Assembly: GCF_010907035.1 (NCBI RefSeq)
Contig: NZ_QUMK01000038.1
Location: 1-52,258 of the forward strand
From: Rhodopseudomonas sp. BR0M22
Lineage (GTDB): Bacteria > Pseudomonadota > Alphaproteobacteria > Rhizobiales > Xanthobacteraceae
Direction: 5' to 3'
DNA: 52,258 nt
The stretch's first letter is position 1. Each line of letters begins with the position of its first letter. The position numbers and the translations under genes were made by a program. Under the pieces are notes generated by a model. It was not told the origin of the DNA. It searched no databases and was given only the letters and a program-made list of their open reading frames with translations. Shown here in pieces: positions 1 through 52,258 of the stretch.

Positions 1-60
1 GCGATCCCTTGTGAATGCCGCGCCCGCCCGGATTCCGGCGGCGCGTGGACTAACGTGATC

Positions 61-100
61 GATCTGCGTCGCCGCAGATCCCGGCCCCGCTGCGGGCCGG
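61..100 (+). other. Two tandem hairpins in the leader of the first receptor gene
   Basis: Two perfect stem-loops lie just upstream of the start at 117. Arms of 8 nt (GATCTGCG, CGCAGATC) lie at 61-68 and 73-80, and arms of 7 nt (CCGGCCC, GGGCCGG) at 81-87 and 94-100. They may belong to a 5' leader or end an upstream transcript. The window begins too close to see any larger structured RNA, and no riboswitch core was recognised. Confidence 0.35.
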
Positions 101-116
101 CAGTCAGGACCGAACC

Positions 117-2468
117 ATGTCATCTCGCCTCAAGACCGGGCTGTTGCTCGGCACCGCGACCCTCGCCGCGTGCAGCGCCGGCGCCCCAGGCGCACGCGCA
201 CAGACCGCGCTGCCCGAAGTCACCGTCACCGCGCCGAGCCCGATTCAGCGCCGCCACCACACCGAGGCCAAGCCGCGCCCGGCGCCCCGCGTCGCCGCCA
301 CGGCACGCCAGCGTGGTCCCGCTCCGGCCGAGACACCCCCGGTGGCGCAGGCCGCCCCGGCGCCGCTGCCCGGCACCCTGCCGATCGTCACCGACCAGTT
401 CGCGACCGTCACGGTGGTGCCGAACGAGGAAATCCGCCGCAGCGGCGGCGGCACGCTCGGCGACCTGCTCGGCAACAAGCCCGGCATCAGCGCGTCGCAA
501 TACGCGCCCGGCGGCGCCAGCCGGCCGATCATCCGCGGCCTCGACGTCAACCGCGTCAGCATCGTCGAGAACGGCATCGGCAGCAACGGCGCCTCCGACC
601 TCGGCGAGGACCACTTCGTGCCGGTCGATCCGTTGTCCACCAACCAGGTCGAAGTAATCCGCGGCCCGGCAACGCTGCGCTACGGCTCGACCGCGATCGG
701 CGGCGTGGTCAGCGCCAGCAACAACCGGATTCCCGACGCGCTGCCGCCCTGCGCGCAGCCGTTCCAGAGCTACGGCCTGCCGGCCAAGGCGCCGACACTG
801 ATCGGCGGCGCCGGCTGCATGAACGGCGAAGTGCGCAGCGCCGTCAATTCGGTCGATCGCGGCGTCGAAGGCGCGGTGCTGCTCGATGCCGGCGGCAACA
901 ACGTCGCGGTCCACGCCGACGTCTATGGCCGCAATGCCGGCGACTACAACGTGCCGAGCTATCCCTATGCGGCGCCGGGCATGCCGTTCAACGGCCGTCA
1001 GCCCAACTCGGCCGCGACTGCGGCGGGCGCTTCGGTCGGCGGCTCGTATCTGTTCGACGGCGGCTTCATCGGCGCCTCGATCACCCAGAACAATTCGATC
1101 TATCGCATTCCCGGCGTCGAGGGTTCGCAGGTCGGCACCCGGATCGACGCCAAGCAGACCAAGTTCAGCGCCAAGGGCGAGTATCGCCCGGATGCGGCGG
1201 CGATCGACGCGATCCGGTTCTGGGTCGGCGCTACCGACTACAAGCACAACGAGGTCGGTCAGGCCACGGCCGGCGATCCGACCACTGACGGCGTCCGCCA
1301 GACCTTCACCAATCGCGAGCAGGAAGGCCGGCTCGAGGTCCAACTGGCACCGTTCAATGCCGGCTTTGCGGCAGTCACCACCGCGGTCGGCGTCCAGGCC
1401 GGACATCAGGAACTCACCGCACCGAGCCCTGACGACCCGGGCAGCCCGCTGAACGGTCTGTTCGATCCGAACAAGAACACCAAAGTGGCCGGCTACGTGT
1501 TCAACGAGCTGCAGTTCACCAACACTACCAAGGCGCAGGTCGCCGGCCGCATCGAGCACGTCGAACTGTCCGGCTCCACGCCGGCGTTCGTGCCCGAGAT
1601 CTTCGACCTCAACGCCGACCCGAACGCGATCGGTCCGGCAACGCAGCGTAATCTGTCGTTCACCCCGAAGAGCCTGAGCCTCGGCCTGATCCAGGCGCTG
1701 CCGTGGGGCCTGTCCGCCAGCATCACCGGGCAGTACACCGAGCGCGCCCCGAAGCCGGCCGAGCTGTTCTCGCGCGGCGGCCACGACGCCACCGCAACCT
1801 TCGACATCGGCAATCCGAACCTGAAGATCGAAACCGCCAAATCGGTCGAGGTCGGGCTGCGCCGCGCCGAAGGACCGTTCCGGTTCGAGATCACCGCCTA
1901 CTACACCCAGTTCAGCGGCTTCATCTATCGCCGCCTGACCGGCAATACCTGCGAGGAGGTGGAGTGCGGCGCTGGCGCCGGACTGGAATTGAACCAGGCG
2001 ATCTACTCGCAGCGTGACGCCACCTTCAAGGGCGGCGAATTCCAGAGCCAGCTCGACGTCGCTCAGATCTATGGCGGCACCTTCGGTATCGAGAACCAGT
2101 TCGACATCGTGCGGGCGACCTTCGCGGACGGCACCAACGTGCCGCGGATTCCGCCGATGCGCGTCGGCGGCGGCCTGTACTGGCGCGACGCCAATTGGCT
2201 GATGAAGGTCAATCTGCTGCACGCCTTCGCGCAGAACGACGTCGCCCCGATCGCCGAGACCACGACGCCGGGCTACAATCTGCTGAAGGCCGAAGTCAGC
2301 TATCGCACCAAGCTCGACCCCAACGTCTGGGGCGCGCGCGAAATGCTGGTCGGCCTGATCGGCAACAACCTGCTCAACGAGGACATCCGGATCGCGACGT
2401 CTTACAGCAAGGACAACGTGCTGATGCCCGGCATCGGCGTCCGCGCGTTCGCGAACGTGAAGTTCTGA
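117..2468 (+). CDS. TonB-dependent outer-membrane receptor, ZnuD-like
   Basis: 783-residue outer-membrane receptor. Residues 1-28 look like a signal peptide ending AGAPGARAQ. A TonB box (LPEVTVTAP) follows at about 32-40, then a Pro/Ala/Arg/His-rich linker to about 90, a plug domain (about 95-200, with IIRGLDVNRV and VEVIRGPATLRYGS) and a beta-barrel ending in a terminal Phe (VRAFANVKF). The barrel segment ERAPKPAELFSRGGHDATAT followed by FDIGNPNLKIE resembles the ZnuD zinc-receptor family, so metal uptake driven by TonB-ExbBD is likely. Zinc itself is not proven, because the His-rich external loop of classical ZnuD is not evident. The DUF2946 protein and a second receptor follow on the same strand, which supports a metal-related role. 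No Fur/Zur box was recognised in the short upstream sequence. Confidence 0.85.
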   Translation: MSSRLKTGLLLGTATLAACSAGAPGARAQTALPEVTVTAPSPIQRRHHTEAKPRPAPRVAATARQRGPAPAETPPVAQAAPAPLPGTLPIVTDQFATVTVVPNEEIRRSGGGTLGDLLGNKPGISASQYAPGGASRPIIRGLDVNRVSIVENGIGSNGASDLGEDHFVPVDPLSTNQVEVIRGPATLRYGSTAIGGVVSASNNRIPDALPPCAQPFQSYGLPAKAPTLIGGAGCMNGEVRSAVNSVDRGVEGAVLLDAGGNNVAVHADVYGRNAGDYNVPSYPYAAPGMPFNGRQPNSAATAAGASVGGSYLFDGGFIGASITQNNSIYRIPGVEGSQVGTRIDAKQTKFSAKGEYRPDAAAIDAIRFWVGATDYKHNEVGQATAGDPTTDGVRQTFTNREQEGRLEVQLAPFNAGFAAVTTAVGVQAGHQELTAPSPDDPGSPLNGLFDPNKNTKVAGYVFNELQFTNTTKAQVAGRIEHVELSGSTPAFVPEIFDLNADPNAIGPATQRNLSFTPKSLSLGLIQALPWGLSASITGQYTERAPKPAELFSRGGHDATATFDIGNPNLKIETAKSVEVGLRRAEGPFRFEITAYYTQFSGFIYRRLTGNTCEEVECGAGAGLELNQAIYSQRDATFKGGEFQSQLDVAQIYGGTFGIENQFDIVRATFADGTNVPRIPPMRVGGGLYWRDANWLMKVNLLHAFAQNDVAPIAETTTPGYNLLKAEVSYRTKLDPNVWGAREMLVGLIGNNLLNEDIRIATSYSKDNVLMPGIGVRAFANVKF

Positions 2469-2477
2469 GCTAGCGAC

Positions 2478-2578
2478 GTCATTCCGGGGCGCTCACGCAG
2501 TGAGCGAACCCGGAATCCAGAAGTTGTAGCAAAGAGAGATTCCGGGTTCGCGAGCTTCGCTCGCGCCCCGGAATGACG
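2478..2578. repeat. Dispersed palindromic element, family A, copy 1
   Basis: A 101-bp element bounded by 16-bp inverted ends (CGTCATTCCGGGGCGC and its complement). Two inner hairpins contain GAACCCGGAATCC and GGATTCCGGGTTC-type blocks around a variable centre. Related copies lie at 19520-19640, 39899-39997 and 45641-45743. All are intergenic. Such elements are non-coding and may fold in RNA after the preceding receptor gene. Confidence 0.85.
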
Positions 2579-2678
2579 AACGAGAGACTGAGTGGCGTCG
2601 CCGGTTCGTCGGCGGCGCTATTTTGGATTGCTGACTATGCTCGGTGCCGCTGCTATGCGCGCCGGGCTCGGATGAACC

Positions 2679-3032
2679 ATGAACTGGGTGCGGACGCATA
2701 TTCGTCTCGGAACGCGGCTGGCGCTGATCGCGCTGGCGCTGCACTTTGTCGTGGCATTCGGGCACTTCCACCGGATCGTCACCCAGTCGGCGGTGCAGGC
2801 GCTCACCGCGCCCGATCCGGCCTCGCCCGACAGCGATCCTCAATCCGACGACCCCGACACCTGCACGATCTGCGCCGTGATGGCGATGGCCGATGCGATG
2901 CTCGGCGCTTCGCCACCGTCGTTGCCGCAGCGCCAGGCCGTCGCGTTCGCGCACAGCGTGCCGGATCTGGCCCTGATCCGCGCGGGCGGCATCCGCACCG
3001 CCTTCAACCCCCGCGCGCCTCCCGCCGGCTGA
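2679..3032 (+). CDS. DUF2946-type small membrane protein with CxxC motif
   Basis: 117-residue protein. It has one hydrophobic segment near the N-terminus (about residues 11-31, LALIALALHFVVAFGHFH), an acidic stretch (DPASPDSDPQSDDPD) and a CTIC (CxxC) motif followed by AVMAMADAM. This plan, a TM segment then CxxC in a short periplasmic tail, matches DUF2946, which is often found beside TonB-dependent metal receptors. Here it sits between two receptor genes on the same strand, so a role in metal handling is a reasonable inference; the function is unknown. The ATG at 2679 has no strong ribosome binding site, so the exact start is uncertain. Confidence 0.7.
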   Translation: MNWVRTHIRLGTRLALIALALHFVVAFGHFHRIVTQSAVQALTAPDPASPDSDPQSDDPDTCTICAVMAMADAMLGASPPSLPQRQAVAFAHSVPDLALIRAGGIRTAFNPRAPPAG

Positions 3033-3191
3033 CATCGCCGATCCGTAAACCAGAGTTCGCTCTTCGCCGGGCGATCTCGACCGATGTCAGCCAAGCCCGC
3101 CGGCCACCGGCGGCAAGCCAGCGCTCCCGACATCCACGGGCGACGATCAGCGTCGCCGGATGAGCGCGCGCATGGCTTCGAGGAGAGTCCC

Positions 3192-5465
3192 ATGCCGTCT
3201 CACATCAAGCGAAGCCTGTTGGCTTCGAGCACAGCGTCGCTGCTGTTGCTCGCACTCGGATCGCCCGGCCTCGCGCAGAGCGCCGCGCCGGTCGCGCGGG
3301 GCACGACGTCACTTCCCGAGATCGACGTCATCCAGCCGCAGCGCGCGCCTCACCCGGCCCGGCGCCCGAAGACCCGGACCGCAGCGCGGGCACGCCGGGG
3401 CGCATCGACGAAACCACCGAAACAGAACGCCCAGACCGCCGCGCAAATGGCAGCCCAGGCTGTCGCAACCAAGCACGCCGGCTTCGACGCCGCGCGGCAG
3501 GCGATCTTCAAGCCGAACGGCGCCAGCGCCTTCGACGTCAACCACGAGGCGATTCTGGCGCTGCCGCAGGGCGCCAACGCCACGCTCGACAAGGTGCTGC
3601 TGCAGGCCCCCGGCGTGTCGCAGGATTCCGCCGCCAGCGGCGATCTGCACGTCCGCAACGAGCACGCCAATGTGCAGTACCGGATCAACGGCATCGCGCT
3701 GCCGGACGGCGTCAGCGGCTTCGGCCAAATGCTGGATACCTCGCTGGTCGGACGCTTGACGCTGCTGACCGGCGCGCTGCCGGCGCAATACGGACTGCGC
3801 ACCGCCGGCGTCGTCGACATCACGACGCGCACCGACGCCTTCAACAACAGCGGCACCGTCAGCGTCTATGGCGGCAGCCGGCAGACCGTCACGCCGAGCG
3901 TCGAGTATGGCGGCACCGCCGGCAACACGCAGTATTTCGTCTCCGGCCGCTACTTCGGCTCCAGCCTCGGCCTCGAAAACCCGACCTCGTCGCCGAGCGC
4001 GATCCACGACGACACGCAGCAGGGCAAAGGCTTCGCTTATCTCTCCACCGTGATCGACGACACGACGCGGCTGACCTTCATCGGCGGCGCCTCGGCCAAC
4101 AACTACCAGATCCCCAACAATCCAGGCCAGACGCCCGGCTTCACCGCATTCGGCGTGTCGAATTTCGACTCGGCGCTGCTCAATGAAAATCAGCGCGAGC
4201 GCAACGGCTTCGGTGTTCTGGCCCTGCAGAAATCGGTCAACGGGCTCGACCTGCAGCTCTCGGCGTTCTCGCGCTACAGCGCTTTGCACTTCACCCCCGA
4301 CACGGTCGGCGATCTGGTGTTCAACGGCGTCGCCTCCGACGTCTATCGACGCAGCGTCGCCAGCGGCATCCAGGCCGACGGCTCCTACCGGCTCAGCGAC
4401 GCCCACACGCTGCGCGGCGGCTTCCAGGTGACGGCCGAACAGAGCCGGGTGACGAACTCATCGGTCGTGCTGCCGCTCGACGCCGGCGGCAACCCGGTCG
4501 ACGCCCCGTTCGGTATCGTCGATTCCAGCAGCAAGCTCGGCTGGCTGTTCAGCACCTATCTGCAGGACGAATGGCGCGTCACCAACACCGTGACGCTGAA
4601 TTCCGGCCTGCGGTTCGACCAGATGGCCGAATACACGAGCGCCAACCAGCTCAGCCCGCGCATCAGCCTGACCTGGAAGCCGTTCGAGGGCACCACCTTC
4701 CACGCCGGCTATTCGCGCAACTTCACGCCGCCCGCGCAGGTGCTGGCGGCGCCGACCAATCTGGCGCTGGTCGGGAATACGACGCTGCAGCCCGCCGTCA
4801 ACGCCAACAGTCCGGTGCTGCCGGAGCGGTCGAACGTGTTCGATGTCGGCATCACGCAGAAGCTGCTGCCCGGCCTCGAAGTCGGCATCGACACCTACTA
4901 CAAGACCGCGCGCGACCTGCTCGACGACGGCCAGTTCGGCGCCGCCTATGTGCTGTCGGCGTTCAACTACGACCGCGCCGAGAATGCCGGCGTCGAGTTC
5001 AAGGGCTCCTACACCAACGGCAATTTCCGGATCTACGGCAATCTCGCGCTGGCCCGGCAGATCGCCACGACCGTGGTATCGAACCAGTATCTGTTCGATC
5101 CGGACGAGCTCGCCTACATCGCGAACCACTACATCTACACCGACCACGCTCAGTTGGTGACGGCGTCGGCCGGCGCATCGTATCGCTGGCACGACACCAA
5201 TTTCAGCGCATCGATGATCTACGGCAGCGGCCTGCGCTCGGGCTTTGCCAATATCGGAACGCTGCCGGCCTATACCCAGGTCAATCTCGGCCTGTCGCAC
5301 GACTTCTATCTGGCGAGTGCGACCAAGCCAACCACGGTGCGGTTCGACGTCGTCAACCTGTTCGACAGCGTCTACGAGATCCGCGACGGCTCGGGGATCG
5401 GCGTGTTCGCGCCGCAATACGGGCCGCGCCGCGGCTTCTATGTCGGTGTCGCGCAGAAGTTCTGA
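3192..5465 (+). CDS. TonB-dependent outer-membrane receptor (second)
   Basis: 757 residues from the ATG at 3192, chosen because GGAG lies a few bases upstream (AGGAGAGTCCC) and a signal peptide starts there (MPSHIKRSLL, cleavage after SPGLAQ). The frame stays open further upstream but that part lacks signal-peptide character. Next come a TonB-box-like LPEIDVIQP, a strongly basic Ala/Lys/Arg linker of about 60 residues, a plug (about 110-230, with VQYRINGIALPDG and AGVVDITTRTD) and a barrel ending VGVAQKF with the terminal Phe. The substrate cannot be read from sequence. Its place after the ZnuD-like receptor and the DUF2946 gene suggests a metal or metal chelate. Confidence 0.85.
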   Translation: MPSHIKRSLLASSTASLLLLALGSPGLAQSAAPVARGTTSLPEIDVIQPQRAPHPARRPKTRTAARARRGASTKPPKQNAQTAAQMAAQAVATKHAGFDAARQAIFKPNGASAFDVNHEAILALPQGANATLDKVLLQAPGVSQDSAASGDLHVRNEHANVQYRINGIALPDGVSGFGQMLDTSLVGRLTLLTGALPAQYGLRTAGVVDITTRTDAFNNSGTVSVYGGSRQTVTPSVEYGGTAGNTQYFVSGRYFGSSLGLENPTSSPSAIHDDTQQGKGFAYLSTVIDDTTRLTFIGGASANNYQIPNNPGQTPGFTAFGVSNFDSALLNENQRERNGFGVLALQKSVNGLDLQLSAFSRYSALHFTPDTVGDLVFNGVASDVYRRSVASGIQADGSYRLSDAHTLRGGFQVTAEQSRVTNSSVVLPLDAGGNPVDAPFGIVDSSSKLGWLFSTYLQDEWRVTNTVTLNSGLRFDQMAEYTSANQLSPRISLTWKPFEGTTFHAGYSRNFTPPAQVLAAPTNLALVGNTTLQPAVNANSPVLPERSNVFDVGITQKLLPGLEVGIDTYYKTARDLLDDGQFGAAYVLSAFNYDRAENAGVEFKGSYTNGNFRIYGNLALARQIATTVVSNQYLFDPDELAYIANHYIYTDHAQLVTASAGASYRWHDTNFSASMIYGSGLRSGFANIGTLPAYTQVNLGLSHDFYLASATKPTTVRFDVVNLFDSVYEIRDGSGIGVFAPQYGPRRGFYVGVAQKF

Positions 5466-5480
5466 AGCTGCAGCCGAGAC

Positions 5481-5506
5481 AGCAAGGCGCGTCAGCGCGC
5501 CTTGCT
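5481..5506. terminator. Bidirectional hairpin between convergent genes
   Basis: Perfect 11-bp arms AGCAAGGCGCG (5481-5491) and CGCGCCTTGCT (5496-5506) around a TCAG loop. It lies between the receptor ending at 5465 and the convergent acetyltransferase, whose stop codon and last codons are inside the stem. No long T-tract is present on either side. Confidence 0.65.
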
Positions 5507-6004
5507 CCAATCCGGACGGATCGCGCCGCCGACGCCTTCGAAGGCACCCTCGGCCAGCTCAAGCACCAGCAGGCGGGCGGCATCGACCGGCCCCGGCATC
5601 GTCACCCGGCCCTTCGGAATCTTCTTGAAGCCGACCCGGCCATAATACGGCTCGTCGCCGACCAGCATGATCAGCTTGTGGCCTTGAGCCCGTGCATCCG
5701 AGATCGCACGGTCGAGCAGCAGCCGGCCGACGCCGCGCGAGCGGAACGGCGGCTCCACCGTCAGCGGGCCGAGCAACAAAGCCGGCGTCTCGCCGATCAT
5801 GATCGGCAACTGCCGGACGGAGCCGACCAGCAAGGTGCCGATCCAGGCGGTGAACGACAATTCGGCGAGGTGGTCGACGTGCTCGCGCAGCCGGTAGGCG
5901 CTGAGCACGAAACGGCCGGGCCCGAAGGTGCGCTCGTGCAACCGCTCGATGGCGTGCGCGTGGTTCGGCGACTCGGGCAGGATGGTGAGATCGAGATCGG
6001 TCAT
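5492..6004 (-). CDS. GNAT family N-acetyltransferase
   Basis: 170-residue acetyltransferase from the ATG at 6004 (MTDLDLTILPE). The GNAT fold is shown by the acetyl-CoA-binding segment PPFRSRGVGRLLLDRAI (the R/Q-x-x-G-x-G/A loop) at about residues 86-102, followed by KLIMLVGDEPYYGRVGF, typical of the YhbS-like subgroup of predicted N-acetyltransferases. It would transfer an acetyl group from acetyl-CoA to an unknown amine in the cytosol. The last codons lie within the shared terminator stem. It sits alone on the minus strand behind the mscS-type gene, about 48 bp from its stop. Confidence 0.85.
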   Translation of the reverse strand: MTDLDLTILPESPNHAHAIERLHERTFGPGRFVLSAYRLREHVDHLAELSFTAWIGTLLVGSVRQLPIMIGETPALLLGPLTVEPPFRSRGVGRLLLDRAISDARAQGHKLIMLVGDEPYYGRVGFKKIPKGRVTMPGPVDAARLLVLELAEGAFEGVGGAIRPDWSKAR

Positions 6005-6052
6005 GGCGGACGCGCAATAGCACCGCGTCCGCACCAGGTCCATCGCCGCCGA

Positions 6053-7765
6053 CTAGACCCGATCGGCGGCGGCGGCCGCGGCCGCACTGTAAGAGGACCC
6101 TTGATCGCTCTCGGGCGGCGGCGCGACGTCGACCGCATCCGCCGACTTCGGCACCGCCACGCCCCTGTCGCGGGCGACATAGAGCGTCTGCGACGGGAAG
6201 GCGAAGCCGCTGCCGGCCTCGCCGACCAGCTCCATGATGCGCAGGAACAGCTCCTCCTGCACTTCAAGGAATTCGTCCGCGTTCTTAACGTGGACGTAGG
6301 AGAAAATCTCGACCCTGAGCGAAGTGGCGCCGAGTGCGATGAATCGAACCCGCGCCGGATCGTTGTCGACCTTCGGATGGTCGAGCAGCAATTGGCGGAT
6401 CGAAGCCGTCAGCACGCGCATTTGAGCCGGCGTGGTCTCGTATCGCAGGTCGAGAATCGGGTGAAACCAGAATTTGTCGCGGCGGCTGTAGTTTTCGATC
6501 TGCACCGCAGCGAGCTGGCCGTTCGGCACCGTGACCAAGGTTCGGTCGAGCGTCCGGATGCGGGTCGAGCGCATGCCGATGTCTTCGATCGTGCCCATGG
6601 TCTCGCCGAATTTGCAGAAATCCCCGACCCGCATCGGCTGATCGGTGACCAGCGTCAGGCTGCCGACCAGATGCTCGATCGTCTTCTGCGCACCCAGAGC
6701 GATCGCGATACCGCCGATACCCAGAGCGGCGAGACCGGCGGTGACGTTGTAGCCCAGCGTATTCAGGCCCGCGATCAGCGCGAAGGCGATCAGCGCAAAT
6801 TTGACGGCGCGACGGATGAAGTTGACCGCCGACAGCATCGACAGCCGGCCGCGCAGCGTCATGCGGTCGATCGCGAACGCCGCCAGCGCGTCGACGATCC
6901 GCCAAACGATCCACGACAGCGCCATCCAGCCGAGCACCTCGGTGACGCTGTTCATGTGCTGCCGGGCGACGATAGCAACGCCCGCCAGCACCATCGCGAC
7001 GCGCAGCATCCAGGCCGCCAGGAACAGCCGGATCGGCATCGCGGAGGCTTCGAGCACCCGGCGAATGCGGGAGTCCCCCCGATCGCGCAAGCGGAACACC
7101 AGCCACCACAGCGCCCCGGTGATCAGCCAAACGACCGCGTAGGACAGCAGCGCGAGCACGACCACCGCGAGCCAATGCCCGACCGGCACACCGGCGAAGC
7201 GATATTCGTCGCGCAGCGCGTAGGGCAGCAACTTGTCGACCCAGCTCGACACCACGGTCCGCGACAGCTCCGGCAGTTCGGCGACGGTGCGCGGCGACAC
7301 CAGCCAGATCTTGACCCCGTCCTTGTTTTCCACCCGATGCGCGAGCAGATCGACGGTGCCGTGATCGGTCCGGACCAGACCGAACTTCTCCTGGTCGAGC
7401 GCCAGACCATCGTCCTGGTCGCCGGCCGGATCGTCGCTCAGCCGCAGCCGGGAAAACACCACGCCGCCGCGATCGAGGATGCGTTGCAGCTGCTGCGCGA
7501 CGCTCGGGCCCCAGGCGTTCTTCTCCTGCGACAGGTCGAGATACTGCGCGGCCTTGTCGTAATTCTGCTCGGCGGCCGCACCGATGAAGCCTGCAACCAT
7601 GCCGGCCGGCGTCTCGCGGCCGAGCGGATCGGTCGGCGGCGCCGGCTGCGCGGGAGGCGTAGCGTTGCCATTGGCGGCGGGGATCTGAGCAAAGGCGGAA
7701 CTCGCGACCAGCATCGTCGCGACGACGATCAGGGTTCGAAACAGCGCGCGGACAGTTGACGTCAA
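6053..7765 (-). CDS. MscS-family mechanosensitive channel
   Basis: 570 residues if it starts at the TTG at 7765, chosen because AGAGGAG lies just upstream and a signal peptide begins there (ending ASSAFAQ). The frame is open further upstream but Arg-rich and unlike a protein start. A periplasmic domain (about 30-190) is followed by several membrane helices (about 195-350). The pore helix and MscS core (TAGLAALGIGGIAIALGAQK, then PMRVGDFCKFGETMGTIEDI) come next, with a cytosolic beta domain after. It is larger than E. coli MscS (286 residues), like YbdG/YnaI-type members. Role: release of solutes on osmotic downshock. Confidence 0.88.
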   Translation of the reverse strand: MTSTVRALFRTLIVVATMLVASSAFAQIPAANGNATPPAQPAPPTDPLGRETPAGMVAGFIGAAAEQNYDKAAQYLDLSQEKNAWGPSVAQQLQRILDRGGVVFSRLRLSDDPAGDQDDGLALDQEKFGLVRTDHGTVDLLAHRVENKDGVKIWLVSPRTVAELPELSRTVVSSWVDKLLPYALRDEYRFAGVPVGHWLAVVVLALLSYAVVWLITGALWWLVFRLRDRGDSRIRRVLEASAMPIRLFLAAWMLRVAMVLAGVAIVARQHMNSVTEVLGWMALSWIVWRIVDALAAFAIDRMTLRGRLSMLSAVNFIRRAVKFALIAFALIAGLNTLGYNVTAGLAALGIGGIAIALGAQKTIEHLVGSLTLVTDQPMRVGDFCKFGETMGTIEDIGMRSTRIRTLDRTLVTVPNGQLAAVQIENYSRRDKFWFHPILDLRYETTPAQMRVLTASIRQLLLDHPKVDNDPARVRFIALGATSLRVEIFSYVHVKNADEFLEVQEELFLRIMELVGEAGSGFAFPSQTLYVARDRGVAVPKSADAVDVAPPPESDQGSSYSAAAAAAADRV

Positions 7766-7993
7766 AATCGCTCCTCTTGAACGGACAGGCGCGGAATCGA
7801 AACGAATCGTCCCTGGGCTCCGCCGTCTCCGGCGGCGCTCATGATCCCGGCGCAAAAATGCTTCGGCCCCGCCGATAGCGACGAAATGGGCCATCTCTAT
7901 GGTCTCGCGCACGTTGTGCTGCGGTTGCGCCACCAGCATCACGCGGGAACCGGATGGTCAAGTTCCGCAAGGCGCCAACCGCTTTGGCGAGAT

Positions 7994-8482
7994 TTACCGC
8001 CAGGTGGCACTCGGCGGCCGCCCCTCCAGCACCTCGGCGATCCGCTGCCGGGTGCCGGGCGTGGTTTCGGCCGGCAACGCGTCGGCGGCGAAAAAGCCGG
8101 AAGCGACGATCTCGCGGTTCGGCTCCGGGGGCCGATCCTGATGGTACTGTCGAACCACATAGACCGCGACATGATCGCGCGGCGACACATGGCTGTTGAA
8201 GAAGACGCCGTGCAGCACCGGCGCCCCGGTCAGCGCGATCCAGCCCTCCTCCATCAGCTCGCGGGCCAGCGCATCGACGAAGCTCTCGCCGACTTCGACG
8301 CCGCCGCCCGGCAGATGCCAGCCGACCACATAAGAATGCTGGATCAGGAACACCCGGTTCTGAGCGTCGAGCACCACACCGCGCGCGCCCAGCGTCATGC
8401 CGCGGGCGAACCGCCAATACAGATGAAACATCCGGGTCAGGACCGGCTCGAGTGTCAGCCGCAGTTTCTGAACAGCAGTCAC
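7994..8482 (-). CDS. NUDIX hydrolase
   Basis: 162 residues from a GTG at 8482 (VTAVQKLRLT...). The frame also runs upstream to an ATG at 8563, which would overlap the divergent promoter region. The NUDIX box is complete: G(G)GVEVGESFVDALARELMEEGW fits Gx5Ex7REUxEExGU, with the catalytic REx2EE glutamates present. The rest of the fold (GVVLDAQNRVFLIQHSY, WHLPGG) is typical. It hydrolyses a nucleoside diphosphate linked to another moiety; the substrate is unknown. It is divergent from the phosphoesterase gene at 8614. Confidence 0.85.
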   Translation of the reverse strand: MTAVQKLRLTLEPVLTRMFHLYWRFARGMTLGARGVVLDAQNRVFLIQHSYVVGWHLPGGGVEVGESFVDALARELMEEGWIALTGAPVLHGVFFNSHVSPRDHVAVYVVRQYHQDRPPEPNREIVASGFFAADALPAETTPGTRQRIAEVLEGRPPSATWR

Positions 8483-8613
8483 CGCCCAACGCCCCTCGCG
8501 CCAAGGCGCAGCCCGAGGGTTGCGCCGGTCCGGCCAACTTGCCAAAACCACAGCCGCTTTCACAGCCGGGAGTTCGCGACCGGCCGGCAGGTCCCTCGCG
8601 ACCGGATCGTGCG

Positions 8614-9495
8614 ATGACCGTGTTCACCCTGGCGCATCTCTCCGACCCGCATTTGCCGCTGCCGCCGAAGACCGGCCTGCGGCATCTCGCTTCCAAACGC
8701 GCGTTCGGCTACCTGAACTGGCGGCGCAACCGCCATTTGATCCATCGCCGCGACACCCTCGACGCGCTGATCGCCGATCTGCAGGCGCGGCAGCCCGACC
8801 ACATCGCCGTCACCGGCGACCTGATGAACATCGCCCTGGCGAACGAATTCGCCCCGGCCCGGCAATGGCTGGAGAGTGTCGGGCCGGCCGACCGGGTCAG
8901 CCTGGTGCCGGGCAATCACGACGCCTATGTCCGCTCCACCGCGCACCGCTTCGCCGAGACCTTTCCGGACTACATCAGCGGCGACGACGGCCAGCCCGGC
9001 TTTCCCTATCTGCGCCGACGCGAGGGAATCGCGCTGATCGGCGTATCCAGCGCGGTGCCGACCGCGCCGCTGCGCGCCACCGGACGGCTCGGGCCCGCGC
9101 AACGCGCGGCGCTGGAAACGCTGCTGCAGAGCCTGTCCGGCGAGCGCGCGTTCAAGGTGCTGATGATCCACCACCCGCTGCAGTCGCGCTCGCGGCACAA
9201 GCGGCTGACCGACTCGGCCGAGCTGATCGCGCTGCTGCGGCGCCACCCGGTCGATCTGGTGCTGCACGGCCACGACCACGTCCACGCCACGATCCGGATC
9301 GAGACGCCGTCCGGCGCGATCCCGGTGGTCGGGGTGCCGTCGGCTTCGGCGATGAACGACAGCCACCGCCCGTCCGCGGCCTACAATTTGTTCGCGATCA
9401 GCCAAGGCAATGACGGCTGGCGCTGCGAACACCGCATCCGCGGTTTCCAAGACAGCGACGAGATCGTCGAGTTGCGGCCACCGGAGTGGCTGTAG
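8614..9495 (+). CDS. Calcineurin-like metallophosphoesterase
   Basis: 293 residues from the ATG at 8614 (MTVFTLAHLSDPHL). An earlier in-frame ATG at 8452 would add a low-complexity Pro-rich segment and is less likely. All metal-binding motifs of the family are present in order: SDPH (DxH), VTGDLMN (GD), PGNHDAY (GNHD), MIHHPL and GHDHVH (GHxH). These bind a dinuclear metal centre that hydrolyses phosphodiesters, as in the CpdA/Icc-like group. The substrate is unknown. It is followed by a short repeat fragment and a convergent gene. Confidence 0.88.
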   Translation: MTVFTLAHLSDPHLPLPPKTGLRHLASKRAFGYLNWRRNRHLIHRRDTLDALIADLQARQPDHIAVTGDLMNIALANEFAPARQWLESVGPADRVSLVPGNHDAYVRSTAHRFAETFPDYISGDDGQPGFPYLRRREGIALIGVSSAVPTAPLRATGRLGPAQRAALETLLQSLSGERAFKVLMIHHPLQSRSRHKRLTDSAELIALLRRHPVDLVLHGHDHVHATIRIETPSGAIPVVGVPSASAMNDSHRPSAAYNLFAISQGNDGWRCEHRIRGFQDSDEIVELRPPEWL

Positions 9496-9516
9496 CCACA
9501 TCACTCCTGCTCTCCC

Positions 9517-9549
9517 CGTCATGGCGAGCGAAGCGACGAAGCAATGACG
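9517..9549. repeat. Short dispersed repeat fragment (GCGAGCGAAGCGACG type)
   Basis: CGTCAT and ATGACG ends enclose GGCGAGCGAAGCGACGAAGCA. A similar block occurs at about 41610-41640. This fits the many short intergenic repeats of this bacterial group. It lies between convergent genes. Confidence 0.4.
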
Positions 9550-9607
9550 GAAGGAGGCGGGAGTTGGTATTGACCGGGAGATGCGGTGCCGATGCCGCCG
9601 CGCGGCG

Positions 9608-10159
9608 TCAGGACATCCGCAGCGCCGCGAACAGCGCCAGCGCAAACAGCGCCAGCGCGCCGGCGACAAAGCCGAGCACGAAGGTCCACAGCCTGCTGCG
9701 TCGCGGCGGTGCCGGGGGCGGCGGCGCGACCTGGGCCGGCGGCAGCGACAGCGCCCGCTCGCGCTCGACCAGCCGGCGGGCCACATAGCCGGTCACCGCA
9801 TCGACGATCTTCCCGGCCTCGTGGGATTCGGCCAGCACGATCCGGCCATAGGCGGTGTCCTGGACGAAGCGGTAGATCCGCTTGTCGCGGCCCATCACCA
9901 CATGGGCGACGACGTCGATCCACAGCCGCGGCGTGTCGCCCTGGCTGATGCCGCGGTCGAACAGCTCGACGCCGGGCGGGATCTCGGAAAACAGCGGATC
10001 GAGCGCCTCGCTCAGAATTTCGAGGCGGGCCAGTTCGGCATCGCGCAGATCGACCACCACGCCGGTGCGGTCGGCGGCCTCGATTCGGGCCTGCCGCAAC
10101 GCATCCTTCAGCCGCATCGGCCTCGCCGCCGTGCTTACGGAATTCTGAGCGTCCGCCAT
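9608..10159 (-). CDS. Conserved hypothetical protein with C-terminal membrane anchor
   Basis: 183 residues starting MADAQNSVST at the ATG 10159. The N-terminal two thirds is soluble and mixed in character (PLFSEIPPGVELFDRGISQG, then DTPRLWIDVVAHVVMGRDKR). A Pro-rich linker (PPAQVAPPPPAPP) follows and then one C-terminal transmembrane helix (about 160-180, LWTFVLGFVAGALALFALAL). It is therefore probably tail-anchored in the inner membrane with the main domain in the cytosol. I recognise no catalytic motif and assign no function. It stands alone on the minus strand, convergent with the phosphoesterase. The 262 bp upstream (10160-10421) hold nothing I recognise. Confidence 0.7.
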   Translation of the reverse strand: MADAQNSVSTAARPMRLKDALRQARIEAADRTGVVVDLRDAELARLEILSEALDPLFSEIPPGVELFDRGISQGDTPRLWIDVVAHVVMGRDKRIYRFVQDTAYGRIVLAESHEAGKIVDAVTGYVARRLVERERALSLPPAQVAPPPPAPPRRSRLWTFVLGFVAGALALFALALFAALRMS

Positions 10160-10421
10160 TCTCGACTTCAGCCTCGCGCCTGCCTGAGCCCGCCGCCGAT
10201 TAACCTATCAGTAACCCTTCGGCCGCGAAAGCCGGTTGCGGATCAACCAGTTGGCTCATCCACGGCGCTCTGCAGGGCGCTCCCGCAGCCGGCTTGAAGG
10301 GCCCCGAAACGACGATGGCGGCCCTGCCGGGTTGCCCCGACAGAACCGCCAAAGTCCTTGGACGTCTTCTATCTCGTCAGCTCGCCGGGCGGCGCGTGCG
10401 CCGCCACGGCTCAGGAGCGCA

Positions 10422-10637
10422 TCAGGCCGGGGTGACGGCCCGGTTCGGCTCTTCCACGATCGAGAACCGCACGCCTGCGCGATGGCGATTCTCTTCGGAA
10501 AGGACCTTCCAGGCCTCTTCGGCCTCCTTGCGCGTCTTGAAGGGACCCTTCACCTGGGCCGACCCTTCGACGAGCTTGTGGAAGTTCATCGAGCCGAACT
10601 CGCCACCGATCACCCAGAAGTTGCTGCCCGCTGTCAT
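10422..10637 (-). CDS. DUF4170 small protein downstream of aceA
   Basis: 71-residue protein (MTAGSNFWVIGGEFG...). The pattern FWVIGGEFxSMNFHKL...GPFKTRKEAEEAWKVLSEE matches DUF4170, a small alphaproteobacterial family of unknown function. The start is supported by GAGAAGGACC directly before the ATG at 10637. It begins 24 bp after the aceA stop on the same strand, so co-transcription with isocitrate lyase is likely. No signal peptide or membrane segment is seen. Confidence 0.75.
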   Translation of the reverse strand: MTAGSNFWVIGGEFGSMNFHKLVEGSAQVKGPFKTRKEAEEAWKVLSEENRHRAGVRFSIVEEPNRAVTPA

Positions 10638-10661
10638 GGTCCTTCTCCTGCTTCTTTCCGT

Positions 10662-12296
10662 TTAGCTGAACTGGTTCATCGTGTTGTGTTCGCCGCCGGC
10701 CTTCAGGGCCGCGTCGCCGGCGAAGTATTCCTTGTGGTCGTCGCCGATATCCGAGCCGGCCATGTTCTGGTGCTTCACGCAGGCGATGCCCTGACGGATT
10801 TCCTGGCGCTGCACGTTCTTAACATAACCCAGCATGCCCTGGTCGCCGAAATATTCGCGGGCCAGGTTGTCGGTCGACAGCGCAGCCGTGTGGTAGGTCG
10901 GCAGCGTGATCAGGTGGTGGAAGATGCCGGCGCGCTTGGCCGAATCCGCCTGGAAGGTGCGGATGCGGGCGTCGGCTTCGATCGCCAGCGGGGTTTCGTC
11001 GTATTCGGCCTTCATCAGCTCGGCGCGGTTGTACTTGCTGACGTCCTTGCCCTCTTCCTTCCAGGCGTCATAGACCTGCCAGCGGAAGTTGAGCGTCCAG
11101 TTGAACGACGGCGAGTTGTTGTAGGCCAGCTTGGCGTTCGGCACCACTTCGCGGATCCGGTCGACCATCGAGGCGATCTGCTCGATATGCGGCTTCTCGG
11201 TTTCGATCCACAGCAGGTCGGCACCGTTCTGCAGCGAGGTGATGCAGTCCAGCACGCAGCGGTCCGCGCCGGTGCCCGGACGGAACTGGTACAGGTTGCT
11301 CGGCAGACGCTTCGGGCGCAGCAGCTTGCCGTTGCGGCTGATGATCACGTCGCCGTTGCCGATCTTGCTGGCATCGACTTCTTCGCAATCCAGGAAGCTG
11401 TTGTACTGGTCGCCGATGTCACCCGGCTGGTGGCTGACCGCGATCTGCTGGGTCAGGCCGGCGCCGAGCGAGTCGGTGCGGGTGACGATGATGCCGTCTT
11501 CCACGCCCATCTCGAGGAACGCGTGACGGATCGCGCGGACCTTGGCGATGAACACGTCGTGCGGCACGGTGACCTTGCCGTCCTGGTGGCCGCACTGCTT
11601 CTCGTCCGAGACCTGGTTCTCGATCTGCAGCGCGCAGGCGCCCGCTTCGATCATCTTCTTGGCGAGCAGATAGGTCGCCTCAGCGTTACCGAAGCCGGCG
11701 TCGATGTCGGCGATGATCGGCACGACGTGGGTCTGGAAATTGTCGATCTGGTCGATGATCGCGGTTTCCTTGGCCTTGTCGCCGGCCTCGCGGGCCTTGT
11801 CGAGCTGGCGGAACAGGTCGTTCAGCTCGCGCGAATCCGCCTGGCGCAGGAAGGTGTAGATCTCTTCGATCAGCGCCGGCACCGAGGTCTTCTCGTGCAT
11901 CGACTGGTCGGGCAGCGGGCCGAACTCCGAGCGCAGCGCCGCGATCATCCAGCCCGACAGGTAGATGTAACGACGGTCGGTGCGGCCACCGCCGTGCTTC
12001 TTGATCGAGATCAGCTTCTGCTGCGCGATGAAGCCGTGCCAGCAACCCAGCGACTGGGTGTACTTGGTCGGGTCGGCGTCATACGCCGCCATGTCGGCGC
12101 GCATCTGGGCCGCGGTGTAACGGGCGATGTCCAGACCGGTCTTGAAGCGGTTCTGCAGACGCATCCGAGCCACGGCCTCGGCGGTGACGCCATTCCAGGT
12201 CGGCTTGTCCTTGAGGAGAGCTTCGGCCGCTTCGATCTCGCTCTTGTAGGAGGTCGGAGCGTGGATGGCGCTGATGCCGCGTGGCTGGAAGTTCAT
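10662..12296 (-). CDS. aceA: Isocitrate lyase
   Basis: 544 residues. It cleaves isocitrate to glyoxylate and succinate, the entry step of the glyoxylate bypass needed for growth on acetate and fatty acids. The catalytic cysteine motif is EKQCGHQ (Cys about 235), the KQCGH form seen in the longer ICL class (about 530-545 residues) rather than the KKCGH of E. coli AceA. Other conserved segments include PIIADIDAGFGNAEATY (metal and substrate site) and YNNSPSFNW. GAAGGGATC precedes the ATG at 12296. It is divergent from a RamB/ScfR-type regulator across 214 bp rich in TGTAA repeats, so control by that regulator is likely. A DUF4170 gene follows closely. Confidence 0.96.
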   Translation of the reverse strand: MNFQPRGISAIHAPTSYKSEIEAAEALLKDKPTWNGVTAEAVARMRLQNRFKTGLDIARYTAAQMRADMAAYDADPTKYTQSLGCWHGFIAQQKLISIKKHGGGRTDRRYIYLSGWMIAALRSEFGPLPDQSMHEKTSVPALIEEIYTFLRQADSRELNDLFRQLDKAREAGDKAKETAIIDQIDNFQTHVVPIIADIDAGFGNAEATYLLAKKMIEAGACALQIENQVSDEKQCGHQDGKVTVPHDVFIAKVRAIRHAFLEMGVEDGIIVTRTDSLGAGLTQQIAVSHQPGDIGDQYNSFLDCEEVDASKIGNGDVIISRNGKLLRPKRLPSNLYQFRPGTGADRCVLDCITSLQNGADLLWIETEKPHIEQIASMVDRIREVVPNAKLAYNNSPSFNWTLNFRWQVYDAWKEEGKDVSKYNRAELMKAEYDETPLAIEADARIRTFQADSAKRAGIFHHLITLPTYHTAALSTDNLAREYFGDQGMLGYVKNVQRQEIRQGIACVKHQNMAGSDIGDDHKEYFAGDAALKAGGEHNTMNQFS

Positions 12297-12418
12297 GACA
12301 TGATCCCTTCGGTACGAATAATTCGCAGCGCGACATTCGTGACAATCGCGCTACGAAGCGTGCCGGGAGATAAACGCGAGATCACAGAAGAGGTACAGTG
12401 GCCTTGCGAACGAATGGT

Positions 12419-12472
12419 GATGTCATGTAACATCAGTACCTGTAACAATTGTCACTTTGTAAATTTTGTAAA
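12419..12472. promoter_or_regulatory. Repeat-rich control region between aceA and its presumed regulator
   Basis: Four copies of TGTAA begin at 12426, 12441, 12458 and 12467. The first two are in TGTAACA and the last two are in TTTGTAAA (12456-12463 and 12465-12472). A GATGT-N6-ACATC inverted repeat spans 12419-12434. The core ACTTTGTAAA is close to the ACTTTGCAAA-type box reported for RamB in Corynebacterium. The region is markedly AT-rich and probably holds the operator for aceA and/or the regulator gene. Confidence 0.6.
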
Positions 12473-12510
12473 ATTCGGATTGCTGGGGCGGAATCTGAAA
12501 GGACCCTGAA

Positions 12511-13953
12511 ATGGCGGCCGATTCCGGCAAGAAACTGTTCGTTGGCCCCCGGTTCCGCCGAATCCGGCAGCAACTCGGGTTGTCACAGACCCAGATCGCC
12601 GAAGGTTTGGGCATTTCTCCGAGCTACGTCAACCTGATCGAGCGCAACCAGCGCCCGGTGACCGCCCAGATCCTGCTCCGGCTGGCCGAGACCTACGATC
12701 TCGACTTGCGCGACCTCGCGACCGCCGACGAGGACCGGTTCTTCGCCGAGCTCAACGAGATCTTCTCCGATCCGCTGTTCCGGCAGATCGACCTGCCGAA
12801 GCAGGAGCTGCGCGACCTCGCCGAGCTGTGCCCCGGCGTCACCCATTCGCTGCAGCGGCTGTACGCCGCCTATACCGAGGCGCGCCGCGGCGAGACCATG
12901 GTGGCGGCCCAGATGGCCGACCGCGAACAGATCCGCTACGAGGCCAACCCGATCGAGCGCATCCGCGACCTGATCGAAGCCAACCGCAACTACTTCCCCG
13001 AACTCGAGCAGGCCGCCGAAGCGGTGCGCGACGAGCTGAATATCGGCTCGCAGGAGATGTTCGGCGCACTGACCGACCGGCTGCGCGAGCGGCATTCGAT
13101 CACCACCCGGATCATGCCGGTCGACGTGATGCGCGAGACGCTGCGCAGGTTCGACCGCCACCGCCGGCAATTGCTGATTTCCGAACTGATCGACGGCCCC
13201 GGCCGGGCCTTCCAGGTCGCGTTCCAAACCGGCCTGACCGAACACGGCGGGGTGATCGATGCGATCGTGCATCGCGCCGGCGGACTCGAGGACCAGGCGC
13301 GGCGGCTGTACCGCATCACGCTCGGCAATTACTTCGCTGCCGCCGTGATGATGCCCTACGCGGTATTCCACGCCGCCGCCGAACAGCTTTCCTACGACGT
13401 CAACGTGCTGGCGCAGCGCTTCAACGCCGGCTTCGAACAGGTCTGCCACCGGCTCACCACGCTGCAGCGGCCGAACGCGCGCGGCGTGCCGTTCTTCCTG
13501 CTGCGGGTCGACAACGCCGGCAACGTCTCCAAGCGGTTCTCGTCCGGCACCTTCCCGTTCTCGAAATTCGGCGGCACCTGCCCGCTGTGGAACGTGCACT
13601 CCACCTTCGATACGCCGGACCGCTTGCTCAAGCAGGTGATCGAACTGCCCGACGGCAGCCGCTACTTCTCGATCGCCCAAATGGTCCGCCGCCCGATCGC
13701 CCCACACCCGCAACCGCAGCCGCGCTTCGCGATCGGCCTGGGCTGCGAAATCCGCCACGCCGCCAAACTGATCTACGCCGCCGGCATGGACCTGGAGAAA
13801 GCCGAAGGCACCCCGATCGGCGTCAACTGCCGCCTGTGCGAACGCGAGCATTGTTCGCAGAGAGCGGAGCCGCCGATCACCCGGACGCTGATCCTCGACG
13901 AGAACACGAGAAGGGCCAGCAGCTTTGCATTCAGCAATGCGCGGGAGCTGTAA
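12511..13953 (+). CDS. RamB/ScfR-type transcriptional regulator of short-chain acyl metabolism
   Basis: 480 residues. An N-terminal XRE helix-turn-helix (about 10-65, with LGLSQTQIAEGLGISPSYVN) is followed by a central IrrE/M78-like region (about 190-310) and a C-terminal DUF2083-type domain. The latter has FPFSKFGGTCPLWNVHSTF and a cysteine cluster NCRLCEREHC. This architecture is that of RamB/ScfR, which sense acetate- or propionate-related signals and control isocitrate lyase and related genes. AAGGA lies before the ATG at 12511. It is divergent from aceA, which makes aceA its likely target. Its last 16 codons exist a second time in diverged form at 15240-15290. Confidence 0.88.
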   Translation: MAADSGKKLFVGPRFRRIRQQLGLSQTQIAEGLGISPSYVNLIERNQRPVTAQILLRLAETYDLDLRDLATADEDRFFAELNEIFSDPLFRQIDLPKQELRDLAELCPGVTHSLQRLYAAYTEARRGETMVAAQMADREQIRYEANPIERIRDLIEANRNYFPELEQAAEAVRDELNIGSQEMFGALTDRLRERHSITTRIMPVDVMRETLRRFDRHRRQLLISELIDGPGRAFQVAFQTGLTEHGGVIDAIVHRAGGLEDQARRLYRITLGNYFAAAVMMPYAVFHAAAEQLSYDVNVLAQRFNAGFEQVCHRLTTLQRPNARGVPFFLLRVDNAGNVSKRFSSGTFPFSKFGGTCPLWNVHSTFDTPDRLLKQVIELPDGSRYFSIAQMVRRPIAPHPQPQPRFAIGLGCEIRHAAKLIYAAGMDLEKAEGTPIGVNCRLCEREHCSQRAEPPITRTLILDENTRRASSFAFSNAREL

Positions 13954-13998
13954 AACGAACCAGACCTACCCGGCTAGGCCAACGAGGCACCCCCACTG

Positions 13999-14925
13999 TC
14001 ATCTAGGACTGAAACGGGAAACTGACTGCATCAACTCGTCCAACCAGGGGAAATTCTCGAACTGCAAACGACGAAATTCTCTTACCCGAAAATGTTCGGT
14101 TAGCTGCGGCTCCCGTTCCCGATAGAATATGTAGTCACGAGAATAGACCTGCGTCACTACGTTGATTAATTCGACCTCCATTTGAGATAGCCTAATGGTA
14201 CATAAAGGCGGTTGAATAAAATAGCGGCTAGGAGCAAATGCGAGAACGGCCATATTAGGAGTGAGCGGCACAAGACATCTGTATTGCAACTCTACGGTGG
14301 ACCCGCGAAGCGTATTTAGGTATCCCTCTCCAAAGATAAACTCGGTCCCGTCTGCCGCCATCAACAAGACAACCTTCCCTCCGAATTTTAGAGAATCGAC
14401 CATCTGCCTATACTGCTGATGCATATTGAGGGCAGTAAGCGTATTGTCCGGCTTTCGCTCGTCACCTCCAAACCTACCCCAGATGTTTTCAGTCACGCCA
14501 TGAATCAAGTGACGATGGCTTGGACATCTTATTAGAAGCGAAGCCAACCCTTCACCTAACCGCTCTCTTTCCACTCGATCGATCCCCACTGGCAGCAGCC
14601 TATCTTCGATCGGACAAGAAAGATTCGCGGCAACACATGGCAATAACGCGAGCCTTCGAACGATTTGGGGAAGGTGAGTATCTGCATCACCAAATAATGG
14701 CTCAATGGTTCCCGCCCAGGGTCCCTGAAGTTTTATATGATGCGCATTGGTAATTGCTCCAAACTGCGCCGAGGGCGCCCTAAGACTCTTTCCCTCCCAC
14801 GATAACCGAGTGACTTTGCCATCCTTATCGTTCCAGAAGGCGGATAATTTCCTAGGCCACCAATGGTGGAGCTCGGATTTGAGCGGTTTGCCCTTCAGTC
14901 CTGTAATCCGGGAAGTTCCGATCAT
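13999..14925 (-). CDS. Unrecognised protein with HHWWP motif (DUF4238-like?)
   Basis: 308-residue protein that I do not firmly recognise. It begins MIGTSRITGLKGKPLKSE and has HHWWPRKLSAFW at about residues 20-31, then ITNAHHIK, and later FIFGEGYLNT and VPLTPNMAVLAFAP. An N-terminal HHWxP together with a late PLTP block recalls DUF4238 (QHYVPxFYL...PLTP), but the match is weak. No signal peptide or TM helix is evident. The gene and its flanks are clearly AT-richer than neighbouring genes (roughly half G+C by eye), which suggests acquisition by transfer. It lies in the rearranged patch between the regulator gene and the decayed transglycosylase fragment. A defence or mobile-cargo role is possible but unproven. 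Confidence 0.65.
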   Translation of the reverse strand: MIGTSRITGLKGKPLKSELHHWWPRKLSAFWNDKDGKVTRLSWEGKSLRAPSAQFGAITNAHHIKLQGPWAGTIEPLFGDADTHLPQIVRRLALLPCVAANLSCPIEDRLLPVGIDRVERERLGEGLASLLIRCPSHRHLIHGVTENIWGRFGGDERKPDNTLTALNMHQQYRQMVDSLKFGGKVVLLMAADGTEFIFGEGYLNTLRGSTVELQYRCLVPLTPNMAVLAFAPSRYFIQPPLCTIRLSQMEVELINVVTQVYSRDYIFYREREPQLTEHFRVREFRRLQFENFPWLDELMQSVSRFSPR

Positions 14926-15067
14926 CTCGATTCTCGGTCAAATTCAATGGTTGAAATATTAGAGCCTTGCGAGACTTCAAATGAACTCCGATCTTTGAGT
15001 AAAGAGAAATTCACCGATCGAGAAAAGGCTTTCATGAAAACCTCAATTCACCAGACGGTCTTTATCG

Positions 15068-15239
15068 CTCCTCCACCGCCCCGCTCAGCGTGGCGCTCGG
15101 TTCATAGCTATCTGAGCTTCGATTAGTTCATCGCCACACTGAAGGCTTCGGCAAGGGTGTCGGAGCGAGCGAGCGCCGAAGCTTCACCGCACCTCGTATA
15201 CGATCAAAGTATCGTCAATCGCGACCGGTGTAGCGGGTG
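15068..15239 (+). pseudogene. Decayed 5' fragment of a lytic transglycosylase gene
   Basis: This stretch aligns with 16183-16365 of the intact transglycosylase. The decayed copy reads AEASPHLVYDQSIVNRDR against AEASPYLVYDQGIVNRDR in the intact protein, and the 50 nt from 15178 match at about 40 positions by hand count. Upstream, CAGCGTGGCGC matches the CAGCGCGGCGC encoding the mature N-terminus. It carries stop codons (TAG 15124, TGA 15238), small deletions and no start. It joins a diverged regulator tail directly at 15240, so it is a non-functional remnant. Confidence 0.8.
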
Positions 15240-15290
15240 AACACGCGGCGGGCCAGCAGCTTTGCACTTAGCAACGCACGGGAATTGTGA
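15240..15290 (+). pseudogene. Diverged copy of the last 16 codons of the RamB-type regulator
   Basis: It reads NTRRASSFALSNAREL then stop. The intact regulator ends NTRRASSFAFSNAREL then stop (13903-13953). The nucleotide match is 41 of 51 by hand, with almost all differences silent, which shows that it derives from a coding copy. It follows the decayed transglycosylase fragment with no gap and is followed by the toxin-antitoxin operon. Confidence 0.85.
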
Positions 15291-15301
15291 AGCTGGCCAG
15301 C

Positions 15302-15319
15302 GTAACGCAAACGTGTTAC
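15302..15319 (+). promoter_or_regulatory. Candidate toxin-antitoxin operator
   Basis: Inverted repeat GTAAC-N8-GTTAC nine bases before the antitoxin start. The ribbon-helix-helix antitoxins of this family repress their own promoter by binding such palindromes. Confidence 0.45.
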
Positions 15320-15327
15320 AGTGAAGT

Positions 15328-15681
15328 ATGGCGGCGAAGACGCAGACCAAGACACCCCGTTCACCCGCGAAGCGGGACGCGAAGACAGCGGGCAAGACGG
15401 CTGCCCGTAAGCCGGTCAAGAGCGGCTACATCAACGCGCGTGTCGAGCCGAAGCTGAAGAAAAGCGCCGAGGCCGTGCTCGACAAGATCGGGCTGTCGAC
15501 CACCGACGCGGTGACGATGTTTCTCAAACAGGTCGTCGCCCATAAGGGCATGCCGTTTCCGGTGAAGATTCCGAACAAGGAGACCATACGCGCCCTACGT
15601 GACGCCGAACGCGGGCGGGTCACGCGGTTCAGCGGCACGACCGAAGAGTTCTTCGCCCACCTGGACAAGACAACCCGCTGA
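15328..15681 (+). CDS. dinJ: RelB/DinJ-family antitoxin with a basic N-terminal extension
   Basis: 117 residues. The DinJ/RelB ribbon-helix-helix part starts at about residue 33 (INARVEPKLKKSAEAVLDKI, then GLSTTDAVTMFLKQV) and matches E. coli DinJ (RARIDEDLK...GLTISDLVRI) in order and spacing. The C-terminal half (PFPVKIPNKETIRALRDAE...) would wrap the toxin. The first 32 residues are Lys/Ala/Thr/Arg-rich (AAKTQTKTPRSPAKRDAKT) and are absent from ordinary DinJ (86 residues). No other good start lies closer to the domain. It is followed after 10 bp by the toxin gene, so the two form one operon. Confidence 0.88.
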   Translation: MAAKTQTKTPRSPAKRDAKTAGKTAARKPVKSGYINARVEPKLKKSAEAVLDKIGLSTTDAVTMFLKQVVAHKGMPFPVKIPNKETIRALRDAERGRVTRFSGTTEEFFAHLDKTTR

Positions 15682-15691
15682 ACGGGGTGTC

Positions 15692-15964
15692 ATGAAGGAG
15701 CTGGACCATACTGGCTCGTTCAAACGCGACTACAAGCGGATCAAGAAGCGTGGTTACGACCTGTCGAAGTTGGCGGCGGTGATCGAGCTTCTGCGACGGG
15801 ACATACCTCTGCCCGCCTCCAATCGGCCTCACGCCCTCAAAGGAAGGTGGCGGGGCTTTCTGGAATGTCACGTCGAGCCGGATTGGCTGCTGATCTATCA
15901 GACCGACGCACACAGCGTGCTCCTGGCCCGAACCGGCACCCACTCCGACCTGTTCGACCAGTGA
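15692..15964 (+). CDS. yafQ: YafQ-family mRNA interferase toxin
   Basis: 90-residue RelE-fold ribonuclease. The catalytic residues known for E. coli YafQ (His50, His63, Asp67, His87, Phe91) all appear here shifted by exactly three: His47 (PHALKG), His60 (ECHVEPDW), Asp64, His84 and Phe88 (TGTHSDLF). The toxin is therefore probably active. It would cut mRNA at the ribosome during translation and be neutralised by the DinJ-like antitoxin encoded just before it. The ATG at 15692 was chosen because it gives the family length; the frame is open further upstream inside the antitoxin gene. Confidence 0.93.
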   Translation: MKELDHTGSFKRDYKRIKKRGYDLSKLAAVIELLRRDIPLPASNRPHALKGRWRGFLECHVEPDWLLIYQTDAHSVLLARTGTHSDLFDQ

Positions 15965-15983
15965 CCGCCGCGTGACCTCTTCG

Positions 15984-16074
15984 GTGCGTCCTTGCCGGGC
16001 TTGACCCGGCACCCCATCCCGCCAAGACTCCTCCTCTGATTTGATGGATCGCCGGGTCGAAGCCCGGCGATGAC
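15984..16074. repeat. Dispersed palindromic element, GCCGGG(C/T) type
   Basis: Two inverted blocks, TTGCCGGGCTTGACCCGGC near the left end and GCCGGGTCGAAGCCCGGC near the right end, flank a short centre (CATCCC...GATGGATC). This is the style of short intergenic element common in this group. It separates the toxin gene from the transglycosylase. Confidence 0.6.
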
Positions 16075-16090
16075 GTTTGGGGAGACGGAA

Positions 16091-17443
16091 ATGCGACGGC
16101 TCAAGGCGACGGCGAGACATTTGCGGACATCCGTTGGCGCGACGGCCGCGGTCGTAGCTCTCGCGGCGGCCGCCTCTCTCGGCGCCTCCCCCGCCCTCGC
16201 CCAGCGCGGCGCCTCGTGCCACGGCGGGCAGAGCTTTCCGCAGTTCCTCGCGGGCCTGAAACAGAAAGCCGTTGCGGCCGGCGTGTCACAGCAGGCGATC
16301 GCCGAGGCGTCGCCGTATCTCGTGTACGACCAGGGCATCGTCAATCGCGACCGCGGGCAGCGGGTGTTCGGACAGATCTTCACCGTGTTCGCCGGACGGA
16401 TGGCCTCCGAAGGACGGCGCGTCAAAGGCCAGCAATTGATCAGGCAATACGCGAACGCGTTCGCGCGGGCCGAAAAGGAATACGGCGTGCCGCCGGCGGT
16501 GATCGCCGCATTCTGGGCGCTGGAGAGCGATTTCGGTGCGGTGCAGGGCAATCTGCCGACGCTGCGCTCGCTGGTGTCGCTGGCCTATGACTGCCGCCGC
16601 TCCGAAATGTTCCAGGACGAGACCATCGCGGCGCTGAAGATCATCGATCGCGGCGACCTGACGCCGGGCGAGATGATCGGCTCCTGGGCCGGCGAACTCG
16701 GCCAGACCCAATTCCTGCCGCGGCATTATTTCGACTACGCGGTCGACTACGACGGCGACGGCCACCGCGACCTGCTGCACAGCGCGCCCGACGTGATCGG
16801 CTCGACCGCCAACTACATCGCCACCGGGCTGAAGTGGCGGCGCGGCGAGCCGTGGTTGCAGGAGGTGCGCGTGCCGGAGAACCTGCCGTGGGATCAGGCG
16901 GATCTCACCGTGAAGCATCCGCGCTCGCAATGGGCGCAGTGGGGTGTGACCGCGGCGGACGGACGGCCGCTCTCGAACGACGCGCTGCCCGCGTCGCTGC
17001 TGCTGCCTATGGGGCGGCACGGCCCGGCGTTCCTGGCTTACGCGAACTTCGCCGCCTACACCGAGTGGAACAACTCGCTGATCTATTCGACCACCGCGGC
17101 CTATCTCGCCACCCGGATCGCCGGAGCCGGGCCGATGCAGAAGCCGCGCGCCGCGGTCGCGCAGCTGTCGTTCAACGAGATGAAGCAGTTGCAGCAGCTT
17201 CTGGTGCGCGCCGGTTTCGACGTCGGCAAGGTCGACGGCGTGCTCGGTCAGCAGACCCGGAGCGCCGTGAAGGCGATGCAGCTCAAATACGGCCTGCCGG
17301 CGGATTCCTGGCCGACCGCCGAACTGCTCGCCCGGATGGGCGGCAGCGCGGCGGCCCCGTCGACCGCCGCCGAGCCTTCCAGCGAGGCGACCAGCGAGCG
17401 GCGGCGTGTCAGACGCGCCCGGCCGGCCGCGCCGGCGCAATAG
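16091..17443 (+). CDS. Lytic murein transglycosylase with peptidoglycan-binding domain
   Basis: 450 residues from the ATG at 16091 (MRRLKATARHL; GGGGAGACGG upstream). A signal peptide ends at about ASPALAQ, so the enzyme acts in the periplasm. The SLT_2/MltB-type catalytic domain (about 50-345) has FWALESDFGAVQGN, with the catalytic Glu in ALESDFG, and then GSWAGELGQTQFLP and DYDGDGHRD. A PG_binding_1 domain (about 365-425, QQLLVRAGFDVGKVDGVLG) follows, then a basic Ala/Arg tail. It cleaves the MurNAc-GlcNAc bond to make 1,6-anhydro ends. A broken, diverged copy of its 5' part lies at 15068-15239. Confidence 0.93.
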   Translation: MRRLKATARHLRTSVGATAAVVALAAAASLGASPALAQRGASCHGGQSFPQFLAGLKQKAVAAGVSQQAIAEASPYLVYDQGIVNRDRGQRVFGQIFTVFAGRMASEGRRVKGQQLIRQYANAFARAEKEYGVPPAVIAAFWALESDFGAVQGNLPTLRSLVSLAYDCRRSEMFQDETIAALKIIDRGDLTPGEMIGSWAGELGQTQFLPRHYFDYAVDYDGDGHRDLLHSAPDVIGSTANYIATGLKWRRGEPWLQEVRVPENLPWDQADLTVKHPRSQWAQWGVTAADGRPLSNDALPASLLLPMGRHGPAFLAYANFAAYTEWNNSLIYSTTAAYLATRIAGAGPMQKPRAAVAQLSFNEMKQLQQLLVRAGFDVGKVDGVLGQQTRSAVKAMQLKYGLPADSWPTAELLARMGGSAAAPSTAAEPSSEATSERRRVRRARPAAPAQ

Positions 17444-17857
17444 CGAACGTCCGTCCCGCGCGCTTCAACTTCAGCCGATGCGGCGCAACAACCCGCTGCT
17501 GGAATGATGGGCGTCACCCGAAAGTCTAACGGGCTCGGCAGGTATCCCGCGAGGAGACGTCTCGCTCACCGGCGGTTGATCAATGCCGGACTACTCATCG
17601 GCTGATTGAAGAATTTCGGTATTTGGATGCCACTCAACACAGCCAGATACCTCTCCGTGCTCGCCCGTCTTCGGCTCAACTGAGAAGCAGTTTCTGCGCT
17701 CGATCAACATCGTGTGCAGCGTGACAAAGTATCCTGTTGCCGCTGAATAGGCGCCTTCCCATAGTCCGCGCCTTTAAAGACATAGGACATCCTCCCTATT
17801 CGGGCGCTCCCCGCGCCTGCTTATGGCGAAGATCGTCCAACCAAACAGGAAGTTGGA
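17444..17857. other. Gene-free stretch
   Basis: 414 bp between the transglycosylase and the small membrane-protein gene. I found no convincing reading frame, RNA gene or repeat, only scattered stop codons and moderately AT-rich parts that could hold the promoter of the gene at 17858. Confidence 0.5.
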
Positions 17858-18166
17858 ATGATGTTGCTCTTGGTCCTCACCGCAATCGCCTTCGTCGCCA
17901 CCGCCGTGGTGGCGCGCGTGCTGGCCGCCTCTGCGCCGGAAGGCAAATTGTACTGCCAGGCAGCCGGCGCTGCCTCGATGGTGGTCGGGCCGTTCATCAC
18001 GCTGATCGCCGCCTTCGTTCTCGGCAAGGTCGGAATCGGCGGCGAAGTGCTCGACGCCACCGCGATGCTGCGGGTCGCTGCGCTGCCGGCGTTCGGGACG
18101 CTGTTCGTCGGCCCGGTGGTGTTCTGGTTCTTCCGCCGCCAGCGCCGCCCGGTCGTGGCCGCCTGA
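17858..18166 (+). CDS. Small hydrophobic membrane protein
   Basis: 102 residues with three probable membrane segments (about 2-22, 35-58 and 70-93) and a short basic tail RRQRRPVVAA. AGGA lies before the ATG. No family is recognised and no function is proposed. It is followed by two strong hairpins and then the Old Yellow Enzyme gene, so it is probably its own transcription unit. Confidence 0.65.
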   Translation: MMLLLVLTAIAFVATAVVARVLAASAPEGKLYCQAAGAASMVVGPFITLIAAFVLGKVGIGGEVLDATAMLRVAALPAFGTLFVGPVVFWFFRRQRRPVVAA

Positions 18167-18190
18167 GCGCCACGCACCCGTAACCACCGG

Positions 18191-18216
18191 TTCGGCGGCG
18201 ATCCGACGCCGCCGAA
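18191..18216 (+). terminator. Perfect GC hairpin after the small membrane-protein gene
   Basis: Ten-bp arms TTCGGCGGCG (18191-18200) and CGCCGCCGAA (18207-18216) with a 6-nt loop. It starts 24 bp after the stop at 18166. No T-tract follows, so termination may be Rho-assisted. Confidence 0.55.
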
Positions 18217-18221
18217 CAAAG

Positions 18222-18260
18222 GCCCGCAAAGTTCGTCCTCCCGTAACGGCATTTGCGGGC
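18222..18260. other. Second stem-loop before the Old Yellow Enzyme gene
   Basis: Nine-bp arms GCCCGCAAA (18222-18230) and TTTGCGGGC (18252-18260) enclose a 21-nt loop. It could be an RNA leader structure or an operator for the gene starting at 18400. Confidence 0.4.
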
Positions 18261-18399
18261 AGAATTCTTCCGTATCATCACGGATTTCGGCGCCGCGTTT
18301 TTCAATTTCATGCGGACGCATCTATTTTTCGGTCCGGCCATTGTGTTTCCGGTTCCGCGCCCCAAGTTCCTGGCATCCGCAACTGTCCAGGACCGCCTC

Positions 18400-19500
18400 A
18401 TGTCGAATTCCAAGCTGTTCGAGCCCTACACGCTCGGTGCGATCCCGCTCGCCAACCGCATCGTGATGGCGCCGCTGACCCGCAACCGGGCCGTGCCGGA
18501 TGGACTGGTTCCCAGCCCGCTCGCCGCCGAATATTACGGCCAGCGCGCCAGCGCCGGGCTGCTGATCACCGAGGCCAGCCAGGTGTCGCAGCAGGGCCAG
18601 GGCTATCAGGACACGCCCGGCATCTATTCGGACGCGCAGGTCGCGGGCTGGAAGACGGTCACCAACGAGGTGCACAAGCGCGGCGGCAAGATCTTCATCC
18701 AGCTCTGGCACGTCGGCCGCATCTCGCATGTCGACCTGCAGCCGAACCACGGCGCGCCGGTCGCACCGTCCGCGATCCGTGCCAATACCAAGACCTTCGT
18801 GGGCGGCAAGTTCGCCGACGTCTCCGAGCCGCGGGCGCTGGAGCTGTCTGAAATTCCCGGCATCATCGAGGACTTCCGGAAAGCAGCGGCGAATGCCGTC
18901 AAGGCCGGCTTCGACGGCGTCGAGATCCATGGCGCCAACGGCTATCTGCTCGACCAGTTCGCCCGCGACAGCTCCAACAAGCGCACCGACGAGTACGGCG
19001 GCTCGATCCAGAACCGCGCCCGCCTGATGCTCGAAGTCGCCGCCGCGGTGGCCAAGGAGATCGGCCCCGAGCGCACCGGCATCCGGATTTCGCCGGTGAC
19101 GCCGGCCAACGACGTCTCGGACTCCAACCCGCAGGCGCTGTTCGACTACATCGTCGACGAACTCGACAAGCTCAAGCTGGTCTACATCCACGTCATCGAG
19201 GGCGCCACCGGCGGCCCGCGCGACAACGCAACGTTCGACTACGCATCCTTGCGCAAGCGCTTCAGCGGCACCTACATCGCCAACAACGCCTATGACCGCG
19301 CGCTCGCCGACAAGCAGCTCGATGCGAACGCCGCCGACCTGATCGCCTTCGGCAAGCCGTTCATCTCCAACCCCGACCTGGTCGAGCGCCTCAAGCGCAA
19401 CGCTCCGCTCAACGAGCCCGACAAGTCGACCTTCTACGGCGGCGGCGCCAAGGGCTACACCGACTATCCCACGCTGGAGTCGGCGCAGGCGGCGCAGTAA
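18400..19500 (+). CDS. Old Yellow Enzyme family alkene reductase (NemA-like)
   Basis: 366 residues from the ATG at 18400 (MSNSKLFEPYTLGAIPLANR). FMN-dependent TIM-barrel enzyme that reduces activated C=C bonds using NAD(P)H. Family marks are RIVMAPLTRNRA at the N-terminus (flavin-binding Thr), QLWHVGR, the His/Asn pair and loop in EIHGANGYLLDQF, and SNKRTDEYGGSIQNR. The late segment AFGKPFISNPDLVERL is also typical. Length and motifs match NemA/XenB-type reductases, which act on N-ethylmaleimide, nitro-esters and enones. The frame is open for 49 codons upstream without a ribosome binding site, so I prefer this start. Two hairpins precede it. Confidence 0.93.
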   Translation: MSNSKLFEPYTLGAIPLANRIVMAPLTRNRAVPDGLVPSPLAAEYYGQRASAGLLITEASQVSQQGQGYQDTPGIYSDAQVAGWKTVTNEVHKRGGKIFIQLWHVGRISHVDLQPNHGAPVAPSAIRANTKTFVGGKFADVSEPRALELSEIPGIIEDFRKAAANAVKAGFDGVEIHGANGYLLDQFARDSSNKRTDEYGGSIQNRARLMLEVAAAVAKEIGPERTGIRISPVTPANDVSDSNPQALFDYIVDELDKLKLVYIHVIEGATGGPRDNATFDYASLRKRFSGTYIANNAYDRALADKQLDANAADLIAFGKPFISNPDLVERLKRNAPLNEPDKSTFYGGGAKGYTDYPTLESAQAAQ

Positions 19501-19519
19501 GCGCCCAGCCCCACGCACG

Positions 19520-19640
19520 GTCATTCCGGGGCACGCGCAATGCGCGTGAACCCGGAATCCCGAGATGTTCTGCACCTTCCGACGTTTCCACAATGTCGAG
19601 ATTCCGGGTTCGCTCGCTCCGCGAGCGCCCCGGAATGACG
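19520..19640. repeat. Dispersed palindromic element, family A, copy 2
   Basis: Begins GTCATTCCGGGGC and ends GCCCCGGAATGACG. Inner blocks GAACCCGGAATCC and GATTCCGGGTTCG match the copy at 2478. Its centre differs in sequence and length (about 121 bp in total). It lies between convergent transcription units. Confidence 0.85.
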
Positions 19641-19662
19641 TGGAAAGACAATGCAAAACAAA

Positions 19663-19693
19663 AAAGGCCGGGATTGCTCCCGGCCTTTCGATT
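19663..19693. terminator. Rho-independent terminator at the end of the glp operon
   Basis: Ten-bp arms AAAGGCCGGG (19663-19672) and CCCGGCCTTT (19679-19688). On the minus strand the stem is followed by TTTTTTGTTTT, a good T-tract. On the plus strand TTTCGATTTT follows. It can therefore end both the minus-strand glp operon and the plus-strand reductase gene. Confidence 0.8.
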
Positions 19694-19702
19694 TTGCAGA
19701 GA

Positions 19703-19813
19703 CCTCATCCTGAAGAGCCCGGCGCGGCCGGGCGTCTCGAAGGATGATGCGGCGAACACCTTGCGTGTCGCCTCATGGTTCGAGACGGCGCTGCGCGCCT
19801 CCTCACCATGAGG
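19703..19813. repeat. Dispersed palindromic element, family B, copy 1
   Basis: Begins CCTCATCCTGAAGAGCCCGG and ends CCTCCTCACCATGAGG. Inner blocks GGGCGTCTCGAAGG and GGTTCGAGACGGCG pair with each other. The second copy, at 28546-28649, is inverted, so the two bracket the whole glycerol gene group. Confidence 0.8.
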
Positions 19814-19825
19814 CTTCGCGATTGC

Positions 19826-21616
<1,791 letters not shown>

Positions 21617-21688
21617 TGTTGGTTTCCTCCGTTGCACCACACTATTCAGGCCCGGGTTGATCCCGGATCTGGTCCTCGTTCGCCGGGG

Positions 21689-22018
21689 TCAGACGGTGCG
21701 GAAAATCGCAGCGGCAGAAACCAGCGACAGCCCCGTGGCGAGCCAGAGGCTCGACACTTCGACTCCCTCTCCGATCGGCAGCGTCGCGATCGGATCACTC
21801 CCGACCAGCGCGATCCAGACCAGATGGATCACCGCGGCCAGGATCAGCGAAATGAACAGCCGGTCGCCGCGCGTGGTCGGGATCCGCAGGATTCCGACGC
21901 GTTCGACCTCGGGATCGACCACTGCCAGCCAGGTCATGGTCGCGAGCGTGCCGGCGAGCGCGATGAAGAAGATCGCGGTCGGCCAGGTCCACGCCATCCA
22001 GGCGAAGGAGTCCATCAT
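21689..22018 (-). CDS. DUF2160 membrane protein of the glycerol operon
   Basis: 109 residues with three likely membrane helices (about 4-26, 52-72 and 82-105). MDSFAWMAWTWPTAIFFIAL and an internal FISLILAAVIHLVWIAL segment match the DUF2160 family, which occurs within rhizobial-type glp transport operons. It lies 6 bp after the glpQ stop and before glpV. It is probably an accessory subunit of the transporter; its exact role is unknown. Confidence 0.82.
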   Translation of the reverse strand: MMDSFAWMAWTWPTAIFFIALAGTLATMTWLAVVDPEVERVGILRIPTTRGDRLFISLILAAVIHLVWIALVGSDPIATLPIGEGVEVSSLWLATGLSLVSAAAIFRTV

Positions 22019-22024
22019 CGCCTC

Positions 22025-23732
<1,708 letters not shown>

Positions 23733-23733
<1 letters not shown>

Positions 23734-24833
23734 CAGGCGACCTGCTCCAGTGAGCTGCCTTCGACGATTTCGCTGTCGGCATAGACGTGGATGCGCGACG
23801 GCTCGAACCGCAAGGCGACCTCGTCGCCGCTCGGCGAGAAGCCGTCCGGCACGCGCGCGGCGAATTTGACGTCGCCAACCCGCACCGAGGCGAAGCGGAT
23901 GCGGCCGAGATCGTCGATCCGTTCGATGCGGCCGGTCACCAGGCCAGGGGCGCTCGCAGCGACGTGGACGAACTCGGGACGGACGCCGATCTCGATCTTG
24001 CCGGCGGGCAGTTTGTCGTAGCTGCGCGCCAGCGGCACGCGATGACCGGCGACCAGCGCCTCGCGGCCCTTCACCTCGGCCGGCACGACGTTCATGCCGG
24101 GCGAGCCGATGAAATAGCCGACGAAGGTGTGGGCGGGGCGTTCGAACAGTTCTTCCGGCGTGCCGCTCTGCACCACGCGGCCGTCGTGCATCACCACCAC
24201 GGTGTCGGCGAAGGTCAGCGCCTCGGTCTGGTCGTGGGTGACGTAGATCATCGTCAGATCCAGCGCACGGTGCAGCGCTTTGAGCTTGCTACGCAGCTCC
24301 CACTTCAGATGCGGATCGATCACCGTCAGCGGCTCGTCGAACAGGATCGCGGCGACGTCGTTGCGGACGAGCCCCCGGCCGAGCGAGATCTTCTGCTTGG
24401 CATCGGCGGTCAGCCGCGTCGCCTTGCGGTTGAGGTTCGGCGTCAGGTCCAGAAGATCGGCGATCTCGGCGACGCGCTTGGCGATGTCCGCCTTCGGCAC
24501 GCCGCGGTTCTTCAGCGGAAACGCCAGATTCTCCCGCACCGTCATGGTGTCGTAGATCACCGGAAACTGGAACACCTGCGCGATGTTGCGGTCGCGGGTG
24601 GAGAGCTCGGTGACGTCCCGGCCGTCGAACAGGATCTTGCCGCGCGACGGCGTGACGATGCCCGAGATGATGTTGAGCAGCGTGGTCTTGCCGCAGCCGG
24701 ACGGGCCGAGCAGCGCATAGGCGCCGCCCTGCCGCCAGGTCATCGACACCGGCTTCAGCGCATAGGCCTGCGGCGGCAGGTCGTCACCGACCAGATAGGA
24801 GTGAGCAAGATCGACGAGATCGATGCGCGCCAT
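23733..24833 (-). CDS. glpT: Glycerol ABC transporter ATPase GlpT
   Basis: 366 residues: an ABC ATPase domain (1-235) and a C-terminal TOBE/MalK-like regulatory domain (from about 265, GKIEIGVRPEFVHV). Walker A is GPSGCGKT and Walker B is AAILFDEP. The H-loop is in YVTHDQTEA. The ABC signature is unusual: GLTADAKQKISLGRG-like sequence stands where LSGGQ is expected, whereas the partner GlpS has the normal LSGGQQQR. This fits an asymmetric heterodimer with one degenerate site. GAGGGGA precedes the ATG at 24833. It should not be confused with the E. coli glycerol-3-phosphate antiporter of the same name. Confidence 0.9.
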
Positions 24834-24845
24834 CGGGCTGTCCCC

Positions 24846-25921
<1,076 letters not shown>

Positions 25922-25925
<4 letters not shown>

Positions 25926-27463
25926 GCCGACGCTCCTGCCTGTGTCTGGGGCTTCTCGGCGGCGCGATGGACGGTCAACCACTCGTCGAGCGCGGCGACA
26001 GCGTCAGGCGTCAGTCGCAACCCGAGCTTGGATCTCCGCCAGACGATGTCCTCTGCGCTGCAGGCCCACTCACGGCTCATCAGATAGCGAACCTCGACCT
26101 CCGTCAACGTAGCTCCGAAGTCCCGGCCGAGATCGGCCGCCGACTTGGCCGTGCCAAGTATCTGGCGCGCCCGGGTGCCGTAGGCATGCACCAGGCGCGA
26201 GGCGTGGGCGGAGGACAGGAACGGGTAGTCCCGCAGCAGATCGCCGATCAATGCCGGCGCGCCGTCGATCGGAAAATCGCCGCCCGGCAGCGGTTGATGC
26301 GCGGTCCAGCCTTGATCGGCGGCGCCGCCCTTCAGATATGGCGACAGCTTTTCCAGCGCCTCTTCGGCGAGCCGGCGATAGGTGGTGATCTTGCCGCCGT
26401 AGATCGACAGCAGCGGCGCGCCGCCGGGCGTGTCGAGTTCGAACACGTAGTCGCGGGTCGCGGCCTTGGCCTCGCTGGCGCCGTCGTCGTACAGCGGCCT
26501 CACGCCCGAAAACGTCCACACCACATCGGCCGGCGTCACCGCCTTGGCGAAATAGCCACTGACGGCCTTGCACAGATAGTCGATCTCTTCCGGCGTCGCT
26601 TTCACCTGCGACGGATCGCCGTGATAGTCGCGATCGGTGGTGCCGATCAGGGTGAAGTCGCCCTGATACGGAATCGCGAACACGATGCGGCCGTCGGCGT
26701 TCTGGAAGATGTAGGCGCGGTCGTGGTCGTAGAGCTTGCGGGTGACGATGTGCGAGCCCTGCACCAGCCGCACCTTGTAGCGTGCATCGACTCCGGCGCC
26801 GGCGGCGAGCACGCCCTCGACCCACGGCCCCGCGGCATTGACCAATGCCCGAGCCTGGATCTTGCTGCGGGTGCAGCTTCCCTCGTGCTGCAGCGTCACT
26901 TCCCAGATGCCGCCCTCCTGGCGCACGTCCACTGCGCGGGTGCGGGTGCAGATCTCGGCTCCGCGCTCGGCGGCATCGCGCGCGGTGAGCACCACCAGCC
27001 GCGCATCGTCGACGAAGCAATCGGAATACTCGAAGCCCTTGCTGTAGCGGCCGGGGATCAGCGGCTTGCCGACTTCGTCATGCGCCAGATCGACCGAACG
27101 GGTCGGCGGCAGCAGCTTCCGGCCGCCGAGATAGTCGTACAGGAACAACCCGAGCCGCAGCCGCCAGGCGGGACGCAAGCCGTCGTGATGCGGCAGCACG
27201 AAGCGCAGCGGCCCGATGATGTGCGGCGCGATCTGCCACAGCCGCTCGCGCTCGATCAGCGCTTCGCGCACCAGGCGAAACTCGAAATATTCGAGATAGC
27301 GCAGCCCGCCATGGATCAGCTTGGTCGACCACGACGAGGTGCCGCTGGCGAGGTCGTTCATCTCGCACAGGAACACGGAATTGCCCCGGCCCGCCGCATC
27401 GCGCGCGATGCCGCAGCCGTTGATCCCGCCCCCAATGATCGCGAGGTCGTACACCATCCCCAC
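25922..27463 (-). CDS. glpD: Glycerol-3-phosphate dehydrogenase (FAD)
   Basis: 513 residues. The N-terminal dinucleotide fold (YDLAIIGGGINGCGIARDAA) binds FAD. Other marks are TSSWSTKLIHGGLRYLE, IYGGKITTYRRLAE and the C-terminal DUF-type helical domain with EVRYLMSREWACSAEDIVWR. It oxidises glycerol-3-phosphate to dihydroxyacetone phosphate at the inner membrane and passes electrons to quinone. The GTG at 27463 has AGGAG 5 nt upstream; an ATG two codons later (27457) is an alternative. It is the first gene of the glycerol operon. No glycerol kinase gene is seen in the window. Confidence 0.95.
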
Positions 27464-27502
27464 CGACGCTCCTCACTGCACCGCAGCATTTTGCTGCAAT
27501 GC

Positions 27503-27561
27503 ACTTTCGCTTCTGTCGCTTTACGCTGGAAAGCGAATAAAGCACAAACCAAAACGAAAGC
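27503..27561 (-). promoter_or_regulatory. Candidate GlpR operator region before glpD
   Basis: A cluster of related half-sites: CTTTCGC (27504-27510), CGCTTT (27517-27522), AAAGCG (27530-27535) and CGAAAGC (27555-27561). CGCTTT-N7-AAAGCG and the outer CTTTCG...CGAAAG are inverted pairs. DeoR-family repressors such as GlpR bind repeated sites of this character. The cluster lies 40-100 bp before glpD and after the end of glpR. Confidence 0.5.
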
Positions 27562-27652
27562 AACTGCGATCTGCAAAAGCATCGCGTTTCCAGGCGCGAA
27601 ATCGCGCCCAGAGGCTGGGAGACAGGCACAACTGACGCTGTGGAGAGGCGGT

Positions 27653-28450
27653 TCAGGCCGCGGATTCGTCGAGGTCCGGTTTCGCCGGGCCGGCTTCGAT
27701 TACCTCGATACCATTCGCATCGCAGATCGCCTGCAACGACGGCGGCAACGCCCGGTCGGTAACGAAGGTCTGGATCTGGCTGAGATCGGCGATCCGCACC
27801 GGCGCGTTGCGCTCCAGCTTGGTCGAATCCGCCACCAGCATCACGCTGCGCGCATTGGCGATGATTGCCTGCGAGGCTTGGACTTCGCGATAGTCGAAAT
27901 CGAGCAGCGCGCCCTCTTCGTCGATCGCCGAAGCGCCGATGATCGCGTAATCGACCTTGAACTGGCCGATCAGGCTGGTGGCGGTGGAGCCGATCACCGC
28001 ACCATCGGCCCGCCGCACGGTGCCGCCGGCGACGATCACCTCGATCCGCGGATGCCGGTACAGCAGCATCGCGACGTTGAGATTGTTGGTGATCACCAAA
28101 AGATCCTGGTGCGCCGACAGCGCGCTGGCGACCTCTTCGGTGGTGGTGCCGATGTTGATGAACAGCGAGCAGCCGTTGGGAATCCGCGCCGCCGCCGCGG
28201 CCCCGATCGCCTTTTTCTCTTCTGCGGCGACGAAGCGGCGCGCCTCATAGGCGAGATTGGCGACGCCCGAAGCGATGATCGCGCCGCCATGGATTCGCGT
28301 CAGCGAGCGCTGGTCGCACAGATCGTTGAGATCCTTGCGAATGGTTTGCGCCGACACTTCAAAGCGCCGCACCAGATCCTCGACCATCACCCGGCCCGAG
28401 GCCCGGGCGATATTGAGGATTTCAGACTGACGATGGGTCAGAGCCGTCAC
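27653..28450 (-). CDS. glpR: DeoR-family repressor GlpR
   Basis: 265 residues from a GTG at 28450 (VTALTHRQSEILNIARASG). The frame is open for 31 more codons upstream, but the GTG with AAGGTGC before it gives the family start. The DeoR helix-turn-helix (about 4-56, with EDLVRRFEVSAQTIRKDLN) is followed by the sugar-phosphate-binding domain (NGCSLFINIGTTTEEVASAL, GASAIDEEGALLDFD). It senses glycerol-3-phosphate and would repress the operon starting at glpD, 189 bp downstream. Confidence 0.9.
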   Translation of the reverse strand: MTALTHRQSEILNIARASGRVMVEDLVRRFEVSAQTIRKDLNDLCDQRSLTRIHGGAIIASGVANLAYEARRFVAAEEKKAIGAAAAARIPNGCSLFINIGTTTEEVASALSAHQDLLVITNNLNVAMLLYRHPRIEVIVAGGTVRRADGAVIGSTATSLIGQFKVDYAIIGASAIDEEGALLDFDYREVQASQAIIANARSVMLVADSTKLERNAPVRIADLSQIQTFVTDRALPPSLQAICDANGIEVIEAGPAKPDLDESAA

Positions 28451-28545
28451 GCACGCACCTTGCAACGTTGATGCGCCATGGTGCGGCTGTTCGCCCGTCA
28501 GGTCAACGCGCGGCGCGAGACGGCTGCGCTCCGCAACACGCACGG

Positions 28546-28649
28546 CCTCATGGTGAGGAGGCGCGAAGCGCCGTCTCGAACCATGGCTGCTGGTACTGCG
28601 CGGCCCACCCTTCGAGACGCCCGGCTGCGCCGGGCTCCTCAGGGTGAGG
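28546..28649. repeat. Dispersed palindromic element, family B, copy 2
   Basis: Inverted relative to the copy at 19703. It runs from CCTCATGGTGAGGAGGCGCG to GGGCTCCTCAGGGTGAGG, with GCCGTCTCGAACC and CCTTCGAGACGCCCGG inside. It lies between glpR and the flavin reductase gene. Confidence 0.8.
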
Positions 28650-28719
28650 ACTCAGTGACCGCAGCAAGGCCGCATGACGGGCCAAAACGGAGGCGACGGC
28701 CGTTTGGACTCACAAGCCG

Positions 28720-29337
28720 CTATGCCGGCCGCACCATCTCGAACATCGCGTCGGGGCGGATTTCGAAATAGTCGCCGCGCCGGCCGGCGCGCACGATCGG
28801 CCGCGCCGCGGCGGTCTGATAGACGCCGTCCTCGATCAGGCGCTTGTCGATGTGCACCATCACCACCTCGCCGATCGTCAGCCAGGCGTCGACCTCGACG
28901 CCATCGGCGCCCTTGAGCCGGACGATTTCCGACAGCTTGCATTCGAACGACACCGGGCTCTCGGCGACCCGCGGCGGCTTCACCAGTTCGCTCTTCAGCT
29001 TGGTGAGATGGCCGAGCGCGAATTCGTCGACCTCGTGCGGCACGCTGGCCGAAGTCGCGTTCATCGCCTGCGCCAGATCCATCGTCACCAGATTCCAGAC
29101 GAACTCGCCGGTGCGCTGGATGTTGGCGACGGTGTCCTTCCAGGTGGTGGAGGAGAAACCGATCAGCGGCGGGTGGTAGTTGAAGGCATTGAAGAAGCTG
29201 TAGGGCGCCAGGTTGACGCGGCCATCGGCATCGCAGGACGAAATCCAGCCGATCGGCCGCGGCGCAATGATCGCGTTGAACGGGTCGTGCTTGAGGCCGT
29301 GGCCCTTGGCCGGCTGGTAGGAATGCAGATCAGTCAC
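28720..29337 (-). CDS. Flavin reductase-like FMN-binding protein
   Basis: 205 residues from a GTG at 29337, with AAGGAC upstream. The split-barrel FMN-binding domain is recognised by NAIIAPRPIGWISSCDADGR, then NLAPYSFFNAFNYHPP and ANIQRTGEFVWNL. This is the flavin reductase-like family found as the reductase part of two-component monooxygenases or as stand-alone FMN proteins. It is the last gene behind hlyD-type, RND and TetR genes on the same strand (17 bp after the TetR stop). It may help deal with the compounds that the pump exports; that link is inference. Confidence 0.85.
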   Translation of the reverse strand: MTDLHSYQPAKGHGLKHDPFNAIIAPRPIGWISSCDADGRVNLAPYSFFNAFNYHPPLIGFSSTTWKDTVANIQRTGEFVWNLVTMDLAQAMNATSASVPHEVDEFALGHLTKLKSELVKPPRVAESPVSFECKLSEIVRLKGADGVEVDAWLTIGEVVMVHIDKRLIEDGVYQTAAARPIVRAGRRGDYFEIRPDAMFEMVRPA

Positions 29338-29354
29338 GCGGGATGTCCTTGTTG

Positions 29355-29969
29355 TTATTGCGCGTCGGCGCGTCGGCCGGCGCCGAGCGCCGCCAGCACG
29401 AAATCGATCATGTCCTCGAGGGTCGGGCGATCCTTGGCAAAGCTCTGCGCGATCATCTGCGGGTGAAAGAACCGGACCATGGCGGCGCAGGTGCAGCTCG
29501 CCGCCTGCGGCACGTCGGCGACCTTGAACTCGCCGCTCGCCACGCCCTGGACGATCACCTCGCCAATGGTGCCGGTGATGAACTCCATATGGGCGATGCA
29601 GACGTCCCAATTCTCTTCCATCGCGATCGCCACCATCTCGTGCAGCTTGGCATCGCCGATGTAGCGCTCGCAGTTCATCCGGTGCACGGTGGTGAGCAGA
29701 TCGCGCAGCCGCTGCAGGGCGGGACCGGGCGCGTGGACGATCGCGATCGCCGCCTGCTCGACCTCCGCCATCAGGTGCCGCGCCACGCCCTTGTGGATCG
29801 CCTTCTTCGAATCAAAGAAGCGATAGACGTTGGCGGGGCTCATCTGCAGCAGCTTGGCGATGTCGGCCACCGTGGTCTTCTGGTAGCCGATCTCACGGAA
29901 CAGCCGTTCGGCCACCACCAGGATGCGGTGCCGCATGTCGGCTTCGGTATTTTCAGTCAGAAGAGTCAT
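29355..29969 (-). CDS. TetR-family regulator of the RND operon
   Basis: 204 residues from the ATG at 29969; a GTG one codon upstream (29972) is equally possible. The N-terminal TetR helix-turn-helix reads AERLFREIGYQKTTVADIA, then MSPANVYRFFDSKKAI. The ligand domain follows and is of the type found with RND pumps (TetR_C_7-like). It lies 17 bp behind the pump gene rather than divergent from it, so it would be autoregulated with the operon. The 36-bp palindrome at 34285, upstream of the adaptor gene, is its likely binding site. Confidence 0.85.
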   Translation of the reverse strand: MTLLTENTEADMRHRILVVAERLFREIGYQKTTVADIAKLLQMSPANVYRFFDSKKAIHKGVARHLMAEVEQAAIAIVHAPGPALQRLRDLLTTVHRMNCERYIGDAKLHEMVAIAMEENWDVCIAHMEFITGTIGEVIVQGVASGEFKVADVPQAASCTCAAMVRFFHPQMIAQSFAKDRPTLEDMIDFVLAALGAGRRADAQ

Positions 29970-29986
29970 CACGTCCAGATATTCAA

Positions 29987-32900
29987 TTATTCCGCCGCAG
30001 CGGCAAGCGGAAAGCTCCGCTGCCGATCAGCGCCATGCTGCGGTGCAAGGTCGACATCCCCAGCGCCACGCTCGTCCAAGCTGTTACGGAACCACAGCGC
30101 ATATAGTCCCGGCAGATAGAACAGCGTCAGGAATGTGGCGACGAACAGGCCGCCCATGATGGTGATCGCCATCGGGCCCCAGAACGCCGAGCGCGACAGC
30201 GGGATCATCGCCAGGATCGCCGCCAGCGCGGTCAGCACCACCGGACGCGCCCGTCGCACCGTGGCCTCGACGATCGCCTCGCGCCGGGTCGAGCCATGCG
30301 CGACGTCGCTCTCGATCTGGTCGACCAAAATCACCGCATTGCGCATGATCATGCCGGCGAGCGCGATCAGCCCGAGCAGCGCCACGAAGCCGAACGGCGC
30401 CGAGGCGACGTTGAGGCCGAGCGAGGCTCCGACGATGCCGAGCGGCGCCGTGAGGAACACCAGCAGCAACCGTGAAAAGCTCTGCAACTGGATCATCAGC
30501 AGCGCCAGCATGACGATCACCATCACCGGAAACAGGATGAAGATCGACGCATTGCCCTTGGCCGATTCTTCGATCGCACCGCCGGTCTCGATCCGGTAGG
30601 CCGGCTGCAGATTGGCGCGGATACTCTCGAGCTGCGGCCAGATCGCATTGGTGACGTCCGGCGCCTGTACGCCGTCGACGACATCGCCGCGCACGGTGAT
30701 CGCCATGTCGCGATTGCGCCGCCACAGGATCGGCTCCTCGTGCGAAGACTCGACCTTGGCGACCTGCGACAGCGGCACCGCCATGCCGTTGCGCGCCATG
30801 ATGGTGAGTTCGCCGATCCGGGCGAGATCGAGCCGCTCGTTCGGCACCGCGCGTGCGACCACGCCGATCTTTTCGACGCCGTCACGCACGGTCGTCACTT
30901 GCGCACCGGAGATCAGCATCGCCAGCGCCTGCGAGACGTCCTGCGGCGTCAGGCCGAGCGCCCGGGCACGCGACTGATCGACGACGAGCTTGAGATACGG
31001 CGACTGCTCGTTCCAATCGAGGTGCGGATCGACCACGTTGGCGTTCTGCTTCACCACGTCCCGGACCTGATAGGCGATCTCGCGGACTTTCGCGGTATCC
31101 GGCCCAATCACCCGGAACTGCACCGGGAAGCCGACCGGCGGGCCGAAGTTGAAGCGGTCGACACGCACCCGCGCCGCCGCGAGCCGGCCGTTATGCGCGG
31201 CCTGCTCGATCCGCGTCTTGATCCGCTCGCGCGCCGCGACGTCCTTGGCGACGATCACGATCTCGGCGAAGGATTCGGTCGGAAGCTGCGGATTGAGTCC
31301 GAGCCAGAACCGCGGGGAGCCCTTGCCGACGTAAGCCGTGTAGGTCGCGATATCGCCGTCGTCCTTGAGCAGCGTCTCGGCTTCCTTCACCGACTTCATG
31401 GTGACGTCGAAGGCGGTGCCTTCGGGCAGACGCAGTTGCAGGAACAGTTCGGGCCGTTCCGACAGCGGGAAGAACTGCTGCTGCACGTGGCCGAAGCCGA
31501 CCACCGCGGCGATGAAGATGCCGACCGTGGCCGTCACCACCGTGCCGCGCCAGCGCACGCACCACGTCACCGCGGCGCGCAGCGTCCGATAGATCCGGCT
31601 GTGATACACCTCGTCCGGATTATGGCCCTTCTTGCCGGCGAAGTCCGGCAGCAGCTTGACGCCGATATACGGCGTGAAGATCACCGCGACGAACCACGAG
31701 GCGATCAGCGCGATCGCCACGATCCAGAAAATGCCGCCGGCATATTCGCCGACGCCGGAATTCGCGAAGCCGATCGGCAGGAAGCCGGCCGCGGTGACCA
31801 GCGTGCCGGTCAGCATCGGAAACGCCGTCGACTCCCAGGCGAACGACGCCGCCTTGGCGCGATCCCAGCCCTGCTCCATCTTCACCACCATCATCTCCAC
31901 CGCGATGATGGCGTCGTCGACCAGCAGGCCGAGCGCGATGATCAGCGCGCCGAGCGTGATCCGGTGCAGATCGAGCGACATCGCGTTCATGACGATGAAG
32001 ACGATCGCGAGCACCAGCGGCACCGACAGCGCCACCACGATGCCGGTGCGCCAACCGAGCGCCAGGAACGAGACGAAAAGCACGATCACCAGCGCCTCGA
32101 CGAACGAGCGCATGAATTCTCCGACCGCGTGTTTCACCACTTCGGGCTGATCGGCGATCTGCTCGATGTCGATGCCCTGCGGCACGTCGGCCATGAACGA
32201 CGCGGTCGCCGCACCGACCTGCTCGCCGAGCTGCAGGATGTTGGCGCCCTTGGCGGTGACGACGCCGATCCCGATCGCCGGCTTGCCCTTCTGCCGCACC
32301 TGATAGTCGGTCGGATCGACATAGCCGTGGTGGATGTCGGCGACATCGCCGAGCCGGAACACCCGGCCGCCACTCTCGACCGGGGTCTCGGCGACCGCTT
32401 GCGCGCCGTCGAGCGCTCCGGTGACGCGCAGCGGCACGCGCTGCGACGAGGTCTCGACCGTGCCGGCCGGCACCACCGCGTTCTGCTTGGCAAGCGAGTC
32501 GAAGATCGCCTGCGGCGTCAGCCCGAGCGTCGCCAGCTTGGCGTGCGAGAACTCGACATAGATCTTCTCGTCCTGCGTGCCGTAGATGTTGACCTTGGTC
32601 ACGCCCGCGACTTTGAGCAGCCGCTGGCGAAGGCCCTCGGCGGCCTTCTTGAGCTGCGCGTAGCTCGCGCCGTCGCCGGTCATCATGTAGAGGATCGAGT
32701 CGACGTCGCCGTACTCGTCGTTGATCGACGGACCGATCAGATTGCTCGGCAGTTGCGGTGCGACGTCCCACAGCTTCTTGCGCAGCAGATAGAATAGGTG
32801 CGGCACTTCGGACGGCGGCGTCGAGTCGCGGAACGTCACCTGCATGGCGGTGAACGACGCCTTCGAATAGGTCTGCACCTTCTCGAAATACGGCAGTTCC

Positions 32901-33121
32901 TGCAGCTTCTTCTCGATCGGGTCGGCGACCTGTTCCTGCATCTCCTTGGCGGTGGCGCCGGGCCAGATCGCCGATACCACCGCGACCTTGACGGTGAACG
33001 ACGGATCCTCGCCGCGACCGAGCCGCTGATACGAATAGATGCCGGTGAAGCCGAGCGCGCAGATCAGAAACAGGATCAGCGCCGGATGTCGGACCGCCCA
33101 GGCCGACAGATTGAAACGCAT
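29987..33121 (-). CDS. RND-family efflux pump inner-membrane transporter
   Basis: 1044 residues, the usual length for HAE-1/AcrB-class RND pumps. Twelve membrane helices are visible, with two large periplasmic loops after TM1 and TM7. The proton-relay pair Asp402-Asp403 lies in GLLVDDAIIAVEMMVVKME. The start MRFNLSAWAVRHPALILFL and the loop PGATAKEMQEQVADPIEKK are typical. Substrates cannot be predicted. The adaptor lipoprotein gene is 21 bp upstream in the same operon; no outer-membrane TolC-type gene is present nearby, so the system must borrow one. Confidence 0.95.
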   Translation of the reverse strand: MRFNLSAWAVRHPALILFLICALGFTGIYSYQRLGRGEDPSFTVKVAVVSAIWPGATAKEMQEQVADPIEKKLQELPYFEKVQTYSKASFTAMQVTFRDSTPPSEVPHLFYLLRKKLWDVAPQLPSNLIGPSINDEYGDVDSILYMMTGDGASYAQLKKAAEGLRQRLLKVAGVTKVNIYGTQDEKIYVEFSHAKLATLGLTPQAIFDSLAKQNAVVPAGTVETSSQRVPLRVTGALDGAQAVAETPVESGGRVFRLGDVADIHHGYVDPTDYQVRQKGKPAIGIGVVTAKGANILQLGEQVGAATASFMADVPQGIDIEQIADQPEVVKHAVGEFMRSFVEALVIVLFVSFLALGWRTGIVVALSVPLVLAIVFIVMNAMSLDLHRITLGALIIALGLLVDDAIIAVEMMVVKMEQGWDRAKAASFAWESTAFPMLTGTLVTAAGFLPIGFANSGVGEYAGGIFWIVAIALIASWFVAVIFTPYIGVKLLPDFAGKKGHNPDEVYHSRIYRTLRAAVTWCVRWRGTVVTATVGIFIAAVVGFGHVQQQFFPLSERPELFLQLRLPEGTAFDVTMKSVKEAETLLKDDGDIATYTAYVGKGSPRFWLGLNPQLPTESFAEIVIVAKDVAARERIKTRIEQAAHNGRLAAARVRVDRFNFGPPVGFPVQFRVIGPDTAKVREIAYQVRDVVKQNANVVDPHLDWNEQSPYLKLVVDQSRARALGLTPQDVSQALAMLISGAQVTTVRDGVEKIGVVARAVPNERLDLARIGELTIMARNGMAVPLSQVAKVESSHEEPILWRRNRDMAITVRGDVVDGVQAPDVTNAIWPQLESIRANLQPAYRIETGGAIEESAKGNASIFILFPVMVIVMLALLMIQLQSFSRLLLVFLTAPLGIVGASLGLNVASAPFGFVALLGLIALAGMIMRNAVILVDQIESDVAHGSTRREAIVEATVRRARPVVLTALAAILAMIPLSRSAFWGPMAITIMGGLFVATFLTLFYLPGLYALWFRNSLDERGAGDVDLAPQHGADRQRSFPLAAAAE

Positions 33122-33142
33122 CGCCGCACTCCCCAGCGCAGA

Positions 33143-34249
33143 TCAGAACGTCAGAGCCGACACCACCCGCACTTTTTCGGCCGGATCGAGTTTCTGCACA
33201 CCGAGCGTGACGACCTGCTCGCCTTCGGCGACACCGTCGGTGATCAGGACGTCTTCGCTTTCATAGGCCTTCACGGCGACCGGCTTCAGCCTCACCCCGC
33301 CGGCGGCGTCGACGACATACAGCGACGACTGGCCTCCCTGGTTGAACAGCGCCGACAGCGGCACGCGTGCGACGCGGATCTTGTCCGGATCGGTCAGGGT
33401 CAGCGTCGCGGTCATGCCGAGCGCGACGCGCTCATCGGCATCAGGAAGCGAGAACTTGGCCAGGAACGTGCGGGTCGCCGGATCGGCGAGCGGCGCCACC
33501 TCGCGCAGCTTGGCGGCGTAGTGCCGGCCGGGCTCGGACCACAGCGTGACATCGGCCAGCCCCTTGGTGGCGCGGGTGATCAGCGTCTCGGGGATCGCCA
33601 CCACCGCTTCCTTCTCGCCGATCCTGGCAAGCCGGAACGCGGCCTGACCGGCCGCCACCACCTGCCCCGGTTCGACCAGGCTCGCCGCGACGACGCCGCG
33701 GCTGTCGGCTTCGAGGGTGGCGTAGGACAGCGCGTTGCGGGTCAGCTCGACCGAGCGCTCGGCGCGGGCGAAGCGGGCGCGGGCTTCATCCGCGGTGGCG
33801 CGCGCCTGATCCATCTGGGCTTCGGTCGCCCAGCCCTTGGCACGCAGCTCCCTGGCGCGGTTTTCAGACGCGGTCGCCTGCGCCAGCACGCCCTTGGCGG
33901 CGCTGTGTTCGGCGTCGGCCTGCTCGGCCTGCAGCTTCAGATCGGTCTGGTCGAGCACCGCCAGCTTCTGGCCGATCTCCACGGTGTCGCCGACCTCGAC
34001 GAGCCGCTTGGCCACCTTTCCGGTGACCCGGAAGCCGACGTCGGTCTCGGTGCGCGGCTTGATCGTGCCGACGAAGCTGCGCTCCGGTGCCTGCGGAGCG
34101 TAATGCACCGCCGTGACCAGAACCGGGCGTTTCGACTGCTCCTGTTTGGCATCCTTGCCGTCGCAGCCGGCGAGGCCGATCATCGCGACGGCCAGCAGCG
34201 CGCCGGCTAACAGCCTGAAAACTCCGTCGAAATGTAAAATCGTCCGCAT
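33143..34249 (-). CDS. RND efflux periplasmic adaptor lipoprotein
   Basis: 368 residues. A signal sequence with lipobox (IGLAGC, Cys at about 29) indicates an inner-membrane-anchored lipoprotein facing the periplasm. The membrane-fusion pattern includes a barrel-sandwich half motif GFRVTGKVAKRLVEVGDTVE, an alpha-hairpin rich in Ala/Glu/Arg (about 105-165) and a second lipoyl half (LEADSRGVVAASLVEPGQVV). GGGAGG lies before the ATG. It bridges the RND pump to an outer-membrane channel and is the first gene of the operon, 35 bp downstream of a perfect palindrome. Confidence 0.93.
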   Translation of the reverse strand: MRTILHFDGVFRLLAGALLAVAMIGLAGCDGKDAKQEQSKRPVLVTAVHYAPQAPERSFVGTIKPRTETDVGFRVTGKVAKRLVEVGDTVEIGQKLAVLDQTDLKLQAEQADAEHSAAKGVLAQATASENRARELRAKGWATEAQMDQARATADEARARFARAERSVELTRNALSYATLEADSRGVVAASLVEPGQVVAAGQAAFRLARIGEKEAVVAIPETLITRATKGLADVTLWSEPGRHYAAKLREVAPLADPATRTFLAKFSLPDADERVALGMTATLTLTDPDKIRVARVPLSALFNQGGQSSLYVVDAAGGVRLKPVAVKAYESEDVLITDGVAEGEQVVTLGVQKLDPAEKVRVVSALTF

Positions 34250-34284
34250 CGACAGCCTCCCTCTACGCCGGGCAGACTGTCGAT

Positions 34285-34320
34285 TGATCTGTGACGATTG
34301 TCAATAATCGTCACAGATCA
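34285..34320. promoter_or_regulatory. 36-bp perfect palindrome, likely operator of the efflux operon
   Basis: Fifteen-bp arms TGATCTGTGACGATT (34285-34299) and its exact complement (34306-34320) around a 6-bp spacer. A TTGACA sequence on the minus strand (34304-34299) overlaps it and could be the -35 element of the adaptor gene. No T-tract follows, so a terminator is less likely. The TetR protein of the same operon is the obvious candidate to bind it. Confidence 0.7.
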
Positions 34321-34442
34321 GGAGTTCGTGAGCTTTCCGGGCTGAGCGCCAGCACACAACATCTGCGGCACCGGTGCGCGACGCGTCTGTCCGCCGCCGA
34401 CCACAGATGCCGTCGAATTCGAACACGACGATGGATCGAGCT

Positions 34443-37064
34443 TCAGCTCGCGAGCGTGAAGGCGCCTTCATAGTGACGGCGCAGCTCAAGGAGTTCGGCG
34501 GACATTTGCCCCGCGAGCAGATCCAGCGACTCGGTCGAAATCGACGGAGCATCCCGCTCGATCGTTTGGGCAATCTCGGCGATCGCATGGAACCCGAGCG
34601 TCCGCGCGCCGCCCTTCATCGAATGGGATTCGACCTCGATCGTCTCGCGATCGATCTGATCGACCCCGCGCCGGAACAGAGCGATCCGCCGCTCGGTCTC
34701 GGCGAAGAACAGCGACACCATCTCGGCGACCTGATCGCGGCCGATCTCCTCGGTGAGCTCGGCCAGCGTGTCGAGATCGTTCTGCCGGGCGGCGACGGGT
34801 GCCGGCACCGGCAGGGGTGCGCCGCGCAGCGCCCGCAGTACGGCGGCGACCAGCGCCGGCTTGCGCAGCGGCTTGCTCAGGAAGTCGGTCATCCCGGCCT
34901 CGCGGCACACTTTGACATCGTCCGGGAATGCATTGGCGGTGAGCGCGATGATCGGCAGCTTGGCGAGCGTGCCACCCTTGCCGCGGATCGCGCGTGTGGC
35001 GGCGAGCCCGTCCATATTGGGCATCCGCACGTCCATCAGCACGACGTCAAAATCGCCTTCGGAAGCTGCCCGGACCGCATCGCTGCCGTCGGACACGATG
35101 GTGATCTCCGCACCGAATTCCTCCAGCATCTTCATCACCACCATCTGGTTGGTGGTGTCGTCCTCGGCGATCAGCAAACGAAGCGGCCGGCCGAGCAGCA
35201 CGATCCGGGTGCGCAAATCGTCGCTCCCGAGCCGGTCGAGCCGGTGATCGGCGACCCAGGCGTTGCTCCACGGCAGATCGAGGCTGAATCGGAAGGTCGA
35301 GCCTTCGCCTTCGCGCGAGGTCACCGCAATATCGCCGCCCATCTGCTCGACGATCCGCCGGCTGATCGCGAGCCCGAGGCCGGTACCGCCGAACCGCCGA
35401 TTGATCGAGACGTCGGCCTGAGCGAAATCGGTGAACAGGCTGCCGACACGGTCGGGCGAAATGCCGATTCCGGTATCGGTCACCTGCCACTCGACGGTGG
35501 CGTGGCTGTCGTTGCGTTTGACGCACGTCAGCACGATCGCGATCGAGCCGCGCTCGGTGAACTTCACGGCGTTCGAAGCAAGGTTCAGCAGCACCTGGCG
35601 GATCCGCGCCGCGTCACCGACCAGCGACGGCGGTAACCGAGGATCGATGTCGATCTTCAGTTCGACGCCCTTGCCCCTGACCTCCGGCTCGATGATCGCG
35701 CGCACCGATTCGACCAGCGTCGCCGGCGAGAAATCGGCCTGCTCGAATTCCAGCCGGCCGGATTCGAGCTTGGACAGGTCGAGAATGTCGTTGAGGATGC
35801 GCAGCAGATCGTCGCCGGAGTCGCGGATCGTGGTGACTGCCTGATGCTGCTCGGGATCGAGCTTGGTTTCGAGCAGCGAGTTGGCGAGGCCGAGCACGCC
35901 GTTCATCGGGGTGCGGATTTCGTGGCTCATCGTCGCCAGGAAGCTGGACTTGGCGCGATTTTCCGCTTCGGCCTGCTCGGCGCGCCAGCGCTCGGTGACG
36001 TCGCGGCCGACGCCGCGGTAACCGGCGAACTCGCCGGCCGCATCGACCATCGGCTTGGCGGTGAGCGACCACAGTCGCGGCGAGCCGCCGATCACAACAT
36101 GCACGACAAAATCGTGCATCGCCTCCCGCTGCGCCATCTTCGCCGCCACGCTCATCGCGCAGCGACCGTCTTCCGGACACAGCATCCCGATCACGTCCGA
36201 CAGCAATGCGCCGCTCAGCAGCGCGGAGGGCAGTTTCGCGACTTCGACGAACCGTTCCGGCACATGCACCAGCCGGCCTTCGGCGTCGGTCTGCCACAAC
36301 CAGTCGCTGGCGTTGGCCTGGAAATCCTTGAGCAGCAGCGAGATGATCTCGGTCTGCCGTTCGAGTTCAAACTTCGCGCGCAGGTTCTCGAAGAACATCT
36401 CGCCGTGCGAGATCAGGCTGCGCGACATGAACACCGCGTACAGCAGCAGAAACGCGGCGGTGATGCGATAGGCGGTGCCGTCGCTCATCGCCAGCGACAG
36501 CGCCGAGCCGACGGCCAGCGCCCATGTGTAGGCGAGGCCCGCGCGCGGCACCGTCGACAGTGTGAACGCGCCGCCCGAGATCATGCCGGCCGCCACGCAA
36601 GCCACGATCAACTGTTCGCCGGGCTCTGCGGCGACGAACACCATCACCGGCATCGCACCCCAGATCGTCCCGAGGATCAGCGCGTGCAGCGTCATCCGCC
36701 GGATCGCATTCTTGGACGCTTCGAATCGAGGCTCCCGCCTGTTGTCCAGCCAGGACTTCACGGCAGAAGCGGCCGCGAACAAGATCAGCCCCATCCATAT
36801 CAGTAACTGCGGGCCGGCGCGGTCGTCCCAGAAGGTGAACAGGATCAGCGCCGCGTTGGCGACGTTGATGCTCATCGTCACCGGCGTCAGTCGGGTGACG
36901 CTGTCGATTTGCGCGGCTCGAATCCGCCGCATCTCGTGCTCGTCGACGTCGGTCTGCCGCGCCAGAGTGCCGCCGCCGCGCCCGCCGAGCCAGAAGTCGA
37001 GCAATGCCGCCCGGTCGGTTCGGGACGCCCAGGCCGTCGTCATTGATTGCCACAGGCCGGACAT
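34443..37064 (-). CDS. Hybrid sensor histidine kinase with REC and Hpt domains
   Basis: 873 residues. Order: about six membrane helices (60-220), a PAS domain (about 250-370, [19 protein letters not shown]), HisKA with His381 ([13 protein letters not shown]), HATPase_c ([24 protein letters not shown]), a receiver with phospho-acceptor Asp678 ([13 protein letters not shown]) and a C-terminal Hpt with His814 ([13 protein letters not shown]). This supports an ArcB/BarA-like His-Asp-His phosphorelay to an unknown response regulator. The signal is unknown. No partner gene is adjacent, so it is an orphan kinase. Confidence 0.93.
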
Positions 37065-37453
37065 CTCGAAGCGCTCTCTCGGCCGTCATTCAGATCAGAA
37101 TCACTGCTCCAAGCACGGCCTCGCGAGGAACAGTTTAGCCGTCCGAGAAGGTCGTGTCTTCCGTCCGAACGACAGCACCGGCGGCAACGATCGATTCGTC
37201 GGCCACCGGACAGGTGATAGGCCACCGACCATGCGGCGGGCATGCTTCACGACCGTTAACTCGATCGCCGAAGCTCCAGCTCAATAGCCGCATCGGTTAA
37301 TAATCCGCGAAATCGACTTACTAACGGTAACAAAGTAGCCACAAAATAAGTCAAAACGCGCATCGGCCAAGATTCGCAACCGACATCCTCAGGGAACATC
37401 CGAGGGTCGTCTTCGTTGTCTTAGCGAAAATCACACAACGAAGGAGACACGTG
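37065..37453. other. Intergenic region between the kinase and csbD-type genes
   Basis: 389 bp between divergent genes. It holds the stress promoter at 37393-37417 and an AT-rich tract (about 37290-37360, GTTAATAATCC and AAAATAAGTCAAAA). No further gene or RNA was recognised. Confidence 0.5.
37393..37417 (+). promoter_or_regulatory. EcfG-type general stress promoter
   Basis: GGAAC (37393-37397), exactly 16 bp, then CGTT (37414-37417). This is the consensus of promoters used by the alphaproteobacterial general stress sigma factor EcfG. It lies 36 bp before the CsbD-family gene, a typical stress-regulon member. Confidence 0.85.
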
Positions 37454-37669
37454 ATGGGTAGCACGATGGACAAGATCAAGGGTCAGGCCAACGAACTCGC
37501 CGGCAAGGCCAAGCAGGGTATCGGCGAAGCCACCGGCTCCGACAAGCTGCGCGGCGAAGGCGCGATGCAGGAGGCCAAGGGCCATGGTCAGCAGGCGCTC
37601 GGCAACGCCAAGGACGCGATCAAGAACGCGGCCGATAAGATCGCCGGCGCAGCGCACAAAAACCTCTGA
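37454..37669 (+). CDS. CsbD-family stress protein
   Basis: 71 residues ([20 protein letters not shown]...). It is a very hydrophilic helical protein rich in Lys, Ala and Gly, with the CsbD pattern [20 protein letters not shown] and then [13 protein letters not shown]. CsbD proteins accumulate under general stress; their biochemical role is not known. AAGGAGACAC lies before the ATG at 37454 and an EcfG promoter lies upstream, so induction by the general stress response is well supported. A hairpin terminator follows at 37714. Confidence 0.92.
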
Positions 37670-37713
37670 TCAAATCTGAACAGATCGCCTCACCGGAGAT
37701 CTGCAGGAGCAAC

Positions 37714-37737
37714 AAGACCGGCCCTCGGGCCGGTCTT
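37714..37737. terminator. Hairpin between csbD-type and transpeptidase genes
   Basis: Eleven-bp arms AAGACCGGCCC and GGGCCGGTCTT around TC. It sits 45 bp after the CsbD stop and before the convergent transpeptidase gene. There is no strong T-tract. Confidence 0.65.
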
Positions 37738-37807
37738 CGCGCGTCTGACAAACATCTCTTGTCCGCGGCGAGCCGGCGTCGTCTCGACGACGGATGGCAA
37801 CTGACGG

Positions 37808-39400
37808 TCAGTAGCCGAGCGCGCAACCGTCCTTGCGCGGGTCGGAGCCGCCGGTGAGCGTGCCTTTGTCCCAATCGATCCAGATACCCTGACCGCCGCC
37901 GTGCGGCGTGCCGATCGACGCCACCTTGTGACCAAGCGCCTTGAGGCCCTCGACGGTCTCGGCCGGTACGCCGTCCTCGAGCTGATAGATGTCCTCATAG
38001 TGCAGGCCACGCGGCAGATCGATCGCTTCCTGCATATCAAGTCCGTAGTCGAGCACGTTGGTCAGCACGTGGACCTGCCCCACCGGCTGATACTGACCGC
38101 CCATGACGCCCCACGACATTCGGGCTCGGCCGTTCTCGGTCGCGAGCGCCGGAATGATGGTGTGGAGCGGGCGCTTCTTCGGCGCGATGCAGTTCGGGTG
38201 GCCGGGCTGAATACGGAAGCCGGCGCCGCGGTTTTGCAGCAGTACGCCGGTCTTGTTGGACACGATCGCCGAGCCGAACGAATGCGCGATCGAGTTGATG
38301 AACGAGCAGACGTTCCGCTCCTCATCGACCACGGTGATGTACACGGTCGACGGATTCATCGGCGGCGACACCACGGGCAGATCGAGCAGCTTGTCGAGCG
38401 CGATCTGGCTGTAATGCTCCTCGGCGAATTCCTTCGCCAGAATACGCAGTACGTCGACATCGACATGCTGCGGGTCGCCGATGTGCTGCTCGCGGATCAT
38501 GTAGGCGATGCGGGTCGCCTCGGCTTCCAGGTGGAAGCGCTCGACGCTGAGCGGGCCGAACTTACCGAGATCAAACCGGCTGAGAATGTTCAGCATCACC
38601 AGCATGGTGATGCCCGGGCCGTTCGGCGGGCACTGCCAGACATCGAGGCCTTTGTAGATCGTGCCGATCGGCGACGTCGTTTCGGTGCAGTGTTCGGCGA
38701 AGTCTTCCAGCGTGTGCAGACCGCCGAGCCCGCGCAGCGTCTCGACCATGTCTTCGGCGACCGGTCCCTTGTAGAAGCCATCCGGGCCCTTGTCGGCGAT
38801 CAGCTTCAGCGTGTTGGCGAGCTCCGGCTGGGTGATCACGTCGCCGGTCTTGGCGGCTTCCCCGTGCGGCAGCAGATAGCGCTCGGTGTTGGCGCCCTTC
38901 TTCAGCTTGGCGAAGCCGTTGGCCCAGTCGAACGCGATCCGCGGCGCCACCACGTAGCCTTCCGCCGCGGCCTTGATCGCCGGCTGCAGCACCTTGTCGA
39001 GCCCGAACCGGCCGTGATCGCGCAGGATCGTCGCCCAGGCATCGATCGCACCCGGGACCGTCACCGAATGCGGGCTGGTCAGCGGGATCGCGTCGATGCC
39101 CTTTTCCAGAAACCACTCGGCTTTGGCGGCCGCCGGAGCCCGGCCCGAGCCGTTATAAGCCGTGATCTTGCCGGTGCCCTTCGGCTGGATCAGCGCGAAG
39201 CAGTCGCCGCCGATGCCGGTGGATTGCGGCTCGATCACCGCCAGCAGCGCCGAGGCAGCGATCGCGGCATCGGCCGCGGTACCGCCGGCCTTCAGGATCT
39301 CGATCGCGGCCAGCGCCGCCTGCGGGTGCGAGGTCGCGACCATGCCGTTGCGGGCGTGCACGGTGGACCGGCCGGCGAGATGGAAATTCCTCATAGGCAC
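37808..39400 (-). CDS. ggt: Gamma-glutamyltransferase family (Ntn-hydrolase) protein
   Basis: 530 residues. It carries the family fold: TSHPQAALAAIEILKAGGTA near the N-terminus, then SPHSVTVPGAIDAW. The likely self-cleavage and nucleophile residue is Thr352 in MNPSTVYITVVD. Here the residues after Thr are VYIT rather than the common TH(F/Y)S. GG motifs near the end (GVMGGQYQPVGQ) form the oxyanion region. No signal peptide is visible, unlike E. coli Ggt, so it is probably cytosolic. The substrate may be glutathione or another gamma-glutamyl or amide compound (compare HpxW-type members). Confidence 0.85.
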   Translation of the reverse strand: MPMRNFHLAGRSTVHARNGMVATSHPQAALAAIEILKAGGTAADAAIAASALLAVIEPQSTGIGGDCFALIQPKGTGKITAYNGSGRAPAAAKAEWFLEKGIDAIPLTSPHSVTVPGAIDAWATILRDHGRFGLDKVLQPAIKAAAEGYVVAPRIAFDWANGFAKLKKGANTERYLLPHGEAAKTGDVITQPELANTLKLIADKGPDGFYKGPVAEDMVETLRGLGGLHTLEDFAEHCTETTSPIGTIYKGLDVWQCPPNGPGITMLVMLNILSRFDLGKFGPLSVERFHLEAEATRIAYMIREQHIGDPQHVDVDVLRILAKEFAEEHYSQIALDKLLDLPVVSPPMNPSTVYITVVDEERNVCSFINSIAHSFGSAIVSNKTGVLLQNRGAGFRIQPGHPNCIAPKKRPLHTIIPALATENGRARMSWGVMGGQYQPVGQVHVLTNVLDYGLDMQEAIDLPRGLHYEDIYQLEDGVPAETVEGLKALGHKVASIGTPHGGGQGIWIDWDKGTLTGGSDPRKDGCALGY

Positions 39401-39642
39401 AAGCTCGTTGGGTTGGTTACGCCGCGCTCCGGCGCCAGCCTAGTTGGCATATTCCACGGCCGCCGAGCAATCCTCGCCGCGCCTAGGGCGGGCGACCGTG
39501 ATTTGCCTGAAAGGGCTGGTTTCCTGCCGACGCACCCGCTGTTAAACCCGCCCGTGCAATGCCGCGCTTCCGCATCCGGGCCGGCGACAACCTGCGTCTT
39601 GCCGGCCGTGAGCGGGCAGACCGAGCCGAAATGGAGCGGGCG

Positions 39643-39858
39643 ATGGCCGGCGAGAACGATCTGAACGACCGCGTCGAGGCGCTGGAAGTCCGCCTGGCGT
39701 ATCAGGACGAGACGATCGAGGCGCTGAACCAGACCGTCACCGCGCAGTGGAAGCAGATCGACGCACTGACCCGGCAGCTCGCCGCACTGAGCGACCGGCT
39801 CGATCAGGCCGAGAGCAGCGTCGGAGCACCCGCCAACGAGCGCCCGCCGCATTATTGA
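39643..39858 (+). CDS. slyX: SlyX homologue
   Basis: 71 residues from the ATG at 39643 (MAGENDLNDRVEALEVRLAY), with GGAGCGGG just before it. An ATG four codons upstream (39631) is also possible. The protein is a short coiled coil (VEALEVRLAYQDETIEALNQ and on to about residue 60) ending in the typical SlyX tail PANERPPHY. The function of SlyX is unknown. Confidence 0.88.
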   Translation: MAGENDLNDRVEALEVRLAYQDETIEALNQTVTAQWKQIDALTRQLAALSDRLDQAESSVGAPANERPPHY

Positions 39859-39898
39859 GGAGGAGCGCTCGCCCGCTCGAGCGCAAGCCTTTCCACTT

Positions 39899-39997
39899 GT
39901 CATTCCGGGGCGCCGCATAGCGGCGAACCCGGAATCTCTGCGTCGCAACAACCTCGGGATTCCGGGTTCGCTCACTTCGTGAGCGCCCCGGAATGAC
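39899..39997. repeat. Dispersed palindromic element, family A, copy 3
   Basis: Starts GTCATTCCGGGGCGC and ends GCGCCCCGGAATGAC. Inner GAACCCGGAATC and GGATTCCGGGTTCG blocks match the other copies. It lies between convergent genes. Confidence 0.85.
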
Positions 39998-40023
39998 GTC
40001 GGTGAGGCTGAGCGTTGCTTGGT

Positions 40024-41562
40024 CTACGACGCGGCCTTCACGCCGAGGCGCTGGTCGCGGAGTTCGCGCTTCAGCACCTTGCCGATTGCGCTGCGCGGCA
40101 GCGACTCGACCAGCACCACCTCGGCGAGGCGTTGGGTCTTGCCGACCTGACCGTTGGTCCAGCTCTTCAACTCCGCCGGATCGATGCTGTGGCCTGGCCG
40201 CGACGCCACGAACGCAACCGGGGTCTCGCCCCATTCTTCCGACGGCATGCCGACGACCGCGACTTCGAGCACGTCAGGATGCTTGGCAACCACGGCTTCG
40301 ATATCGCTCGGATAGATATTGAAGCCGCCCGAAATGATCATGTCCTTCTTGCGGTCCATCAGGGTGATGAAGCCGTCGGCATCGAACCGGCCGACGTCGC
40401 CGCTGCGCACCCAGAGGTTGCCGTCCTTGTCGGTCCAGAAAACCTCGGCGGTCTTCTGCGGCTGATTGAGGTAGCCCTTCATGATGGTGTCGGAGCGGCC
40501 GACGATTTCGCCGACTTCACCATTGGGCAGGAAGTTGCCGTCCTCGTCGATCATCCGGATTTCATGACCGGGCCGCGGCTGGCCGACGGTGTGCAGCTTG
40601 TTCGGGAATTCGTGGGCGAGCAGCGTGCACGAACCGCCGCCCTCGGTCATGCCGTAGTACTCGGTCAGACCACCGGGCCAACGCTTGAGGATGTCGGCCT
40701 TCAATTCCGGCGCGAACGGCGCGGACGTGCAGAACTTCATCTGGAAGGACGACAGGTCGAACTGCCCGAACTCCGGCAGCGCCATGATTCGGCGATACTG
40801 CACCGGCACCAGCATCGCGTGGGTCACGCGGAGCTTCTGCGCCAAGTCCAGGAAACCGCGGGCGTCGAACTTCTTCATCAGCACCACGGTGCCGCCGCCG
40901 GCGAGGGTCGGATTGAAGCAGACCAGCGTGGTGTTGGAATAGAGCGGCGTCGACAACAGCGTGACCGCGTCGGGGCCGTAGCCCATCGGATCGAGCTGGC
41001 CGTATTGCAGCCAGCGCATCTGATGGCTGTGGACGATACCCTTCGGCGTGCCGGTGGTGCCGGACGAATAGATGATGTTGAACACCCACTCCGGATCGAT
41101 CGTCACCGGCGCGGGCTTGGTACCTTCCGGCGCCAGCCAGCGCGTGAACGCTTCGCCGCTGGTGCCGTCGTCGAACGCCACGCGCTTCACCGCGGCGTCG
41201 ATTTCGGCGTCCTTCATCGCATTGGCGGCGAAGTCGTCGGTGAACAGGATCTTGGCGGCGGAGTCCCGCACCATCGCGGAGAAATCCTTGGCGGTCGACG
41301 ACGGCGCCAAGGGCGCCACCGCGATGCCGGCGCGCAGCGCGCCGAGGAAGGTCGCCGCATATTCGATCGAGGACAGCGCGCAAATCGAAATGGTGTCGGT
41401 CGGCTTCAGACCATCGCGCTGCAAAGTCGCGGCGATGCGATCGATCAGCGCATCGAATTCCGCGTAGCGCAATTGCCGTTCCCCGTCGATCACCGCGATC
41501 CGGTCCGGCCGCGCCTGCGCGGTGTCGCGGACCAGGGCGGGAAGAGTGATGAAGTCGGGCAT
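40024..41562 (-). CDS. AMP-dependent acyl-CoA synthetase/ligase
   Basis: 512 residues from the ATG at 41562 (MPDFITLPALV; GTGGAGACCGAA upstream). Adenylate-forming motifs appear in order: YSSGTTGTPKG (P-loop), YYGMTEGGG, SGDVGRFDADG, DRKKDMIISGGFNIYP and the catalytic Lys in PRSAIGKVLKREL. It activates an organic acid to acyl-AMP and then acyl-CoA. The acid is not predictable; medium-chain, aromatic or dicarboxylic acids are all possible. It is followed on the same strand (upstream side) by SnoaL-like and Crp/Fnr genes. Confidence 0.93.
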   Translation of the reverse strand: MPDFITLPALVRDTAQARPDRIAVIDGERQLRYAEFDALIDRIAATLQRDGLKPTDTISICALSSIEYAATFLGALRAGIAVAPLAPSSTAKDFSAMVRDSAAKILFTDDFAANAMKDAEIDAAVKRVAFDDGTSGEAFTRWLAPEGTKPAPVTIDPEWVFNIIYSSGTTGTPKGIVHSHQMRWLQYGQLDPMGYGPDAVTLLSTPLYSNTTLVCFNPTLAGGGTVVLMKKFDARGFLDLAQKLRVTHAMLVPVQYRRIMALPEFGQFDLSSFQMKFCTSAPFAPELKADILKRWPGGLTEYYGMTEGGGSCTLLAHEFPNKLHTVGQPRPGHEIRMIDEDGNFLPNGEVGEIVGRSDTIMKGYLNQPQKTAEVFWTDKDGNLWVRSGDVGRFDADGFITLMDRKKDMIISGGFNIYPSDIEAVVAKHPDVLEVAVVGMPSEEWGETPVAFVASRPGHSIDPAELKSWTNGQVGKTQRLAEVVLVESLPRSAIGKVLKRELRDQRLGVKAAS

Positions 41563-41672
41563 TTCGGTCTCCACGTTTCTTGGTTATCGAGTTCGAACAG
41601 GGCTCCGCCATCGCGACGAGCGAAGCGACGACGCAATCGCGCGCCACGGCGTGCGAAACAAGTCAGCTCGCG

Positions 41673-42281
41673 TCAGCGGTCCAGCGCCTCGCCTTTCAAC
41701 CACTTCGCGCCGCTCGCGTACAGCCGTTCGACGGCGTCGCCTTTCAGGCCCGGCATGTCGCGCTTGATCGGATAGCCGAGGCCGCTCTGCAAGTAAGCGA
41801 GATGACGATAGCCTTCGGGGAACTGCGCCAGCAGCGCGGCATCGAGCGACAGCTTCGCCGCAGGGTCGACCGGATCCATCCGGTCCTTCTCGTAGATCGG
41901 CTGACGCAGCACCAGGCCCCAGCGGCCGTCGCGCTTTTCGAGGAAATCGTAGAAGCGGCCGGTGCAGACCACATCGACCACGACGTCGTGCACGCTGGCG
42001 CGCTGCGAGATCGTCATCTTGGTCTGGGAGACGGCGCGGGCGCCGGCGAGATCGATCGACTGCCCGCCGAGGAAATGCAAAATCGACACGCCTTTGGCCC
42101 AGCCGGCCTTGCTCATCGCGATGAATTCGTCGGCGGTGCCTTGCGTCCAGGTCGCCATCATCCGGCCGTCGTCGAACCAGACGGTGCGAAAGCGCTGCCA
42201 GTCCCCGGCATCGCGCCACACCACCCAATTCTCGACCAACTCGCGGATCGCGAGCCGATCACGCCATCCCTCGTCAATCAT
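41673..42281 (-). CDS. SnoaL-like / nuclear transport factor 2 fold protein
   Basis: 202 residues from the ATG at 42281 (MIDEGWRDRLAIRELVENWV; GGAGACGGC upstream). The pattern LAIRELVENWVVWRDAGDWQ, then FRTVWFDDGRMMATW, fits the cone-shaped NTF2/SnoaL-like fold, also seen in small dehydratases, isomerases and aromatic-dioxygenase small subunits. No catalytic residues can be assigned with confidence. It sits upstream of the acyl-CoA ligase gene on the same strand (about 110 bp away) and may serve the same pathway. Confidence 0.75.
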   Translation of the reverse strand: MIDEGWRDRLAIRELVENWVVWRDAGDWQRFRTVWFDDGRMMATWTQGTADEFIAMSKAGWAKGVSILHFLGGQSIDLAGARAVSQTKMTISQRASVHDVVVDVVCTGRFYDFLEKRDGRWGLVLRQPIYEKDRMDPVDPAAKLSLDAALLAQFPEGYRHLAYLQSGLGYPIKRDMPGLKGDAVERLYASGAKWLKGEALDR

Positions 42282-42420
42282 GCCGTCTCCACCCTGCGTC
42301 TTGCGCGCGGTGCGCACTATAGTGGCGGCGCAGCCGGGCGTACCGGCAAAAGTGGATGGCGGCTTTGCGATGCGAAGATGCGCCGGTCTCTCGACAGCGG
42401 ACACCCGAACAGCGCTGAAA

Positions 42421-43083
42421 CTAGCTGACGCGTTCGGACCGATCCTGCAGAACGGCGCTGAGCCGGGCCGGATGCACCTCGATGGTGCGGTCGTAGCTGA
42501 TCAGGCCGAGCTTGCGGAACTTGTTCATGAAGTAGCTCACCCGCGACCGGGTGGTGCCGATCATTTCCGCCAGCGTCTCCTGACTGATATGCGGCTCGAT
42601 CGGCTGCGGCTCTCGGCCCTGATCGAACTCGGCGAGGCGGAGCAACAGGCGCGCCAGCCGTTTCTCGCTGCAATTGAACAACTGATCGAGCAGGTCCTCT
42701 TCGATGCGACGGTTGCGCAGCAGCAGATGACGCACGAACAGTTCGGCAAAGTCCGGTTGCGCACGGAGCGTCTCAATCAGTCGCACGCTCGGAATAGTCG
42801 CAACCACACAGTCCTGCATCGCAATAGTGGTGGCGCCACGCGTTTGCTCTCCGACCAGACAGCCGTCGCCGAAGAATTGCCCGGGCGCGACGATGCCGGT
42901 CGCAACCTCTTTGCCTTGCTCCGACAGAACTAAGACTTTGATGCGCCCCTGCAGCAGCAAATACACACTGTCGGCGTCGTCCCCCTGCGCGAAAACAGTC
43001 TTGTTCCTGGCGAACTTCGCAATCGAGCTGCCGCCGAGCTTGCGCAGCAGTTCGCGGGCATCGAAACCGAGATCCAGCGTCAT
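42421..43083 (-). CDS. Crp/Fnr-family transcriptional regulator
   Basis: 220 residues from the ATG at 43083 (MTLDLGFDARELL; GGAGG 5 nt upstream); an ATG nine codons earlier lacks a site. A cyclic-nucleotide-binding fold (about 25-140, FAQGDDADSVYLLLQGRIKV and the GQFFGDGCLVGE loop) is followed by a Crp-type helix-turn-helix (about 165-205, ISQETLAEMIGTTRSRVSYF). No Cys cluster for an iron-sulfur centre is present, so it is not an oxygen-sensing Fnr. The ligand is unknown. It may control the neighbouring ligase and SnoaL genes. Confidence 0.88.
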   Translation of the reverse strand: MTLDLGFDARELLRKLGGSSIAKFARNKTVFAQGDDADSVYLLLQGRIKVLVLSEQGKEVATGIVAPGQFFGDGCLVGEQTRGATTIAMQDCVVATIPSVRLIETLRAQPDFAELFVRHLLLRNRRIEEDLLDQLFNCSEKRLARLLLRLAEFDQGREPQPIEPHISQETLAEMIGTTRSRVSYFMNKFRKLGLISYDRTIEVHPARLSAVLQDRSERVS

Positions 43084-43263
43084 CCTCGCCTCCACGGAAT
43101 CGATCAGCATCGGCTCGCATGATCGACGTCGTCGCAGAATAGACCGCAGGACGCTGAATTCACTGGTAAATCTGAATTCCTCGGAATGCTACGAAGCGCA
43201 CGCGACGCGCGTGCAGAGCAGCCGATGCACTTAACTATTTATCAGCCTTAAAGCGCCTCGGGA

Positions 43264-43677
43264 TCAGGCCACCGGCGTTATTCGCTCGTCGTTCCACGAC
43301 AGGCCGAACTCTTCCAACCCTTCGGCGAGGTAATCGCCGAGCAGCGGCTCGCCGAGAAGGTAACGAGCGGTGCGTCCGTTGCGGCCTTCGGCAGCCTCGC
43401 GGCGGAGATCATCCCATTCTTCGATGCTGCCATCGCCGCGACCGAGCCGCATCAAGGCGACGAGGTCGATCTGTTCTTCTTCGGTCATTGCGTTGATGAA
43501 ACTGCTGATCTCCTGGACGACAGGATCGTCGCCGGTATCCTCGAGCACGTCGACCATATCGTCGTCAGCGCCGTTCGATCCGGAATCGGCGTCGGTGACG
43601 CCCTCCTTGGCGTCGAATTCGCGCGCCTTCTCGATCAGAAACGCGACCTTGTCGGTCGAAATCGCCAGCTCCGGCAT
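43264..43677 (-). CDS. DUF3775 protein
   Basis: 137 residues, very acidic. MPELAISTDKVAFLIEKARE and the later EEQIDLVALMRLGRGDGSIE, followed by EWDDLRREA, match DUF3775, an alphaproteobacterial family of unknown function. No membrane segment or signal peptide is present. It stands alone between the Crp/Fnr gene and the divergent MBL-fold gene. Confidence 0.8.
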   Translation of the reverse strand: MPELAISTDKVAFLIEKAREFDAKEGVTDADSGSNGADDDMVDVLEDTGDDPVVQEISSFINAMTEEEQIDLVALMRLGRGDGSIEEWDDLRREAAEGRNGRTARYLLGEPLLGDYLAEGLEEFGLSWNDERITPVA

Positions 43678-43815
43678 CGTCTGTCCTCCGTCTTTGCGCC
43701 GACAACGGCGCTGTCCTCGAGCGACCTAACGCGTCGCAGCGCGACGCGATCCATTGCGCCGCGGCCGTAAAACCCGCATGTTCGGGCAAAATAAAAACCA
43801 GGGAGAAGACGTGGG

Positions 43816-44664
43816 ATGGCGTGGTCAGTCGGCAAGGTCAAAATCACAAAAATCGTCGAGATGGAGATGACCGGCGGCACCCGGTTCATCCTGCCGCAAG
43901 CCACCCCTCAGCAAATCCAGACCATGCCGTGGCTGACGCCGCAATTCGCCAACGACGAGGGACGGCTGACGATGTCGGTGCATAGTTGGGTGGTGGAAAC
44001 GCCGACCCGACGGATCGTGGTCGACACCTGCATCGGCAACGACAAGCAGGGCCGCGGCGTGCCGCATTGGAACGGGCTGGACAAGCCGTTCCTGCAGGAT
44101 CTCGAACGCGCCGGTTATCCGGCCGACAGCATCGACACCGTGATCTGCACGCATCTGCATGTCGACCACGTCGGCTGGAATACCAGATTGGTCGACGGGC
44201 AATGGGTGCCGACCTTTCCCAACGCACGCTATCTGTTCGGCCGCCTCGAATATGATTACTGGAAGACGCATTCCACCGACGCGGCGCACGCCGCGGTGTT
44301 TGCCGACTCGGTGCAACCGGTGATCGATGCCGGCGTCGTCGATCTGATCGCCGGCGATGCGAAGATCGGCGAGGAGATCACGCTGATCCCGACGCCCGGC
44401 CACAGCCCCGGACACGTCGCGCTACACATCCGCTCCGAGGGTGAAGAAGCGGTGCTGTCCGGCGACGTCGCGCATCACCCCTGCCAGATGGCTCGGCTGG
44501 ACTGGTCGTCGAGCTTCGACTCCGACCCGCAGCAATCGATCGAAACGCGCCGCCGCTTATTCTCGCGCTTCGCCGACACACCGACCTTGCTGTTCGGCGG
44601 GCATTTCGGCCCGGGCCGGATCGTGCGCGATGGCGACGCCTTCCGCCTCGTGGCGTTGCCATGA
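43816..44664 (+). CDS. MBL-fold metallo-hydrolase
   Basis: 282 residues, with AGGGAGAAG before the ATG. The zinc-binding motif HLHVDH (His113, His115, Asp117, His118) is complete, followed by PTPGHSPGHVALHI (third His), SGDVAH (bridging Asp) and GHFGPGRI (last His). No signal peptide is seen, so it is cytosolic. The spacing resembles lactonase and organophosphate-hydrolase-like members; the substrate is unknown. It is followed 109 bp later by a FAH-family gene on the same strand, which could form a short catabolic unit. Confidence 0.9.
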   Translation: MAWSVGKVKITKIVEMEMTGGTRFILPQATPQQIQTMPWLTPQFANDEGRLTMSVHSWVVETPTRRIVVDTCIGNDKQGRGVPHWNGLDKPFLQDLERAGYPADSIDTVICTHLHVDHVGWNTRLVDGQWVPTFPNARYLFGRLEYDYWKTHSTDAAHAAVFADSVQPVIDAGVVDLIAGDAKIGEEITLIPTPGHSPGHVALHIRSEGEEAVLSGDVAHHPCQMARLDWSSSFDSDPQQSIETRRRLFSRFADTPTLLFGGHFGPGRIVRDGDAFRLVALP

Positions 44665-44773
44665 CGGCTCACAGCAGCGCCGCGCATAGCCCGGCGGCGC
44701 CAGCATCTATTGAACTCGAATCATCACTGGTCCATCAGTTGGACTACCTGCACAACTGCGGAGGAAACGCGGG

Positions 44774-45616
44774 ATGAAGCTCGTTCGTTATGGTGTCGTC
44801 GGCCACGAGAAGCCCGGCCTGTTCGATCAGTCCGGCCAGCTTCGCGATCTGTCCGGACAGATCGCCGACCTCGCGGGCGAGGCGTTTTCGCCCGCCGGCC
44901 TCGCCAAGCTGGCGGCGCTCGACGTCGCCGGGCTGCCCACAGTCCCCGGCCAGCCGCGGCTAGGGTCGCCGGTCGGCGGTGCACCGAAATTCATCGCGAT
45001 CGGACTGAACTACGCCGACCACGCCGCCGAAGCCAACATGCCGATCCCGGCCGAGCCGATCGTGTTCATGAAGGCCAACAACTCGCTGTGCGGACCGAAC
45101 GACGACGTCGAGAAGCCGCGCGGCTCGACCAAGCTGGACTGGGAGGTCGAGCTCGCGGTGATTATCGGCACCCGCGCCAAATATGTCACCGAGGCCGATG
45201 CGCTGAACTACGTCGCCGGCTACGCCGTCTGCAACGACGTCTCCGAACGTCACTTCCAGATCGAGCGGGCCGGTCAGTGGACCAAAGGCAAGTCGCACGA
45301 CACGTTCGGCCCGCTCGGTCCGTGGGTCGTCACCAAGGACGAGATCGCCGACGTCCACAAGCTCGGGATGTGGCTCGACGTCAACGGCCAGCGTTGCCAG
45401 ACCGGCTCGACCACGACCATGATCTTCAACGTGCCGAAGATCGTGTCGTATCTGTCGGAGCTGATGACGCTGATGCCCGGCGACATCATCACCACCGGCA
45501 CGCCGCCCGGCGTCGGCATGGGCAAGAAGCCGCCGCAATTCCTCAATGTCGGTGACGTCGTCACCCTCGGCATCGAGGGGCTCGGCGAGCAGAAGCAAAC
45601 CATCGTGGCGGCGTAA
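44774..45616 (+). CDS. Fumarylacetoacetate hydrolase family protein
   Basis: 280 residues, with GCGGAGGAAACGCGGG before the ATG. The FAH fold is clear: AIGLNYADHAAEANMPIPAE, then PIVFMKANNSLCGPND, a metal-binding DWEVELAVIIG (Glu/Asp) and NDVSERHFQIER. The end GTPPGVGMGKKPPQFLNVGD is typical. Such enzymes hydrolyse or decarboxylate 2-oxo acids from aromatic breakdown or act as ureidoglycolate lyase-like hydrolases. The exact reaction is not fixed by sequence. It lies between the MBL hydrolase and the GST gene. Confidence 0.92.
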   Translation: MKLVRYGVVGHEKPGLFDQSGQLRDLSGQIADLAGEAFSPAGLAKLAALDVAGLPTVPGQPRLGSPVGGAPKFIAIGLNYADHAAEANMPIPAEPIVFMKANNSLCGPNDDVEKPRGSTKLDWEVELAVIIGTRAKYVTEADALNYVAGYAVCNDVSERHFQIERAGQWTKGKSHDTFGPLGPWVVTKDEIADVHKLGMWLDVNGQRCQTGSTTTMIFNVPKIVSYLSELMTLMPGDIITTGTPPGVGMGKKPPQFLNVGDVVTLGIEGLGEQKQTIVAA

Positions 45617-45640
45617 GCCTCTTATACACACCTCTCGTTC

Positions 45641-45743
45641 GTCGTTCCGGGATGCGCCCTTTTGGGCGCAGGCCCGAAATCCATACTCGCGGCGGTGGTT
45701 ATGGATTCCGGGCTCGCTCACTTCGTTCGCGCCCCGGAATGAC
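45641..45743. repeat. Dispersed palindromic element, family A, copy 4 (diverged)
   Basis: Starts GTCGTTCCGGGATGCGC and ends GCGCCCCGGAATGAC. The left half is more diverged (GGCCCGAAATCC) than in other copies. It lies just before the GST gene. Confidence 0.75.
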
Positions 45744-45795
45744 AGAAGATAGATCGAGCAGGCTCGCGACCAAGTCGTTCCTCTCAGGAGCATCC

Positions 45796-46413
45796 ATGAA
45801 ACTTTCCTTCTCCCAAGCCTCGCCGTTCGCCCGCAAGGTGCGGATCGCCGCGATCGAACTCGGACTGATCGACCGGATCGAATTCGTCTCGGCGACCGTG
45901 ATCCCAGCGCAGGCCAACGAGCAATACATGCGCGAGGTCAACCCGCTGAAGAAGTTGCCGGCGCTGATCCTCGACAATGGCGAGGTGATCGTCGATTCCT
46001 ACGTGATCGCCGAATATCTCGACGAGCTCGCGGGCGGCGGTAAGCTGATCCCGGCCTCGGGCGCAGAGCGCTGGCGGGTAAAGAGCGACCACTCGCTGCT
46101 GCAGGGCATGCTGGATTCGATGCTGCTGTGCCGCTACGAGAAGCTGGTTCGGCCGAAGGAGCTGTTCTGGCAGGGCTGGTACGACGATCACTGGGCGCGG
46201 GCCTGGGCCGGCATGGCGCGGTTCGATCGCGACACCGCGATGCTGAACGGACCGCTGACGATCGCCCAGATCGCGCTCACCTGCGTGCTCGGTTATGCCG
46301 ATTTCCGCTTCGCCGATTGCGGCTGGCGTGCGGCCTATCCCAATCTCGATGCGTTCTTCCAGCGGATGTCGGAGCGCGTGTCGGTGAAGGTATCGGTGCC
46401 GCCGGCGGCCTGA
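45796..46413 (+). CDS. Glutathione S-transferase family protein
   Basis: 205 residues from the ATG at 45796 (MKLSFSQASPFARKVRIAAI; AGGAG upstream). An N-terminal thioredoxin-like domain (Ser in SPFARKVR as likely catalytic residue, NPLKKLPALILDNGEVIVDS as the glutathione site) is followed by a helical domain. Its substrate is unknown. Placement after FAH and MBL-fold genes fits detoxification or ring-cleavage chemistry. Confidence 0.9.
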   Translation: MKLSFSQASPFARKVRIAAIELGLIDRIEFVSATVIPAQANEQYMREVNPLKKLPALILDNGEVIVDSYVIAEYLDELAGGGKLIPASGAERWRVKSDHSLLQGMLDSMLLCRYEKLVRPKELFWQGWYDDHWARAWAGMARFDRDTAMLNGPLTIAQIALTCVLGYADFRFADCGWRAAYPNLDAFFQRMSERVSVKVSVPPAA

Positions 46414-46431
46414 GCCGCCGCCCGATCGAGA

Positions 46432-46983
46432 TTAGTCGAACAGGCTCGGCGTGTAGTTGACCGCCGCGCCCTCGATCGCCAGCAGCTTCAGCTTGGTGGC
46501 GACGCCGCCATTGGCCGAAAAGCCGCCGGGCTTGTCCCCGGCGGCGAGGACGCGGTGGCACGGCACGATGATCGGGCACGGATTGCGCCCCAGAGCCTGC
46601 CCGACCTCGCGCGACAGCTCGACGCCGCCGAGCTGCTTGGCGATGTCGCCATAGGTCAGCGTCCTGCCGGCCGGAATGCTGCGCGCGATATCGTAGACCC
46701 GGCGCTGAAACGCCGACGTGCCGTCGAGGTCGAGCTGGATGTCGGCGAAATCGATCGCCGAACCTTCGAGCAGTGCGACGATGCCATCGATCGCGCGCTG
46801 CACTTCTGCCGGTGGCGACGCTTCCACGCTGTCAGGGTGACGCTGCGCAATCCGCGCGCGGGTCTGGGGTTCGGTCGGCTGCGGCAGTTGCACGGCGACG
46901 ATGCCGCGCCGGCCCCAGACGATGCCGCAGCGGCCGATCGCCGTGTCGAACAGCGCGTGACTGTGCTGAGTGGTCGGCATCAT
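46432..46983 (-). CDS. ogt: Methylated-DNA-[protein]-cysteine S-methyltransferase
   Basis: 183 residues from the ATG at 46983; an ATG at the next codon, 46980, is equally possible. The acceptor cysteine is Cys142 in the invariant PCHRV motif, preceded by QALGRNPCPIIV. The DNA-binding wing GRTLTYGDIAKQLG is normal. It repairs O6-alkylguanine by taking the alkyl group onto its own cysteine. No Ada-type N-terminal domain is present, so it corresponds to Ogt. Confidence 0.93.
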   Translation of the reverse strand: MMPTTQHSHALFDTAIGRCGIVWGRRGIVAVQLPQPTEPQTRARIAQRHPDSVEASPPAEVQRAIDGIVALLEGSAIDFADIQLDLDGTSAFQRRVYDIARSIPAGRTLTYGDIAKQLGGVELSREVGQALGRNPCPIIVPCHRVLAAGDKPGGFSANGGVATKLKLLAIEGAAVNYTPSLFD

Positions 46984-47026
46984 GGCACCGAGATTACGAC
47001 GGCCAGGCCGGTGCAGCCACCCGATT

Positions 47027-47575
47027 TCAAGCCGCCGGGACGTGCTGCTCCAGTCGCGTGGCGACGGTGGCCAACAGCTTCGTCGGCTCGGCCGGCAACA
47101 CCAGCGCGCGGGATGGATCGAAATCGTAGGCAATATGGTAGGCGTCGTGCTGATCCTGGGTCAGGAACCAGAGCTCGGTGCGGGACGCCGCGGCGAACAC
47201 GCCGCGCTCCAGCGCCAGCCTGATCCGCTGCCGAGGCGGCCACGCCCACAGCCGGTCGCGCAGGATCGCCGCATCGTCCGCGACGTAATGAAAGTCGGCG
47301 CCGGGCACCAGCTCGAACGACAGCAGTGCGTCGGGCAGGTGCTGGCGCCGATGCTCGCGGACGGCCCGGGCGAAATTGCGCGCTCGGCGATGATTGGTCA
47401 GGCCGCGGGCGCGCACCTTCACGGTGCTGATCTGGTCGAGCGGATCAGGCGACGGGATCGTGGTGACGATGGTGACGTCGTGGCCGCGACCGGCGAGATG
47501 GCGCGCGATGGCGATGCAATCGCGTTCTTTGCCGCTCTGCTTTTCGAGTTGGAAGACCGCCAGCAGGATTTTCAT
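47027..47575 (-). CDS. Half-length WaaG-like glycosyltransferase (N-terminal domain only)
   Basis: 182 residues, about half the usual 370 of GT4-family WaaG/RfaG. The N-terminal GT-B domain is well preserved: MKILLAVFQLEKQSGKERDC, then HRRARNFARAV, LLSFELVPGADFHYVADD, and LWFLTQDQHDAYHIAYDFDP, each matching a WaaG segment. It stops at VLPAEPTK, just where the linker to the nucleotide-sugar-binding domain begins. The C-terminal donor-binding domain is absent, and only 43 bp separate its stop from the ogt start. It is either a functional orphan half or the remnant of a truncated lipopolysaccharide core transferase. Confidence 0.75.
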   Translation of the reverse strand: MKILLAVFQLEKQSGKERDCIAIARHLAGRGHDVTIVTTIPSPDPLDQISTVKVRARGLTNHRRARNFARAVREHRRQHLPDALLSFELVPGADFHYVADDAAILRDRLWAWPPRQRIRLALERGVFAAASRTELWFLTQDQHDAYHIAYDFDPSRALVLPAEPTKLLATVATRLEQHVPAA

Positions 47576-47687
47576 GACGCGGCGGTTGGTTCGCGACGGG
47601 TCGGGGTGATTTGACCGTCGGCTTATAGCGCGGCGGATCGGCGCGGCGCAACATTGCGGCCGGCCAGTCTCTCGTCCGATGGATGTG

Positions 47688-48827
47688 TCAGCCGGCGCGG
47701 GCGGCTAGCTGCATCCGCTTGTGACGGCGGCGCGATAGATACAGCAGCACCCCGGTAACGCCGAACAACGGCATGGTCAGTGCTGCGAGCATGAACAGCA
47801 GTTTGCCGGGCCAACCGAAAATGCTGCCGCGGTGAATGTCGAGCACGCGCGCCAATACCTTTTCGCCGATCGTCTTGTCGGCATAGAGGTCGGCAGACAC
47901 GATCCGGCCGGTCCGGCCGTCGATCCGGAATTCGTCATGCGCGCCGTCTCGGGCGTCACTCAGCCAGGCCCGAACCCGCACAGTGCTGTCGCGGCCGGAT
48001 GGCAGCGTCAAGCGCGCGGCTTCGAAACGGTTCCCGCGGTCAGCCACGAACGCGGCCCAGACGCGGTCGAGCGACACCGGCGCGGACGAGGCTTCGGTGA
48101 CGGCAGGACGGCTCGGGCGCTGTGCCACGATCGGCGGCCGCGCCAGGAGCCAGGTCGCAGCCGCCTTGTACCAGTCGAACGACCACCACAGACCGGTCGT
48201 CGTCATGACGAGGTAGACCAGCAGCACCCAGGTTCCGATCACGGCGTGGAGCGAACGGTGCAGCCCGCGCCCGCGCAATTGCCAATGCGGCTTCAACCAT
48301 ACCTTGATGCTGCCGGGGCGGTGCGGCCAGCGCAGCACCAGGCCGGTCAGCAGCATGGTCAATAGTCCGAGCGCCGCGACAGCAGTTATCGGCCGGCCGT
48401 AGCCGTTGCCATCGCCGGGCAACAGCAGCCAGCGATGCAGCTTGCGGACGGTGGCAAAGAACGCGTCGGCCGCCGGATGACCGAGGCTGTCGCCAGTATA
48501 AGGATCGACATAGAGCGGCGCGGGCCGGGTGTGATCCGCCCTTCGGGCGAACCGAACCTCGACGACGGATGTCGCGACGCGGGGCATCGTGATCGACGCG
48601 ACCGGATCGCCGGCGGCTTGCAGTTTCGCAATCAGGGCGTCGGGCGGCATCCGTGGCTCGGCACGCGGCGCGACTTCGAGGCGGCCAGCATCGAGCGCGC
48701 CTCGGATCTCGTCCTCGAAACTCATCACCGCGCCGGACAGGGCCACCACGACCAGCACCGCCGCGAGCACCAATCCTGCGACGGAATGGAGCTGCAGCAG
48801 GATAGCCCGGACTGCCGGCGGTTTCAT
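47688..48827 (-). CDS. PepSY-associated membrane protein (siderophore-linked)
   Basis: 379 residues with four or five membrane helices (about 8-35, 145-167, 195-220 and 340-368) and two periplasmic PepSY-like regions. The first reads PPDALIAKLQAAGD and then PLYVDPYTGDSLGH; the second DEFRIDGRTGRIVSADLYAD. His residues in helices (LHSVAG, LHRWLLL, LHAVIG, DIHRGSIFG) could hold heme, as in FsrB/PiuB-type reductases that release iron from siderophores at the inner membrane. Its ATG is 4 bp after the receptor stop, so the two are translated as a pair. Confidence 0.88.
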   Translation of the reverse strand: MKPPAVRAILLQLHSVAGLVLAAVLVVVALSGAVMSFEDEIRGALDAGRLEVAPRAEPRMPPDALIAKLQAAGDPVASITMPRVATSVVEVRFARRADHTRPAPLYVDPYTGDSLGHPAADAFFATVRKLHRWLLLPGDGNGYGRPITAVAALGLLTMLLTGLVLRWPHRPGSIKVWLKPHWQLRGRGLHRSLHAVIGTWVLLVYLVMTTTGLWWSFDWYKAAATWLLARPPIVAQRPSRPAVTEASSAPVSLDRVWAAFVADRGNRFEAARLTLPSGRDSTVRVRAWLSDARDGAHDEFRIDGRTGRIVSADLYADKTIGEKVLARVLDIHRGSIFGWPGKLLFMLAALTMPLFGVTGVLLYLSRRRHKRMQLAARAG

Positions 48828-48831
48828 CGGG

Positions 48832-51168
48832 CTAGAACTTGACGGTGGCGGCCAGTGAGAATCGCCTTGCGTCGCCGAGCGCGACGTTCAGGGTGTTCAC
48901 CGCCGACGGGTAGTACACCGTGTCGAACAGGTTCTTGACGTTGAACTGGTAGATCACCGGCGTGCGGCCGTATTTGACCTCGTAGGTCGCGAACAGATCG
49001 GCCACCGTGTAGGACGGCAACACGAAGGAATTGGTGCTGTCGCCCGGCCGGTCGCCGACGTAGCGCGCACCGCCGCCGAGCCGAAGCCGTCCAGGCAGCG
49101 CTGTGCCGAAATCGTAGACCAGGAACAGCGACGCCGTGTTCATCGCGACGTTCTGCAGGCGCTTGCCGGTCAGCACCGGATCGTCGGTGACGACGGCATC
49201 GGTGTAGCCATAGCTCGCGATCGTGCTCCAATGCTCGTCGAGCCGGCCGGTGACATCGAACTCGGCGCCGCGCGAGCGGACCTTGCCGGCGGCGCGATAT
49301 TCGTTGAGGCCGGTCGCGGCGTTGAACTGCGACACCAGTACGTTCTTCTTGTCGATGTCGTACACCGCCAGCGTGCCGGACAGCCGCTTGTTGAGGTCGA
49401 ACTTCAGGCCGGCTTCGTATTGCGTGCCTTCTTCGGGGGCGATGTTCGAACCGATGACGAGACCGCCACTGTTCTGCAATGGCGCGATGGTCGAGGTCGG
49501 CTGCAGCGACTGGGTATAGCTGGCGTAGAGCGACACCTGGTCGTTCAGTTTCAGGATCGCGCCGGCCAGCGGCAGTAGCTTGCTGCCGTCTAGATCGGTG
49601 TTGGCGACGAATGACCGGCCGCGGCCGGCGAGCTGGTCGTATTCCATCCAGCGCAGGCCGCCGACCAGCGCGAACCAGTTGGTGAGATGCAGCGTATCCT
49701 GCAGGAACACCGAGCGGGTCTCGAGCTGATCGGTCTGGTTGCTGTCGGTGGGCGACACCGTGGTGCCGGGCTGCACCAGGCCGTAGGTCGGATTGTAGAA
49801 GTTGAAATTCGGCGTCGCCTGCCGGATCAGATCCTGACGATAGATCACGCGGCGCTGCGCATCGCCGCCGATCAGCAGCTCGTTACGGAAATCGCCGAGC
49901 CAGACATTACCCTGCAGATAGGACGTGCCGTAGCTGACATAGGCCATCGCGCCCTTGGTGCCGTCATTGCTGCGGCGCTCGACGCCGGTTCGGGCATCGA
50001 CCGAAGTGATGCGCAGCTGGTTGGCGTCGTAGGTCTCGCTGTTGAAGCTGTAGGCGGCGGTGATTTTCCAATTGTCGTCGAGCCGGTGCTCGATCGAGCC
50101 CTGCACCAGATCCGACTTGCCCCAGGTCCGGTTGAACGCCTCGTCGAGCCGGCGCGTCGCCGGTATCGCCAGCGGCGCGCCGTTCACGAACGAGGTGCCG
50201 CGATCGAACGGATAGCTGAACTCGCGATGCTCGTAGCCGAACTGAAGCGTGGTGCGGTCGCCATACCAAGCGAGCGAGGGCGCAATCAGCATCTCGCGAT
50301 TGGCGCCGAAATTGCGCCAGTAGTCTTCATCGAGGCCCGAGCCGACGAACCGATAGGCGACGCCGCCATCGCCGATCGGGCCTGTGACGTCGACGACCGC
50401 CTGGCTGCCGTTCTTGCCGCCACCGAAGCTCGAGCCGATCACGGTGAGCGCGCCGTGCTGATACAGGTCGGGCCGCTTGCTGATGGTGTTGACGATGCCG
50501 CCGGGCGTCTGGATGCCGTACAGCAGCGAGGCCGGGCCTTTCAGCACTTCGACGCTCTCGACGTCGGCGCCAAGCGCGCGTCCCTGCACCAGCGGCATGC
50601 CGTTGCGCATGATCGAACCATCGCGGTTGTCACCGAAACCGCGGCGGATCACGGCATCGAACGAGCCTGCCAGCGTATTGGTTTGGGTCACGCCGCTGAC
50701 ATTGGCGAGCGCGTCGTCGAGATTGCGCGGCAGCTGATCCTTCAGCACCTGCTCGGGCACGACATTGACGGATTGCGAGCTGTCGAGCGGCGACGCCCCG
50801 CTGCGCAGCGTCGTCGGGCTCGGCATCGCGCGGTAGCCGAGCTTGGCTTCATTCAGTTGGGCGGCGGCGGCCGCGGCAAGCTCGGACCGACTCGGCGGCG
50901 CGGCAACCGGCGTGCGACGCGCCTGCCTTCTGATCGGGGCGCGCGCGCTTCGCTGCGACGCAGGCGCTGGTCGCGACGCGGCCGTGCGGTTCGGCGCCTC
51001 GACGGTGACGCTCGGCAATTGCTGGGATTGCGCCTGCGCATCGGCAGTCTGCGGAGCCAGAATGCTGCCGCACACTGCCGCACCGACCGCAATGCGGCCA
51101 GCGACGCAGCCGCAGGTGGTCAGGAAACCCTGATGGGCACGGCGGCCGGCCTCGGATCGGTCTGGCAT
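48832..51168 (-). CDS. TonB-dependent siderophore receptor
   Basis: 778 residues. A signal sequence runs to about residue 45 (ending TADAQAQ). A TonB-box-like LPSVTVEAP follows, then a basic Ala/Arg/Pro linker of about 55 residues and a plug of the FhuA/FpvA siderophore type (VIRRGFGDNR, SVEVLKGPASLLYGIQTPGG, IVNTISKRP). The barrel ends SLAATVKF with the terminal Phe. Together with the PepSY protein behind it, it should import a ferric siderophore, most likely a hydroxamate or mixed type. A 27-bp inverted repeat lies about 70 bp upstream. Confidence 0.93.
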   Translation of the reverse strand: MPDRSEAGRRAHQGFLTTCGCVAGRIAVGAAVCGSILAPQTADAQAQSQQLPSVTVEAPNRTAASRPAPASQRSARAPIRRQARRTPVAAPPSRSELAAAAAAQLNEAKLGYRAMPSPTTLRSGASPLDSSQSVNVVPEQVLKDQLPRNLDDALANVSGVTQTNTLAGSFDAVIRRGFGDNRDGSIMRNGMPLVQGRALGADVESVEVLKGPASLLYGIQTPGGIVNTISKRPDLYQHGALTVIGSSFGGGKNGSQAVVDVTGPIGDGGVAYRFVGSGLDEDYWRNFGANREMLIAPSLAWYGDRTTLQFGYEHREFSYPFDRGTSFVNGAPLAIPATRRLDEAFNRTWGKSDLVQGSIEHRLDDNWKITAAYSFNSETYDANQLRITSVDARTGVERRSNDGTKGAMAYVSYGTSYLQGNVWLGDFRNELLIGGDAQRRVIYRQDLIRQATPNFNFYNPTYGLVQPGTTVSPTDSNQTDQLETRSVFLQDTLHLTNWFALVGGLRWMEYDQLAGRGRSFVANTDLDGSKLLPLAGAILKLNDQVSLYASYTQSLQPTSTIAPLQNSGGLVIGSNIAPEEGTQYEAGLKFDLNKRLSGTLAVYDIDKKNVLVSQFNAATGLNEYRAAGKVRSRGAEFDVTGRLDEHWSTIASYGYTDAVVTDDPVLTGKRLQNVAMNTASLFLVYDFGTALPGRLRLGGGARYVGDRPGDSTNSFVLPSYTVADLFATYEVKYGRTPVIYQFNVKNLFDTVYYPSAVNTLNVALGDARRFSLAATVKF

Positions 51169-51236
51169 GTCACTCTTTTGCGCTGCAGCGGATGCGACCG
51201 CCTAGCAGAAGCAACAAACCAAGAGAATGCAGTGGG

Positions 51237-51263
51237 GTTTGGAATCAGTCTAACGCTCCAAAC
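51237..51263. promoter_or_regulatory. Inverted repeat upstream of the siderophore receptor
   Basis: Seven-bp arms GTTTGGA (51237-51243) and TCCAAAC (51257-51263) with a 13-bp spacer containing AGTCTAAC. It may be an iron-regulator operator, but it does not match a clean Irr (TTTAGAA-type) or Fur box. Confidence 0.4.
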
Positions 51264-51367
51264 GAGGAGGCGGAGCGGAACAGCCTTCTGAGCGAAACTT
51301 CCTCGCGGCAACGCCGCCTCTCGACCGAGAAGCGGCGCTGCGCAAGACGGACGGGTGTGGCGAACGG

Positions 51368-51952
51368 TTATTCGTCGTCCTCGAGCGCCTGGGACAGCGC
51401 GTCGTAGTTCTTCAGAACCAGATCGATGTTGGTCTTGTTGGTCACCGCCGGCCCGGGATTCTTGGCGGCCTCATTGAGGTCGGCGAGCGCCTGCTTCTTG
51501 TCGTCGGCCGACATCTTGGTGTCCGCTTCGACCGCGGCGATCTGATCCTTCAAGGCCGCGGCCGGACCGACATAGGTCTTGGTCTTGGGATCTGTGCCGG
51601 CCAGCACCATGCCGATCGCTTCGACCACATCGCTGTATTCGTCGTAGGACGCGAAGCCGTGCTTCTTCGCGGCATCGTCGAGCTGCGCCAGAATCTTCGG
51701 ATCAGGCTTGGTGTCCTGATCGTCCGGCAGCTTGGCGGCGATCGCATCGACGTCCTTGTGGGCGGCGAGCACCCCCTGAATCTGTTTCTCGGTGAGGGTG
51801 ATTTCCTTCATTGCCGGCTCGGCAGCGGCCGGGGCCGACGGCGCGGCTTTGTTCGCCTGAGCGAACACGGCCGTGGTCGAGGCCGACGCGAGCGCGACGG
51901 CGAAGACACCAGCGCCGAGAGCGACGACGACGGGACGAAGGGCAAAAGGCAT
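51368..51952 (-). CDS. Secreted hypothetical protein
   Basis: 194 residues. A signal peptide (MPFALRPVVVALGAGVFAVA, cleavage near AVFAQA) is followed by a Pro/Ala-rich spacer and a helical, charged domain with the segments TEKQIQGVLAAHKDVDAIAA, YDEYSDVVEAIGMVLAGTD and a tail DALSQALEDDE. No cysteines or known motifs are seen. It is probably a periplasmic protein of a family restricted to this bacterial group; no function is proposed. It is the last gene before the rRNA operon. Confidence 0.75.
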   Translation of the reverse strand: MPFALRPVVVALGAGVFAVALASASTTAVFAQANKAAPSAPAAAEPAMKEITLTEKQIQGVLAAHKDVDAIAAKLPDDQDTKPDPKILAQLDDAAKKHGFASYDEYSDVVEAIGMVLAGTDPKTKTYVGPAAALKDQIAAVEADTKMSADDKKQALADLNEAAKNPGPAVTNKTNIDLVLKNYDALSQALEDDE

Positions 51953-52136
51953 GAACTGTCTCCTCGAGTGGACCTGGTTCGCAGGCGGCCGTTGTTAACG
52001 GACCGCGAGCACCGCGGTTCACGCTCAATCTGACGCCAGATCGAGTCGGAACGGGGGCGAGCCTAGGCTGGTGGAGATGAACCGCTGCAAAATGCCGCGC
52101 GGAATGCACAGGAAACGCGGAGCGCCCCTTGAACGC

Positions 52137-52167
52137 AAAAAACGCCGCCTCTTTTGGAGGCGGCGTT
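52137..52167 (-). terminator. Rho-independent terminator of the rRNA operon
   Basis: Eleven-bp arms AACGCCGCCTC (52141-52151) and GAGGCGGCGTT (52157-52167). On the minus strand a TTTTTT tract follows (52142-52137). It lies about 50 bp beyond the 3' end of 5S rRNA. TTTTG on the plus side could also let it act in the other direction. Confidence 0.88.
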
Positions 52168-52217
52168 TTGTGTGTTTGCTTGTCATCGTGATTTGAGGAT
52201 TTCTTGTACTTTGCAGG

Positions 52218-52258
52218 CCTGGCAGCGACCTACTCTCCCGCGTCTTGAGACGAAGTAC
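52218..52258 (-). rRNA. rrf: 5S ribosomal RNA, 3' end (partial)
   Basis: On the minus strand the sequence reads GTACTTCGTCTCAAGACGCG, then GGAGAGTAGGTCGCTGCCAGG, the 3' third of alphaproteobacterial 5S rRNA. The window edge cuts off the 5' part; the operon extends to the right. The exact 3' end is within a few bases of 52218. Confidence 0.9.

Follow-up and report, generated by a model that had tools for sequence, protein, structure and literature searches.

The 52,258-nt stretch of DNA from the purple bacterium Rhodopseudomonas sp. BR0M22 analysed here (the window) raises the question of how pieces of two neighbouring genes came to lie, in reversed order, between the intact copies of those same genes. 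An ScfR/RamB-like regulator gene and a gene for an MltB-type lytic transglycosylase frame an interval with two sets of cargo, and between these cargoes a decayed transglycosylase head runs directly into the last codons of a regulator gene (Table 1). The intact regulator matches Pfam PF09856 at 1.6e-67 and scores 441 bits against the NCBIfam RamB model, below the cut-off of 700.

Table 1 Features of the regulator-transglycosylase interval, in window coordinates
Feature	Position	Strand	Remarks
Intact ScfR/RamB-like regulator	12511..13953	+	HTH_3, Peptidase_M78 and ScfRs domains; TAA stop, then first cargo
First cargo, HHWWP gene	13999..14925	-	308 aa, remotely DUF4238-like; GC about 0.47-0.51
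Decayed 5' part of transglycosylase gene	15068..15239	+	TAG at 15124-15126
Junction of transglycosylase head and regulator tail	15239..15240		About 1 nt common to both today (aligned sequences)
Displaced old 3' end of regulator gene	15240..15290	+	16 codons and TGA
Palindrome GTAACGCAAACGTGTTAC	15302..15319		Putative dinJ operator
Second cargo, DinJ/RelB antitoxin	15328..15681	+	TIGR02384 9.3e-20, PF04221 3.8e-15
Second cargo, YafQ/RelE-type toxin	15692..15964	+	PF15738 1.7e-33
Intact MltB-type lytic transglycosylase	16091..17443	+	Peptidoglycan-binding domain; TIGR02283 1.4e-111, PF13406, PF01471

Two off-diagonal matches confirm both fragments where they had been predicted: positions 15149-15227 align with 16275-16353 (77% ungapped, 79 nt) and 15239-15300 with 13902-13963 (77%, 62 nt), joining the head of the second gene to the tail of the first as had been proposed. 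Searched against the strain's whole genome, the transglycosylase fragment and the regulator tail give E = 3.7e-12 and 2.4e-6, so that neither match is due to chance and the homology to the intact genes is real. The predicted identity of about 80% does not hold for the transglycosylase fragment, which reaches about 69-70% over its length (109 of 158 columns; 69.8% over 182), aligned with gaps of 9 nt and 1 nt; the regulator tail differs from the intact copy at 10 of 51 bases. Of the changes, described as mostly silent, third positions account for 12 of 18 in the 79-nt transglycosylase core and for 5 of the 10 in the regulator tail, where one of 16 residues is altered. An old event, or one involving a relative, is supported. 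The TAG in the transglycosylase fragment occupies a position read as CAG by most intact genes, and an ATG at 15034, at most a possible original start, opens a 30-codon frame that enters the fragment and ends at this TAG. At the junction with the regulator tail there is little or no homology (about 1 nt now), and decay could mask slightly more. Both fragments are short and decayed, a point against the foreign-tract origin that we favour below.

The homology of the regulator fragment extends past its stop codon, and this decides how the locus is read. Between the stop and the start of dinJ lie 37 bases that match the junction of regulator and dinJ in relatives; over tail and junction together (92 positions), the window's fragment equals a corresponding fragment in the genome G004 at 82, G015 at 75 and the window's own intact regulator end at 55. 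If only the 52 coding columns of the tail are counted, the fragment shares 46 with the G004 fragment, 45 each with G008 and G013, 42 with its own regulator and just 39 with G015. Kinship to G015 therefore depends on the bases beyond the stop codon, since the coding part stands no nearer to G015 than to the regulator of the window itself. Among the bases beyond the stop is a palindrome of the form GTAAC-N8-GTTAC, which in relatives with dinJ begins 11-12 nt past the stop of the (old) regulator. It is present at all seven dinJ-bearing genus loci examined and at the locus L106, is absent from all eight intervals without dinJ (seven genus loci and G020), and was matched once in the window versus never in 100 shuffles; it may serve as the dinJ operator. 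Unrelated sequence follows the window's intact regulator, and the palindrome is absent there, standing after the regulator fragment instead. This placement suggests that the original allele survives in the regulator fragment, dinJ-yafQ and the intact transglycosylase, and that a second allele, represented by the end of the intact regulator, the HHWWP gene and the transglycosylase fragment, was attached upstream of it.

Regulator and transglycosylase lie on one contig in 14 of the 16 genus genomes, the window's own included. Four of these loci hold no evident gene, two a dinJ-yafQ pair of type 1, three a pair of type 2, two a GNAT gene (assigned by a Pfam run in G009 and by eye in G014) and one a 344-aa frame, the composite loci of G004 and the window making up the rest. 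The cargo frame of G003 matched no Pfam family at E 0.01, and G005 seems, by eye, to keep a decayed dinJ remnant. The single spacer between intact genes that the original prediction looked for in relatives is there, as regulator, dinJ-yafQ and transglycosylase in five of the 14 loci, and other strains carry different cargo between the same conserved flanks. The regulator-transglycosylase interval is a cargo-exchange site, as had been suggested. G004, a single-contig genome, has an architecture like that of the window, with ImmA/IrrE-like cargo and a displaced regulator tail of about 200 nt, and its composite locus holds no transglycosylase piece. This tail is 93.8% identical to the strain's own regulator, which fits a duplication equally well. 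The two-gene ImmA/243-aa unit of G004 recurs in 5 of 295 other family genomes, with neither regulator nor transglycosylase beside it within loci of about 3.7 kb. Among wider relatives, where we kept 80 named regulator loci of 246 found and only regulator and transglycosylase matches of at least 150 aa, isocitrate lyase lies close beside the regulator in 59 loci. The transglycosylase was found in 20 of the 80, 0.4-6.5 kb from the regulator in the 14 that lie outside records titled Rhodopseudomonas, and not in the other 60, some of which are short stretches; compact intervals beyond the genus occur in L115, L125 and L161.

The two cargoes of the window differ in their distribution. The HHWWP gene falls short of membership in DUF4238 (PF14022; 19.3 bits against a cut-off of 27, E 8e-4) and has no match among the 15 other genus genomes, so the whole block was not found as one foreign unit with complete copies elsewhere, an outcome that would have spoken against the original prediction. 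Of 295 other family genomes, G241 alone gave a match, a partial one (E 6.5e-18, 32% over 106 aa); it sits at the end of a contig, and the 1,820 nt of DNA retrieved there show no flanking gene. A class-wide draw of 384 other genomes gave three weak partial matches; a separate match, at 33%, lies on a Novosphingobium plasmid. The gene had no phage match, and no PADLOC model matched it. The second cargo is a DinJ-YafQ toxin-antitoxin pair, TIGR02384 and PF15738 both scoring above their cut-offs; the toxin frame was scanned from 15599, the PF15738 match covering residues 34-120, and scored 76.5 against the narrower YafQ model TIGR00053, below the cut-off of 87.25. The pair is 93-96% identical to those of G004 and G015, no lower than the flanking DNA (92-93% in 22.9-31.0 kb; 85% and 90% in 1-8 kb), and for this reason looks inherited. 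A promoter and terminator scan stayed at chance level.

We give about an even chance to an origin in which a foreign tract was attached, by homology at one end and by an illegitimate join at the other, to a resident regulator-dinJ-yafQ-transglycosylase allele. The ancestor of the strain would have carried this resident order, and the tract would have entered from a related strain with the allele regulator-HHWWP gene-transglycosylase; no such donor allele was seen among the 15 other genus genomes. The incoming regulator part would have recombined by homology with the resident regulator, and the other end of the tract, within the transglycosylase head, would have become linked to the final 51 nt of the resident regulator with no real homology between the two. 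The product would be a new regulator end, the HHWWP gene, a broken transglycosylase head, the old regulator tail, dinJ-yafQ and the intact transglycosylase. The anchor gene expected of homology-facilitated illegitimate recombination is seen here as an intact regulator accompanied by a displaced native regulator tail. The gene order, the homologies, the native tail-palindrome-dinJ block, the similar layout of G004 and the varied cargo of relatives are observations; that there was a single event, with homologous exchange in the regulator and the upstream part as the incoming one, we infer.

Trees favour a different descent of the incoming tract. In trees of the intact genes (13 genus relatives, with G009, G014, G020, G031 and G034 left out), the regulator tail at 13701-13950 departs from its own body towards G010, with which it groups at 99/98; it also pairs with G010 when fragments are included (98/96). 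The window and G004 regulator fragments pair at 90/90, and holding the window's fragment with its own regulator is not rejected (p-AU 0.072, the fragment filling 35% of columns), nor is the equivalent for G004 (p-AU 0.275). The transglycosylase fragment pairs with G010 (90/76), and a tree that forces it beside the intact gene of the window is 12.1 log units worse (p-AU 0.030); the data are modest, the fragment being a long branch (0.53) whose placement the tree program flagged as unsure. Six diagnostic sites in it match G010 and three the native state. Together with the trees these sites point weakly to a G010-like lineage, which is insufficient to identify a donor. Groupings shift along both the regulator and the transglycosylase, flanks in which recombination may be raised. 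Breakpoint statistics in the regulator are weak, with p < 0.05 against one of four comparators (0.023 against G005; 0.22 against G015, 0.66 against G003, 0.83 against G004).

The original prediction, in which resident DNA comprising regulator tail, spacer and transglycosylase head was duplicated in tandem and the cargo of one spacer was then replaced through the homologous flanks, yields exactly the map observed, and draws further support from the varied cargo common between intact flanks in the genus and from the unrejected pairing of the regulator fragment with its own gene. It is nevertheless not the simplest account, and we consider it possible but on the unlikely side. It requires two events, it does not sit well with the native regulator-dinJ junction behind the fragment, and neither fragment is nearest to its own intact copy: the transglycosylase piece is nearest to G010 and, by the forced tree, not the sister of the intact gene, and the regulator piece is nearest to the G004 fragment. 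A later exchange could have replaced the transglycosylase fragment and so hidden a duplication. Two equal spacers, as left by an unexchanged duplication, occur at none of the 14 complete genus loci, the window's spacers are unrelated to each other, and the displaced tail of G004 comes without a transglycosylase fragment. A single foreign tract explains the window and G004 more simply than duplication with later exchange, the tree evidence being moderate.

The direction could also be reversed, an incoming regulator tail, dinJ-yafQ and transglycosylase head having recombined in the transglycosylase of a resident regulator-HHWWP-transglycosylase allele and displaced the old head. The displaced head does group with G010, and the intact transglycosylase would then be a mosaic with a crossover near 16.4 kb, its head grouping with G004, G003, G015 and G005 (81/96) and its body with G010 and G004 (98/96). 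Yet the toxin-antitoxin pair looks inherited, it is the HHWWP gene that is rare, low in GC and absent from other genus members, and the intact regulator's tail departs towards G010 likewise; we hold this direction to be improbable. Still less probable is that the HHWWP unit entered the regulator 3' end by transposition or site-specific insertion, with the tail as target duplication or replacement 3' end: copies of that end do flank the insert in the window and G004, but they are very unequal in length (51 versus about 200 nt) and diverged, the part of the reading frames scanned among the cargo genes held no integrase or transposase, and the window's insert has part of the adjacent transglycosylase gene at its end, which is unexpected for a mobile element. 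That two alleles were joined in assembly is hardly credible; the genome is in 159 contigs, and the assemblies of G005 and G013 break at this interval, but the fragments are diverged and decayed rather than exact copies, and single-contig G004 has a similar structure.

The favoured foreign-tract origin has precedents in other bacteria. Homology-facilitated illegitimate recombination is described as a process that attaches foreign DNA homologously on one side and illegitimately on the other (PMC3240628), with papers on Acinetobacter, Streptococcus and Pseudomonas stutzeri cited in PMC5361080. The window resembles it in a junction with almost no shared sequence and differs in being an old scar from which the event is reconstructed. 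In the displacement arrays of Vibrio cholerae T6SS effector-immunity clusters, for which the authors propose the same mechanism (PMC5361080), as in the window, a conserved upstream anchor adjoins new cargo, behind which the former cargo and a remnant of the former 3' end have been shifted downstream. In contrast to those arrays, the window is anchored on a housekeeping regulator that has no relation to its cargo, Rhodopseudomonas shows one displacement step per strain, and the incoming tract stops inside the gene on the far flank. Oliveira et al. 2017 described horizontal-transfer hotspots whose flanking core genes recombine (PMC5635113); the present interval is likewise small, lies between conserved genes and holds cargo that differs between strains, with no mobile element gene among the cargo scanned, but the case covers 14 genus loci only, and recombination in its flanks is no more than possibly raised.

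The toxin-antitoxin pair may turn a swap site into a pile-up site, a proposal we regard as rather doubtful: replacing dinJ-yafQ would lose the antitoxin and kill the cell, and the survivors would be those that joined cargo upstream of the palindrome, displacing the old cargo. We compared 15 loci (the 14 genus loci with both flanks and G020; G005 and G013, split between contigs, were left out). The pair and palindrome are intact in both scars, those of the window and G004, and scars are absent from the five loci with dinJ-yafQ alone, the four in which no gene is evident and the three that hold other cargo. Against this reading stand the number of scars, two only, and the apparent dinJ remnant of G005, which implies that strains can lose the pair.

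Precedents for both the mechanism and this type of hotspot are published for other bacteria, and the window holds a clear but ordinary trace of exchange between related strains. It provides a readable intermediate in which small cargo genes pile up between housekeeping genes without evident mobile-element machinery, and G004 adds another case like it within Rhodopseudomonas. If the pile-up reading is true, addiction modules may tip such sites towards accumulating cargo rather than replacing it.

Both fragments inside the window are homologous to the intact flanking genes beyond chance, as the original prediction had held: in a search of the strain's whole genome, the transglycosylase fragment was matched at E = 3.7e-12 and the regulator tail at E = 2.4e-6. 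Across 15 regulator-transglycosylase intervals, searched with their own and the window's genes as queries, clear extra copies of the flanking genes were found only in the window and in one relative, G004; the remaining matches with E < 0.01 were one of 17 nt and one of 32 nt (E 0.005). Upstream of the transglycosylase fragment, the reading frame starting with ATG at 15034 has 30 codons (MKTSIHQTVFIA...), joins the transglycosylase frame and stops at TAG 15124-15126. As the fragment's alignment also has gaps of 1 nt and 9 nt, this ATG is no more than a candidate start of the broken gene. Much of the divergence of this fragment is probably older than its decay, because the changes in its best 79-nt core lie mainly at third positions (12 of 18).

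Features of the regulator-transglycosylase region of the window
Feature	Position (nt)	Strand	Remark
Isocitrate lyase	10662-12296	-	Named from sequence alone
Regulator	12511-13953	+	HTH, M78 and ScfR domains
HHWWP gene	13999-14925	-	308 aa
Decayed transglycosylase head, then regulator tail	15068-15239, 15240-15290		Between HHWWP gene and antitoxin
DinJ-like antitoxin	15328-15681		
YafQ-like toxin	15692-15964		
Transglycosylase	16091-17443		MltB-type

The label 'RamB-type', proposed earlier for the regulator, stands as a resemblance and not as membership of the NCBIfam RamB model, since its score of 441 bits lies under the cut-off of 700; the protein passes the cut-off of ScfRs (PF09856). The HHWWP gene is an orphan, remotely DUF4238-like, whose widest match found, on a Novosphingobium plasmid, has 33% identity over 86% of the gene. 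The isocitrate lyase gene is 96-99% identical to those of G004, G005, G010, G011 and G013, and in G011 and G013 this is far above their other stretches (79-88%), an excess which suggests that one allele spread recently. Short stretches 5' of the transglycosylase gene (~15986-16019 and ~16042-16078) recur in the genome, with 30 further copies of one or both among the matches listed, and two short elements elsewhere in the window (~28530-28675, about 130 nt; ~2474-2587, about 100 nt) have many copies in many genus genomes, again among the matches listed.

Both flanks lie on the same contig in 14 of the 16 genus genomes, our strain included; the interval is split between contigs in G005, with an apparent dinJ remnant by eye, and in G013. 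Between the flanks there is no evident gene in four loci (roughly 270-400 nt; G006, G007, G010, G011), dinJ-yafQ alone with the window's toxin type in G015 and G008 or with another toxin type in G001, G002 and G012, a GNAT gene in G009 (by Pfam) and G014 (similar by eye), a 344-aa reading frame with no Pfam match in G003, and a composite interval in G004 and the window. G020, from outside the 16 genus genomes, carries a DUF6789 gene there. This variety between conserved flanks supports the earlier suggestion of a cargo hotspot. The G004 cargo (L072, 3818-5754) comprises an HTH/ImmA-like gene and a 243-aa partner without a Pfam family; the two genes also stand together in 5 of 295 other family genomes (partner identity 28-77%). 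The antitoxin gene is itself a mosaic (window 15328-15964; L069, L070, L077, L081, L085): its middle is conserved, but the C-terminal part, like the toxin, falls into two types with between-type DNA identity of mostly 40-60%. In G008 the antitoxin gene starts like that of G001, but its end and the toxin resemble those of the window, so a crossover seems to lie inside the antitoxin gene.

A palindrome, GTAAC-N8-GTTAC, begins 11-12 nt past the regulator stop in dinJ-bearing loci (once in the window, against none in 100 shuffles) and is absent from all eight intervals without dinJ. It lies 3' of the intact regulator in G001, G002, G008, G012, G015 and Rhodopseudomonas rhenobacensis DSM 12706, but 3' of the regulator fragment instead in G004 and the window. 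In the window, what now follows the end of the intact regulator is the HHWWP gene. The position of the palindrome is the decisive detail: the best reading of the fragment is as the former 3' end of a regulator gene, once directly followed by dinJ. From its position and general knowledge of such pairs, the palindrome is a putative DinJ operator. In R. rhenobacensis (L106, 3724-4245), antitoxin and palindrome stand directly 5' of the transglycosylase gene, with no toxin match between antitoxin and transglycosylase.

Most simply, a G010-like tract made up of a regulator end, the HHWWP gene and a transglycosylase head would have been added upstream of a resident regulator tail, dinJ-yafQ and transglycosylase, one end likely anchored by homology in the regulator and the other likely joined illegitimately to resident DNA; the joint between the fragments has about one base in common today. 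In the tree of regulator tails, the window's fragment groups with that of G004 (90/90), whereas the intact tail of the window groups with G010 (98/96). The transglycosylase fragment, on a long branch, also pairs with G010 (90/76), and grouping it with the window's intact gene gave p-AU = 0.030. Among the intact genes, no single strain is supported as partner of the regulator body, and the regulator tail groups with G010 (99/98). The transglycosylase head falls with G004, G003, G015 and G005 (81/96), and the transglycosylase body with G010 and G004 (98/96). These five strains are 91-93% identical to the window over 22.9-31.0 kb but 85-91% in parts of 1-8 kb, where G003 and G005 also show 81% in one part.

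Several results weaken the import account: over its 52 coding columns, the regulator fragment agrees with the window's own gene in 42 and with G015 in only 39, its grouping with the window's gene is not rejected (p = 0.072), the regulator breakpoint scan gave p < 0.05 in one of four comparisons, and of the diagnostic sites in the transglycosylase fragment, 6 match G010 and 3 the native state. Tandem duplication followed by exchange of cargo, the origin first proposed, may also account for the scar, as may import of the dinJ-yafQ side instead. G004, with other cargo, reached a similar result, a displaced regulator tail of ~200 nt, and its interval holds no transglycosylase piece. That scar counts against the proposed duplication, because such an event would not directly give a lone regulator tail, although G004's own pair of tails also fits a simple duplication. 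The two scars are similar cases, perhaps not independent.

A full-text search limited to Rhodopseudomonas with yafQ and to the flanking genes with hotspots found no published description of this locus. A study of V. cholerae effector clusters proposes the same mechanism as favoured here for the G010-like tract; there, a new module enters beside a conserved stretch and pushes its predecessor downstream (PMC5361080). For hotspots without mobile elements, another study names recombination in the flanking core genes as a proposed driver (PMC5635113). The scar is real and instructive, and of an already known kind.
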